Source: Corallococcus carmarthensis
Lineage (GTDB): Bacteria > Myxococcota > Myxococcia > Myxococcales > Myxococcaceae
Length of the DNA stretch: 46,774 nt
NCBI RefSeq assembly: GCF_003611695.1
Contig: NZ_RAWE01000060.1
Coordinates: 1-46,774 of the forward strand
Direction: 5' to 3'
Part shown: in pieces, positions 1 to 46,774 of the stretch
Layout of the letters: each line of letters opens with the position of its first letter
Position numbering within the stretch: position 1 is the stretch's first letter
The notes under the pieces: generated by a model
Seen by the model: the letters and a program-made list of their open reading frames with translations, nothing else
Database searches by the model: none
Told to the model about the DNA's origin: nothing
Translations under genes and position numbers: made by a program

Positions 1-68
1 CTGGAGGGGCAGGCGGGCAGCGGAGCGGGCCCCCTGTCATCCAGGGACAGGTGCCTAGCTTTGTCGGC

Positions 69-722
69 ATGAGCGAGCCCAAGGCCCAGGCGAAGAAGAC
101 GGACGAAATCGTCCCTGGCGTGCACCACTGGACCGTCTCCGACGACCGGCTCGGCGGTGGCCGCAGTGACGCCTACGCGGTGGTGGATGACGATGGCACC
201 GTCACCCTCATCGACCCGCTGCCCATCGACGAGAAGGTCCTGCGCAAGCTGGGTGACATCAACGCCATCGTGCTCACCGCGGGCAACCACCAGCGCTCCG
301 CGTGGCGTCTGCGCAAGGCGTTCGGCGTGCCCGTCTGGGCGCCGGAGGGCGCGCAGGGCCTGGAGGAGAAACCGGACTTCGAATACGTGAACGGCACCAC
401 GCTGCCGGGCGGCCTCAACACCTTCCAGACGCCGGGGCCCACGGAGGCCATGTACACGCTCTGGCTGCAGAAGAGCCCGCACGCGGTGGTCTTCATCTCC
501 GACCTGCTGTCACACGAAGGCCGGCGCACGCCCACCTTCGTCCCCGGCGAGTATCAGGACGAACCGCTGCGCACGCGCTCCAGCATCCAGCGCATCCTGG
601 ACCACCTGCCCATCCAGACCGTCTGCTTCGCGCACGGCGCGCCCATCCTCAAGGACGGCGCCAGCGCCCTGCGCAAGGCCCTGGAACAGGACGACGAGTT
701 CCCGCACGCCCCCGCGCCCTGA
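69..722 (+). CDS. Metallo-beta-lactamase-fold protein lacking the metal site
   Basis: About 217 residues with the layout of a metallo-beta-lactamase-fold hydrolase: an Asp-Pro turn after a beta strand (IDPLP), an 'IVLTAGNHQRSAW' segment where the family's HxHxDH motif should lie, 'TPGPTEAMYTL' where TPGHT is usual, a strand ending 'FISDLL' and a late 'CFAHGAPI'. The zinc-binding histidines of the first motif are absent and the TPGHT histidine is proline, so hydrolysis by the standard two-metal mechanism is unlikely. The late histidine and the GD-like aspartate remain. A GTG at 51 would add six residues; the ATG at 69 begins the family-like part. The gene converges on the next one with 4 bp between stops. 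A binding or structural role is inferred; the substrate is unknown. Confidence 0.75.
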   Translation: MSEPKAQAKKTDEIVPGVHHWTVSDDRLGGGRSDAYAVVDDDGTVTLIDPLPIDEKVLRKLGDINAIVLTAGNHQRSAWRLRKAFGVPVWAPEGAQGLEEKPDFEYVNGTTLPGGLNTFQTPGPTEAMYTLWLQKSPHAVVFISDLLSHEGRRTPTFVPGEYQDEPLRTRSSIQRILDHLPIQTVCFAHGAPILKDGASALRKALEQDDEFPHAPAP

Positions 723-726
723 GTCT

Positions 727-1521
727 TCAGCCCGGGGGCAGCTCGCGCACCAGCACGTGGCCCGCGTCCTGGCCGGGAGGCACCAGCTCCAACCGTGCCC
801 CCGCCTCCGCGCGGTCCAGCAGCGCGCCCAATGACACCAGGTCGGTGACGGGGATGCGCGTGGCGGGCGCGGGCGCGTCGCCCCGGAGCATCGCCTGGGC
901 CACGCGGGCCTCGTCGCGCAGGTCCGTCTCGTAGACGAAGGTGCGCTCGTCGTAGTCGTGTCCGCCGGGGACGCGCCCCACCAGCCGCATGGGCCCCAGC
1001 CGCGAGTGCACGCGCACGGCGGGGTTGTCCCACTGGGTGACGCCGCGCAGCCGCTTCGCGCGCACCATGCCCAGCGTGAGCAGCTTCACCCACGCGGACG
1101 CGCCCCGCCCCGGCAGGAAGCTGAACAGCGACACGCCCACGAACAGGCCCGGCGTCAGCGACGGCGCCACGTAGCAGGCCGCGCCAATGGCCGACTCCTC
1201 GTCCGCCAGCAGCAGCCGCTCACGCGCGGGCGCCTTCAACAGCCGCGCGGGACAGCGCAACAGTCCAATCGCGCCGGGCAACAGGTACAGGTCCGACAGC
1301 ACCCAACGCGGCACGCCGATGCCGCCGAACGCGAGCTGGTTGAGCGTGAGGTATTGCCGCGCGAGCTCCGCGTTGTGCTCGGCCAGCAGGTGCGTCACCG
1401 GGATGCCGTACGGCGCCAGGTCCAGCGACGGGACATGCACGCCGGAGCCCAGCGCCTGCAACGACAGCTCCGGCGCGGAGGCGAAGAACGCCTGGGCCAA
1501 CGGCGCGAGCTCACCCGCCAT
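727..1521 (-). CDS. Unknown protein coupled to an amidinotransferase-fold enzyme
   Basis: 264 residues with no family I can name. There is no signal peptide and no clear membrane helix, though stretches such as 'GLFVGVSLFSFLPGRG' are hydrophobic. The central part (about residues 100-200) has strand-like segments, then 'GVTQWDNPAVRVHSRLGPMR', which vaguely recalls the end of GNAT-like acyltransferase folds; this is a weak guess. Its start overlaps the end of the upstream amidinotransferase-fold gene by 11 bp, so the two are probably translationally coupled and act in one process. GC3 is high and even across the frame, supporting a real gene. Function unknown. Confidence 0.75.
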   Translation of the reverse strand: MAGELAPLAQAFFASAPELSLQALGSGVHVPSLDLAPYGIPVTHLLAEHNAELARQYLTLNQLAFGGIGVPRWVLSDLYLLPGAIGLLRCPARLLKAPARERLLLADEESAIGAACYVAPSLTPGLFVGVSLFSFLPGRGASAWVKLLTLGMVRAKRLRGVTQWDNPAVRVHSRLGPMRLVGRVPGGHDYDERTFVYETDLRDEARVAQAMLRGDAPAPATRIPVTDLVSLGALLDRAEAGARLELVPPGQDAGHVLVRELPPG

Positions 1522-2410
1522 CGGCTTCGATGTCCTTCGCCACGACGTCCAACCGGTACTCCGGCGGAAGCGAAACGCGCGAGGCGTCCACCGGCGCGCG
1601 CGACACGAGGCAGCGCGACGAACCGCCGCCCTTCTCCGTCAGCTCCGGCATCGGCATGGGCACCACGCGCATGCCCAGGCGCTCGAACGTCTCCACGATG
1701 TGCGCGGGCATCACCGTGGGCGCGAGCAGGTCCTTTCCCAAAGGCAGACCATTCGTCGCATAGCGGCGGATGTCCGCCTCCGTCACCCGCAACAACCGGT
1801 TCGCGCCGAAGCGCTGCTCCAGGAGCGCCACCGACTCCGGCGCCATCACGTCCGGGCACACCACCAGCCGGTCCACCGCCGGCAGGGGCAGCACCGCCAT
1901 GTTCCCGTGGAACGCGGGCTCGCGCACCTGCAGGCGCAGCACCTCGCCGGGGAAGTACTTCTGGGCCGCCTCCAGCCCGTCGAGCGTGGTGCGCCCGCCC
2001 CAGAACAGCAGCGTCACGCCGTCGAACGTCGCCACGTCGCCGTGCGCTTCCCAGATGCCCACGCCCGGATCCACGACCTCCAGGCCCAGGCGCCGGGCCA
2101 GCGGCGTCCAGTGGTCGCGCTCCGTGAAGCGATGCGCGCTCATCATCTTGGGCAGGAGGAACAGGGGCGCCTGGCCCTCGCGCGCCACCACCTGGCCGCA
2201 CTCGGCCGCGTAGGGCATGCCCGTCAGCGCGTCCGACGGCGAGGGCAACGCCACCACCGTGCCGCCTCGCGACTCGATGTGCCGGGCCAGCGTCAGCCAC
2301 TCCCGCCGCGCGCCGCGCGCATCCGCCGGAGCGGCTTCACGGCTGCGGAAGTTCGAGCGGCCTCGCAGCGCCCAGCCCCGGCCCGGGGGCGACATCAGGA
2401 AGAGGTCCAT
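1511..2410 (-). CDS. Arginine-deiminase-superfamily (amidinotransferase/DDAH-like) enzyme
   Basis: 299 residues with the order of motifs expected of the guanidine-modifying superfamily (arginine deiminase, dimethylarginine dimethylaminohydrolase, amidinotransferases). An early 'AAECGQVV' and 'PKMMSAHR' are followed by 'WEAHGDVATFDG', corresponding to the (E/G)GGD acidic site. 'AFHGNMAVLP' carries the likely catalytic His, and 'GGSSRCLVSR' near residue 270 carries the likely nucleophilic Cys. The reaction would be hydrolysis of, or amidino transfer from, a guanidino compound such as arginine or methylarginine; which one cannot be read from the sequence. It is the first gene of an 11-bp-overlapping pair with the unknown gene at 727-1521. 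The 153-bp space to the divergent lipoprotein gene must hold both promoters. Confidence 0.8.
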   Translation of the reverse strand: MDLFLMSPPGRGWALRGRSNFRSREAAPADARGARREWLTLARHIESRGGTVVALPSPSDALTGMPYAAECGQVVAREGQAPLFLLPKMMSAHRFTERDHWTPLARRLGLEVVDPGVGIWEAHGDVATFDGVTLLFWGGRTTLDGLEAAQKYFPGEVLRLQVREPAFHGNMAVLPLPAVDRLVVCPDVMAPESVALLEQRFGANRLLRVTEADIRRYATNGLPLGKDLLAPTVMPAHIVETFERLGMRVVPMPMPELTEKGGGSSRCLVSRAPVDASRVSLPPEYRLDVVAKDIEADGG

Positions 2411-2563
2411 CCCTCGCTTCTAGCCGCCGTCCGGAGGCGTCACAATGCATCCGGTCCGCCCCACCCGCCCGCCTGAAGCCCGGCCGTCCACCGCCCCACA
2501 GTGCGGAGGCCCGGGAACCAGGAACGGAGAGCCACCGCGTATCCAGGGGGCACGGGAGGATTC

Positions 2564-3589
2564 ATGCGATTGATTCCACGATGGCGCACGGGCGGACGGC
2601 TGCTGCTTCTCACGGGATGGCTCACCGCCTGCTCGGATCCAGAGCCCACGCCGCCCGACGCGGGGACACAGGACGCAGGGACGCAGGACGCGGGCACGGG
2701 CGACGCGGGCCCCAGGGAAATCACCGACGCGTGCAACAGCCGCGAGGAAGCGCTCACCCTACCCGAGTGCGCGCTCCCGCTGGACAACACGCCGCGCCAG
2801 GCCTGGCTGGGCGCCACCTTCGACTCCGACTGGTACCGCGTGGAGGCCGTCGCTCCCGTGACCGCGCCATCCATCGTGCGGCTGCGCGCGGGCTACACCG
2901 TGCCCCAGACGCCCGTGAGCCTGTGGCTGGGGGCCTACGTCCCCTTCACGCCCTACCGCCCGACCTCGCGCGTCGACCGCCACGACCCGGCGAAGGCGCC
3001 CTCCACCCTGGAGCTGCTGATTCCCTACGCGGGGGAGGCGGCCTTCCGGCTCCTGACACTGCGGGATGACACGAGCGCCTTCGACACGCAGTCGCCGTAC
3101 ACCGTCCAGGCGGAGCTGATCCCCGACCCGGATGGCCACGAACCCAACAACCTCTCCCCCTCCGCCACCGCCATCCCCCTGACCGCGACGGCGGACGGCG
3201 CGAGCGGCACCACCACGGGCGTCCTCGCCACCGAGGGGGACGTGGACTGCTTCCGGTTCGACGTGCCCGCCTCCACGAAGCGCATCTCCCTCCACCTGAC
3301 GACGGAGGCGTTCTCACCGGAGCTGCCCTTCCGCTTCTCCTATCTCCTCCTCACGCCGGAAGGGGGCATCCCCGCGCGCCAGACAGCCTTGGACCCCGCC
3401 GCCGCCACCGACCTGCGCAGCACGACCCCCGCGTCGTCCGCGGGCAGGTGGGTCATCTGGGTCCAGGCCTCCAAGGCCCTGGATCAGGACTTCGTCATGC
3501 CCGGCGACCTGCGCTCCCGGTACACGCTCCAGGTGAACCTCTCCGACACGGAAGCGCCCGGCGACTCGGGCACGCCGCCCATCCCCTGA
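2564..3589 (+). CDS. Lipoprotein with PPC-like beta domain
   Basis: 341 residues. The ATG at 2564 is preceded by a good Shine-Dalgarno (GGGAGGA at 2554-2560); an in-frame start at 2501 would spoil the signal peptide. The N-terminus has Arg/Lys residues, a hydrophobic run and the lipobox 'LTAC', so it should be a lipoprotein. A low-complexity linker of repeated Asp-Ala-Gly-Thr units follows (about residues 30-50). The C-terminal half contains 'GHEPNNLSPSATAI' and 'GDVDCFRFDVPA', which are hallmarks of PPC (bacterial pre-peptidase C-terminal) domains, and a similar jelly-roll may precede it. No protease domain is present, so the protein is probably a surface or periplasmic binding lipoprotein. 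It is monocistronic. Confidence 0.8.
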   Translation: MRLIPRWRTGGRLLLLTGWLTACSDPEPTPPDAGTQDAGTQDAGTGDAGPREITDACNSREEALTLPECALPLDNTPRQAWLGATFDSDWYRVEAVAPVTAPSIVRLRAGYTVPQTPVSLWLGAYVPFTPYRPTSRVDRHDPAKAPSTLELLIPYAGEAAFRLLTLRDDTSAFDTQSPYTVQAELIPDPDGHEPNNLSPSATAIPLTATADGASGTTTGVLATEGDVDCFRFDVPASTKRISLHLTTEAFSPELPFRFSYLLLTPEGGIPARQTALDPAAATDLRSTTPASSAGRWVIWVQASKALDQDFVMPGDLRSRYTLQVNLSDTEAPGDSGTPPIP

Positions 3590-3602
3590 CGCGGATCCAT
3601 CT

Positions 3603-3625
3603 CCAGACTTGAGAAACCAGTCTGG
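3603..3625. terminator. Short hairpin downstream of the PPC lipoprotein
   Basis: A 7-bp perfect inverted repeat (CCAGACT / AGTCTGG) with a 9-nt loop lies 13 bp after the lipoprotein stop. It is followed by CAAAA, not a T-run on the + strand. It could be a weak terminator or an operator for the antiporter gene. Confidence 0.35.
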
Positions 3626-3739
3626 CAAAATGCCACGGTCGCCCGCCCCCTCTCATTTCTCCTCGAAAGGGGGTCCTCAACCTCCCCGCGCGCATGGCAT
3701 CCTCGCGCCCTTTTTGAGCACAAACGGGGTTGGGGATTC

Positions 3740-5350
3740 ATGCACTTCGAGCTGGCCTTCGTGCTGCTCTTCTCCATCGCGACGGCGGTGGCGATCGCGG
3801 CGCGCTACTTCAAGTTTCCGTACACGGTGGCGTTGGTATTGGCGGGCCTGGGCCTGGGCATCGTGCATGCCTTTGAACCGCCGCACCTGACGAAGGAGCT
3901 GCTGTTCGCGGTCATCCTGCCGGGCCTGCTGTTCGAGGCGGCCTTCCACGTGGACTTCCGCAAGTTCTGGAAGAACAAGCTGGCCATCACCTCCATGGCG
4001 ATTCCGGGCGTGGTGGCGTCCATGGCGCTCACGGCGCTGCTGCTGTCCCCGGCCATGCGCGGGATGAACGCGCTGGAGGGCTTCGGCCTCATCCACGCGA
4101 TGGTGTTCGCGTCGCTCATCGTGTCCACGGACCCCATCGCGGTGGTGGGCCTGTTCAAGGCGCTGGGCGCGCCCAAGCGGCTGGCCATCCTGGTGGAGGG
4201 CGAGAGCCTGCTCAACGACGGCACCTCCGTGGTGCTGTTCACGCTGGTGGTGGGCGTGGCCGGAGGCCAGGAGTTCACCGCGGGCAGCGCTGTGATGGAC
4301 TTCATCAGGGTCGCCGGCATGGGCGGCGTCATTGGCGCGGCGGTGGGCTTCGCGGTGGGCAAGGTCATCCTGCGCGTGGAGGACGCCATGGTGGAGATCA
4401 CCTGCACGGTCATCGCCGCGTACGGGTCCTTCGTGGTGGCGGAGCACTTCCACTACTCGGGCGTCATCGCCACGGTGGTGGCCGGCATGGTGTGCGGCAA
4501 CTGGGCGGCCCAGGAGGGCATGGGCCCCACGGTGCGCATCGCGGTGGAGAGCTTCTGGGAGTACCTGGCGTTCGCGCTCAACTCGGTGGTGTTCCTGCTC
4601 ATCGGCCTGGAGGTGCAGCTGTCGTCGCTGCTCGCGTCGTGGCTGCCCATCCTGCTGGCGTACGCGGCGGTGCTGCTGGGCCGCGCGGTGGTCGTCTATG
4701 GCGTGTCCGGCCTGCTGCGGTTCACGCCGGAGAAGCTGCCGTGGAAGTGGAGCGCGGTGCTCACCTGGAGCGGCCTGCGCGGCGCGGTGTCCATGGTGCT
4801 GGTGCTGGGCCTCCCGGACGACTTCGCCCACCGCGAGCTGCTGGTGAACATGACGTTCGGCGTGGTGGTGCTGTCCATCATCTTCCAGGGGCTCACCATG
4901 GCGCCGGTGCTCAAGGCGCTGGGCATCACCGGACTCAAGGACGTCTACCAGGAGCAGTACGAGCTGGCCCGGGGCCGGCTGGGCGCCATCCACGCGGCGC
5001 TCGCGTCGCTGGAGGCCATGCGCCGCGGCCGGGAGATTCCGGTGGACGTGCTGGAACCCCTGGAGCGCGACTACCAGCAGAAGGCCCAAGCGGTGGAGCA
5101 GGAGCTCACCACGCTCAAGCAGCAGTCCAACCGCTTCCAGGACGAGGAGCAGCAGGAGGCCATCCGCCGCGTCCTCATCGTGGAGAAGGACGCCCTCTTC
5201 AGCGCCTACCAGCAGGGCACGCTCAACAAGGAGGTCTTCGAGCACCTCACCGCGGAGCTGGACGAACGCATCGCGAAGGCGAAGGACGCGGAGGCCCATA
5301 ACCCGTCGGAGGATGCGCACCCCCCTCCGCCGCGGGCCCTGGCCTCCTGA
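3740..5350 (+). CDS. CPA1-family Na+/H+ antiporter (NhaP-like)
   Basis: 536 residues: about twelve hydrophobic segments in the first 400 residues, then a soluble, charged tail of about 130 residues that is probably helical and cytoplasmic. Family motifs are clear. 'STDPIAVV' (near residue 130) is the TDP motif of the unwound helix, 'EGESLLNDGTSVVLF' (near 153) carries the Asn-Asp of the ion site, and 'LTWSGLRGAVSMVL' matches the late helix of CPA1 exchangers. It would swap cytoplasmic Na+ (or K+/Li+) for protons across the inner membrane. The length and long tail fit bacterial NhaP/YjcE-type exchangers. Transcription probably ends at the hairpin shared with the convergent SRPBCC gene. Confidence 0.92.
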   Translation: MHFELAFVLLFSIATAVAIAARYFKFPYTVALVLAGLGLGIVHAFEPPHLTKELLFAVILPGLLFEAAFHVDFRKFWKNKLAITSMAIPGVVASMALTALLLSPAMRGMNALEGFGLIHAMVFASLIVSTDPIAVVGLFKALGAPKRLAILVEGESLLNDGTSVVLFTLVVGVAGGQEFTAGSAVMDFIRVAGMGGVIGAAVGFAVGKVILRVEDAMVEITCTVIAAYGSFVVAEHFHYSGVIATVVAGMVCGNWAAQEGMGPTVRIAVESFWEYLAFALNSVVFLLIGLEVQLSSLLASWLPILLAYAAVLLGRAVVVYGVSGLLRFTPEKLPWKWSAVLTWSGLRGAVSMVLVLGLPDDFAHRELLVNMTFGVVVLSIIFQGLTMAPVLKALGITGLKDVYQEQYELARGRLGAIHAALASLEAMRRGREIPVDVLEPLERDYQQKAQAVEQELTTLKQQSNRFQDEEQQEAIRRVLIVEKDALFSAYQQGTLNKEVFEHLTAELDERIAKAKDAEAHNPSEDAHPPPPRALAS

Positions 5351-5358
5351 GCGCCAGG

Positions 5359-5391
5359 GGAGGGCGGCCGCCTCAGCTCGCGCCGCCCTCC
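5359..5391. terminator. Bidirectional terminator-like hairpin
   Basis: A 10-bp perfect GC-rich inverted repeat (GGAGGGCGGC / GCCGCCCTCC) with a 13-nt loop sits between the convergent antiporter and SRPBCC genes and overlaps the last codons of the latter. There is no T-run, which is usual at this GC content. Confidence 0.6.
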
Positions 5392-6032
5392 ACCCGCGAC
5401 TGGAGCACCGCGCCCAGCACGTCCGCGGTGTCCTCGCGCAGCCGCGACAGGTGCGTGTAGAGCACGTCCTCCACCTGGGCCACCGCCTCCTTCGGCGCGC
5501 CCGCCTCGCGCAGCCCCGCCAGCACCGCGTAGGCCGCCACCGCCAGCGGCCCCACGTAGCCGCGCGACTCCTCCCAGAACTCCTCGAAGCAGGGCACCGC
5601 CTCCCCCGCCACCACGCGCGTGAGCCGCCCCAGGCACGCCTCCCAGTAGTCGCGGTGCGCGTCACGGGCCGCGTCGTCCGCGAACGGCCCCTGGCGCAAT
5701 TCCAGCCGCGTACCCTCTTCAGTGGCGTGGAAGGTCAGCTCCGCCCGGGTGCGCCCCGCCGGCATGGGCCCGCCCTCCCAGTCCATCTCCAGCGCCAGGA
5801 ACCGCCCCGGCTCCACCTCCACGATGCAGCCCACCTGCGAGAACGCACGACCCGCCGCGTCCCTCAAGCCCACCCGGTAGGGCTGGCCCAGCGCGCCTGG
5901 ATCCGGCGCGTGCGTGCGGTGGCAACCCGGCGGCGCGCCGAACCAACGGCGGATGAGCGCGGGCTGCCCGAAGGCGGGGAACACCGCGTCCGGCGGCGCG
6001 GGCAGCTTCCACTCCAGCTTCAGGTCGCTCAC
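5373..6032 (-). CDS. SRPBCC (AHSA1/START-like) domain protein
   Basis: 219 residues. The first 140 or so match the SRPBCC/AHSA1 hydrophobic-ligand-binding fold: 'APPDAVFPAFGQPALIRRWFG' at the start, typical of the 'a.pe.VW.al.dp..l..W' opening, then beta strands and a terminal helix ('HRDYWEACLGRL'). The last 75 residues form an extra helical segment ('YVGPLAVAAYAVLAGLREAG') that is longer than a bare SRPBCC domain. No catalytic residues can be assigned; such proteins bind lipids or aromatics, or act as Hsp90-activator homologues. Its ATG at 6032 overlaps the stop of the 2OG oxygenase gene (TGA at 6029-6031), so the two form a coupled operon. Confidence 0.85.
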   Translation of the reverse strand: MSDLKLEWKLPAPPDAVFPAFGQPALIRRWFGAPPGCHRTHAPDPGALGQPYRVGLRDAAGRAFSQVGCIVEVEPGRFLALEMDWEGGPMPAGRTRAELTFHATEEGTRLELRQGPFADDAARDAHRDYWEACLGRLTRVVAGEAVPCFEEFWEESRGYVGPLAVAAYAVLAGLREAGAPKEAVAQVEDVLYTHLSRLREDTADVLGAVLQSRVEGGAS

Positions 6033-6679
6033 GCCCGGGCCCCCGAGCGCGTGCGCAGTTCGAAGCGGGGCACGTTCGCCAGCAGCTCCTCCGGCGCGCG
6101 GTACTGCTCCACCACCAGGCTGATCCGCGAGTCCTCCAGCGCCTGCCCACCGGAGGTGATGGCCTCCACCTCATGCAGCAGGTCACCCCGGAACATCACC
6201 AGCGCGTTCTGCTGGGGCTTGAGCTCCGCCACCTGACCTCCCCGGTGGTACAGCCGCAGCGCCCCGCCCCGGAGTTCCTTCGGAACCTGGACATAGAGCA
6301 CGCTCACCGCCACCGGGCAGCCGATACTCGGGCCGTAGAATTCAAGACTCCGGTCGATGTGTGCCGCGACGCTCCGGCCCTGCCCCACCAGCAGCGGGTT
6401 GAGCAGGAAGGCGTTGCACTCCGGCAGCAGCGTCTTCGCCAGGTACGGCGCGAAGGCCGGGAAGCGCCGGTGCACGTCCGGCAGCGCATCCCGGCGGAAC
6501 GTCAGTGAGAAGCCGTACGTCCCGGAGAACTGCCCGGACAGGTTCGACTCCCCCAGGAGCGACGAGCCCAGGATGGCCGAACGGATGGAGGCCGTCGTCT
6601 CCTCGGGGAGGGCGTCCGGGGTGCGGTGGAAGAAGGTGTCGAGCCGGAAGGCTCCACCCCATGGTGGCTGGAAGCGCAT
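6029..6679 (-). CDS. 2OG-Fe(II) oxygenase (prolyl-4-hydroxylase-like)
   Basis: 216 residues from the ATG at 6679; an upstream in-frame start at 6766 would add an Arg/Gly-rich tail that looks non-coding. The Fe(II)/2-oxoglutarate facial triad is readable: 'HIDRS' (His107, Asp109) and 'FRGDLLHEV' (His169), with 'SRISLV' supplying Arg185 for 2-oxoglutarate binding. The enzyme should hydroxylate a protein or small molecule in the cytoplasm using O2 and 2-oxoglutarate. It is coupled by 4 bp to the SRPBCC gene at 5373-6032, which suggests a shared pathway. The promoter must lie in the 288-bp region shared with the di-haem cytochrome gene, which holds an AT-rich island. Confidence 0.85.
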   Translation of the reverse strand: MRFQPPWGGAFRLDTFFHRTPDALPEETTASIRSAILGSSLLGESNLSGQFSGTYGFSLTFRRDALPDVHRRFPAFAPYLAKTLLPECNAFLLNPLLVGQGRSVAAHIDRSLEFYGPSIGCPVAVSVLYVQVPKELRGGALRLYHRGGQVAELKPQQNALVMFRGDLLHEVEAITSGGQALEDSRISLVVEQYRAPEELLANVPRFELRTRSGARA

Positions 6680-6802
6680 GGCCCGGCAGTCTACCCAGCC
6701 ACGCCGCGCTGCCCCATCCCCCGCCGCCCCTCTCACGGAAGCCCCTCCAGGGCCCTTGCGCAACACAATGCGTCAATCCCTGACAACACGGCGCGTCAGG
6801 GA

Positions 6803-6833
6803 TGATATCAATTTCGCTTATTTATCATTTATC
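6803..6833. promoter_or_regulatory. AT-rich island with repeated half-sites
   Basis: An unusually AT-rich stretch in a ~70% GC background lies between two divergent iron-enzyme genes. It contains the palindrome TGATATCA (6803-6810) and the tandem 7-mer ATTTATC ATTTATC (6820-6833), which reads GATAAAT GATAAAT on the minus strand and resembles Fur-type half-sites. It may be a promoter, a Fur/IHF-type site, or both. Confidence 0.4.
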
Positions 6834-6967
6834 ACGCCTAAGTCGAATTCTCCGTCATCCCACCTTGCGGCTTCCGGCCGTTCCGACTTTCTTCGGACAA
6901 GCTACGAAGTCCCCTTCGCAGCGCTCGCCGTCCCACGCCCCATCCACCCCCACAGGAGTTCGCAACC

Positions 6968-9238
6968 ATGAGCCGAAGCAGACTCACGGGAATCGCACTC
7001 GCATTCCTGGCCGTCAGTTGTCTGGCGGTGCAATCCGCAGAAGCCGCCACGTATGGCGTTACCCCCTCTGGCTCCTCCGCCCTCTTCTACGTCGACACGA
7101 CGGACTGGGCGGACATCCACTACAAGCTCAACGACGGCCTGCAGCAGAACATCCGCATGACGGTGACGGGCGGCCGCAACCAGTACACCGTCACGGGCCT
7201 GAGCAACGGCAACTACATCGACTATTTCTTCACGTACTGGGACGTGTCCTGCGCCTGTGCGCGTGACACGGCCTGGACGCGCTACACGCATACCGGCACG
7301 GGCGGCGGCACCGACGCGGGCACCGGAACCCCCGACGCGGGCACGGGCACTCCCGACGCGGGTCCTCCGCCCAACGGCGACGCGGGCCCCGTGGTGCCGC
7401 TGTTCACCAGCGCCACCGCGCTGGAGCCGGCCACGGTGGAGACCACCTCCACGGCCATCATCACCCGCGTGGGCGACCGCGTTCGCGACCGCCACATGCG
7501 CGAGGACATGTACCAGGCGTACGACCACTACCTGAAGCTGTACTTCGAGAAGCGCACCCACTGGATTGAAATCGTGGACGAGGTCGCCAAGGGCGGCACC
7601 AACATCACGGTGAACCTCTACACCATCTATCCGTACGACTCGCCGGACTTCCGCGCGTTCTTCCGTGGCCTCAACACGGTGGCCGAGTACTTCCACAACG
7701 CGGACTTCGTGAAGGTGAACGACTACAAGTACACGTCGTCGGTGAACTTCAACGCCAAGGAAGGCCGCGCCATCCGCGTGGGTGACCGGATGGAGTTGGA
7801 GATTGGCGTGTTCCTCCAGGCGCCGGTGGAAGGCCGCTTCAACTACTACTCCACGGGCATGCTCTACATCGTGGGCCAGGGCGGCATCGTGCCCTTCGAG
7901 GGCCAGGGCGGCATCCGCGACTCCTTCCCCCTGCCGCAGAAGGCCTGGGCGGGCGGCATGGGAACGCTGCACACGCCGTTCTCCAACGAGCCGGACAACC
8001 GCTTCCTGCAGATGCCCACGAACCTGGCGCCGGTGAACGCGCAGACCTTCGTGGAAGGCCGCCGCCTGCACCACACGAACTTCCGCGACGGCAGCCACTC
8101 CGAGCCGGACAACCCGGTCCTCACCGCGCAGGCGAACAAGCTGGGCAACAACTACGTCAACGTGTCCTGTGTCTCCTGCCACAAGCAGAACGGCCGCGGC
8201 CTGCCGCCCACCACCACGAACACCACGTTGGACAACTACGTGGTGAAGGTGGGCAAGGTGAACGGCAGCACCGTGACGGTGGACCCCGCGCTGGGCTTCC
8301 GCCTGCAGCCGCGCGCGGTCACCGGCACGCCGGAGGCGGACGTGCGCATCGGCAGCTGGACGACGACGGCGAGCGGCACGCTGAACGGCGGTACGGCGTA
8401 CAGCCTGCGCAAGCCCAACTACAGCTTCCTCAACGTGACGCCGACGAACTTCTCGCCGCGCATCACGCCGCAGCTGATTGGCATGGGCCTGCTGGAGGCG
8501 GTGCCGGAGTCGCAGATCGCGGGCATCGCGGACCCCAACGACGCGAACGGCGACGGCATCTCCGGGCGCATGCAGACGGTGAAGGACCCGGAGACGGGCG
8601 TCACCCGCATGGGCCGCTTCGGCTGGAAGGCGGCCTCGGCGCGCGTGAAGCACCAGGTGGCCGAGGCGCTCAACAGCGACATGGGCGTGACGTCCAACGT
8701 GTTCAAGACGCAGGACTGCGGCTCGTCGCAGCAGGGCTGCGCGGGCACGAGCGCGGAGCTGGCCGACAGCGACCTGGACAAGCTGACCCGCTACATCGCC
8801 CTCCTGGGCGTCCCGGCCCGCCGCGACTACGCGGACGCGACGGCGTTGCAGGGTGAGACGGTGTTCACCAACGCGGGCTGCGCGAAGTGCCACGCGCCCA
8901 CGCTGACCACCAGCCAGTACGCCGCGATGAACGAGTTCCGCAGCCAGACCATCCGTCCGTACACGGACCTGCTCCTGCACGACATGGGCGCGGGGCTGGC
9001 GGACAACCTGCCGGAAGGCCAGGCGTCCGGCGCCGAGTGGCGCACGGCTCCGCTCTGGGGCATTGGCCTGACGGCGGGCGTGTCCGGCGGTGAGGCGTAC
9101 CTGCACGACGGCCGCGCGCGCAACGTCACCGAGGCCATCCTCTGGCACGGTGGCGAGGGCGAGGCCTCCAAGCAGGCCTTCGTGAACCTCAGCGCCGCGG
9201 ACCGCAACGCGCTGCTGAAGTTCGTCAACTCGCTGTAA
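6968..9238 (+). CDS. Secreted CBM56-like/di-haem c-type cytochrome fusion (DUF1111 family)
   Basis: 756 residues. A signal peptide (about 1-26, ending 'QSAEA') is followed by an ~80-residue beta module ('DTTDWADIHYKLNDG', 'YWDVSCACARDTAWTRY') that resembles CBM56 beta-1,3-glucan-binding domains. An Asp-Ala-Gly-Thr-rich linker comes next (about 110-145). The remaining 600 residues form a di-haem oxidoreductase of the thiol oxidoreductase-like DUF1111 family. One haem motif is CVSCH (Cys401, Cys404, His405) and the second is CAKCH (Cys638, Cys641, His642). It should act as an electron-transfer or peroxidase-like protein in the periplasm or outside the cell. RBS 'AGGAG' lies at 6955-6959. The gene appears monocistronic with a terminator at 9262-9305. 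Joining a carbohydrate-binding module to this cytochrome is unusual. Confidence 0.88.
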   Translation: MSRSRLTGIALAFLAVSCLAVQSAEAATYGVTPSGSSALFYVDTTDWADIHYKLNDGLQQNIRMTVTGGRNQYTVTGLSNGNYIDYFFTYWDVSCACARDTAWTRYTHTGTGGGTDAGTGTPDAGTGTPDAGPPPNGDAGPVVPLFTSATALEPATVETTSTAIITRVGDRVRDRHMREDMYQAYDHYLKLYFEKRTHWIEIVDEVAKGGTNITVNLYTIYPYDSPDFRAFFRGLNTVAEYFHNADFVKVNDYKYTSSVNFNAKEGRAIRVGDRMELEIGVFLQAPVEGRFNYYSTGMLYIVGQGGIVPFEGQGGIRDSFPLPQKAWAGGMGTLHTPFSNEPDNRFLQMPTNLAPVNAQTFVEGRRLHHTNFRDGSHSEPDNPVLTAQANKLGNNYVNVSCVSCHKQNGRGLPPTTTNTTLDNYVVKVGKVNGSTVTVDPALGFRLQPRAVTGTPEADVRIGSWTTTASGTLNGGTAYSLRKPNYSFLNVTPTNFSPRITPQLIGMGLLEAVPESQIAGIADPNDANGDGISGRMQTVKDPETGVTRMGRFGWKAASARVKHQVAEALNSDMGVTSNVFKTQDCGSSQQGCAGTSAELADSDLDKLTRYIALLGVPARRDYADATALQGETVFTNAGCAKCHAPTLTTSQYAAMNEFRSQTIRPYTDLLLHDMGAGLADNLPEGQASGAEWRTAPLWGIGLTAGVSGGEAYLHDGRARNVTEAILWHGGEGEASKQAFVNLSAADRNALLKFVNSL

Positions 9239-9261
9239 GGCAACAGCCGGCTGCAAACCCA

Positions 9262-9305
9262 GACGCCGGGCGGGAGGGGCCACCGTGCCCCTCGCGTCCG
9301 GCGTC
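9262..9305. terminator. Bidirectional terminator hairpin
   Basis: An 8-bp perfect outer stem (GACGCCGG / CCGGCGTC) encloses an inner GAGGGGC / GCCCCTC stem. It lies between the convergent cytochrome gene (stop 9238) and the lipoprotein gene (stop 9314). Confidence 0.7.
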
Positions 9306-9313
9306 GTGTCGTT

Positions 9314-10093
9314 TCAGCGGGGTGGGAGCCGGCCAACGCGGAGGTTGAAGTAGAACGTGTACCGCACGTCCACGAACGCGCCGTCGAGCTTCGCGGGGGC
9401 GTAGCGGCTGCCCCAGAGCGCCTCGAGGGCGGGCTGGACCATGAACGGCAGTGGCTTCAGGGTGTGGCAGTGGGTGAGGCTCCCCTGGCGGGTGATGACG
9501 CAGCGGATGGCCATCATCCCCTGGACGCCCTTCTCCAGGGCCTCCCGCGTGTAGGCAAGGTCGGCGCCCGACAGCTTCAAGGGGCGGTGCAGGGCCTCGG
9601 AGAAGAGGGGGATGTTCGCGCCGCTCGCCTGGGCCGGCAGCGCCGCCTCCTCCGGCAGCCAGTAGACGAGCCGCCAGCCCGCGGGCGTCTCCTGGAAGGC
9701 CACCAGGATGTCGCCAGGGGGCGCGTCCGCCTCCGCCTCCGGCGAGGGCCGGAGCTTCACGGACACGGTGGCGAAGTCGCCATGGACGGATGGGGACAGG
9801 ACCTCGCAGAGTCCAGGCTGAGCCGGCGGCGGCGTGACGGGAGGCGGCACCTCCGGATGCGCCTGGAGCCAGGCCAGGTCCTCGGGCCGGACGTAGTCCT
9901 GGGGAGACATGTCCGCCGGGAAGCGGCCCAGGTCGGGCCAGGCCAACAGGTTGTGCTGGCACAGCCGCCGCGCCTTGTCGGTGATTTCCCCCGGCCCCCG
10001 AAAGCCCCGGGAGAGCGAGGCGCAGCCGGTTCCCAGCCACGGGAGCAGCAGACACAACGACAGACACAGCTCACGGAATGACAGTCCAAGCAT
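9314..10093 (-). CDS. Lipoprotein with TonB-C-terminal-like domain (paralogue 2)
   Basis: 259 residues from the ATG at 10093. The N-terminus is a signal peptide with lipobox 'LGTGC', giving a lipid-anchored mature protein starting Cys-Ala-Ser, likely in the outer membrane. Residues 30-60 have a helix with 'QDYVRPEDLAWLQAHPEV', shared with the upstream paralogue. The last 90 residues ('GMMAIRCVITRQGSLTHC', 'PALEALWGSRYAPAKLDG') match the beta-alpha-beta pattern of TonB C-terminal/TonB-like domains, without the N-terminal inner-membrane anchor or Pro-rich spacer of true TonB. It follows its paralogue by 5 bp, so the pair is an operon from a tandem duplication. Role unknown; an envelope-binding partner is inferred. 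Confidence 0.78.
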   Translation of the reverse strand: MLGLSFRELCLSLCLLLPWLGTGCASLSRGFRGPGEITDKARRLCQHNLLAWPDLGRFPADMSPQDYVRPEDLAWLQAHPEVPPPVTPPPAQPGLCEVLSPSVHGDFATVSVKLRPSPEAEADAPPGDILVAFQETPAGWRLVYWLPEEAALPAQASGANIPLFSEALHRPLKLSGADLAYTREALEKGVQGMMAIRCVITRQGSLTHCHTLKPLPFMVQPALEALWGSRYAPAKLDGAFVDVRYTFYFNLRVGRLPPR

Positions 10094-10098
10094 GGTCG

Positions 10099-10884
10099 TC
10101 AGCGCGAAGGAGGCCGGAAGAGGTACATGATGGGAAGCATCGCATCCACGGGCTGCCCATCGAGCATCGCGGGTTGGAAGCGGCTGGCACGGACGGCCGC
10201 CACCGCCTCCTCGGTCAAGCCATAGGGCATGGCCTTGATGATCTCGCAGTTGCCGGCCGTCCCCTGCCGGGTCACGAGGCACATCATGTACAGGAGCCCC
10301 TGTGCTTGGACCTTCTCGGCCGCATGCGTGTACGGGAAGCCGGGACCCGACACCTTCTTCGGGGGTGTCACTCCGCTTCGAAGCAGTTCGATGTTCTGTT
10401 GCGCGGCTCGAAACCCGATCTCCGTCATCTCCGGGACGAAGGCGGAGTGGCGCCACCCCGCGGGTGTGCCGAAGAAAGGCACACCGGTATCCTGGGACAC
10501 CCCTTTCTCAAGGTGCGTCCGGCGAAGGAGCACGATGGCGCTGTCGCCAGCCACATGCGTCGACGTGACCTCGCACTGGACCGGTCCAGGGGGGAACTCC
10601 GCGTCGAATCTCTTTGCCAACCCCTCATCCACTTCGGGGTGCGCCCGCAGGTATGCCACGTCTTCGGCCCGGACGTAGTCCTCGGGGCGACCGCCTTCGG
10701 GGAACCGGGAGAGCGTGGTGAAGGGAACCATCCCGTGGAGGCAGAGGAACTTCGCCTTTTCGGCCATTTCGTCCTTGGCCATCGACATGGGCGTGACCGG
10801 AAGACTCACACATGCGGACAGCCATGAAGAAACCAGCAACGGCAATCCCAGACGTAGCAACCTGATAGGCATAAGCAAGGTCAT
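10099..10884 (-). CDS. Lipoprotein with TonB-C-terminal-like domain (paralogue 1)
   Basis: 261 residues from the ATG at 10884 (a second ATG at 10872 is possible). The signal peptide ends in lipobox 'LSAC'. It shares with the downstream gene the segment 'EDYVRAEDVAYLRAHPEV' near residue 60 and the C-terminal 'YMMCLVTRQGTAGNC' plus 'AVAAVRASRFQPAMLDGQPV', a TonB-C-like fold. Both paralogues carry two cysteines flanking the same beta hairpin, possibly a disulfide. It is the first gene of the two-gene unit. Upstream there is a 199-bp divergent spacer shared with the gene at 11084. Predicted location is the outer membrane or periplasm; function unknown. Confidence 0.78.
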   Translation of the reverse strand: MTLLMPIRLLRLGLPLLVSSWLSACVSLPVTPMSMAKDEMAEKAKFLCLHGMVPFTTLSRFPEGGRPEDYVRAEDVAYLRAHPEVDEGLAKRFDAEFPPGPVQCEVTSTHVAGDSAIVLLRRTHLEKGVSQDTGVPFFGTPAGWRHSAFVPEMTEIGFRAAQQNIELLRSGVTPPKKVSGPGFPYTHAAEKVQAQGLLYMMCLVTRQGTAGNCEIIKAMPYGLTEEAVAAVRASRFQPAMLDGQPVDAMLPIMYLFRPPSR

Positions 10885-11083
10885 GTCGGTGCGCACCGTA
10901 CCATGGCGCCGGATTCCCCCCGGGAGCCTTCGCGTCTTCATCCGACTTCCGTGCCAGGAGACCGCGCACGGGAGCACGGTCGCCGGCCGCGATGCGCAAT
11001 GGCAGACAGGCGTGGGGGAGTCCCCACTCCCGGCCTCCTGAAGCGTTCCGACATTCCCATCCGTCCCTTTCCGGAGAACGCCC

Positions 11084-11794
11084 ATGGCGCACCGTCCTGC
11101 CCCTCCGCCGCCGCTTTCCGACAGCCAGATTCAAGCGGAGGCCGTGGCCTTCCTGGATGCCCGGGGACACTGGCTGACCGCCGTCGCGGCGCGCAGGGTG
11201 GCGGCGGTGCGCGAGTTCTTCCGGCAGCACGCCCACCTGCGGCGCGACCTCCTCCGCGAGCGCGCCGAGGAGGAGCGCCGCGAAGGACGGCTGGCGCTGG
11301 AGCTGTTCTCCCGCGCGGCCCAGCGCGTCCGGTGGCTGCTCACCGCCGGTGACGGCCCCAATACGCGCATCCATGGCGCGGAGGCTGGACGCGACCTGGG
11401 CCTGCTGTTCGCGGGCACGGACTCCGGATTGGATGGCCTGACGTTGGAGCGGGAGCAGCGCTGGAACCTCAACCACCCGCACCCGCTTCCGCCCACCGGC
11501 TTTCGCGCGAGTCGTCCCATCAGCGACCGCGAGCAGGAAGAGGACCAGACCCACCACCTGGCCTTCTACGCGATGTTCGGCGCCACCAACGACACCAGCC
11601 CCGGGGAGCAGTTTGGCAAGCTGATGGGCATGCTCAGCGACCTGAGCCCTCCGGAGGATCAGCACCTGGCCTGGGATGGCATCGACCTGGGACGCAAGCT
11701 GGGTGACCCGCGCTTCGACGTGAACGCCTGGCTCTGGAAGACCGTCGGGGATTTGGGCCAGCTCCCGCCAGCCGCCGAAGCCGTCGCGAGCTGA
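11084..11794 (+). CDS. Unknown soluble protein upstream of a dynamin-like GTPase
   Basis: 236 residues, charged and probably soluble, with no signal peptide or membrane helix. Residues 15-90 look helical, with many Arg and Glu ('HLRRDLLRERAEEERREG'); the middle contains 'RWNLNHPHPLPPTGFR' and 'EDQTHHLAFYAMFG', and the C-terminus has Asp/Leu-rich helices. I recognise no family. An RBS-like GGAG sits a few bases before the ATG. The next gene, encoding a membrane GTPase, follows in the same direction with at most 78 bp between, so the two probably work together; the link is positional only. Confidence 0.7.
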   Translation: MAHRPAPPPPLSDSQIQAEAVAFLDARGHWLTAVAARRVAAVREFFRQHAHLRRDLLRERAEEERREGRLALELFSRAAQRVRWLLTAGDGPNTRIHGAEAGRDLGLLFAGTDSGLDGLTLEREQRWNLNHPHPLPPTGFRASRPISDREQEEDQTHHLAFYAMFGATNDTSPGEQFGKLMGMLSDLSPPEDQHLAWDGIDLGRKLGDPRFDVNAWLWKTVGDLGQLPPAAEAVAS

Positions 11795-11872
11795 AGGCGA
11801 TTGCACGCTGGCGCACCGTCGCCGCGCATCTTCGTAGCCAGCGCGCGTCCAGCACGCCACGCTGGCCCTTCC

Positions 11873-13582
11873 GTGGACGACACCCGCCTTCCCGACCCCG
11901 AAGCCCTCCGCCCGCTGCTCACCGACGCCCTGTCGCTGCCCGCGCTCCAGCCGCATGGCCCGCGCCTGGAGCGGCTGCTGGAGGACTACGCGCGAGGCGT
12001 GGCCCGGAAGGACGCGCCGCTCGTCGTCGCGCTCGTGGGCGCCACCGGCGCGGGCAAGTCCACCCTGCTCAACGCCCTCTCCGGACAGGCCCTGTCCCGC
12101 GAAGGCGTGGACCGCCCCACCAGCACCGTCTCCACCCTCTTCGCGCCGGAAGGCACGCCCACGGACGAGTTGGCCCGCACCGGCGCGCGCGTCGTGCGCT
12201 ACACGCCCGGCCCGCAGGGGCTGTGGAGCGGCCAGGTCTTCATCGACACGCCGGACCTGAACAGCGTGGCCACGCAGCACCGGGACGTCGCGCGCGCCGC
12301 GCTGGACAAGGCGGACGTCGCGCTCGTCGTCATGCACCGGGGCAGCGTCGCGGAGGCCACCCAGGTGGAGTTCCTCACCGAGTTCGCCCGCCGCCGCGCG
12401 CTCGTCTTCATCCTCAACTTCGCCGACGAGCTGTCCGCCGACTCGCGCGACGCGCTGAAGTCTCAAATCCGCCGCGTCGCCACCCAACATTACGGCCTGG
12501 CCGCCGAGGACGTCCCCGTCTTCGCCATCAGCGCGCGCGCCGCGAAGGACGGTCAGGACGTCTCCGGCGAGTTCGGCCCGCTCCTCTTCCACCTGCGCGG
12601 ACTGGCCACCCAGGCCGTCGCCGCGCGCGTGCGCCACACCAACGCCCTGGGAGCACTGGAGGAGCTCGCCTCCACCGTCCAGACGGCGCTCAACGACACG
12701 GACGCGCTGCTGGCGAAGACGCGCACCGCGCTGGACGCGGGGCTCGCTCGCGCGGCGGAGGCGCTCCAGGGCGACTTCGACGCGCGGCTGTCCCTGGCCC
12801 ACGGGCACCTGGCGTCGGAGGTGCGCCGGCAGGCCGCGGGCCGCTTCTGGGGCCCCGCCGCGTGGGGACTGCGGCTGTCCTTGTGGGGGGCGTCCGGCAT
12901 GGGCGCCGGCGCGCTGGTGGCCCGCCGCAGCCTGCCCGCGGGGCTGGCGGTGGCGGCGGCCTCCACCGTGGTGGACGCGGTGAGGGACCGCACCCGCGCC
13001 CGCGCCGCGGAGGTGGCCGTGGTGGAGCCCTTCGAGGACGACTTCCTGGCGGAGTCCGCCGCGCGCACCGCCCTGGCGGAGGCGCGCAGCGTGGCGCGCA
13101 CGCAGGGCCTGGAGGCGGAGACCCTGGGCGTGCCGGACGTGGAGGCGATGCTGGCGGAGCTGCGCGTGGCCCGGGCGGGCGCCTGGCGCTACACGGCGTC
13201 CACCGCCGTCGCGGAGGCCGTGGCCCGCTGGTGGCGCACGGCCCGGTGGCTGGTGTTGCCGCTCATCAACCTGCCCCTGCTCGCGCTCCTGGGGCACGTG
13301 GGCTACCGCGTGGTGCGAGGCTACGTCGAAGGCCCCCTGTTGCCGTTGGAGTACTTCCTCAACGCGGGGGCCTTCTTCGGGCTGCTCGCGGGCGCCGGAG
13401 CGCTGCTCGCGTCAGCGAGTCTCGTCGGAGCCGCTCGCCATGCGGGGCGCGCGGGCCGGAGCCGTTTTGTCGAGGCCCTCGCCGCCCTGGGCAGGAGGCT
13501 GGGAGAGGCCGTCGATGATGGCCTTGGCACCGGGCGGCAGGCCGCGCGACGCATCCTGGAGCGGATTCGCGCTGTCGGGTGA
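11873..13582 (+). CDS. Dynamin-like membrane GTPase
   Basis: About 569 residues from the GTG at 11873. A TTG at 11801 is also in frame, but codons 11801-11872 lack the strong GC3 bias of the rest. The G domain shows P-loop 'GATGAGKSTLLNAL' (near residue 56), a threonine switch ('RPTSTVSTL') and 'DTPDLNS' (G3). The G4 position reads 'ILNFADEL', with Phe where NKxD has Lys. A long helical middle follows, with a hydrophobic segment near residues 260-300. Two likely transmembrane helices lie near residues 440-530 ('WLVLPLINLPLLALLGHV', 'AFFGLLAGAGALLASASL'). The layout is that of bacterial dynamin-like or YcjX/EngA-like membrane GTPases that remodel or monitor membranes. The last 171 bp overlap the M23 peptidase gene on the other strand. 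Confidence 0.8.
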   Translation: MDDTRLPDPEALRPLLTDALSLPALQPHGPRLERLLEDYARGVARKDAPLVVALVGATGAGKSTLLNALSGQALSREGVDRPTSTVSTLFAPEGTPTDELARTGARVVRYTPGPQGLWSGQVFIDTPDLNSVATQHRDVARAALDKADVALVVMHRGSVAEATQVEFLTEFARRRALVFILNFADELSADSRDALKSQIRRVATQHYGLAAEDVPVFAISARAAKDGQDVSGEFGPLLFHLRGLATQAVAARVRHTNALGALEELASTVQTALNDTDALLAKTRTALDAGLARAAEALQGDFDARLSLAHGHLASEVRRQAAGRFWGPAAWGLRLSLWGASGMGAGALVARRSLPAGLAVAAASTVVDAVRDRTRARAAEVAVVEPFEDDFLAESAARTALAEARSVARTQGLEAETLGVPDVEAMLAELRVARAGAWRYTASTAVAEAVARWWRTARWLVLPLINLPLLALLGHVGYRVVRGYVEGPLLPLEYFLNAGAFFGLLAGAGALLASASLVGAARHAGRAGRSRFVEALAALGRRLGEAVDDGLGTGRQAARRILERIRAVG

Positions 13583-14209
13583 CATGGACATCACGGCCTG
13601 GCCCGGCATGTGGACGCCGCCATTGGAGGCCATCATCGGCTGCGCGGGGTCCTTGCACAGCGGCGCCGACACCAGCGTGTCACGCACCGGGTCCCCATAG
13701 CCCACGATGCGCGCGGGCACGGAGGGGTTGTTCCAGCCGGAGCCCTGCTCCTTGGCGACCTTGAAGTGCAGGTGCGCGCCGCACGCCCAGCCCGTCGCGC
13801 CGGAGAAGCCGATGAGCTGGCCTTCCTTCACGCGCTCACCGGCCTTCACCACCACGGCGCTGAAGTGCAGGTACTGCGTCTCCAGCCCGTCGCCGTGCGA
13901 GATGACGACGTAGTTGGCCAGCGGCGCGAACTGCTCGCCGCAGCCACCCTGACGGCTGTCGCCACGCGCCATGCGCACGACGCCGTCATGGGACGCCACG
14001 ATGGGCGTGCCTTCCGGCATCCGGAAGTCCCACGCGAACGTGTCGTTGTGCTGGTGGCTGCCCGTCTCATGACCCTGGCTCACCGTGTAGATGCGACCAC
14101 AAGCGAACGGTACGCCCACCTCAGGCATGTTCGCAGCCGCCTGAGCGGGAGGAGGGACAGCAGGAGCCGAAGCAAGGAGGGAGCCGACGAGAAGAGCGGA
14201 GATGTTCAT
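13412..14209 (-). CDS. Secreted M23 (LytM) family metallopeptidase
   Basis: 265 residues from the ATG at 14209. A signal peptide (about 1-24, 'AAPPAQAAA' region) is followed by an M23 domain: 'HQHNDTFAWDF' (zinc His and Asp), 'GTPIVASHDGVV', 'NYVVISHGDGLETQYLHFS', 'GQLIGFSGATGWACGAHLHF' with the HLH motif. It should cleave peptidoglycan cross-bridges in the periplasm, or regulate amidases if the site is inactive; the visible ligands are intact. The C-terminal ~60 residues ('SPDSANPLQDASRG' to the end) are low complexity and antisense to the GTPase 3' end. It is divergent from the TetR gene across a 391-bp spacer. Confidence 0.88.
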   Translation of the reverse strand: MNISALLVGSLLASAPAVPPPAQAAANMPEVGVPFACGRIYTVSQGHETGSHQHNDTFAWDFRMPEGTPIVASHDGVVRMARGDSRQGGCGEQFAPLANYVVISHGDGLETQYLHFSAVVVKAGERVKEGQLIGFSGATGWACGAHLHFKVAKEQGSGWNNPSVPARIVGYGDPVRDTLVSAPLCKDPAQPMMASNGGVHMPGQAVMSMSPDSANPLQDASRGLPPGAKAIIDGLSQPPAQGGEGLDKTAPARAPRMASGSDETR

Positions 14210-14600
14210 ATCGGGGCGGGCGGACAACCGGTGCAAGGGCTTGCGCTATTTCCCAGGGATTTTCGCTCAGTCCCGAACGGATCACTAGCAGGCGAGCCAC
14301 GCCCCGCCCTGTCTCAAGGGGGCGACCCTTGACCACACTCCAGAGGAGAAACGGCCCTGAAGCACAGGAGCGCCTGTCTCCTCGCCTGTCCAGTTGGCGG
14401 GCCTTGCGCCTCTAAAGCCTATCCGCTCCAATCCCTGCCACCTGAGCGGAGGCAAAGACAGACGCCCGTCTGCTCGTCAGCCCTCCGGGCAGGCCTGGAA
14501 CGGCCTCCACGGCGGGATCAGCCGGCGGCTTCCGGACAGCCAGGATGCCCCCTCAACAAAGTGACTGGTCACTTTTTAAGTGACCGATTATCCTCCCCGC
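14210..14600. other. 391-bp divergent intergenic region (M23 / TetR)
   Basis: No convincing gene on either strand. It holds a small hairpin (CAAGGG / CCCTTG at 14315-14331), an AGGAG/CTCCT pair near 14369-14386 and, at its right edge, the TetR operator. Both divergent promoters must lie here. Confidence 0.6.
14560..14585. promoter_or_regulatory. TetR-type operator: three overlapping GTGAC half-sites
   Basis: Half-sites at 14561-14565 (GTGAC), 14568-14572 (GTCAC) and 14580-14584 (GTGAC) build two overlapping palindromes. AGTGAC-TG-GTCACT spans 14560-14573 and GGTCACTT-TTT-AAGTGACC spans 14567-14585, the latter with perfect 8-bp arms. It ends 15 bp before the TetR ATG, so binding would block its own promoter or RBS region. 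Confidence 0.8.
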
Positions 14601-15239
14601 ATGTCCCCGAAGTCCGCCCCCAGGAAGGCCGCGGTCCCGGTGCGCCGCACGCAGGCGGAGCGCCGTGAAACGACGCGCCGCAAGCTGCTGGACGCGACCA
14701 TCGAGGCGCTGGTGGAGCAGGGCTACGCGCGGCTGACGACGGTGGAGGTGGCGAAGCGGGCGGGGGTGTCGCAGGGGGCGCTCTTCACGCACTTCGAAAC
14801 GAAGGAGGAGCTGCTCGCGGTGGCGGTGGAGCACCTCTTCCCGCGCATCATCCAGGACTTCCTCGCGGGCGTGGGCGCGCGCCCGTCCGGCAAGGACCGG
14901 GTGGGGGCGGCGGTGGACATGCTGTGGGCCGCCTACCAGCGGCCGGAGTTGCAGGCCGCCATCGAGCTGTACGTCGCGGCGCGCACCGTGCCGGAATTGC
15001 AGAAGGCGCTGGCGGCGGTGGACGGCCCGCACCGCCAGAACCTGCACCGCGTGGCGCGCGAGCTGTTCCCGGACGTGGCCGCCACGCACGCGGATTTCGA
15101 CGACGTGGTGGAGCTGGCGCTGGACGCGGTGCAGGGCGCGGCGGTGGGCGGCTCGGCCCGTCCGGAAGACCCCGCGCACCGCCGCATGCTGGACACCCTG
15201 GCGCGCTTCATGCGCGTCGCCTTCGCACCCAGGAACTGA
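14601..15239 (+). CDS. TetR/AcrR-family transcriptional regulator
   Basis: 212 residues from the ATG at 14601; an in-frame GTG at 14580 lies inside the operator and is unlikely. The N-terminal helix-turn-helix is classical: 'RRKLLDATIEALVEQGYARL', 'TVEVAKRAGVSQGALFTHFE', 'TKEELLAVAVEHL' (residues 25-80). The C-terminal ligand domain is helical with no signature ligand. It starts 15 bp after a double palindrome and ends 17 bp before a sterol-desaturase-family gene, so it most likely represses itself and that partner. The inducer may be a fatty acid, sterol or similar lipid (inference from the neighbour). Confidence 0.93.
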   Translation: MSPKSAPRKAAVPVRRTQAERRETTRRKLLDATIEALVEQGYARLTTVEVAKRAGVSQGALFTHFETKEELLAVAVEHLFPRIIQDFLAGVGARPSGKDRVGAAVDMLWAAYQRPELQAAIELYVAARTVPELQKALAAVDGPHRQNLHRVARELFPDVAATHADFDDVVELALDAVQGAAVGGSARPEDPAHRRMLDTLARFMRVAFAPRN

Positions 15240-15256
15240 TTCGCAGGAGGTCCGCC

Positions 15257-16162
15257 ATGGACATGTCGCACATCCCCGACCTCATCACCCCGGCCATCCC
15301 GGTGTTCGTCATCACCGTCATCGCCGAGGCCTTCTGGGTGAAGAAGCTGCGGCAGGAGCGCGGCGAAACCATCAAGGGCCACACGTGGAAGGACACGTTC
15401 GCCAGCCTCTCCATGGGCCTGGGCAACGTGGCGGTGAGCGTGTTCTGGAAGGGCGTGGCGTTCGCGGGCTACGCGGCGCTCTACCACCTGACGCCGCTGC
15501 GCATGGGCCACGGGCTGGTGGCCTGGGTGCTGCTCTTCTTCGTGGAAGACCTCTGCTACTACGCCTTCCACCGCGTCCACCACGAGAGCCGCTTCTTCTG
15601 GGCGTCACACGTGGTGCACCACTCCAGCCAGCACTACAACCTGTCCACGGCGCTGCGGCAGACGTGGACGCCGATGACGGGCTGGGTGTTCTGGGCGCCG
15701 CTGGCGCTCCTGGGCTTCTCCCCGGAGATGATCGTCACGCAGCAGGCGGTGAGCCTGCTGTACCAGTACTGGATCCACACGGAGGCCATCAACAGGCTGC
15801 CGCGCCCCGTGGAGTGGCTGTTCAACACGCCCTCGCACCACCGCGCGCACCACGCCTCCAACGCGGCCTACATCGACATCAACTACGCGGGCATCCTCAT
15901 CATCTGGGACCGGCTCTTCGGCACGTTCGTCCCGGAGACCGAGCGCCCCATCTACGGGCTGACGAAGAACCTCACCACGCACAACCCGGTGCGCATCGCG
16001 TTCCACGAGTTCGCCGCCATCGCCAGGGACGCGGCCCGCCCGGGACCTTTGAGCCAGCGGCTGGGCTACATCTTCCGCAACCCCGCGTGGAAGCCGAAGC
16101 CCAAGGGGGCGCTGCCGCCGGAAGGCCCGCCGCCCATGGAGGCCGCGCACCCGGCCCCGTGA
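15257..16162 (+). CDS. Sterol desaturase/fatty acid hydroxylase-family membrane protein
   Basis: 301 residues from ATG 15257 with RBS AGGAGG at 15245-15250. Four or five membrane segments surround the eight-histidine di-iron signature: 'HRVHHESRFFW', 'HVVHHSSQHYN' and 'NTPSHHRAHH'. The enzyme should hydroxylate or desaturate a lipid (sterol, carotenoid, fatty acyl chain) in the inner membrane using O2 and electrons from a redox partner not encoded nearby. Its histidine spacing fits the fatty acid hydroxylase superfamily; the specific substrate cannot be read. It lies 17 bp after the TetR gene and is likely its main target. Confidence 0.92.
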   Translation: MDMSHIPDLITPAIPVFVITVIAEAFWVKKLRQERGETIKGHTWKDTFASLSMGLGNVAVSVFWKGVAFAGYAALYHLTPLRMGHGLVAWVLLFFVEDLCYYAFHRVHHESRFFWASHVVHHSSQHYNLSTALRQTWTPMTGWVFWAPLALLGFSPEMIVTQQAVSLLYQYWIHTEAINRLPRPVEWLFNTPSHHRAHHASNAAYIDINYAGILIIWDRLFGTFVPETERPIYGLTKNLTTHNPVRIAFHEFAAIARDAARPGPLSQRLGYIFRNPAWKPKPKGALPPEGPPPMEAAHPAP

Positions 16163-16330
16163 GGCCCGCCCCTTCCGGGTGGAGGACAGCCGGGGGTGGG
16201 AACCGACGTCCAGGCAACGCGGCGCGCGACATCGTTGCGACCGCGCCGTGCGGGCCTTGCTACGGTGCGCCGCGACGGTTCTGGCGGGCGCCGCGCATGA
16301 GGTCGGCGCCCCTTGCAAGGGAGTCGGGTC

Positions 16331-17920
16331 ATGACGGAGCGCGAGTTGTGGGAGCGGTACCAGCGGCACCTGTGCGTCGTCCCCTCGGTGGGGCTCACGC
16401 TGGACATCTCCCGCATGAACTTCGGCGCGGACTTCCTGGACGGGATGCGCTCGCGCATGGACGCGGCGTTCCAGGCCATGGACGCGCTGGAGAAGGGCGC
16501 CATCGCCAACCCGGATGAGAAGCGCCGCGTGGGCCACTACTGGCTGCGCGCCCCGGAGCTGGCGCCAGAGGCGGAGCTGAAGACGGCCGTCACCAGCATG
16601 CAGGCCCAGGTGGCCGCGTTCGCGAAGGACGTGCACGCGGGCAAGGTGAAGCCCGCGAAGGCGGCGAAGTTCACGCAGGTCCTCATCGTGGGCATTGGTG
16701 GCTCCGCGCTGGGTCCGCAGCTGGTCGCGGACGCGCTGGGCAGCGGCCGGGACGCGATGCAGGTGCACTTCCTGGACAACACGGACCCGGACGGGATGGA
16801 CCGGGTGCTGAACGGCCTGGGCGAGCGGCTGGCGGAGACGCTCGCCGTGGTCATCAGCAAGTCCGGCGGCACCAAGGAGACGCGCAACGGCATGCTGGAG
16901 GCGGAGGCCGCCTGGCGGCAGCGCGGCCTGGACTTCGGCGCGCACGCGGTGGCGGTGACGGGCGACGGCAGCGAGCTGGACACCTACGCCAAGGGCCACA
17001 AGTGGCTGCGCACCTTCCCCATGTGGGACTGGGTTGGTGGCCGCACGTCGGTGATGTCGGCGGTGGGGCTCTTGCCGGCGCAGTTGCAGGGGCTGGACGT
17101 GGAGGGCTTCCTCGCGGGCGCGAAGGACATGGACGCGGCGACGCGCGTGCATGACGTGGCGGCGAACCCGGCGGCGCTGCTCGCGCTGATGTGGTTCCAC
17201 GCGGGCGGTGGCAAGGGCCAGAAGGACATGGTCATCCTGCCGTACAAGGACCGGCTGATGCTGATGTCCAAGTACCTCCAGCAGCTGGTGATGGAGTCGC
17301 TGGGCAAGGAGCTGTCGCTGGACGGCAAGGTGGTGAACCAGGGCATCGCCGTCTACGGCAACAAGGGCTCCACGGATCAGCACGCGTACGTGCAGCAGCT
17401 GCGCGAGGGCGTGAACAACTTCTTCGTCACCTTCGTGGAGGTGCTGAAGGACCGCGACGGGAAGTCCCTGGCGGTGGAGGGCGACAACACCAGCGGCGAC
17501 TACCTGCTGGGGTTCCTCCTGGGCACGCGCCGGGCGCTGTTCGAGAAGGGCCGCGAGTCGATGACGCTCACCGTGCCGGACGTGAGCGCGCGCACGGTGG
17601 GGGCGCTGGTGGCCTTGCACGAGCGCGCGGTGGGCCTCTACGCGAGCCTCGTGAACATCAATGCCTATCACCAGCCGGGCGTGGAGGCGGGCAAGAAGGC
17701 CGCGGGCCGCGTGCTGGAGTTGCAGGGCAAGCTGCTGGCGAAGCTGAAGTCCGCGAAGGCAGAGGCGCGCTCGGCGGATCAACTGGCGCAGGACATCGGC
17801 GCGGCGGACGAGGCGGAGACGGTGTTCAAGCTGTTGCAGCACTTGTCCGCGAACGGAGACCACGGCGTGAAGCGCACGGGTGGCGCGCGCCCGGCGGAGG
17901 CCCGCTTCCAGGCCGGGTGA
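16331..17920 (+). CDS. pgi: Glucose-6-phosphate isomerase
   Basis: 529 residues from ATG 16331. It interconverts glucose 6-phosphate and fructose 6-phosphate in glycolysis and gluconeogenesis. Family blocks are clear: '[19 protein letters not shown]' (near 118), '[16 protein letters not shown]' (near 175), '[18 protein letters not shown]', '[19 protein letters not shown]' containing the catalytic His region, and C-terminal '[17 protein letters not shown]' with the catalytic Lys segment. Length and motifs fit the single-SIS-pair bacterial type close to cyanobacterial and delta-proteobacterial enzymes. It is not coupled to neighbours; a perfect hairpin follows 4 bp after the stop. Confidence 0.97.
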
Positions 17921-17924
17921 CAAT

Positions 17925-17946
17925 GCATTGCCCGCCGGGGCAATGC
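17925..17946 (+). terminator. Hairpin terminator after pgi
   Basis: A 9-bp perfect stem (GCATTGCCC / GGGCAATGC) with a 4-nt GCCG loop begins 4 bp after the pgi stop. No T-run follows, but its position and perfect symmetry favour a terminator or an mRNA 3'-end stabiliser. Confidence 0.65.
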
Positions 17947-17981
17947 CTGACGGTTCCAGGCCACGGCTAGCCTGGACCGTC

Positions 17982-18203
17982 ATGGGCCGAGCACACGCGG
18001 TGGGGCTGTGGCTGTGCGTCCTGGGCGGGCTGGCGGCATGTCCGGACGCGCACCGTCCGGGCGGCAAGCTGGACCGGGCGGCGCACCAGGATGCGCTGGA
18101 GCAGATGCCGGAGTCGCGTTGCAGCGCGCGCGACTACAAGCGCCTTTGTCCCGATGACACCGAGCCGAGCGAAGAGTGCATCGAGCTGTGTGGTGGACCA
18201 TGA
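17982..18203 (+). CDS. Small Cys-containing lipoprotein
   Basis: 73 residues from ATG 17982. A short signal peptide ends with lipobox 'LAAC', so the mature protein is only about 55 residues and lipid-anchored (+2 residue Pro). It contains four further cysteines ('SRCSARDYKRLCPDD' and 'EECIELC'), suggesting two disulfides in the periplasm or at the outer membrane. The stop overlaps the ATG of the Cys-rich exported protein (ATGA), so the two are translationally coupled and probably interact. Function unknown. Confidence 0.7.
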   Translation: MGRAHAVGLWLCVLGGLAACPDAHRPGGKLDRAAHQDALEQMPESRCSARDYKRLCPDDTEPSEECIELCGGP

Positions 18204-19093
18204 CGCGGCCCTGGCACGTGTCCCTGAGCCTGGTGGCCTGCCTCATACTCCTGACTCCCGCACTCTTCGTCCTCCAGCAGGTGCGGGAAGCCGGTGCCGC
18301 CCCCATGCCGGAGCCAGCGGGCCTGGTCCCCATGCTGACCTACGACGAGCGGATGCGGCGGGTGACCTACCAGCACGTCTGTTCGAAGCAGACCGACTGT
18401 GAGGCCCCTCTCGTCTGTTACCGCGACGTCCGCTTCCGGCGCTATTGCACGGACAGCGCCTGCACGACCGACAGCCAGTGCCCCGAAGGGCAACGATGCA
18501 CGACACTGGCCGTCCCCAGCGCAGGAGCACTGGTCAGACTCTGCGCGCTCGTGGGCATTCGCCAGGAGGGAGAGCCCTGCTTGGAGACCGCTTTCGATGC
18601 CACCTCCGCATGCAGGGCGGAGTTCGAGTGCATGGGGAGGGATGGCTACTGCGCCCGCTCCTGCACCCCCGGCCAACCCGGAGCATGTTCCGAAGGCTTC
18701 TTCTGCGCGGACGTGAAGCCGAAACCCTCGTGCCTCCCCACGTGTGAGAGGCGCGGCTGTACCCAGGGAGAGCACTGCATCCCGTTCGAGGAAGGCACCT
18801 CCATCTGCGCATCCATCTACGGCCCTAACTGCCTGGACACCCCCTGTCCCGATGGCCGCAAATGCCAGGTGTTCTCGCAATCGGACTTCCCCGGGAAGGT
18901 CTGGGCGGAATGCGTCCACCGCTGCTCCGCCACGGACCCGACGTGTGGCGAAGGCCAGGTCTGCGATGGCTTTCACTGCCTCCAGGCCTGCGACCCGAAC
19001 GAACCCAACCCCTGCGCCGAAGGCTTCCACTGCGACCGGCGCGGCGAGAAGCTCCCGTGGTCCTGTCAGCCGGACTACTGGCACGGCGGCTGA
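18200..19093 (+). CDS. Cysteine-rich exported protein
   Basis: 297 residues from ATG 18200, overlapping the lipoprotein stop by 4 bp. The N-terminal hydrophobic helix ('VSLSLVACLILLTPALFVL') has no lipobox cleavage context and may act as a signal anchor. The rest holds about 30 cysteines in repeats of 'C...DSQCPEGQRC' and 'CGEGQVCDGFHC' type, as seen in myxobacterial Cys-rich surface repeats. Multiple disulfides and an extracytoplasmic place are inferred. No enzymatic domain is visible. It is probably a cell-surface or matrix protein partnered with the small lipoprotein upstream. Confidence 0.75.
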   Translation: MTRPWHVSLSLVACLILLTPALFVLQQVREAGAAPMPEPAGLVPMLTYDERMRRVTYQHVCSKQTDCEAPLVCYRDVRFRRYCTDSACTTDSQCPEGQRCTTLAVPSAGALVRLCALVGIRQEGEPCLETAFDATSACRAEFECMGRDGYCARSCTPGQPGACSEGFFCADVKPKPSCLPTCERRGCTQGEHCIPFEEGTSICASIYGPNCLDTPCPDGRKCQVFSQSDFPGKVWAECVHRCSATDPTCGEGQVCDGFHCLQACDPNEPNPCAEGFHCDRRGEKLPWSCQPDYWHGG

Positions 19094-19213
19094 TCACCTC
19101 CCGACGCTCCGACTGCCCCAGGGCCGACACCTTCACGGCCCCGGGCGGCCAGGATGTGGCGGGCTTGGGAGGTTCCCATCCTGAGGGTTCGTGTTCCCCC
19201 AGGAGCCCTCCCG

Positions 19214-19795
19214 ATGAAGCCGTCATCCGCCCTCCTGCTGACCCCTCCTCCGCCGCCACCCGAAGCCGAGGATCCGTGGCACTCCGACGCGCTGGGCTGT
19301 GTGCGCAGCCGAGACGACGTCACGATGGCCTCGCTCCCGCGCGCGCGTTACCGCTCCGCCCTGGAGATTGGCGGCGCCATCGGCCTGCTCACGGAGAAGC
19401 TCCAGGCCCGCTGTGACGCCCTGCTCTCCCTGGAGGATTCAAGGTCCGCCCAGGCCCGCGCCATCCACCGCTGCCGCCACCTGCCACACGTGCGCTTCCA
19501 GCGGATGAGCGTGCTGGAGAGCTACCCCGAACAGACCTTCGACCTCACCCTCGTGTGCGAGCGCGCCACGTCCTGGAGCCTCCACGAGCTGTCCCTCGCG
19601 CAGCAGCGCATCCTCGAGCACCTGGAGCCCGGCGGGCACCTGGTCCTCGTGCACTGGACCGGCCAGACGCGCGACATGCGCCTCAATGGCCACGAGGTCC
19701 ACGACGCCTTCCGCCAGCTCACCCCCAAGCACCTGCGCCACCTGCGCGGCGAGATGGAGGGCACCTACCGGCTGGACGTCTTCGAACGCCTTTGA
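19214..19795 (+). CDS. NodS-like SAM-dependent methyltransferase
   Basis: 193 residues from ATG 19214 with RBS AGGAG at 19201-19205. The SAM site reads 'RYRSALEIGGAIGLLTEKL' (motif I, with Gly-Gly-Ala-Ile-Gly in place of GxGxG), then 'LLSLEDSRSAQARA', 'FDLTLVCERATSW' and 'LEPGGHLVLVHW'. This order matches the NodS family (methyltransferases related to nodulation N-methyltransferase), but the protein has no nodulation neighbours. In other bacteria such genes often sit with glycan or natural-product enzymes; here the neighbour is an SDR. The substrate is unknown. Confidence 0.75.
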   Translation: MKPSSALLLTPPPPPPEAEDPWHSDALGCVRSRDDVTMASLPRARYRSALEIGGAIGLLTEKLQARCDALLSLEDSRSAQARAIHRCRHLPHVRFQRMSVLESYPEQTFDLTLVCERATSWSLHELSLAQQRILEHLEPGGHLVLVHWTGQTRDMRLNGHEVHDAFRQLTPKHLRHLRGEMEGTYRLDVFERL

Positions 19796-19850
19796 ACGCC
19801 CCGGTGAATCCCGTCCCCACCCGGCCCGGGCCGGCGGTAGAAGGGGCGGC

Positions 19851-20621
19851 ATGGAACTCGGAATCACGGGGAAGACGGCGCTCGTCACCGGCAGCAGCCG
19901 GGGCATCGGGAAGGCCATCGCCATGGTGCTGTCGCGCGAGGGGGCCCGGGTGTCCATATGCGCGCGCCACCTGGAGCCGCTGGAGGCCCTGGCGAAGGAG
20001 CTGCGCTCCGAGGGCGCCCAGGTGGCCACGGTGGTCGCGGACGTGGCCACCCAGGAGGGTGCGTACTCGGCGGTGGACTCCGCGGTGCGCGCCTTCGGTT
20101 CGCTGGACATCCTGGTGAACAACGTGGGCGGCAGCGGCGGCGCGGGCGCCTTCGACGCGGCCAGCACCCAGCAGTGGAATGACGTCATCCAGCGCAACCT
20201 GATGACCGCCGTGTGGTGCAGCCAGCGCGCGGTGACCGTGATGCGCCAGCGCGGCGGCGGCAGCATCGTGAACATGAGCTCCATCTTCGGCCGCGAGTAC
20301 GCCACCAGCGCGCCCTACAGCGCCGCCAAGGCGGGCCTCATCGCGCTCACCAAGGAGATGGCCGTGGACCTGGCATCCCACCGCGTCCGCGTCAACGCCG
20401 TGGCCCCGGGCGCCATCTTCTTCCCCGGCGGCAGCTGGGACCGGCGCCAGCAGCACGACCCGGAGGCGGTGGCCAAGGTGGTGCGCGAGCAGATCCCCTG
20501 GGGCCGCTTCGGCACGGCCGAGGAGGTGGCGGACGTGGTCGCCTTCCTGTGCTCGGAGCGGGCGAAGTGGGTCACCGGCGCCACGCTCCCCGTGGACGGC
20601 GGACAGGGCCGTGCGTTCTGA
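19851..20621 (+). CDS. Short-chain dehydrogenase/reductase
   Basis: 256 residues from ATG 19851. It is a classical SDR: 'TGSSRGIGKAIA' (NAD(P) site, residues 12-23), 'ILVNNVGG' (near 86), the catalytic Ser in 'NMSSIFG', Tyr-Lys in 'YSAAKAG' and a C-terminal 'WVTGATLPVDGGQ'. The Arg after the glycine motif and the 'SICARH' strand end hint at NADPH. It would reduce or oxidise a ketone or alcohol; 3-oxoacyl-ACP-like or sugar substrates are possible. It is 55 bp downstream of the methyltransferase and may share its transcript. Confidence 0.93.
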   Translation: MELGITGKTALVTGSSRGIGKAIAMVLSREGARVSICARHLEPLEALAKELRSEGAQVATVVADVATQEGAYSAVDSAVRAFGSLDILVNNVGGSGGAGAFDAASTQQWNDVIQRNLMTAVWCSQRAVTVMRQRGGGSIVNMSSIFGREYATSAPYSAAKAGLIALTKEMAVDLASHRVRVNAVAPGAIFFPGGSWDRRQQHDPEAVAKVVREQIPWGRFGTAEEVADVVAFLCSERAKWVTGATLPVDGGQGRAF

Positions 20622-20663
20622 ACCGCGTTGCGGCATAGAGTCCGCGCGAATGAGGCCAACGCA

Positions 20664-21191
20664 TTGCTGAAGCTCTACAAGAAGGACGGCGACACCCTGC
20701 GCTACTGGGAGGCGTGGGAGCACGAGGGCGTCGTCACCGTGCACTGGGGCACCGTGGGTGACGGAGGCGAGCAGAAGGTCGTCCCCGTCCCCCCGGACGA
20801 GGACCCCGACATGGTCATCGCCATGGAGGCCGAGTCCCTGGTGGACGCCGGCTACGACGAGCCCGAACCGGACGCCATGGCCGTGCTGCTCGTCGAGTAC
20901 GCCGTGCAGGGCAAGGGCACCGGCCATGACTTCGAGCAGCGCAACGCCGTGGAGGAGGCCCTCACGGACGCGCTCGGCTGGACGGGCAACGGCGAGGTGG
21001 AGGGCGGCGAGACGGAAGCGGGCGTCATGCGCGTGCACTGCCGCGTGATGGACCCCGACACGGCCGCGCGCACCGTGGTGGAGGCCCTGGACGCGGAGGA
21101 CCTGCTTGAAGGGGCCCGCGTGCTGGTGGCGCGGGGCGACGAGAAGCCCCGCGTCGTGCACCCGCCCCTGTTCCCCGTGCTCAAGTCGTAG
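20664..21191 (+). CDS. WGR-like domain protein of unknown function
   Basis: About 175 residues from the TTG at 20664; a TTG at 20628 would add twelve residues of less typical composition. The first 45 residues ('LKLYKKDGDTLRYWEAWEHEG' region, then 'VHWGTVGDGGEQKVV') resemble a WGR-like module, with Trp-Gly-Thr for Trp-Gly-Arg. The rest is very acidic and contains 'DFEQRNAVEEALTDALGWTGNG'. No catalytic motif is visible. The gene converges on cydB and overlaps its end by 11 bp. Function unknown; nucleic-acid or protein binding is a guess from the WGR likeness. Confidence 0.6.
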   Translation: MLKLYKKDGDTLRYWEAWEHEGVVTVHWGTVGDGGEQKVVPVPPDEDPDMVIAMEAESLVDAGYDEPEPDAMAVLLVEYAVQGKGTGHDFEQRNAVEEALTDALGWTGNGEVEGGETEAGVMRVHCRVMDPDTAARTVVEALDAEDLLEGARVLVARGDEKPRVVHPPLFPVLKS

Positions 21192-22221
21192 GCTGCTCCG
21201 GAGCTTGGGGAACCTGGGGCGCCTGGCCCCGGGGCCCGAAGACGCGGAACAGCAGCACCAGCGACGGCACCACCGTCACCAACCCCACCCCCAGCGCCAC
21301 CAGCAGCAGCCGCTGCACCACCGGCTGCGCCGCGGCGCTCTGGAGCGTCAGGTGCGGGTAGACCAGGTACGGCGCCTGCGACACCGCCCACCCCAGAACA
21401 ATGAGTCCGCCCTGCGTGGCCGCCGCCACTCGCGCGGCCCGGAAGCGGCGCTTCCACAAGAGCGCGAACGCCGTCACCGCCGCCACCGCGGTGCCCACGT
21501 GCAGTGCCAGCGCGAACGAAGATTGCGACAGGCCCGTCCACACGCGCGGCGCGCCCTCGCGCGACAGCAACAGGACGGCCAGGGCCAGCGGGAACAGCAG
21601 CCCGCCCGTCACCAGCGCCCGGCGCCGGAAGTCCTCCGCCAGTTCGGGAGTCCGCGCCTCATGCGTGAGGTACACGGCCGCCAGGAACACGAACAGCCCC
21701 AGCGTCAGCGCGCCCACCGACAGCGCGAAGGGCGACAGCCACGACGCGAAGAAGCCGCTCACCACCGCGTGCCCCTGCATGCGGATGGCGTCGCTGGCCA
21801 CCGCCCCCACGCACATGCCCAAGAGCAGCGGCGCCACCACGCTCGCGACGCTGAACACCACGCCCCAGCGGCGCTCCACCGCGTCGCCGCGCGTGTCGTA
21901 GGCGCGGAAGGTGAACGCCGTGCCCCGGAACACGATGCCCAGCACCAGCAGCGTCAGGGGCACGTGCAGCGCCACGCTCAGCGCCGCGAAGGCGCGCGGG
22001 AAGCCGCTGAACAGCAACACCAGCCCGACGATGAGCCAGACGTGGTTCACCTCCCACACCGGGCCAATGGCGTGGGCGATGAGCGCGCGCTGCTCCGCCT
22101 TGCGAGGCCCTCGCGCCAGCAGGTCCCACACGCCGCCGCCGAAGTCCGCTCCGCCCAGCAGCGCGTACAGCACGAACGTGCCCGCCACCGCGAGCCCCAG
22201 CACCGTCGTCTCAGTGGACAT
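21181..22221 (-). CDS. cydB: Cytochrome bd quinol oxidase subunit II
   Basis: 346 residues, about nine membrane helices. 'GTFVLYALLGGADFGGGVWDLLARG' at the N-terminus is the CydB signature and 'AIGPVWEVNHVWLIV' follows. Together with CydA it forms the quinol:O2 oxidoreductase of the inner membrane, which keeps respiration going at low oxygen or with inhibitors of haem-copper oxidases. It overlaps cydA by 11 bp and follows it as the last gene of the unit. No cydX or cydCD is present in the window. Confidence 0.95.
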   Translation of the reverse strand: MSTETTVLGLAVAGTFVLYALLGGADFGGGVWDLLARGPRKAEQRALIAHAIGPVWEVNHVWLIVGLVLLFSGFPRAFAALSVALHVPLTLLVLGIVFRGTAFTFRAYDTRGDAVERRWGVVFSVASVVAPLLLGMCVGAVASDAIRMQGHAVVSGFFASWLSPFALSVGALTLGLFVFLAAVYLTHEARTPELAEDFRRRALVTGGLLFPLALAVLLLSREGAPRVWTGLSQSSFALALHVGTAVAAVTAFALLWKRRFRAARVAAATQGGLIVLGWAVSQAPYLVYPHLTLQSAAAQPVVQRLLLVALGVGLVTVVPSLVLLFRVFGPRGQAPQVPQAPEQPTT

Positions 22222-23557
22222 GGGCCACCTCGGCTTCCACGACCGCGCCAGGGCCCTTCGGCAGCGTGCCCGCCACCTGCCGCCAGAGCACGAAGAGCAC
22301 CGTCACCCCGAGGAACAGGTACACCGCCGTGAAGGTGAAGAACGGCGCGGCCAGGTGCGGCACCGGCGTCACCGCCTCGCCCGTGCGCATCACGCCCCGG
22401 ACGATCCAGGGCTGCCGGCCCCACTCCGTGACGAGCCACCCCGCCTCCAGCGCCACCAGCCCCAGCGGCCCCGACAGCAGCCACGCGCGCATCATCCCCT
22501 TGCCGTGCGGCCACTCGCGGCCCCGCCACCGGCGCCACAGCGTCGCCAGCGCGAGCAGCGCCATCAGGCTGCCCGTGCCCACCATCACCTGGAAGGCCAT
22601 GTGGACCTTGGCCACCGGCGGCCAGACGTCGCGCGGGAATTCGTTCAGCCCCTTCACCACCGCGTCCGGATCCGCGAACGCCAGGATGGAGAGCCCCTTC
22701 GGCAGGTCGATGGAACCCGACACCGTGCGCTTCTCCACGTCTGGCCATCCGCCCACCCGCAGGGGCGCGCCCGCCTCCGTGTCGAAGTGCGCCTCCATCG
22801 CGGCCAGCTTCACCGGCTGCGCCTTCGCCACGTGCTTCGCGGACAGGTCCCCCACCAGCGGCTGCGCGAGCGCGGTGATGCACGCGAGCGGCAGCGCGAT
22901 GGACAGCGCCTTCTTGTGGAACGCGGCGCCCGGGTGCCTCAGCAGGATGAAGGCGTGGATGCCCGCCATGGCGAACGCGCTGGCCTGATAGCAGGACAGC
23001 AGCACGTGCGCCGTCTGGTACTGCCAGCCGGGGCTGAACATCGCCACCAGCGGCTGCACGTCCGTGGGCCCCTCCGGCGTGGGCGTGAAGCCGGACGGGT
23101 TGTTCATGAAGGTGTTCACCAGCGTGACGAAGAACGCGCTCGCCGCGCCGCTCACCGCCACCATCACGCCGCTGAACAGGTGCAGGCCCGGCGACACGCG
23201 CTCGCGGCCGTACAGGTAGATGCCCAGGAAGATGGCCTCGGTGAAGAAGGCCACGCCCTCCAGGCTGAAGGGCAGGCCAATCACTTCCCCGTAGCGGCCC
23301 ATGAACTCCGGCCACAGCAGGCCCAGCTCGAACGAGAGCACCGTCCCGCTCACCGCGCCCACCGCGAAGAGGATGGCCGTGCCCTTGGCCAGCTTCGCGC
23401 TGAGCGTGCGATAGTCGGCGTCACCCGTGCGCCGGTGCTTCAGGTCGCTCAGCACCATCAGCACGGGCAACGCCACGCCAGCCGCCGCGAACACGATGTG
23501 GAACGCGAGCGACAGTCCCATCTGCGCGCGCGCAAAGAGCAGGTCCGTCATGGACAT
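22211..23557 (-). CDS. cydA: Cytochrome bd quinol oxidase subunit I (CIO-type, short Q-loop)
   Basis: 448 residues, about nine helices. Haem ligands are plausible: 'GLSLAFHIVFAA' (His19-type) and a Met around the central 'HMAFQVMVGTG' helix. 'EWGRQPWIV' is the GRQPW motif of CydA. The sequence is about 70 residues shorter than E. coli CydA because the periplasmic Q-loop ('DLSAKHVAKAQPVKLAAMEA' region) is short, the hallmark of cyanide-insensitive CioA enzymes. Start: Met-Ser-Met at 23557, with a second ATG two codons later. It lies only 30 bp after the DUF3618-like gene, so read-through from that pair is possible. Confidence 0.93.
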   Translation of the reverse strand: MSMTDLLFARAQMGLSLAFHIVFAAAGVALPVLMVLSDLKHRRTGDADYRTLSAKLAKGTAILFAVGAVSGTVLSFELGLLWPEFMGRYGEVIGLPFSLEGVAFFTEAIFLGIYLYGRERVSPGLHLFSGVMVAVSGAASAFFVTLVNTFMNNPSGFTPTPEGPTDVQPLVAMFSPGWQYQTAHVLLSCYQASAFAMAGIHAFILLRHPGAAFHKKALSIALPLACITALAQPLVGDLSAKHVAKAQPVKLAAMEAHFDTEAGAPLRVGGWPDVEKRTVSGSIDLPKGLSILAFADPDAVVKGLNEFPRDVWPPVAKVHMAFQVMVGTGSLMALLALATLWRRWRGREWPHGKGMMRAWLLSGPLGLVALEAGWLVTEWGRQPWIVRGVMRTGEAVTPVPHLAAPFFTFTAVYLFLGVTVLFVLWRQVAGTLPKGPGAVVEAEVAHVH

Positions 23558-23587
23558 CAGTCTGCTTTATGCGAGCTTTTTGCGCAT

Positions 23588-24085
23588 TCAGGATTTCTTA
23601 TTATTCTCCACAGGCAGCTTGGTGATGGCCCGCGAGGGGACCAGGGTCTTGATGGAGTTGCGGGCCACGGCGGTGGCGAGCGAGGTGACGAAGATCATCA
23701 CCACCTTGCGGCCCAGTTCCGCGCCCAGCGGCTTGTCCTCGATGCTGGTGGCCACGCGGTCCGGGTGCGCCCAGGCGCGCTCCAGGGCCTGCCGGCGCTG
23801 GCGGCGCACGCGCTCGTCGTGGTGGCGGGCGCGGTAGATGGCGATGCCCACGCCCAGGCCCACCGCCACCAGGGCGGCCGCGCCCACGGTGACGAGCAGG
23901 TCCTTGTTCTGATTGACGTGGTAGCGCACGTCCGTGGCGCGGGTGCGCCGGCGGTCCAGCTCCTCCAGGGTGAGGAGCAGCTCGTCGCGGATGCGGTCCG
24001 CGGTCTGCTCCACCTGCTCACGGTCGCCCATGCGCTTGGTGATGGCGTGGTCGACGTGCGCTCCGGTCTCGGGTGCCTGGCTCAT
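23588..24085 (-). CDS. DUF3618-like single-pass membrane protein
   Basis: 165 residues. The N-terminal helix 'QTADRIRDELLLTLEELDRRR' is typical of DUF3618-like proteins; one membrane helix follows ('LLVTVGAAALVAVGLGVGIAIY', about 72-94) and then a basic cytoplasmic segment. A second hydrophobic stretch near 130 ('VVMIFVTSLATAVA') may be amphipathic. The ATG at 24085 overlaps the stop of the holin-like gene by 4 bp (ATGA), so the two are made together. Such pairs (compare YqjD/YqjE/ElaB proteins of enterobacteria) are linked to stationary phase and membrane stress; here this is by analogy only. Confidence 0.78.
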   Translation of the reverse strand: MSQAPETGAHVDHAITKRMGDREQVEQTADRIRDELLLTLEELDRRRTRATDVRYHVNQNKDLLVTVGAAALVAVGLGVGIAIYRARHHDERVRRQRRQALERAWAHPDRVATSIEDKPLGAELGRKVVMIFVTSLATAVARNSIKTLVPSRAITKLPVENNKKS

Positions 24086-24486
24086 TGCAGCGTCTCCCGG
24101 GTCAGCTGAAGGTCCGTCTTCAAGCGTTCCTGCGTGTGGACCAGCGGCTTCTTGGGAATCCGCTTGGTACCCAGGAACAGGAGGAGGCCGGCCACGGCCA
24201 GCAGCACCGCGCCCACGATGAGCACGCCCACCGCGGCCCCCAGGGGCAGCGCCAGGCCCAGCGCGACGAAGAGCACCGCCAGCGAGGTGAGGGCGAGGAC
24301 GGCCCCCGCGCCCAGGAAGATGCCCGCCAGCCTGGCCGCCTGCAGCTCCTGCTTCAGCTCCTTCTTGGCGTGCATCACCTCCGCCTTCACCAGCAGGCGG
24401 GTCTCCGACAGTGCGTGCCGGATGAGTTCCGGGGTGGAGAGCGTCTCCAGCTGGGTGCGCTCCAGGCGTTCTGATTCGAGGTCCAC
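24082..24486 (-). CDS. Holin-like (phage holin superfamily III/YqjE-like) membrane protein
   Basis: 134 residues: an amphipathic N-terminal helix ('LIRHALSETRLLVKAEVMHAK', about 22-42) and two membrane helices between about 52 and 108, ending in a short charged tail. This is the pattern of YqjE/phage-holin-3-like proteins common in proteobacterial chromosomes, which are not phage genes. It is the first gene of the membrane pair. The promoter lies within 24487-24674. Confidence 0.8.
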   Translation of the reverse strand: MDLESERLERTQLETLSTPELIRHALSETRLLVKAEVMHAKKELKQELQAARLAGIFLGAGAVLALTSLAVLFVALGLALPLGAAVGVLIVGAVLLAVAGLLLFLGTKRIPKKPLVHTQERLKTDLQLTRETLQ

Positions 24487-24594
24487 GACCGTGCCTCCGA
24501 CAGGATGACTTCCAGGGCATCACCGACGGACGCCTGCCTGGCGTCCCGGCTGTCCCCGGTCTGTTCCTGAAGGTGGTCAGGAAGGGTGTGTGGG

Positions 24595-24691
24595 AGAAGT
24601 CCCGCCGCACACCCCATCCGCGTCCGTCTGCCTGCCTGGTACCCCGGCCCCGTGGGGAGGCCAGGGGTCCATGCCTAGCGGCGGGACTTCT
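24595..24691. repeat. Perfect 14-bp inverted repeat with 69-nt spacer
   Basis: Arms AGAAGTCCCGCCGC (24595-24608) and GCGGCGGGACTTCT (24678-24691). The right arm encodes the C-terminus of the ADP-ribosylglycohydrolase; the left lies in its 3' flank near the holin promoter. It could be a long-loop terminator, an mRNA 3' end structure or a trace of duplication. Confidence 0.6.
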
Positions 24692-25706
24692 GGTGGGCGA
24701 TCGCGGTGGCCAGCGTCTCGCGCACCTGGCGGGCCCGGAACAGGCGGTCCGCGGTGTCCAGCAGGTTCTCCGCGTACAGCACCTGCTTGCGCAGGCGGGC
24801 CGGGATGGCGCGGGTGCCCAGGTGCGCGCCCAGCAGGGCACCCGTGAGCGCGGCGGCCACGTCCGCCTCGCCGCCACAGCGCAGCGTGAGGACGACGGCC
24901 TCGCGGAAGTCGTGCGGCACCTTCAGCGTCGCGTACAGCGACGTGAGCAGCACCGGCACCACGTGGCACGGCAGGCCGTCCACGCCCTTCAGTTCGCTGG
25001 GGGGCACGCCCACCTTGCGCAGCTGGTTGAGCGCGCGCTGGGTGTCCCAGGTGAGCAGGCGCGGCAGGTGGCGGATCTCCTCCGCCAGGTTCTTGTCGTG
25101 CACGGCGGCGGACAGCGCCAGGGCCTCGCAGAAGGCCGCGGGCGTGAGGGCCTCCTGCTCCATGCCCAGCGCCACCGCCTGCGCGAACGCGGCCGCGGCG
25201 GCGGCGCAGACGGGGTCCTTGTGCGTGATGACGGTGAGCACGCCCGCGTCGTGCGGCAGGCGCGCGCGCTGACCGCTTTCGAAGAGGCCCACCACCAGCG
25301 CGCGGCTGAGCACCGACGGGCACTTCGTGCCCAGGGGCGCGCCCGCGCTCATCCACGGCGTGCCGCCCACCAGCCGCTGCAGCGCTTCGGAGAGGCTGCG
25401 CGGCGGCTGCAGGATGATGCCCTCCTGCCACAGCCACGCCAGGTGCAGCGCCGCGCTGCGGCCGTCCACCTTGCCCTCGCGGATGACGCTCTCCGCGGCC
25501 GCGAGCAGGAGCTGCGTGTCGTCGCTGAACTGGCCCTTGGCGAACTTGCCGCGCGGCCGGGGCGCGAAGTCCTCCGCCAGCCCGGGCAGCCGCGCCAGGC
25601 TCGCCGGGGGAATGCCCCTCAGCGGAAAGCCGAGCGCATCCCCGATGGCGAGCCCGAGAAATGCCGCGTGGAACCTGTCCTGGCGGTCTGCGGGAGTCAG
25701 CGGCAT
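24675..25706 (-). CDS. ADP-ribosylglycohydrolase (ARH/DraG family)
   Basis: 343 residues from ATG 25706; the frame stays open upstream but that part is atypical. 'AFLGLAIGDALGFPLRG' opens the family, 'GQFSDDTQLLLAAAES' carries the Asp-Asp-Thr of the di-magnesium site, and 'LRCGGEADVAAALTGALLGA' is the C-terminal metal motif, in which the usual GGDxD(T/S) reads GGEAD(V). It would remove ADP-ribose from Arg-modified proteins or from DNA/nucleotide conjugates. No DraT-type transferase is present nearby. The altered second metal motif may change activity. It is transcribed alone, towards the holin-like pair in the same direction. Confidence 0.85.
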   Translation of the reverse strand: MPLTPADRQDRFHAAFLGLAIGDALGFPLRGIPPASLARLPGLAEDFAPRPRGKFAKGQFSDDTQLLLAAAESVIREGKVDGRSAALHLAWLWQEGIILQPPRSLSEALQRLVGGTPWMSAGAPLGTKCPSVLSRALVVGLFESGQRARLPHDAGVLTVITHKDPVCAAAAAAFAQAVALGMEQEALTPAAFCEALALSAAVHDKNLAEEIRHLPRLLTWDTQRALNQLRKVGVPPSELKGVDGLPCHVVPVLLTSLYATLKVPHDFREAVVLTLRCGGEADVAAALTGALLGAHLGTRAIPARLRKQVLYAENLLDTADRLFRARQVRETLATAIAHQKSRR

Positions 25707-26152
25707 CGAAGGAGCGGAGATTACCCGAGCCTCAGCCAAGGACGAGCACCGAGATGAACGCAGCGAGGGCGCGCGACGCGACGGCGGATCGATCATGGGG
25801 CCTTGACGTGCACGAAGCGTGTGCGGTGGAGCGCCGGACAGGAAAGGTCCCGCTGGATTGCACCGCGCGCGTCGCCACTGTCTGCCTCCTTCGCCGTGAC
25901 CACGGCGCAACCGGGGGCGCGGTAGCTATCGCATCCCGCCGCGTTTCAGCAAGCAGGCGGGCCCGATGAAGCGCGCGAGCACGCGTCCATGTCCAACTTC
26001 GAATGCTGCGCATGGACCGAAAGGGACGCACGGGTGGCCGCGCGTGGGTGCGCAAGGCGCCGTGCGCGTGCACTGCCCACGGGCTCAGGTGTTCACCTTG
26101 ACGTCAGCGACTTCACTCCGTCCACGCACCGCGCACGCGGCGCACGCGCTGA
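25707..26152. other. 446-bp region without a supported gene
   Basis: Several short open frames exist on both strands, but none has a recognisable domain, an RBS or the strong GC3 bias of the flanks. The sequence is rich in CG/GC dinucleotides. It contains the upstream region of the ADP-ribosylglycohydrolase and perhaps a decayed gene. Confidence 0.55.
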
Positions 26153-26422
26153 TCACGAATCGTCGCGGCCCAGGTTGACCACCGCGAGCAGCCGCGCCAC
26201 CACCGCCTCCGCGCCCTGGTACAGCCGCGCGCCGTCCCACAGCGCGGGGGACGTGTGGCCGCCGCGCTCCAGCCAGTCCTTCTCCACCTCCGCGTAGGTG
26301 AGGTTGCGGAAGCGCACGCGGTCCTCCAGCGCGTGGTCCGTGACGAAGCGGCGCGCGGTGGCGGACGGCGGATCCGCGATGCGGTGGAACAGTTCCAGGA
26401 CGGGGGACTCAGGAGCGCTCAT
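26153..26422 (-). CDS. Small glutaredoxin-fold protein without active-site cysteines
   Basis: 89 residues. The pattern fits a thioredoxin/glutaredoxin fold: 'ELFHRIADPPSATARRFV' in the place of the CxxC helix, 'VRFRNLTY' as strand 2, 'TSPALWDGARLYQGAEAVVARL' with the cis-Pro and terminal helix. The redox cysteines are replaced ('DPPS'), so any role is non-redox, for example a binding or GST-N-like domain. It lies downstream of atpC but a strong terminator (26465-26514) separates them. Annotation rests on fold pattern only. Confidence 0.55.
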   Translation of the reverse strand: MSAPESPVLELFHRIADPPSATARRFVTDHALEDRVRFRNLTYAEVEKDWLERGGHTSPALWDGARLYQGAEAVVARLLAVVNLGRDDS

Positions 26423-26464
26423 GACAGCGCCGCATCATGCGCCGTCCGGGCCCTGGAACGCGAA

Positions 26465-26514
26465 AAGGGTGGAGCGCCGGCCCCCGTGCCGCGGGGCTTC
26501 GGAACTCCACCCTT
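26465..26514 (-). terminator. Terminator after atpC
   Basis: Perfect 10-bp arms (AAGGGTGGAG / CTCCACCCTT) around a GC-rich 30-nt loop that can fold further. On the minus strand the stem ends in CCCTTTTCG, so it looks like an intrinsic terminator for the atp genes. Confidence 0.75.
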
Positions 26515-26558
26515 CCGGTGCTTCACGCGCGCCCGGGAAGGACGCGCGAAAGGAGACG

Positions 26559-26963
26559 TCAGCGGGTCTCGGAGGCGCGGATGCGCGCGGCCTCGCGGCG
26601 CACCGCGGCCTGCTCCAGCGCGTAGCGCGCGTCCGCGGTGTTCAGGTCCTTGAGGCGCGCCTGGGCCTCGTCCATGCGGCGGCGGGCACCCGCGACGTCG
26701 ATGCCGGTGACGTGCTCGGCGGCGTCCGCCAGCACCAGCACCTTGTCGTTGCTCACCTCCACGAAGCCGCCGGCCACGAAGTAGCGGTCCTGGCGGCCCG
26801 CCTCGATGAGGGTGAGCGTGCCCGGCTCCACCAGCGACAGGAACGGCGTGTGGCCGGGACGCACGCCGAACAGGCCCTCTCCGCCCGGCACGATGGCCTC
26901 GTCGGCCTGCACGGACAGGATGCGCTTCTCGGGGGTGACGATCTCGACAGTCAGCTTGGCCAT
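26559..26963 (-). CDS. atpC: ATP synthase F1 epsilon subunit
   Basis: 134 residues. The beta-sandwich N-domain reads 'LTVEIVTPEKRILSVQADEAIVPGGEGLFGVRPGHTPFLS', cut here by family pattern, with 'GGFVEVSNDKVLVLAD'. The C-terminal two-helix domain ('ARRRMDEAQARLKDL', 'ALEQAAVRREAARIRA') is complete, so it can adopt the inhibitory up-state. Epsilon couples F1 to the c-ring. It is the last gene of the atpD unit, 29 bp after the unknown exported protein, and ends at a clear terminator. Confidence 0.95.
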   Translation of the reverse strand: MAKLTVEIVTPEKRILSVQADEAIVPGGEGLFGVRPGHTPFLSLVEPGTLTLIEAGRQDRYFVAGGFVEVSNDKVLVLADAAEHVTGIDVAGARRRMDEAQARLKDLNTADARYALEQAAVRREAARIRASETR

Positions 26964-26992
26964 GAAGGTCCTCGTGCTACCGCACTACCGCA

Positions 26993-27544
26993 TCAGAAAG
27001 TCAGCCGCTGGGTCTGCACGCCCACCGGCTCGAACTCCAACACCCCGGCGTCCGTCAGGCGGGGGCCCTTGCCCGGAATGCCCAGCGTGCCCTCCAGCCA
27101 CTTGAGGTGGTGGGCCAACTGCCGCACTTCCAGGAGCTGCTTCGTCGTCATCAGCTCCGTCAGCCGCCGCTCCTGGAGCTTCTGCCCGGTGCGGTCGAAC
27201 TGGGCCGCCACCATCACCCGCGCCCACGCCAGGTTGCTGCCCTTCGTCTTCTTCTTGCCGGGGAGCGGCTTGCCCTTCTCCACCAGCGGGTAGAGCACCC
27301 AGACCTTCTCCCCGTCATTGGAGGCGAAGTACAGGTCGTCCACCGTCCCCACGCACACGTCCGCCGACCAGAGGGGCCCGCTCTCCTTGAGCATCTCCAG
27401 CCGGCACTTCCCCACGCCCACGTCCACGGTGCGGACGCTGTAGAGCCCGTTCGCGCTCACCCGTGCCCGGCTGCCGCGCTCCTCCGCCAGGGCGGAAGGC
27501 GCGGCACCACACAGCAGCAGGGCGAGCGCGACGGTCAGGCGCAT
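26993..27544 (-). CDS. Unknown exported protein inside the ATP synthase cluster
   Basis: 183 residues with a clean signal peptide (about 1-20, 'LLLCGAAPSALA'). The mature protein has two cysteines ('GKCRLEML', 'ADVCVGTV'), several strands, and a Lys-rich 'GKPLPGKKKTKG'; no domain is recognised. It begins 4 bp after the atpD stop and ends 29 bp before atpC, so it must be co-expressed with F1 subunits. A periplasmic protein there is not part of known F-ATPase operons. It could be a lineage-specific insertion with no ATPase role. Confidence 0.8.
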   Translation of the reverse strand: MRLTVALALLLCGAAPSALAEERGSRARVSANGLYSVRTVDVGVGKCRLEMLKESGPLWSADVCVGTVDDLYFASNDGEKVWVLYPLVEKGKPLPGKKKTKGSNLAWARVMVAAQFDRTGQKLQERRLTELMTTKQLLEVRQLAHHLKWLEGTLGIPGKGPRLTDAGVLEFEPVGVQTQRLTF

Positions 27545-27548
27545 GGGC

Positions 27549-29115
<1,567 letters not shown>

Positions 29116-29226
29116 GCCTCCCGGGTCCGCGCACGTAAGTCCCGCTTAGCGGAGTGGTGTCCCGGGCGCCAGTCCCTTGCGGTTCCCTCTGGGGCGCCTG
29201 CCCGGTAGGGGGCCCTGGAACGACGA

Positions 29227-29272
29227 AGGGCCCGCGCCCCGGCGCTCGTGTGAGCGCGAAGCAACGGGCCCT
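29227..29272 (-). terminator. Terminator-like hairpin after atpG
   Basis: 8-bp perfect arms AGGGCCCG / CGGGCCCT with a 30-nt loop. On the minus strand the stem ends in CCCTTCG. It lies about 40 bp past the atpG stop. Confidence 0.6.
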
Positions 29273-29313
29273 GCTGTGTCTGGAGCCTCGGGAACGGCCG
29301 GCCGGGAGGCGGA

Positions 29314-30210
<897 letters not shown>

Positions 30211-30288
30211 GGACCGGAAACTCCTCTGGGACGACGTGCGGCGCGCGCCCCGTGACAGCCCGGGCTGGCCTTGAGGGACGGCGGGCCC

Positions 30289-30317
30289 CCTATATAGGCG
30301 GGGCGGGGGCCGGTCAA
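30289..30317 (-). promoter_or_regulatory. Sigma70-like promoter candidate for atpG
   Basis: Minus strand TTGACC (30312-30317), 17 bp, TATAGG (30289-30294), within CTATATAG, the only AT-rich patch in this GC-rich spacer. It lies about 80 bp upstream of the atpG ATG. Confidence 0.55.
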
Positions 30318-30476
30318 CGGCGGGGTGCCCGGAGCGGGCCCGGCCCCGGCCCATCTCCACAGCCGTCCGGGGGCCGGGCGGGCGTGAACAGTTCCGGGCT
30401 CCGGGCCCACCGTGGCGCTTTCCCCAGCAGGGGGCGCCGGAAGAGAATGGCCCCTTCCGACTGTTGCGCGGGGTCC

Positions 30477-31124
30477 ATGAAGGTTGGCGGCACGACCAGG
30501 GTGTGGGTGCGCAGGGGCCTGGGGCTGCTCGGGCTGGCCGTGGCCGTGCTGCTGGGCCTGTCCCACTTCGTGCGCCTGCGCTACCAGGGCCGCATCGTGC
30601 CGCTGGCGGGCGCTCCAGAGGCCCCCATGGCCCTGGTGTTCGGGGCGGGGCTGGCGCCGGGCGCGGTGCCGTCGCCGGTGCTGGCGCAGCGGCTGGACAC
30701 GGCCATCGCGCTGTGGCGGCAGGGCAAGGTGCGGTCGCTGCTGGTGAGTGGGGACAACTCGGCGCCCTTCCACAACGAGACGCGGGCCATGCGGCGCTAC
30801 CTGCTGGAGCGCGGCGTGCCGGAGGAAGCGGTGCTGGGCGACGAGGCGGGGCTGTCCACCTACGACAGCTGCCTGAGGGCCCACTCGGTGTTCGGCGCGA
30901 ACCGGGCGGTGCTCGTCACGCAGCGCTTCCACCTGTCGCGGGCGCTCTTCATCGCCAACTCGGTGGGCATCGACGCGTGGGGCGTGGCGGCGGACGAGGG
31001 ACGGGCGACCCCCTGGCGCTACACGGTGCGCGAGACGCTCTCCCGGGTGCTGGCCCTGGCCATGGTGCTGCTGGAGGTGAAGCCCGGCAGCCCTGACAGC
31101 CAGCCACCGACGGCTCCCCGCTGA
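30477..31124 (+). CDS. SanA/YdcF-family (DUF218) membrane protein
   Basis: 215 residues from ATG 30477 (an ATG at 30447 with a GGAAGAG upstream is an alternative). One N-terminal membrane helix ('[19 protein letters not shown]') anchors an extracytoplasmic DUF218 domain: '[11 protein letters not shown]' strand, '[20 protein letters not shown]', '[20 protein letters not shown]', '[31 protein letters not shown]'. These blocks match SanA, linked in enterobacteria to envelope barrier function and vancomycin resistance at high temperature. Biochemical activity is unknown. It is divergent from atpG. Confidence 0.88.
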
Positions 31125-31236
31125 CAGGGGCGGGCCCGGCAGGCAGGCGGGCGGAGTCCATTGCCGCTCCCATCCGGGGGGCACATTTTCGTAGGGACAC
31201 GGAAGCTTTCTCAACCGTCCCTGTCGAGGAGACCCC

Positions 31237-31512
31237 ATGCGGTTCAACAAGCTCGGAGATGAGGACGTGGGCGAGTCCACCTCGCTGCGCCACCGGAACC
31301 CGGACACCGGAGAGGACGAGATCAACATCACGGACCAGGACCTGGCCCTGTCGCCCCCGATGGAAGAAGAGGCGGATGCGCGGGACATCCTGCCGGATCA
31401 GATCCAGCGCTTCGGCCGGGGAGACGAGGAGGAAGAGGACCGCGAGCTGACCGCGCAGCCCGATGAGCCCGGCCCGCGCGCGCAGTCGCCGGACCTGCTG
31501 CCCGAGGGGTAG
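31237..31512 (+). CDS. Small acidic protein of unknown function
   Basis: 91 residues from ATG 31237 with RBS GAGGAG at 31226-31231. It is strongly acidic (runs such as 'GRGDEEEEDRE'), with 'NPDTGEDEINITDQDLAL' in the middle and many Pro; probably disordered. There is no signal peptide and no known domain. It is flanked by a 12-bp terminator hairpin and stands alone. Its acidity is of interest beside the histone-like gene that it converges on, but no link is shown. Confidence 0.65.
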   Translation: MRFNKLGDEDVGESTSLRHRNPDTGEDEINITDQDLALSPPMEEEADARDILPDQIQRFGRGDEEEEDRELTAQPDEPGPRAQSPDLLPEG

Positions 31513-31543
31513 CCGGGTCCGAGAGCCTGGCGCGGCGTCAAAC

Positions 31544-31574
31544 AGGGCGCGTCCCCGTGCGTGGGACGCGCCCT
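31544..31574. terminator. Strong bidirectional terminator
   Basis: 12-bp perfect arms (AGGGCGCGTCCC / GGGACGCGCCCT), 7-nt loop, followed on the + strand by TTGTTTT. It separates the acidic ORF (+) from the SMI1/histone-like gene (-). Confidence 0.85.
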
Positions 31575-31624
31575 TTGTTTTCAGGTGGGCCCCCGAGGAG
31601 GTCCCCTCCCGTGCCCCGTGCGGC

Positions 31625-32953
31625 TCAGGACCGGCGGCGCGAGGGCTTCTTCGCCGCGGACTTGCGGGCCGGGGCCTTCTTCGCGGCGGCCTTGGCCGGG
31701 GCCTTCTTCGTGGCGGCCTTCTTCGTGGTGGCCCCACGCTTCTGGACAGCACCCTTCTTCGCGGCAGCGCTCTTCTTCGCTGTGGTGGCGCCACGCTTCT
31801 GGGCGGCACCCTTCTTCGCGACGGCAGCGCCACGCTTTTGAGCGGCCCCCTTCTTCGCGGCGGCCTTGCCCGTGGCCTTCTTCGCGGCTCCACGCGCGGG
31901 CGCGGCCTTCTTCGCGGTGGCCTTGCCCACGGCCTTCTTCGCAGCGCCACGCGGAGGCGCGGCCTTCTTCGCGGCTCCACGCGGAGGCGCGGCCTTCTTC
32001 GCGGCGGTCTTCTTGCCAGCCGCCTTGCGCGCTCCCGCCCCTGTGGGGCCGGCTTCGCTCGGCGCTTCCGCTTCGGGGGCAGCAGCCTTCTTCGCGGCAC
32101 CCTTCCGCGGGCTCTTCCGGGCGGGCTCGGGCGGCGTCTCCCTGGCGACCGGGGTGGCCTCCTCGCCGCGGGCCTTCTTCGCGGCGGGGCGCTTCGGCTC
32201 GGGCTTCTCGAACAGCTCTCCCTGCTCGTCGCCTTCGGCCTCCTCCTCGCCGGTGTCCTCGGCCAGCTCCTCCTCCAGTTCCTCCTCGCCGGACACCTCC
32301 GCCTCCTCGTCCTCCTCGCCCGCTTCACGGGCCAGGGCGGCCAGGTCGCTCGAGTAGTCGCGGCCACGGCCGACGGGAGCCCCCTCGTCGTCCTCCGCCT
32401 GCGCCGCGGCGCCGGACAGCGCGCCCTGGAGCACGGCGTTCATGGCGCGCGCGAAGGTCCGCTCCCCGAAGCTCTCCACCTCTTCCACCGGCGGAACCAG
32501 CACCTCGAGCATGTCCTTGAGCGCGCGGTACAGCCGCATCTCCTTCTTCTCGCCGTCCCAGGTGCCGAAGACCCAGTCGTCCCCGTCCAGCGCGTCCACC
32601 CAGCCGGGCAGCGGCCCGCCGCCGTCCCCCTGCTCCTCCATCGCGGACTTGCGCGCGACGAACAGGTGCCGGTGCGCCCCCTTCAACCCGAAGCGCCACA
32701 CGCCCGCGGCGGGCAGGCCCACCACCATCAACCGGCTCTTCTCCAGGACGCTGGGCGCACCCTCACCGCCACGCAGCGGGTACAGCCGAACCTCGCCCTG
32801 GAACTCACCGCCGTTGAGCGCCTGGTACAGGTCCGCCAGATCCTCGGGGAACGGGACGCCGCACTCCGTCTCCGCGCGGCGGACCTCCTCCGACTGCACA
32901 CCCTCCGAGGTCGCCTTCGCCGACTTGCGCAGTGCCTCCAACCACTCGTGCAT
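31625..32953 (-). CDS. SMI1/KNR4 domain fused to acidic and histone-H1-like tails
   Basis: 442 residues in three parts. Residues 1-175 form an SMI1/KNR4 (SUKH) domain: 'EVRRAETECGVPFPEDLADL', 'ALNGGEFQGEVRLYPL', 'DDWVFGTWDGEKKEMRLY'. Residues 186-249 are an acidic tract rich in Glu/Asp. Residues 250-442 are almost only Lys, Ala, Pro, Arg and Gly, with AKK and PPRGAAKK repeats, like eukaryotic H1 tails or bacterial Hc1/Hc2/AlgP-type proteins. RBS GGAGGGG sits just before the ATG. SUKH domains are protein-binding immunity modules in toxin systems; the tail should bind nucleic acids. This suggests a chromatin-associated adaptor (inference). Confidence 0.85.
   Translation of the reverse strand: MHEWLEALRKSAKATSEGVQSEEVRRAETECGVPFPEDLADLYQALNGGEFQGEVRLYPLRGGEGAPSVLEKSRLMVVGLPAAGVWRFGLKGAHRHLFVARKSAMEEQGDGGGPLPGWVDALDGDDWVFGTWDGEKKEMRLYRALKDMLEVLVPPVEEVESFGERTFARAMNAVLQGALSGAAAQAEDDEGAPVGRGRDYSSDLAALAREAGEEDEEAEVSGEEELEEELAEDTGEEEAEGDEQGELFEKPEPKRPAAKKARGEEATPVARETPPEPARKSPRKGAAKKAAAPEAEAPSEAGPTGAGARKAAGKKTAAKKAAPPRGAAKKAAPPRGAAKKAVGKATAKKAAPARGAAKKATGKAAAKKGAAQKRGAAVAKKGAAQKRGATTAKKSAAAKKGAVQKRGATTKKAATKKAPAKAAAKKAPARKSAAKKPSRRRS
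31628..32029 (-). repeat. Degenerate repeats coding the Lys/Ala-rich tail
   Basis: About 400 bp made of imperfect 15-39-bp units that recur around GGCCTTCTTCGCGGC on the + strand, coding AAKK-type motifs. Copies of the 24-bp PPRGAAKK unit are adjacent near 31960-32000. The tract is prone to length change. Confidence 0.75.
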
Positions 32954-33166
32954 GACCCCTCCACGACATCGACAGCCACCGAGGCCTGCACCTTACGGCG
33001 CCTGGGCCCCCGTGAGCAGTGTGCATGTCGGGTTTCGTCCACCCGACGCCTGTAGACATATCTGGAGAACCTGACACGGCCGCCCCCTCCATCCCCCCCG
33101 GCCGCCTGCCCCGGGGGCTGGCAGCCCGGATGGAAGCCCGCCTCCCCGGGCGTTAGGAAGGGCGCC

Positions 33167-33526
33167 ATGGCGCATCCCGTAAGCATCGAGGCGACGACCG
33201 AGACCTTCGACTCGCTCGTCATGGAACCCCGCGACGAGCTGGTGGTGGTGGACTTCTGGGGCCCCGGCTGCCCGAACTGCGACATCTACGCGGCCGCCGA
33301 ACCCGAGCTCCTCCAGGAGCTGGACGGCGCCCCCATGCGCGTCGTCAAGGTCAACGCCTACGAGCACGAGGCCCTGGCCACCCGCTTCGGCCTGTTCGGC
33401 ATCCCCACCTTCCTCCTGTTCCGCAACGGGAAGCTCCTGGGGAAGATGAGCCAGTACTACGGCAAGCCGTACTTCCTGGGCGTCATCCGCGACCACCTGC
33501 CCGGCGGCGCCAAGGCCCAGGCCTGA
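33167..33526 (+). CDS. Thioredoxin-like protein with CPNC active site
   Basis: 119 residues from ATG 33167, RBS AGGAAGG just upstream. Thioredoxin fold: 'VVVDFWGPGCPNCDIYAAAEPEL' with the dithiol Cys-Pro-Asn-Cys in place of CGPC, then 'VVKVNAYEHEALATRFGLFGIPTFLLFRNGKLLGK' by family pattern, including the cis-Pro in 'GIPTF'. There is no signal peptide, so it is cytoplasmic. The changed motif will shift its redox potential relative to Trx1. It is divergent from the SMI1/histone-like gene and converges with the ABC exporter, 19 bp apart. Confidence 0.9.
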   Translation: MAHPVSIEATTETFDSLVMEPRDELVVVDFWGPGCPNCDIYAAAEPELLQELDGAPMRVVKVNAYEHEALATRFGLFGIPTFLLFRNGKLLGKMSQYYGKPYFLGVIRDHLPGGAKAQA

Positions 33527-33545
33527 CCGGCCGGGCCTTGAAGCC

Positions 33546-35411
33546 TCAGTCCCGGTAGCCGCGCGCCTGCAGCCGGAACAGGTGCGCGTACCGCCCGTCG
33601 AGCGCCATCAGCTCGTCGTGGCTGCCCAGCTCCTGCACCGTCCCGTTGTGGAGCACGGCGATCTGATCCGCCATGCGCACCGTGGAGAAGCGGTGCGAAA
33701 TCACGATGGCGATGCGGTCCGCGGCCAGCGCCTGGAAGCGCTCGAAGAGGGCGTGCTCGGCCTCCGCGTCGATGCTCGCCGTGGGCTCGTCCAGGATGAG
33801 CACCTCCGCGTCGTCGCGCATGAAGGCGCGCGACACCGCCAGCTTCTGCCACTGGCCGCTGGACAGCTCCTGGCCCTTCTCGAACCAGCCGCCCAGCATC
33901 GTGTCGTACTGGCCCGGCAGCGCCGCGATGACGGAGTTGGCCCCGCCCTGCTCCGCCGCCCGTTCGATGCGCGGCCGGTCCTCCAGCGCGGGCACATGCC
34001 CCAGGCCGATGTTCTCCGACACACTGAACTGGTAGCGCACGAAGTCCTGGAACACCGCCCCGAAGCGGCCGCGCAGGTCGTCCGCGTCCATCCGGGCCGT
34101 GTCCACGCCGCCGTAGAGGATGGTCCCCTCCGTGGGCTCGTACATGCGCAGGAGCAGCTTCACCAGCGTGCTCTTCCCCGCGCCGTTCTCCCCCACCAGC
34201 GCCAGCTTCTGGCCGGGCTTGAGCGTGAGCGACACGTTGCGCAGCGCCCATGCGTCCTTGCCCGCGTAGCGGAAGGACACGTCGCGCAGCTCGATGGCGT
34301 TGTTGCTTCCGCGCGGCGGTGAGCTGGCGGGCAGTGCCCGGGGCGCGCTCGCCACGGTGGGGATGTCCAGGTAGGCGAAGAGGTTGCTCATGAAGAGCGC
34401 GTCCTCGTACATGGAGCCCACGCTGGAGAGGATGCCCTGGAACGCGGCCTGCCCCTGCCGGAACACGGCCAGGTACAGCACCATGTCGCCCACGGAGATG
34501 CCGCCGGCCGCCGCGCGGCTGGCCACGAAGAGGTAGCAGCCGTAGAAGGCCGCCAGCGACAGGAGGCCCAGCCCCAGGCCCCACACCATCCGCTTGCGCG
34601 CGAGCGCCCGGTCCTCCGCGAAGAACTTCTGGAACAGCGTGCGGTAGCGGCCCAGCACCAGCGGCCCCAACCCGAAGAGCTTCACCTCCTTCACGGTGCT
34701 GTCGCGCGTGAGGATCCACTCCAGGTAGTTGAGCTTGCGGCCCTCCGGCGCGCGCCACGAGTACAGCCGGAAGCCCTCCGCCGCCAGGCGCGCCTCCGCG
34801 ATGAACGCGGGGACGGACGCGAGCAGCAGCACCGCCACGCTCCACGGCGACAGCGCCACCAGCAGCACCGCGTAGGTGGACAGGGTGATGACGTTGCGCA
34901 CGATGCTGAACGCCTGCATCACCAGCGACAGCGGGCGGGCGTTGGCCTCGCGCCGCGCGTTCTGCATCTTGTCGTAGGTCTCCGAGTCCTCGAAGTGCTG
35001 CAGCTCCAGCTCCAGCGCCTTCTGGAGGATGCGCTCGTTGAGCAGGTTGCCCAGGTGCGCGCGCAAGAGGTCCTTCGTGAGCGTGAGCCCCCGGTCCACC
35101 ACCGCGGAGGCCACCATCAGCGCGAACTCCGTGGCGACGAGCCCCAGCACGCGCGAGTGCGCCGCGGCATCCCCCTTCGCCGCGGCCACCACCGTGTCCA
35201 CGATGAGCTTGCCCACCCACGCGATGCTCGCCGGCAGCACCGCCGCCACCAGCGTGAGCACGCCCAGCACCACCGCGCTCCGGGGGCTCGCCCGCCAGAA
35301 GAGGCGGAAGGTGCCCGGCAGCTGCTTGAAGAGGACGCCCGCGTTCTTCAGACGGGCCCGGAGCGAAGGCGGTGTCGACGGCGTGGGAGGTGCCAAGGTG
35401 CCGCCCCTCAT
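33546..35411 (-). CDS. ABC exporter (fused membrane and ATPase domains)
   Basis: 621 residues: an N-terminal six-helix ABC transmembrane domain (about 35-340) and an ATPase domain (about 370-610). 'ALVGENGAGKSTLVKLL' is Walker A, 'GQELSSGQWQKLAVSRA' the signature (Ser-Ser-Gly-Gln form), 'AEVLILDEPTASID' Walker B with catalytic Glu, 'IVISHRFSTV' the H-loop. It should work as a homodimer exporting a lipid, peptide or drug; the LSSGQWQ signature is frequent in exporters near peptide and natural-product loci. It is 37 bp downstream of the universal stress gene and probably co-transcribed. Confidence 0.93.
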   Translation of the reverse strand: MRGGTLAPPTPSTPPSLRARLKNAGVLFKQLPGTFRLFWRASPRSAVVLGVLTLVAAVLPASIAWVGKLIVDTVVAAAKGDAAAHSRVLGLVATEFALMVASAVVDRGLTLTKDLLRAHLGNLLNERILQKALELELQHFEDSETYDKMQNARREANARPLSLVMQAFSIVRNVITLSTYAVLLVALSPWSVAVLLLASVPAFIAEARLAAEGFRLYSWRAPEGRKLNYLEWILTRDSTVKEVKLFGLGPLVLGRYRTLFQKFFAEDRALARKRMVWGLGLGLLSLAAFYGCYLFVASRAAAGGISVGDMVLYLAVFRQGQAAFQGILSSVGSMYEDALFMSNLFAYLDIPTVASAPRALPASSPPRGSNNAIELRDVSFRYAGKDAWALRNVSLTLKPGQKLALVGENGAGKSTLVKLLLRMYEPTEGTILYGGVDTARMDADDLRGRFGAVFQDFVRYQFSVSENIGLGHVPALEDRPRIERAAEQGGANSVIAALPGQYDTMLGGWFEKGQELSSGQWQKLAVSRAFMRDDAEVLILDEPTASIDAEAEHALFERFQALAADRIAIVISHRFSTVRMADQIAVLHNGTVQELGSHDELMALDGRYAHLFRLQARGYRD

Positions 35412-35448
35412 AACGCCCCGGCGCCCGCCGCGCTGGACTTCCCTGCTT

Positions 35449-36417
35449 TCAGGAAGCCGGGACGCCGTCGCCGTCTGGCAGGGCGGCGGGCGGGGCGACG
35501 TGCCGGGAAATCAGCACGTCGCAGTGCGAGTGCCGCAGCACGCCCTCGGTCAGCTCGGACGGTGGATTCGCGGAGGACATGCCCAGCGTCAGCAGGTCCG
35601 ACTCACGCTCCAGGGCCTCCGCGAGGATGCACTCGCGAGGGTGCCCGAAGCGCAGGCGGCTCTCCAACACGCGGCCCGTCTCCCGGTACGGCGCCAGGAA
35701 GCGCCCGAGCGCCTTGCGCGCCGCGTCCTCGCGCTCCTGCCGCAGCCGCAGCTGCTGCGCCATGGGGGCGTCCTGGCGGCGCAGGGCCGCCTCCTCCTCG
35801 CCCAGGTCCACCACGTGCAGCACCTCGATGGGGGTCGAGGCCGGACACAGGCGCATCGTCAGCTCCAGCGCACGGCGGGACTCGCGCGAGAAGTTCACCG
35901 CGACGAGGGGCCGGTGGTAGACGCGGCCCGGGTGCGGCACCACCACCAGCACGGACGCGTCCACCTCCCGCACCAGCCGCATCACCATGGAGCTCTCAGG
36001 CAGCGGCGTCACCGGATAGGCCGGTTGGGGCCGGCCCACGACCAGCACCTCCACGCCCTGGTCCTTCGCCAGCTCCGCCGCCACGTGCGGCGCGTCACCG
36101 GTGCGCAGCTCCTCGCGCACGTCCACGTCCGGACGCTGGCGCAGGCGCTTCGCGGCGGACGTCACCGACCGGCGCAGGCACCGCTCACCCGCCACCGTCC
36201 CGTCCGGCCCGTCGTGGCCGTCCAGCGATGGGCTGACATGCAGGACGCTGAAGGCCGCGCCGTGCGCGAGCGGAAGCCGCAGCGCGCGGGCCAGCGCGAA
36301 CTCGGACTGCAGGGAGAAGTCCAACCCCACCGCCACCCGACGCAGTCCCCGCTGGGCACGGAAGACCCCGTCGGGAAGCAGGGGCAGGCTCTTTCTGGAA
36401 GACACGATCGGTCTCAT
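35449..36417 (-). CDS. Tandem universal stress (UspA-like) protein
   Basis: 322 residues, two Usp domains. Domain 1 (about 25-160) begins 'RRVAVGLDFSLQSEFALARA' and ends 'VDASVLVVVPH'. Domain 2 (about 167-305) has 'RPLVAVNFSRESRRALELTM', 'IEVLHVVD' and 'LRHSHCDVLISR'. The G-2x-G-9x-GS/T ATP-binding loop is not intact in either domain, so it may not bind ATP. Such proteins respond to starvation, oxygen or membrane stress. Usp followed closely by an exporter suggests a stress-linked export unit. The promoter is in the 516-bp space upstream. Confidence 0.9.
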   Translation of the reverse strand: MRPIVSSRKSLPLLPDGVFRAQRGLRRVAVGLDFSLQSEFALARALRLPLAHGAAFSVLHVSPSLDGHDGPDGTVAGERCLRRSVTSAAKRLRQRPDVDVREELRTGDAPHVAAELAKDQGVEVLVVGRPQPAYPVTPLPESSMVMRLVREVDASVLVVVPHPGRVYHRPLVAVNFSRESRRALELTMRLCPASTPIEVLHVVDLGEEEAALRRQDAPMAQQLRLRQEREDAARKALGRFLAPYRETGRVLESRLRFGHPRECILAEALERESDLLTLGMSSANPPSELTEGVLRHSHCDVLISRHVAPPAALPDGDGVPAS

Positions 36418-36933
36418 CTCGACTCCCTTCCTTCCACCTCACCGCTTTGGACGCACCGTGCGGCTCTCCAGGGCGTGGCGGCACGGCGGCTCACGCAACC
36501 CGGGCTTGAGACATCCCACGCACGGCATCACGGGCTTGCCGCCTCACGCGGGCCCTCATTGACATACATTCAGCCCGGTCGGTGGATGTGCCACTCGTCC
36601 TGCGGGGACGCCTCGTCCGCAGCCAGGCAGCGGAGCACGCGAGCGGTGTGGCCCGGCAGGACGCCGCGACCAGGGCATGCGAGCAGGCTGCCCATCCTCC
36701 GGCCGACGCCCTCACGCTGTAACGTTTTCAGGGCGCCGCACCGCTTCGTTCAACGACTCCGGGGCAGGCGGGCGTTCAGGGTCGTCGTTCCAAGGATTTG
36801 AGACGTTCAGCGCTGGACCTTGGGGAACGGGAGCGCTTTTCGAGGCTCGGCCAGCCCTTTGCAAAGACCTCTGCACGGCCCCTCACAGGGCCATGGGCGG
36901 CGGGTCGGACGGCAGGAAGCAAGGGAGCGGGAC
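36418..36933. other. 516-bp intergenic region
   Basis: No supported gene up to the small ORF at 36934. Open frames at 36491-36715 (-) and 36677-37030 (+) lack domains, RBS and codon bias. It must hold the usp promoter and that of the 53-residue ORF; a less GC-rich patch lies near 36715-36740 (GTAACGTTTTCA). Confidence 0.5.
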
Positions 36934-37095
36934 ATGCGCGGGGTCATCACCGGACGTGAGGTGGTTGCCAACCTGGGACTCATCTACCGGGAGTTCGGAA
37001 CAGCCTGTGTGTTGCGCTGCCTGTGGGTGATGGTCAGCGGCAAGTCCACCACCTTCCTCGAAGTGGCGTGTCCCTGCGAAAAGATGCGGCAGTGA
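36934..37095 (+). CDS. Probable 53-residue protein
   Basis: 53 residues from ATG 36934 with GGGAGCGGG as a Shine-Dalgarno. The sequence includes 'VVANLGLIYREFG', 'ACVLRCLWVMVSG' and 'TTFLEVACPCEKM', with a hydrophobic middle that could form a short membrane or amphipathic helix, and four cysteines. It ends just before a strong hairpin, as expected of a real transcription unit. No family is recognised. It is too short to judge by codon bias alone. Confidence 0.5.
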   Translation: MRGVITGREVVANLGLIYREFGTACVLRCLWVMVSGKSTTFLEVACPCEKMRQ

Positions 37096-37116
37096 GCACG
37101 CGCCGCTGAAGACAGC

Positions 37117-37151
37117 TCGGGCCGCGGGAAGCAGAGGCTTCCGCGGCCCGA
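37117..37151. terminator. Bidirectional terminator hairpin
   Basis: 15-bp stem with a single bulged G (TCGGGCCGCGG(G)AAGC / GCTTCCGCGGCCCGA) and a 4-nt loop, between the 53-residue ORF (+) and csbD-like gene (-). Confidence 0.8.
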
Positions 37152-37176
37152 ACGGTTTCAAGGCGATGCGGTGCCG

Positions 37177-37383
37177 CTAGCGCTGAGAGGGATCGTCGCC
37201 GCGACGCACTTCCTCGCGCTCTTCCTTCTTGTCCTTGATGGCGTGCTTCACGTCCTCGATCACGCCCTTGACCTTGCCCTTGAGCGTGTCCGCCTTGCCT
37301 TCGGCTTCCAGCGAACGGTCGCCCGTCGCAACGCCCACGGTTTCCTTCACCTTCCCCTTGGCCTTGTCAGTCCACTCGCCCAT
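37177..37383 (-). CDS. CsbD-family stress protein
   Basis: 68 residues from ATG 37383 with RBS AGGAGG just upstream. 'GEWTDKAKGKVKETVGVATG', then 'LEAEGKADTLKGKVKGVIED' are the CsbD signature, followed by a Lys/Glu-rich tail. CsbD proteins are small, cytoplasmic, and induced by general stress; their biochemical role is unknown. It is probably monocistronic. Confidence 0.93.
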   Translation of the reverse strand: MGEWTDKAKGKVKETVGVATGDRSLEAEGKADTLKGKVKGVIEDVKHAIKDKKEEREEVRRGDDPSQR

Positions 37384-37691
37384 GGCGTCCTCCTGACGTC
37401 GATGTGAATCGTTGTGGAGGACAACGTGCGCACGTCGCAGGCGCGCGGCAGGCGGCGGTGGCCCGTCCGCACGGCCGCTCTGCTTGGGCCGGGGCTGATC
37501 ATGACAGCCTGGAATGTCATGCAATGGACATTCGGCGGCGCGCGCGGAAACGACACGCGCCCTGCCCGCCCTACCCGCTGCGTCCCCGTTATCCACGGAG
37601 ACCCGGGAGTCTTCGTCACAAGACGCAGACGTTGCATTGACGCATCCCCACTTCCCCCTCAGGCTTGAGCAATCCCCCGGATCCGTCTCCG
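37384..37691. other. 308-bp divergent region csbD / chemoreceptor
   Basis: No gene is supported. It contains the inverted repeat CATGACA-N8-TGTCATG (37500-37521) and must carry both promoters. A short open frame near 37514-37680 lacks features. Confidence 0.5.
37500..37521. promoter_or_regulatory. Palindromic operator candidate
   Basis: Perfect 7-bp arms CATGACA (37500-37506) and TGTCATG (37515-37521) with an 8-bp spacer, in the middle of a divergent promoter region. Chance occurrence is possible. Confidence 0.35.
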
Positions 37692-39476
37692 ATGAACCAG
37701 CCTTCGCCCCACTCGACCCAGGCGCTGCTCTTCAAGCTGCTCTTGCTGCGCACCCTGGTCGTCACGGTGGCGGTGGCGCCGGCCATCTACGTCGACATGC
37801 AGCTGTTGGACGTGGACGCGAGCAGCGCGGGGTTCGTGCTGGGCGTCGTCACGCCCATCGTCATTGGCGGGCTGGCGCTGGTGGTGCCCATTGGCGCGGT
37901 GGGGGCGCTGCTGCGGTACGCGCTGGAGGCGAAGGCGAGCCCCGCGGAGCGGCTCGGGCGGCTGTTGCGGTTGCCGGGCGTGCTCACGTTCGTGGAGGCG
38001 CAGTCGGGCTGGTTCCTGGGCGGCATCTTCTTCAACGGCGCCATTGGTCTGGCGCTGGACCGGCCGCCGCGCGTCATCCTGGTGGGCGTGGCGGTGGCGA
38101 TGAGCGCGGGCCTCTTCAGCGCGCCCATCATGTACATGCTCTACGAGAAGGCGCTGGCCGCGGTGACGCTGGAGGCGTTCCGCCGGGCGCCGCACGAGCG
38201 CCCCGCCGGAGAGGGCCTGTTCCTGCCCCGGCAGAGCTGGTTCCTGCCGGCCATCGTCGTCTCCGCGCTGCTCATCACGTGCATCACGAGCATCGCCACG
38301 TTGCAGCTGCGCCTGGAGAAGAACCTGTCGTCGCTGGCGGACGACCTGGAGCTGTCGGGCGAGTACCGGGGCGCGGCGCGGGTGCGCTCGCGCATCCAGC
38401 CCTTGCAGCGAGACCTGACGCTGCCGGTGGCGTTCCTGGGCGGGTTCGCAGCGCTGGGGGCCATCTTCACGGCGGCGTGGGCGGCGCGCCGGTTGGCGCA
38501 GGGCGCGAAGGCGGTGGGAGCGTCGCTGGACGCGCTGGTGGAGGGCCGCGCGGCGCCGCCGCAGTGGGTGTCCACGGACGAGCTGGGTGATTTGTCCGCG
38601 CGCACGTGGCTGCTCTACGAGCAGTTGCAGGAGTTGCCCCGGGCGCTGAGCTCGTCGGCGGGGCACCTGGCGCAGGCGGGCAACCGGCTGACGGAGGCGA
38701 GCGACCAGCAGAACCGCACGCTGTCGCGGCAGGCGTCCGCCATCCACCAGGCGCGTACGACGGCGCAGGAAATCCAGCAGATGTCGAAGCTGGCGGCGAG
38801 CCGCGCGGGGAGCGTCCTGCAGGTGGCGGAGCGCGCCGCGGCGATGGGCAGGCTGGGCGAGGAGTCGCTGGCGGGCACGGAGCAGGGGCTCGCGGACATC
38901 CGGGGCCTGACGCACGGCTTGAACCAGCAGGTGGTGGACCTGGGCACGCGCGCCCGCGAGGTGGGCCGGGTGTCGGAGGTGGTGAAGTCGCTGGCGGATC
39001 AGTCGCACATGCTGGCCATCAACGCGGCCATCGAGGCGAGCCGCGCGGGCGAGCAGGGCCGGGGCTTCGCGGTGGTGGCGCGGCAGATGCGCGAGCTGGC
39101 GGACCAGTCCATCAAGGCGACGGGGCAGGTGCGCGGGCTGCTGGAGGGCATGGAGGCCGCCACGGGTGATGCGGTGGTCACCGCGGACAAGAGCTCGCAG
39201 GGCGTGGCGGCGGCGCTGGTGCCGCTGCGCAAGAGCGGCGAGCGGCTGCGCGAGTTGATCAAGCTGACGCACGAGTCCGCGTCGGCGGTGCGGCAGATCG
39301 CCGAAGCCGTGGCGCAGCAGCACGCGGGCGTGGATCAGCTGTTCGGCGCGGTGAGCGAGATGGACGAGCTGATGGCCGCGACGCTGCGGCAGTTGGGCAC
39401 CACGCAGGAAGCGGCGACCGCGGTGGCCCAGGCGACGGGGCAGGTGTCGGAGCTGGCGGAACGGTACGTGTCGTAG
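37692..39476 (+). CDS. Methyl-accepting chemotaxis protein with six-TM sensor
   Basis: 594 residues from ATG 37692 (a TTG at 37665 is also in frame). Six hydrophobic segments lie in the first 270 residues, among them 'VVTPIVIGGLALVVPIGAVG' and 'VILVGVAVAMSAGLFSAPIM', instead of the usual two helices and periplasmic domain. There is a weak HAMP-like linker after TM6 ('RRLAQGAKAVGASLDALVEG'). The signalling hairpin ends in '[20 protein letters not shown]' (near 445), the conserved CheA/CheW contact. It is an orphan receptor, with no che genes adjacent, and may sense within the membrane or feed one of the genome's che systems. Confidence 0.9.
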   Translation: MNQPSPHSTQALLFKLLLLRTLVVTVAVAPAIYVDMQLLDVDASSAGFVLGVVTPIVIGGLALVVPIGAVGALLRYALEAKASPAERLGRLLRLPGVLTFVEAQSGWFLGGIFFNGAIGLALDRPPRVILVGVAVAMSAGLFSAPIMYMLYEKALAAVTLEAFRRAPHERPAGEGLFLPRQSWFLPAIVVSALLITCITSIATLQLRLEKNLSSLADDLELSGEYRGAARVRSRIQPLQRDLTLPVAFLGGFAALGAIFTAAWAARRLAQGAKAVGASLDALVEGRAAPPQWVSTDELGDLSARTWLLYEQLQELPRALSSSAGHLAQAGNRLTEASDQQNRTLSRQASAIHQARTTAQEIQQMSKLAASRAGSVLQVAERAAAMGRLGEESLAGTEQGLADIRGLTHGLNQQVVDLGTRAREVGRVSEVVKSLADQSHMLAINAAIEASRAGEQGRGFAVVARQMRELADQSIKATGQVRGLLEGMEAATGDAVVTADKSSQGVAAALVPLRKSGERLRELIKLTHESASAVRQIAEAVAQQHAGVDQLFGAVSEMDELMAATLRQLGTTQEAATAVAQATGQVSELAERYVS

Positions 39477-39671
39477 CGGTACGTCTGTCATTGACGGGGT
39501 CTGTGCTTGCACCGCGCCCCTGTCTGCCGTTAGCCTCCCCACCGGTCGAAAAACGGCGGACCGGTTCGGTGAGCCCCGGTCACTTCCATGGTGGAAGCAC
39601 TTGTCCGTCTCCTTCGGGATTCAGGACCCCCGGCCCTTCGAAGGCACACGTGTGTCTTCGCGAGGCCCACC

Positions 39672-40040
39672 ATGAAGCTGAACCATCTTGATCTGCAGGT
39701 CCCCGACGTCCAGGCCACCGCCCGCTTCTTCACGCGCTACTTCGGCTTCACGTCGCACGCGAAGAACCATGACTCGCCCGCCATCGCCATCCTCGGCGGG
39801 ACGGATGGCTTCGTGCTCGTCATCCAGCGCCGCAAGCGCGACTCCGACGTCTTCCCCGAGGACTTCCACGTCGGCTTCCTCCAGGACTCCGAAGCCCCCG
39901 TGCTCGCCTTCCATGAGCGCGTGAAGGCCGACGGCCTGGAGGTGTCCGACGTCATCCGCAACAACCGGGGCACCCTCGTCTACTGCCGTGCCCCGGGCGG
40001 CATCCTCGTGGAGGTGAGCTGCCGCCCCGGCGCTGTCTGA
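39672..40040 (+). CDS. VOC-superfamily (glyoxalase-like) protein
   Basis: 122 residues from ATG 39672. 'MKLNHLDLQVPDVQATARFF' opens the betaalphabetabetabeta module; 'HVGFLQD' and 'GGILVEVSC' supply further metal-ligand-like positions (His5, His58-region, Glu at the end). It is a single VOC domain pair, the size of lactoylglutathione-lyase-like or fosfomycin/bleomycin-resistance-type proteins. The substrate is unknown. It converges on the phytoene desaturase with 10 bp between stops. Confidence 0.88.
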   Translation: MKLNHLDLQVPDVQATARFFTRYFGFTSHAKNHDSPAIAILGGTDGFVLVIQRRKRDSDVFPEDFHVGFLQDSEAPVLAFHERVKADGLEVSDVIRNNRGTLVYCRAPGGILVEVSCRPGAV

Positions 40041-40050
40041 CGCGCGTCCC

Positions 40051-41640
40051 TCAGCCGCTCCGGGCCATTCGCGGCCGGGGCGGCGCCTGTTCTGCGTCGT
40101 CCTCCATGGGCGGCACGTACGGCCAGCCCTTCAGCGGACCCTTGCCCGCCTCGCGCGTGAGGTAGTCCGCCGCGATGTTCGCACTCTCCATGATGGTCAA
40201 GAGCCCGCTGCCCGGGTGCGTCCCACCGCCCACGAAGTACAGCCCCTCCACCTGCGCGTTCTTCACTCGCGGCCTCAGGGGGCCCAACTGAAGCCAGGTG
40301 TGCGACAGGTTGAACACCGCGCCCCGGAACACGTTGAAGTCGTCCCGCCACGTCTCCGCCGTGAAGTAGCGCTCCGCCTTCACGTGCTCGCGCAGCCCCT
40401 TGATGCCCACCTTCTCCAGCATCTTCGGGATGCGCTCGCGCAGCGTGGCCTCCGTCTTCGCCCAGTCCACCGGACGCGCCGTGTTGGGCGTGGGCACCAG
40501 CACGTACAGCGTGGAGTGCCCCTTCGGCGCACCCGAGCCGTCCGTCACGCCGGGGTTGCACACGTAGAAGGGCGGGTCGTCCACGTCCACCGAGCGGTCC
40601 TCCAGCGCGTCCCGGTCCGTGCGCCGGGCGCTCTCCGACAGGTAGATGAGGTGGTGCGGCAGGTCCGCGTACGTCGTGTCCAGGCCGTAGTACGCCATGA
40701 ACGTGCTGCACGAATACTTCGCCCGCTCCAGCGCCGCGTCCGTCAGCCGGCTGCCCTCGCGCACCTCCGGCGCCAGCAGCTTCTGCGCCGCGTACGCGAG
40801 GTCCGCGTTCACCACCACCGCGTCCGCGTCCAACACCTCGCCGTTCGCGAGCTTCACGCCCACCGCGCGCCCGGCCTCCGTGCGCACGCGCTCCACCGCC
40901 GTGCCCATGCGGAACGTCGCGCCCAGGTCCTCGGCGCACTTCTTCATCCCGCGCGCCAGCTCCCGGAAGCCTCCCTGCACGTGCCACACGCCGAAGTTCA
41001 GCTCGATGAACGGAATCACGCTGAACACCGATGAGCATGTCGTCGGGTGCAGCCCCAGGTACTTCGACGGGTACGCCAGCGCGTACGTCATCCGGTCGTC
41101 GTGGAAGAACGAATCCAGCTGCTTGTAGAGCGTCTGCCACGGCTTGAAGCGCAGCGTGGGCGCCAGGCGCCAGGGCGCGTAGTAGTCCAGGCTGCCCGCG
41201 TTGGTGCAGATGAACTTCTCGTACGCGAGCGCGTACTTCTTCCGCCCATCCTCCATCCACTCCTGCATCGCCCGGCCCTTGCCCGCGCCGAACTTCTCCA
41301 GGTCCTGGCCCATCCGCTCCAGGTCGCGCCGCGTGTCCAGGTGCGTGCCGTCCCAGAAGTGCACGCGCGTGTTCGGGTCCACCGGTACCAGCGTCACGTA
41401 GTCCCGCAGCTGCTTCCCCGCGCGCCAGAAGATCTGCTTCAGGATGCCGGGCAGCTGGAGGATGGACGGGCCCGTGTCCACCGCGTACTCGCCGTCCTGT
41501 CCCAGCGTGAGCCCCTTCATCCGCCCGCCGGGCACCGCGTCCTTCTCCACCACGGTGACCCGGAAGCCCTGCCCCGCGAGGTTGATGGCGGCCGTCAGGC
41601 CTCCCGGGCCCGCGCCCACGACGATGACGTGCTGAACCAT
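40051..41640 (-). CDS. Phytoene desaturase (CrtI-type)
   Basis: 529 residues from ATG 41640 (ATG 41664 is possible; the frame stays open to 41880). 'HVIVVGAGPGGLTAAINLAG' is the FAD-binding motif, 'EKDAVPGGRMKG' the next block, and 'GLYFVGGGTHPGSGLLTIME' the C-terminal CrtI signature. The enzyme introduces double bonds into phytoene or a later carotene at the inner membrane. No crtE/B cluster is adjacent. M. xanthus has an unlinked phytoene dehydrogenase gene, carC, and this may be its counterpart (inference from family knowledge). It is divergent from cheW. Confidence 0.92.
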   Translation of the reverse strand: MVQHVIVVGAGPGGLTAAINLAGQGFRVTVVEKDAVPGGRMKGLTLGQDGEYAVDTGPSILQLPGILKQIFWRAGKQLRDYVTLVPVDPNTRVHFWDGTHLDTRRDLERMGQDLEKFGAGKGRAMQEWMEDGRKKYALAYEKFICTNAGSLDYYAPWRLAPTLRFKPWQTLYKQLDSFFHDDRMTYALAYPSKYLGLHPTTCSSVFSVIPFIELNFGVWHVQGGFRELARGMKKCAEDLGATFRMGTAVERVRTEAGRAVGVKLANGEVLDADAVVVNADLAYAAQKLLAPEVREGSRLTDAALERAKYSCSTFMAYYGLDTTYADLPHHLIYLSESARRTDRDALEDRSVDVDDPPFYVCNPGVTDGSGAPKGHSTLYVLVPTPNTARPVDWAKTEATLRERIPKMLEKVGIKGLREHVKAERYFTAETWRDDFNVFRGAVFNLSHTWLQLGPLRPRVKNAQVEGLYFVGGGTHPGSGLLTIMESANIAADYLTREAGKGPLKGWPYVPPMEDDAEQAPPRPRMARSG

Positions 41641-41852
41641 GTGCCTCACGATGCCCGGCCCCATGCCGGCTGGCGACTGTCCCTTGAGGACGGCCCGGGC
41701 GAAAAAGCGTTTCCTACCGGGACTCCTGGCGTTCCGCCGAGCGTTGGCTCCTGGTGGGAGCGCTCCATTCGCCATGGATCGTTTCCTGGAAGACGGGTCC
41801 ACATCCTGAATCCCCAGGGTGTCTTGCCTCCTGTAGCCTGCGACGCGCATCC

Positions 41853-42338
41853 ATGAATCCCCCCTCGGAGGCCCACCCACAGGAAGTCCTGCTGTTCACC
41901 CTGGAGCGGCAGCGCTATGGCCTGCCCGTGGAGGACGTGCGCGAGCTGGTACGCGCCGCGCGCCTCACGCCCCTGCCCCAGGCACCTGACGTGGTGGAGG
42001 GCCTGCTCAACCTGCGCGGCGAGCTCCTGCCCGTGCTGGACCTGCGCCGCCGCTTCCGCCACCCCGCTCGCGCCATGTCCCCCATGGACCACTTCATCGT
42101 CGCCTCCGCCGGTGGCCGGCGGGTGGGGCTGCGCGTGGACCGGGCCGAAGGGCTGCACGTCGTCACCCCCGGGGAGTGGGACCCGTCACCCCGGGAGCTG
42201 CCGGGCGTGGGATACGTGGCCGGAGCCGCGAAGCTTCCGGACGGGCTGGTGCTCGTGCACGACCTGCGCTCCTTCCTCTCCGAAGCGGAAGCCCTGCAAC
42301 TCGACACCGCGCTCGGAGCCCTTCCGGAGCCTGCTTGA
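41853..42338 (+). CDS. cheW: CheW-like adaptor (first of two)
   Basis: 161 residues from ATG 41853. One CheW domain: 'LLFTLERQRYGLPVEDVREL', 'LPQAPDVVEGLLNLRGELLPVLDLRRRF' (the CheW hallmark; seen in part here), 'GLRVDRAEG'. It links receptors to CheA. First gene of the operon; its stop overlaps the start of cheR. By order it corresponds to WspB of Wsp systems. There is no RBS of note. Confidence 0.92.
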   Translation: MNPPSEAHPQEVLLFTLERQRYGLPVEDVRELVRAARLTPLPQAPDVVEGLLNLRGELLPVLDLRRRFRHPARAMSPMDHFIVASAGGRRVGLRVDRAEGLHVVTPGEWDPSPRELPGVGYVAGAAKLPDGLVLVHDLRSFLSEAEALQLDTALGALPEPA

Positions 42339-44068
42339 TAGGTGGTGTCCTTCCCCCAGGCTTCAAGGAAGTGCTCGCCCTGGTGGAGGAGCGCGCGGGA
42401 CTCGCCGCGCCCAGCTGTCTGGCCGCCGCGCTGGAGGGCATCCAGCGCGCCATGTCCCGCGCGAACCAGGACGACGTCACGCGCTACCTGCGCGAGGTGG
42501 GGCTGAACAACGCCCTCTTCGATGACCTGCTCACCGAGCTGACCATCGGGGAGACGTACTTCTTCCGCACCCACGAGCACTTCGACCACCTGCGCCGCGT
42601 GGTGCTGCCGGAGCTGCGCGAGCGCCGGGGACAGGAGCACCTGGTGCGCGCGTGGAGCGCGGCGTGCTCCTCCGGAGAGGAGCCCTACTCCATCGCCGCG
42701 CTGCTGATGGCCGAGGGCTGGGAAGAGCGCATGTCGGTGCGCGCGACGGACGTGTCGCGCACGGCGCTCAGCCGCGCCCACCAGGCCCGCTACACGGACT
42801 GGTCCCTGCGCGGCCCTTCCGCGGACCGCATGCGGCCCCACCTCAAGCAGGAGGGCCGCTTCTACCAGCTGTCCCAGGACGTGAAGCGCCGCGTGCAGTT
42901 GGGCTACCTCAACCTGGCGCTGGAGACGTGGCCTTCGGCGGAGAGCGGCATCTGGCAGCTGGACGTCATCTTCTGCCGCAACGTCCTCATCTACTTCAAC
43001 CGCGCCACCATCGAAGGCGTGGCGCGCAGACTCCACGCTTCGCTGGATGACGGCGGGTACCTGTTCACCGGTCCGTCGGATCCACCGCTGGGGGACTACG
43101 CCCCGTTCGAGCCCGTCCTCACGGAGTGGGGCGTGCTGTACCGCAAGCCCCTGGCCGGTTCGCACGCCGGGCACTTCGTTCCGCTCCAGCCCCTGCCGCC
43201 GCTGCGCGCGGATGGCACGCCCTTCACCGCCGCCAGTGCGTCTCCCGCGGTGTCCGAGCCTCGCGCCCCCGCGTCTCCAGGAGGCTGGCCGTCCGCCACG
43301 GGGGCCGTCCCCCGGGCACCCGCGCCGGACATGGGAACCCCGGCACCGGGGATGCTCCCGGCGTTCGGGCGTGGCCATCCCGGACCGATGGGGACCGAGA
43401 GCTCCGTCCCCGCGGTCTCCGCCGCGTGGGGAGCCGGGCTCACCCCGGTGGGCACTCCCGCATCCGGGCCACTGCCCTCCGGCGGCACCTCCGCTTCGGG
43501 GGCTCCCGGCGCTCGCGCCGGCGACGCATCCACGTCCGGGACCCGGACCCGCTTCACGCTCAGCGTGGAAGCGCTGGAGGCCGTGCGGCAGGCGCTGGCC
43601 CGGGGCGACTGGCGCGAGGCCGCACGGCGGGCGGGGGCTCAATCGGCCGACCCGGAAGGCGCCCTGGCCGCGGTTCGTGCACTGGCCAACCTGGAGCCCC
43701 GCGCGGCGGCATTCGCCTGCGGAGAGGCGGCTGTTCGTCACCCACTGGTCGCCGGTCTGCGGTATCTGGAGGCCCTGCTGCTCCTGGGACAGGCGCGGCT
43801 GGCCGACGCGGAGAAATCCGCCCGGCAGGCGCTCTACCTGGAGCCGGGGCTCGCGGTGGGTCACCTGCTCCTGGGCCACGTGCTGCGCCGGCAGGAACAG
43901 GCCGCCGCCGCCGCCCGGGCCTACCGCGAAGCGGAAGGGCTGTGCCGGAAGCTTCCGCCAGAGGCGCTGGTGCCCCTGGCGGAAGGAGAACGGGCCGGAG
44001 CGCTGGCGGACGTGGCCCGCGCGGAGTGGCGGCGCCTGGAGCGGACTGAAGGCGGAGACGCAAGCTGA
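42335..44068 (+). CDS. cheR: CheR methyltransferase with C-terminal TPR-like region
   Basis: 577 residues. The start at TTG 42335 overlaps the cheW stop; GTG 42371 is an alternative that would trim the N-terminal helix. The CheR domain spans about 1-275: an all-helical N-part, 'LTIGETYFFRTHEHF', SAM site 'SAACSSGEEPYSIAALLMAE', 'VRATDVSRTALSRA', 'DVIFCRNVLIYFNRATI'. A long Pro/Gly/Ala-rich linker (about 280-405) joins a TPR-like C-terminus (about 410-570, 'ADAEKSARQALYLEPGLAVGH'). It methylates receptor Glu residues. CheR-TPR fusions occur in WspC and FrzF. The cheW ATG overlaps its stop. Confidence 0.9.
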   Translation: MIGGVLPPGFKEVLALVEERAGLAAPSCLAAALEGIQRAMSRANQDDVTRYLREVGLNNALFDDLLTELTIGETYFFRTHEHFDHLRRVVLPELRERRGQEHLVRAWSAACSSGEEPYSIAALLMAEGWEERMSVRATDVSRTALSRAHQARYTDWSLRGPSADRMRPHLKQEGRFYQLSQDVKRRVQLGYLNLALETWPSAESGIWQLDVIFCRNVLIYFNRATIEGVARRLHASLDDGGYLFTGPSDPPLGDYAPFEPVLTEWGVLYRKPLAGSHAGHFVPLQPLPPLRADGTPFTAASASPAVSEPRAPASPGGWPSATGAVPRAPAPDMGTPAPGMLPAFGRGHPGPMGTESSVPAVSAAWGAGLTPVGTPASGPLPSGGTSASGAPGARAGDASTSGTRTRFTLSVEALEAVRQALARGDWREAARRAGAQSADPEGALAAVRALANLEPRAAAFACGEAAVRHPLVAGLRYLEALLLLGQARLADAEKSARQALYLEPGLAVGHLLLGHVLRRQEQAAAAARAYREAEGLCRKLPPEALVPLAEGERAGALADVARAEWRRLERTEGGDAS

Positions 44069-44682
44069 TGCCGAAGCGCGAAGGAATCATCGACTGGGAC
44101 AAGGCCCGGGCCCGGCTGGAAGTGCTGGAGCGCGCCACCGAAGCGCGCGAGGCCTTCACGGACGAAGCGGCCCGCGCCGCGCTCGACGCGCGCGCCCTGT
44201 CCCTGGCCCGCCCGCCGGAAATCCCCGTGCTGCCCGGCAGTCAGCGCGAAGTGGTGCGCTTCAAGGCCGCGGGCCAGATGTACGCGCTGGAGTCGCGCTT
44301 CATCCTGGAGGTCATGCGCGCGCCGGAGCTGACCCCGCTGCCGGGCGCGCCGCCGCTCTTGCGCGGCCTGACGCTGCTGCGCGGCGAGGTGCTGCCCGTG
44401 GTGGAGCTGGCGCCGCTGTTCGGCCGGCCCGCGTCGCAGGGCACCGGCCCCGTGCTGGTGGTGGGCACGGCCCGCGCGGAGCTGGGCCTGCGCACGGATG
44501 AGGTCACGGAGGTGGCGGTGCTGACGGGCACGGAGCTGTTGCCCGCGCCCCCCTCCCTGGAAGAGGAAGCGGGCGCGCTGGTGTCCGGCGTCAGCCCCGA
44601 CGGCACGCTCGTCCTGGAGGGAGAGGCCCTCCTCGGCGACGAGCGTCTCGTGTTCGAGTTGTCCGAAGAAGGAGTCGCATGA
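44068..44682 (+). CDS. cheW: CheW-like adaptor with N-terminal extension (second)
   Basis: 204 residues. An ~60-residue charged helical extension ('[20 protein letters not shown]') precedes the CheW domain ('[20 protein letters not shown]', '[20 protein letters not shown]'). The ATG overlaps the cheR TGA. The longer form matches WspD, the second adaptor in Wsp-type arrays, in order and architecture. It is followed by the receptor gene with a 4-bp overlap. Confidence 0.9.
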
Positions 44683-46322
44683 GCATCGGGAATCGCATCG
44701 CGCTGGGCTTCGGGCTGTCCCTGCTGGTCCTGCTGGTCATCGCCGGCGTGGCCTTCCAGGGCGCCCAGCAGCTCACCGTCACCACCGAAGGCCTGCTGGA
44801 GTCGCACAACAACTACAAGCTCCTGCGCGAGGTGCGCGCGCTGCTCGTGGACGCGGAGACGGGCCAGCGCGGCTATGTGCTGACCGGCGAGGAGGTCTAC
44901 CTGCGGCCATACCAGGCCGCCCTCACCGAGCTGCGCGCGGACCTGGACAACCTGCGCGCCGCGCTGTCGAAGTACCCGGATCAGCGCGCCCGCATGAACA
45001 AGCTGGAGCCGCTCATCTCCGCCAAGCTGGACGAGCTGTCGGAGACCATCCGCCTGCGCCGCGAACAGGGCTTCGACGCGGCCGTGGCCGTGGTGCGGAC
45101 CAACCGCGGCCAGAAGGACATGGATACCATCCGGGAGATCATCTACGAGATGCGCGACACCGAGGACGAGCGCTGGAAGCAATACTCCGACGCCGCCGTC
45201 CAGGCCGCGCAGCGCAGCGTCTGGGTGCTGGCGCTGGGCACGCTGCTGGGCCTGGCCATCGTGGCCGTGGGCAGCTTCGTCATCACCCGGGGCATCACCG
45301 GCCCCCTGCGCAAGCTCACCTACGGCGCGGAGCAGTTGGGCAGGGGCGAGCTCGCCCACCGCATCGACGTGCGCGGCAAGGACGAGATGGCCGACCTGGC
45401 GGGCGCCTTCAACGCCATGGCGGAGCGCCGCCAGCAGGCGGAGGTGCAGCTGGCGAAGCAGTCCGAGCAGCGCGAGCACACGCTCAAGACCGTGGCGGAG
45501 TTCGTCAACCAGCTGGCCGGCGCGTCCTCCGAAATCCTCGCCAGCACCACCGAACAGGTGGCCGGCGCCCAGGAGCAGGGCACCGCCGTCACGGAGACGG
45601 TGAGCACCATCGAGGAGATCACCAAGACGTCCGAAGAGGCCGCCGGCCGCGCCCGCGCGGTGAGCGAGTCCGCCCGGCACTCCGAAGAGGTGGGCCGCTC
45701 CGGCCGCCGCGCCGTGGAAGAGGCCGTGTCCTCCATGGGCGCCGTGCGCGACCAGGTGGAGTCCATCGCGTCGCGCATCCTCGCCCTGGCCGAGCAGGCC
45801 CAGGCCATTGGCGACATCATCACCACCGTCAATGACATCTCCGAGCAGACGCACATGCTCGCGCTCAACGCCTCCATCGAGGCGAGCCGCGCGGGCGAGC
45901 ACGGCCGCGGCTTCGCCGTCGTCGCCTCCGAGGTGAAGGCCCTGGCGGATCAGTCCAAGAAGGCCACCGCGCAGGTGCGCCAGATCCTGGGCCAGATTCA
46001 AAAGGCCACCCACGGCGCGGTGATGACCACGGAGGAGGGCACCAAGAGCGTGTCCACCGCCACCCGCGTCGTCACGGAAGCCGGCACCACCATCCAGCAG
46101 CTGGCGGACCTGCTCACGCAGGCGTCGCTCACGGCCGCTCAGATCGCCGCGTCCGCCAACCAGCAGGCCACCGGCATCGGGCAGATCCGCCAGGCGATGC
46201 ACGACGTGAACCAGGCCACGCAGCAGGGCCTCATCTCGTCGCGGCAGACGGAGCGCGCGATGCAGGACATCAACGCCATGGGCCAGAAGTTGAAGGGGCT
46301 GCTCGGGGAGTTCGGGCGCTAA
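44679..46322 (+). CDS. Chemoreceptor with CHASE3-like sensor domain
   Basis: 547 residues. TM1 (about 7-28), an extracytoplasmic helical CHASE3-like domain (about 40-185, '[21 protein letters not shown]' and '[20 protein letters not shown]'), TM2 (about 190-211), HAMP ('[20 protein letters not shown]') and a cytoplasmic signalling domain with tip '[20 protein letters not shown]' (near residue 390). It is in an operon with its CheW, CheR and CheA, so this is likely the dedicated receptor, in the position of WspA. The ligand is unknown; CHASE3 domains often sense envelope or surface state. It overlaps cheW by 4 bp. Confidence 0.94.
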
Positions 46323-46325
46323 CCC

Positions 46326-46774
46326 ATGGATCGCGACAGGCTGGCGCAGGCACTGCTGGACTCGTTCCTGGAGGAGCTGGAGGGGCACGTCGTGTCCCTC
46401 AACCGGGACCTGCTCGCGCTGGAGCAGGCCCCGGCGCGCGCGAAGGAGCTCATCCCCGGCCTGCTGCGCACGCTGCACAGCGTGAAGGGCGCGTCGCGCG
46501 CGGCCAGCGCCAGCATGGTGGAGAACGCCTGCCACCGCATGGAGGAGGTGCTGGAGCCGCTCATCCACGGGCGCTCGGCCACGCCGGACCTCTTCGAGCT
46601 GTGCTTCGCCACGGTGGACGCGCTGGACGACGCGGGCCGCCGGTTGGCGGCGCGCCACGAGCTGGCCGGCTCGCCGCTGGAGGCGCTGCTGCCGCAGCTG
46701 GAGCAGGCCGCGCACGGCCTGTCCGCGCAGCGCGTGGAGCCGGCGCCCACCCCGAAGCCCTCGCCGCCCCAGGC
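46326..46774 (+). CDS. cheA: CheA histidine kinase, 5' part (cut by window)
   Basis: The first 149 codons only; the frame is open at the window edge. Residues 1-115 form an HPt domain with the phosphoacceptor in 'LLRTLHSVKGASRAASAS' (His51), then a Pro-rich linker ('VEPAPTPKPSPPQ'). It starts 4 bp after the receptor stop and is the fifth gene of the operon. A kinase core, CheW-like end and perhaps a fused receiver (as in WspE/FrzE) are expected beyond the edge. Confidence 0.88.
   Translation, partial: MDRDRLAQALLDSFLEELEGHVVSLNRDLLALEQAPARAKELIPGLLRTLHSVKGASRAASASMVENACHRMEEVLEPLIHGRSATPDLFELCFATVDALDDAGRRLAARHELAGSPLEALLPQLEQAAHGLSAQRVEPAPTPKPSPPQ

What the first reader, a model, noticed from the sequence alone, without database searches (positions are those of the whole stretch)
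6968..9238. Carbohydrate-binding module fused to a di-haem oxidoreductase
A CBM56-like beta module and a repeat linker precede a DUF1111 di-haem protein. This could anchor a redox enzyme to glucan or to the cell's own matrix, suggesting oxidative attack on polysaccharide or surface electron transfer.
Basis: partly seen in the sequence, partly recalled or inferred. Interest (0 to 1): 0.6.

Follow-up and report, generated by a model that had tools for sequence, protein, structure and literature searches.

The report
Glucan-binding di-haem enzyme of myxobacteria
A predatory soil bacterium encodes a secreted two-haem redox protein carrying a module that should bind beta-1,3-glucan, a main sugar polymer of fungal walls, and some relatives are fused to or encoded beside glucan-cutting enzymes, so it is a good candidate for a little-studied redox helper in glucan breakdown.

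Summary
Of 96 family genomes searched, 53 hold the orthologue; 16 of 16 same-genus (Corallococcus) genomes have exactly one CBM56, in this protein. C. silvisoli secretes a CBM56 protein induced by rice straw and chitin, probably this one (PMC10875029).

Relatives with the same extended DHOR carry other sugar-binding modules: CBM56 inserted after haem 1, inserted CBM6, F5/8C, ricin-B. One is fused to GH16 and CBM56 (Pseudoalteromonas); one lies between GH1 and CBM56-GH16 genes. Best reading: a secreted auxiliary redox enzyme parked on beta-1,3-glucan. The reaction is unknown, and the window's gene itself has no glucan-enzyme neighbours. CBM-cytochrome proteins (Cbp2D) and a GH26-DHOR fusion (Xyn65) are in print, so this is a new variant of a known kind.

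The parts
6968..9238 (+). CBM56-DHOR gene, 756 aa
   Evidence: orthologue in 53 of 96 genomes of the bacterial family searched
6954..6958 (+). AGGAG, likely ribosome-binding site
   Evidence: sequence
6968..7045 (+). signal peptide, residues 1-26, likely signal peptidase I cleavage AEA|A
   Evidence: read by eye; 10 of 30 aligned orthologues have no lipobox-like Cys there, so a lipoprotein is unlikely; no signal predictor was available
7055..7291 (+). CBM56 module, residues 30-108
7112..7120 (+). D49-I-H51, aligned with ligand residues D963 and H965 of BhCBM56 (residue roles recalled)
   Evidence: WAD[ILV]H-type motif in 30 of 30 orthologues
7274..7276 (+). W103, aligned with W1015 of BhCBM56 (role recalled)
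   Evidence: kept in 29 of 30 orthologues
7292..7390 (+). DAG-repeat linker, residues 109-141, with the 21-base tandem repeat at 7311-7362
7391..7939 (+). extended-DHOR N-domain, residues ~142-324, no Pfam name; no usable structure model
7484..7504 (+). RDRHMRE (173-179) in the N-domain, with H176
   Evidence: R171, R175, H176, E179 invariant in 11 of 11 extended DHORs compared, region absent in 3 of 3 short ones; the pattern RxRHxxE itself is in 8 of 11
7940..9235 (+). DHOR (DUF1111) domain, residues 325-756
8168..8182 (+). haem 1 site CVSCH 401-405
8879..8893 (+). haem 2 site CAKCH 638-642

Best explanation
The protein is a secreted, non-lipidated modular redox enzyme for beta-1,3-glucan. 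Shown by sequence: export signal (by eye), CBM56, flexible linker, unnamed N-domain, di-haem DHOR. Inferred: after export CBM56 holds it on beta-1,3-glucan (fungal prey walls, plant callose, similar polymers), while the di-haem domain does redox chemistry at the polymer surface beside hydrolases. The likeliest chemistry is peroxidase or oxidase type: one haem exchanges electrons and the other handles H2O2 or O2. The substrate is either the glucan and its oligosaccharides, or electron donors and peroxides in the wall being digested. Across relatives the constant part is the extended DHOR (N-domain plus DHOR); the sugar-binding part was gained or swapped several times, as in auxiliary-activity enzymes.
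For: CBM56 and DHOR well above Pfam cut-offs; fold match to solved CBM56s; recalled binding residues kept in orthologues. Orthologue in 53 of 96 family genomes; exactly one CBM56 in 16 of 16 same-genus genomes, in this protein. Both haem motifs and 68 positions in all are invariant through 11 extended plus 3 short DHORs compared, so the redox part is not decayed. Other extended DHORs carry: CBM56 inserted after haem 1 (11 genomes; Pfam on two); F5/8C, He_PIG and fn3 (Pfam on one of four); inserted CBM6 in another family of the phylum; ricin-B in Eleftheria. A single Pseudoalteromonas protein holds GH16, CBM6, CBM56 and DHOR. In G042 the row LacI, GH1, CBM56-DHOR, CBM56-GH16, ABC sugar transporter lies on one strand with gaps of about 20-200 bases. 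A further extended-DHOR class directly follows a GH2_C/GH72-like gene in 5 of 5 genomes examined, and a Tos1-like gene lies upstream in the 4 of these where enough sequence was fetched. The DHOR of the same genome beside an imelysin (L002) lacks the CBM and the N-domain. Corallococcus silvisoli secretes a CBM56 protein induced by rice straw and by chitin (PMC10875029, section 3.1 read).
Against: No activity data for any DHOR in the passages read. The window's gene stands alone: none of nine neighbouring proteins scanned is a CAZyme by Pfam, and the neighbours are not found in two Archangium loci. Six class A loci in five other genera showed no neighbour shared between genera, judged by eye; three of those neighbours were Pfam-scanned, one of which has CBM_4_9 domains. 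Of 7 inserted-CBM56 loci examined, 1 lies in a recognised glucan gene row. Inserted CBM56s lack the aligned Trp in 11 of 11. GH16s of the own genome carry no CBM56. The C. silvisoli link rests on CBM56 being single in 16 relatives, not on an accession. Rice straw and chitin are not beta-1,3-glucan. AlphaFold gave no usable model of the N-domain or DHOR.
Confidence: 0.6

Rival explanations
1. Electron donor for a lytic polysaccharide monooxygenase, as proposed for Cbp2D/Cbp2E: the cytochrome is parked on polysaccharide and reduces LPMO copper.
For: CBM plus c-type haem architecture resembles Cbp2D (passages). AA10 is found in 44 of 53 genomes with the orthologue against 8 of 43 without (12 of 43 with four weak hits counted), not corrected for kinship. 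The own genome has one AA10.
Against: 9 of 53 orthologue genomes have no AA10 match, among them G042 with the glucan gene row. No YceI match in Pfam. AA10 is not known to me to attack beta-1,3-glucan (recalled).
Confidence: 0.15
2. Protective peroxidase: it removes H2O2 at the surface of prey walls or plant debris, shielding hydrolases and the predator, without touching the glucan.
For: Pfam names DHOR a putative peroxidase; a weak profile match of DHOR to cytochrome c551 peroxidase 3o5c, E 0.0088.
Against: Does not by itself explain fusion to GH16 in one polypeptide or repeated gain of different CBMs.
Confidence: 0.2
3. Iron-related oxidoreductase, as for DHORs beside imelysins, with CBM56 only anchoring it.
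For: DUF1111 proteins are described with imelysins in iron uptake (PMC3143127, passages); the own genome has such a pair (L002).
Against: That copy belongs to a different, short class without the N-domain; no imelysin among nine neighbours of the window gene.
Confidence: 0.08
4. Anchoring to the bacterium's own matrix or spore coat for surface electron transfer.
For: Myxobacteria make thick matrices (recalled).
Against: CBM56 is described as binding beta-1,3-glucan (PMC7915573, passages), and the links found in relatives are to glycoside hydrolases; only two CXXCH motifs are present. Not tested directly.
Confidence: 0.05

Closest known systems
Xyn65 of Gilvimarinus xylanilyticus (GH26-CBM31-CBM6-Big-DHOR; PMC9638140, passages)
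   Same: CBM and DHOR in one secreted protein acting on a beta-1,3-linked polysaccharide; its authors suggest oxidoreductase activity on the polymer as one possibility
   Different: Has a GH26 hydrolase; CBM31/CBM6 not CBM56; whether it has the N-domain is unknown to me
Pseudoalteromonas sp. Bsw20308 protein WP_007375536.1
   Same: CBM56, N-domain and DHOR, 43% identical over query 34-756
   Different: GH16 and CBM6 in front; marine gammaproteobacterium; annotated only as di-heme oxidoredictase family protein
Cbp2D/Cbp2E of Cellvibrio japonicus and TERTU_3803 of Teredinibacter turnerae (PMC12542752, PMC10916295, passages)
   Same: Redox domains, among them c-type cytochrome, fused to CBMs
   Different: Other CBMs (CBM2, CBM10) and other redox domains (X158, X183, X132); linked to cellulose
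Imelysin-linked DHOR (DUF1111)
   Same: Same di-haem domain family
   Different: The own-genome example is short, with no CBM and no N-domain; proposed for iron uptake

Membership tests
CBM56 (PF22184) | profile match above the gathering cut-off | tested here: met
   83.9 bits against 27
CBM56 (PF22184) | fold of solved CBM56s | tested here: met
   predicted model region 24-108 to 5t7a Z 12.8, rmsd 1.4, 83 aligned
CBM56 (PF22184) | Asp, His, Trp ligand residues (BhCBM56 D963, H965, W1015; recalled, paper not held) | tested here: met
   D49, H51, W103 by alignment
CBM56 (PF22184) | binds beta-1,3-glucan | not testable with these tools
   needs a pull-down with curdlan or laminarin
DHOR / DUF1111 (PF06537) | profile match above the gathering cut-off | tested here: met
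   230 bits against 22
DHOR / DUF1111 (PF06537) | two CXXCH haem sites | tested here: met
   C401-H405 and C638-H642, invariant in the sets compared
DHOR / DUF1111 (PF06537) | peroxidase or oxidoreductase activity | not testable with these tools
   no assay; no solved DHOR found by sequence
Imelysin-linked iron-type DHOR | gene beside imelysin (PF09375) | tested here: not met
   nine window proteins around the gene scanned, none imelysin; met by another DHOR of the genome, L002
Cbp2D-type LPMO partner | YceI-like X158 or X183 domain | tested here: inconclusive
   no YceI match in Pfam; X domains were not searched as such
Cbp2D-type LPMO partner | an LPMO in the same genome | tested here: inconclusive
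   AA10 present in own genome, but no match in 9 of 53 orthologue genomes

The most novel reading that the evidence does not exclude
The extended DHOR (N-domain plus di-haem domain) is a new auxiliary-activity family that oxidises beta-1,3-linked glucan or its oligosaccharides directly. It would be a haem-based counterpart of LPMOs for beta-1,3-glycans, with H176, H369 and H377 (invariant in 11 of 11 extended forms compared, absent in 3 of 3 short ones) shaping its haem or substrate site. Myxobacterial versions would serve attack on fungal walls.
Probability: 0.2. Interest if true: 0.85.

Novelty: new variant of a known kind. Interest (0 to 1): 0.58.

Why it matters
DUF1111/DHOR proteins occur in several phyla, yet their reaction is unproven in what I read. 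A branch that repeatedly picks up sugar-binding modules, and that in some genomes sits with glucanase genes or in the same polypeptide, gives a concrete substrate class to test. If confirmed it would add a di-haem enzyme to the redox toolkit for polysaccharide breakdown and to how myxobacteria digest fungi.

Tried and rejected
AlphaFold of the full protein with 11 close relatives (mean pLDDT 32, only CBM56 usable) and of the N-domain alone (38) gave no fold. The fold comparison tested only about residues 17-112. No PDB relative of DHOR or the N-domain by sequence beyond short cytochrome c segments and one weak cytochrome c551 peroxidase match. NCBIfam gave no family above its cut-off.

Operon partner for the window gene: rejected; its neighbours lie on the other strand or far off, and are not shared with Archangium.

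Obligatory LPMO partner: rejected as obligatory.

One common origin of N-terminal and inserted CBM56: the CBM56 tree puts the inserted form with GH16-linked CBM56 (support 94/85), but a joint clade of N-terminal and inserted forms is not rejected (p-AU 0.113, 66 columns). Two captures are favoured, not shown.

Distribution outside the phylum: only the plasmid collection was searched; the single genome-contig scan gave close relatives only.

Published earlier? Full-text searches showed no CBM56-DHOR fusion in the titles and abstract starts listed. Listings were cut (30 of 36; 20 of 99; 10 of 32; 10 of 373). Most subscription papers are not held.

Full report
WHAT IS THERE. ORF 6968-9238 on the + strand encodes 756 aa behind a good ribosome-binding site. 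The parts are: a signal peptide ending AEA|A (by eye); CBM56 at 30-101 (Pfam E 9e-24); a DAG-repeat linker; a conserved region ~142-324 to which Pfam, NCBIfam and the PDB sequence search assign no family; and a DHOR domain (Pfam E 5.3e-68) with CXXCH at 401 and 638. Only the CBM56 part of the AlphaFold model is usable, and its six best structural matches are CBM56-bearing chains, led by 5t7a (Z 12.8). The three residues that I recall as the ligand-binding set of BhCBM56 align with D49, H51 and W103. They are kept in 30 of 30 (D, H) and 29 of 30 (W) aligned orthologues.

WHO HAS IT. The window lies in a genome of 10.8 Mb in 530 contigs. Of nine named loci at 87-93% identity, eight are titled Corallococcus and one is an unnamed Myxococcaceae MAG; two Archangium loci are at 71-72%. 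Of 96 genomes of the family, 53 hold the orthologue: 52 with CBM56, one cut by a contig end. Each of 16 same-genus genomes has exactly one CBM56, inside this protein. The gene stands alone. Nearby proteins are a Na/H exchanger, an AHSA1-like protein, a 2OG-oxygenase-like protein, two TonB_C proteins and a dynamin-like GTPase; three of nine scanned had no Pfam match. Several of these recur beside the gene in the Corallococcus loci where the contig reaches far enough; none was found in the two Archangium loci.

A FAMILY THAT COLLECTS SUGAR-BINDING MODULES. The N-domain plus DHOR ('extended DHOR') recurs with different attachments. Class A: N-terminal CBM56, this protein. Class B (11 genomes): the CBM56 is inside the protein, in the loop just after the first haem motif, between positions matching residues 415-421 and 423-424 (Pfam on two members). 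All 11 match a relaxed lipobox pattern and none keeps the aligned Trp. Class C (4 genomes): He_PIG, F5/8C and fn3 domains in front; Pfam was run on one member. One protein from another family of the phylum has CBM6 inserted at a different point. In Eleftheria one has a ricin-B lectin and another has no CBM by Pfam. Class D has no CBM by Pfam (three members scanned), nor has the f17 protein L133. In a tree each class is one side of a branch: B, C and E starred, A 92/87, D 92/54. The CBM56 tree groups the inserted modules with those of GH16 proteins (94/85), which suggests a separate capture, though one origin is not rejected (p-AU 0.113). Of the four GH16-linked rows two were Pfam-scanned; all four have EIDIME and are 70-81% identical over their length.

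LINKS TO GLUCAN ENZYMES. (1) Pseudoalteromonas sp. Bsw20308 encodes one 1459-aa protein with GH16, CBM6, CBM56 and DHOR. (2) In G042 the class B gene lies in a row LacI regulator, GH1, CBM56-DHOR, CBM56-GH16, ABC sugar transporter, all on one strand with gaps of about 20-200 bases (starts chosen by a simple rule). (3) Another extended-DHOR class (F) directly follows a GH2_C/GH72-like gene in 5 of 5 genomes examined. A Tos1-like gene lies further upstream in four of them; in the fifth, G041, too little sequence was fetched to tell. Pfam was run on the glycosidase-like and the Tos1-like protein of one genome and the rest were found by tblastn; GH2_C and Tos1_N are above their cut-offs, GH72 and Tos1_C below. 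(4) In print, Xyn65 joins GH26, CBM31, CBM6, Big and DHOR on beta-1,3-xylan (PMC9638140, passages).

AGAINST. In the other 6 of 7 class B contexts fetched I recognised no such row by eye; only two of those neighbours were Pfam-scanned, and neither is a named glycoside hydrolase. Six class A loci in five other genera share no neighbour between genera, judged by eye; of three of their neighbours scanned, one has CBM_4_9 domains. One of five genera-level examples in a glucan row is not proof for the window's gene.

EXPRESSION. In Corallococcus silvisoli the secreted proteome contains a CBM56 family protein induced by both rice straw and alpha-chitin (PMC10875029, section 3.1 read in full; other passages). 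As each of 16 same-genus genomes has a single CBM56, in this protein, it is very probably the orthologue. I saw no accession, and did not identify the C. silvisoli genome among the unnamed ones.

MECHANISM. Shown: modules, haem motifs, conservation, associations. Inferred: export, binding to beta-1,3-glucan, redox action there. Candidate special residues are H176, H369 and H377, invariant in 11 of 11 extended DHORs compared and absent in 3 of 3 short ones. AA10 LPMO genes are common but have no match in 9 of 53 genomes with the orthologue (the association is confounded by kinship). The genome's imelysin-linked DHOR is of a separate short class.

COMPARISON. It meets the tested features of CBM56 and of DHOR. 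It works like CBM-tethered cytochromes such as Cbp2D (passages), but with other modules. The combination CBM56 plus DHOR was not seen in the listings of my paper searches (named in Tried and rejected).

VERDICT. Its glucan-anchoring idea is supported; the chemistry is open.

Noticed in passing
L004 (G000:C507), DHOR at 1501-3003 and neighbour 3-1652, minus strand: A short DHOR in the same genome lies beside a protein with a MAC/Perforin domain (Pfam E 2e-25).
   Followed up: no
L148:1708-3102 and homologues in L144, L145, L146: Bacterial proteins matching the fungal cell-wall family YJL171C/Tos1 (N-terminal model E 5e-9; homologues by tblastn) lie upstream of a glycosidase-like gene and an extended DHOR.
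   Followed up: partly
window:9314-11085, minus strand: Two neighbouring frames encode proteins with TonB_C domains; their presence and likeness vary between Corallococcus loci.
   Followed up: no
window:31628-32953, minus strand: A frame with several overlapping tandem-repeat arrays near its C-terminal end (31646-32005); the units would read as Ala and Lys codons if in frame, which I did not check.
   Followed up: no
L035, L039, L116: Other proteins of the family end in fn3 plus CBM56 with no catalytic family named by Pfam in the parts scanned; their front part may be an unrecognised glucan enzyme.
   Followed up: no
L134:1602-4202: CBM6 inserted inside a DHOR in another Myxococcota family, at a different loop from the CBM56 insertion.
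   Followed up: partly
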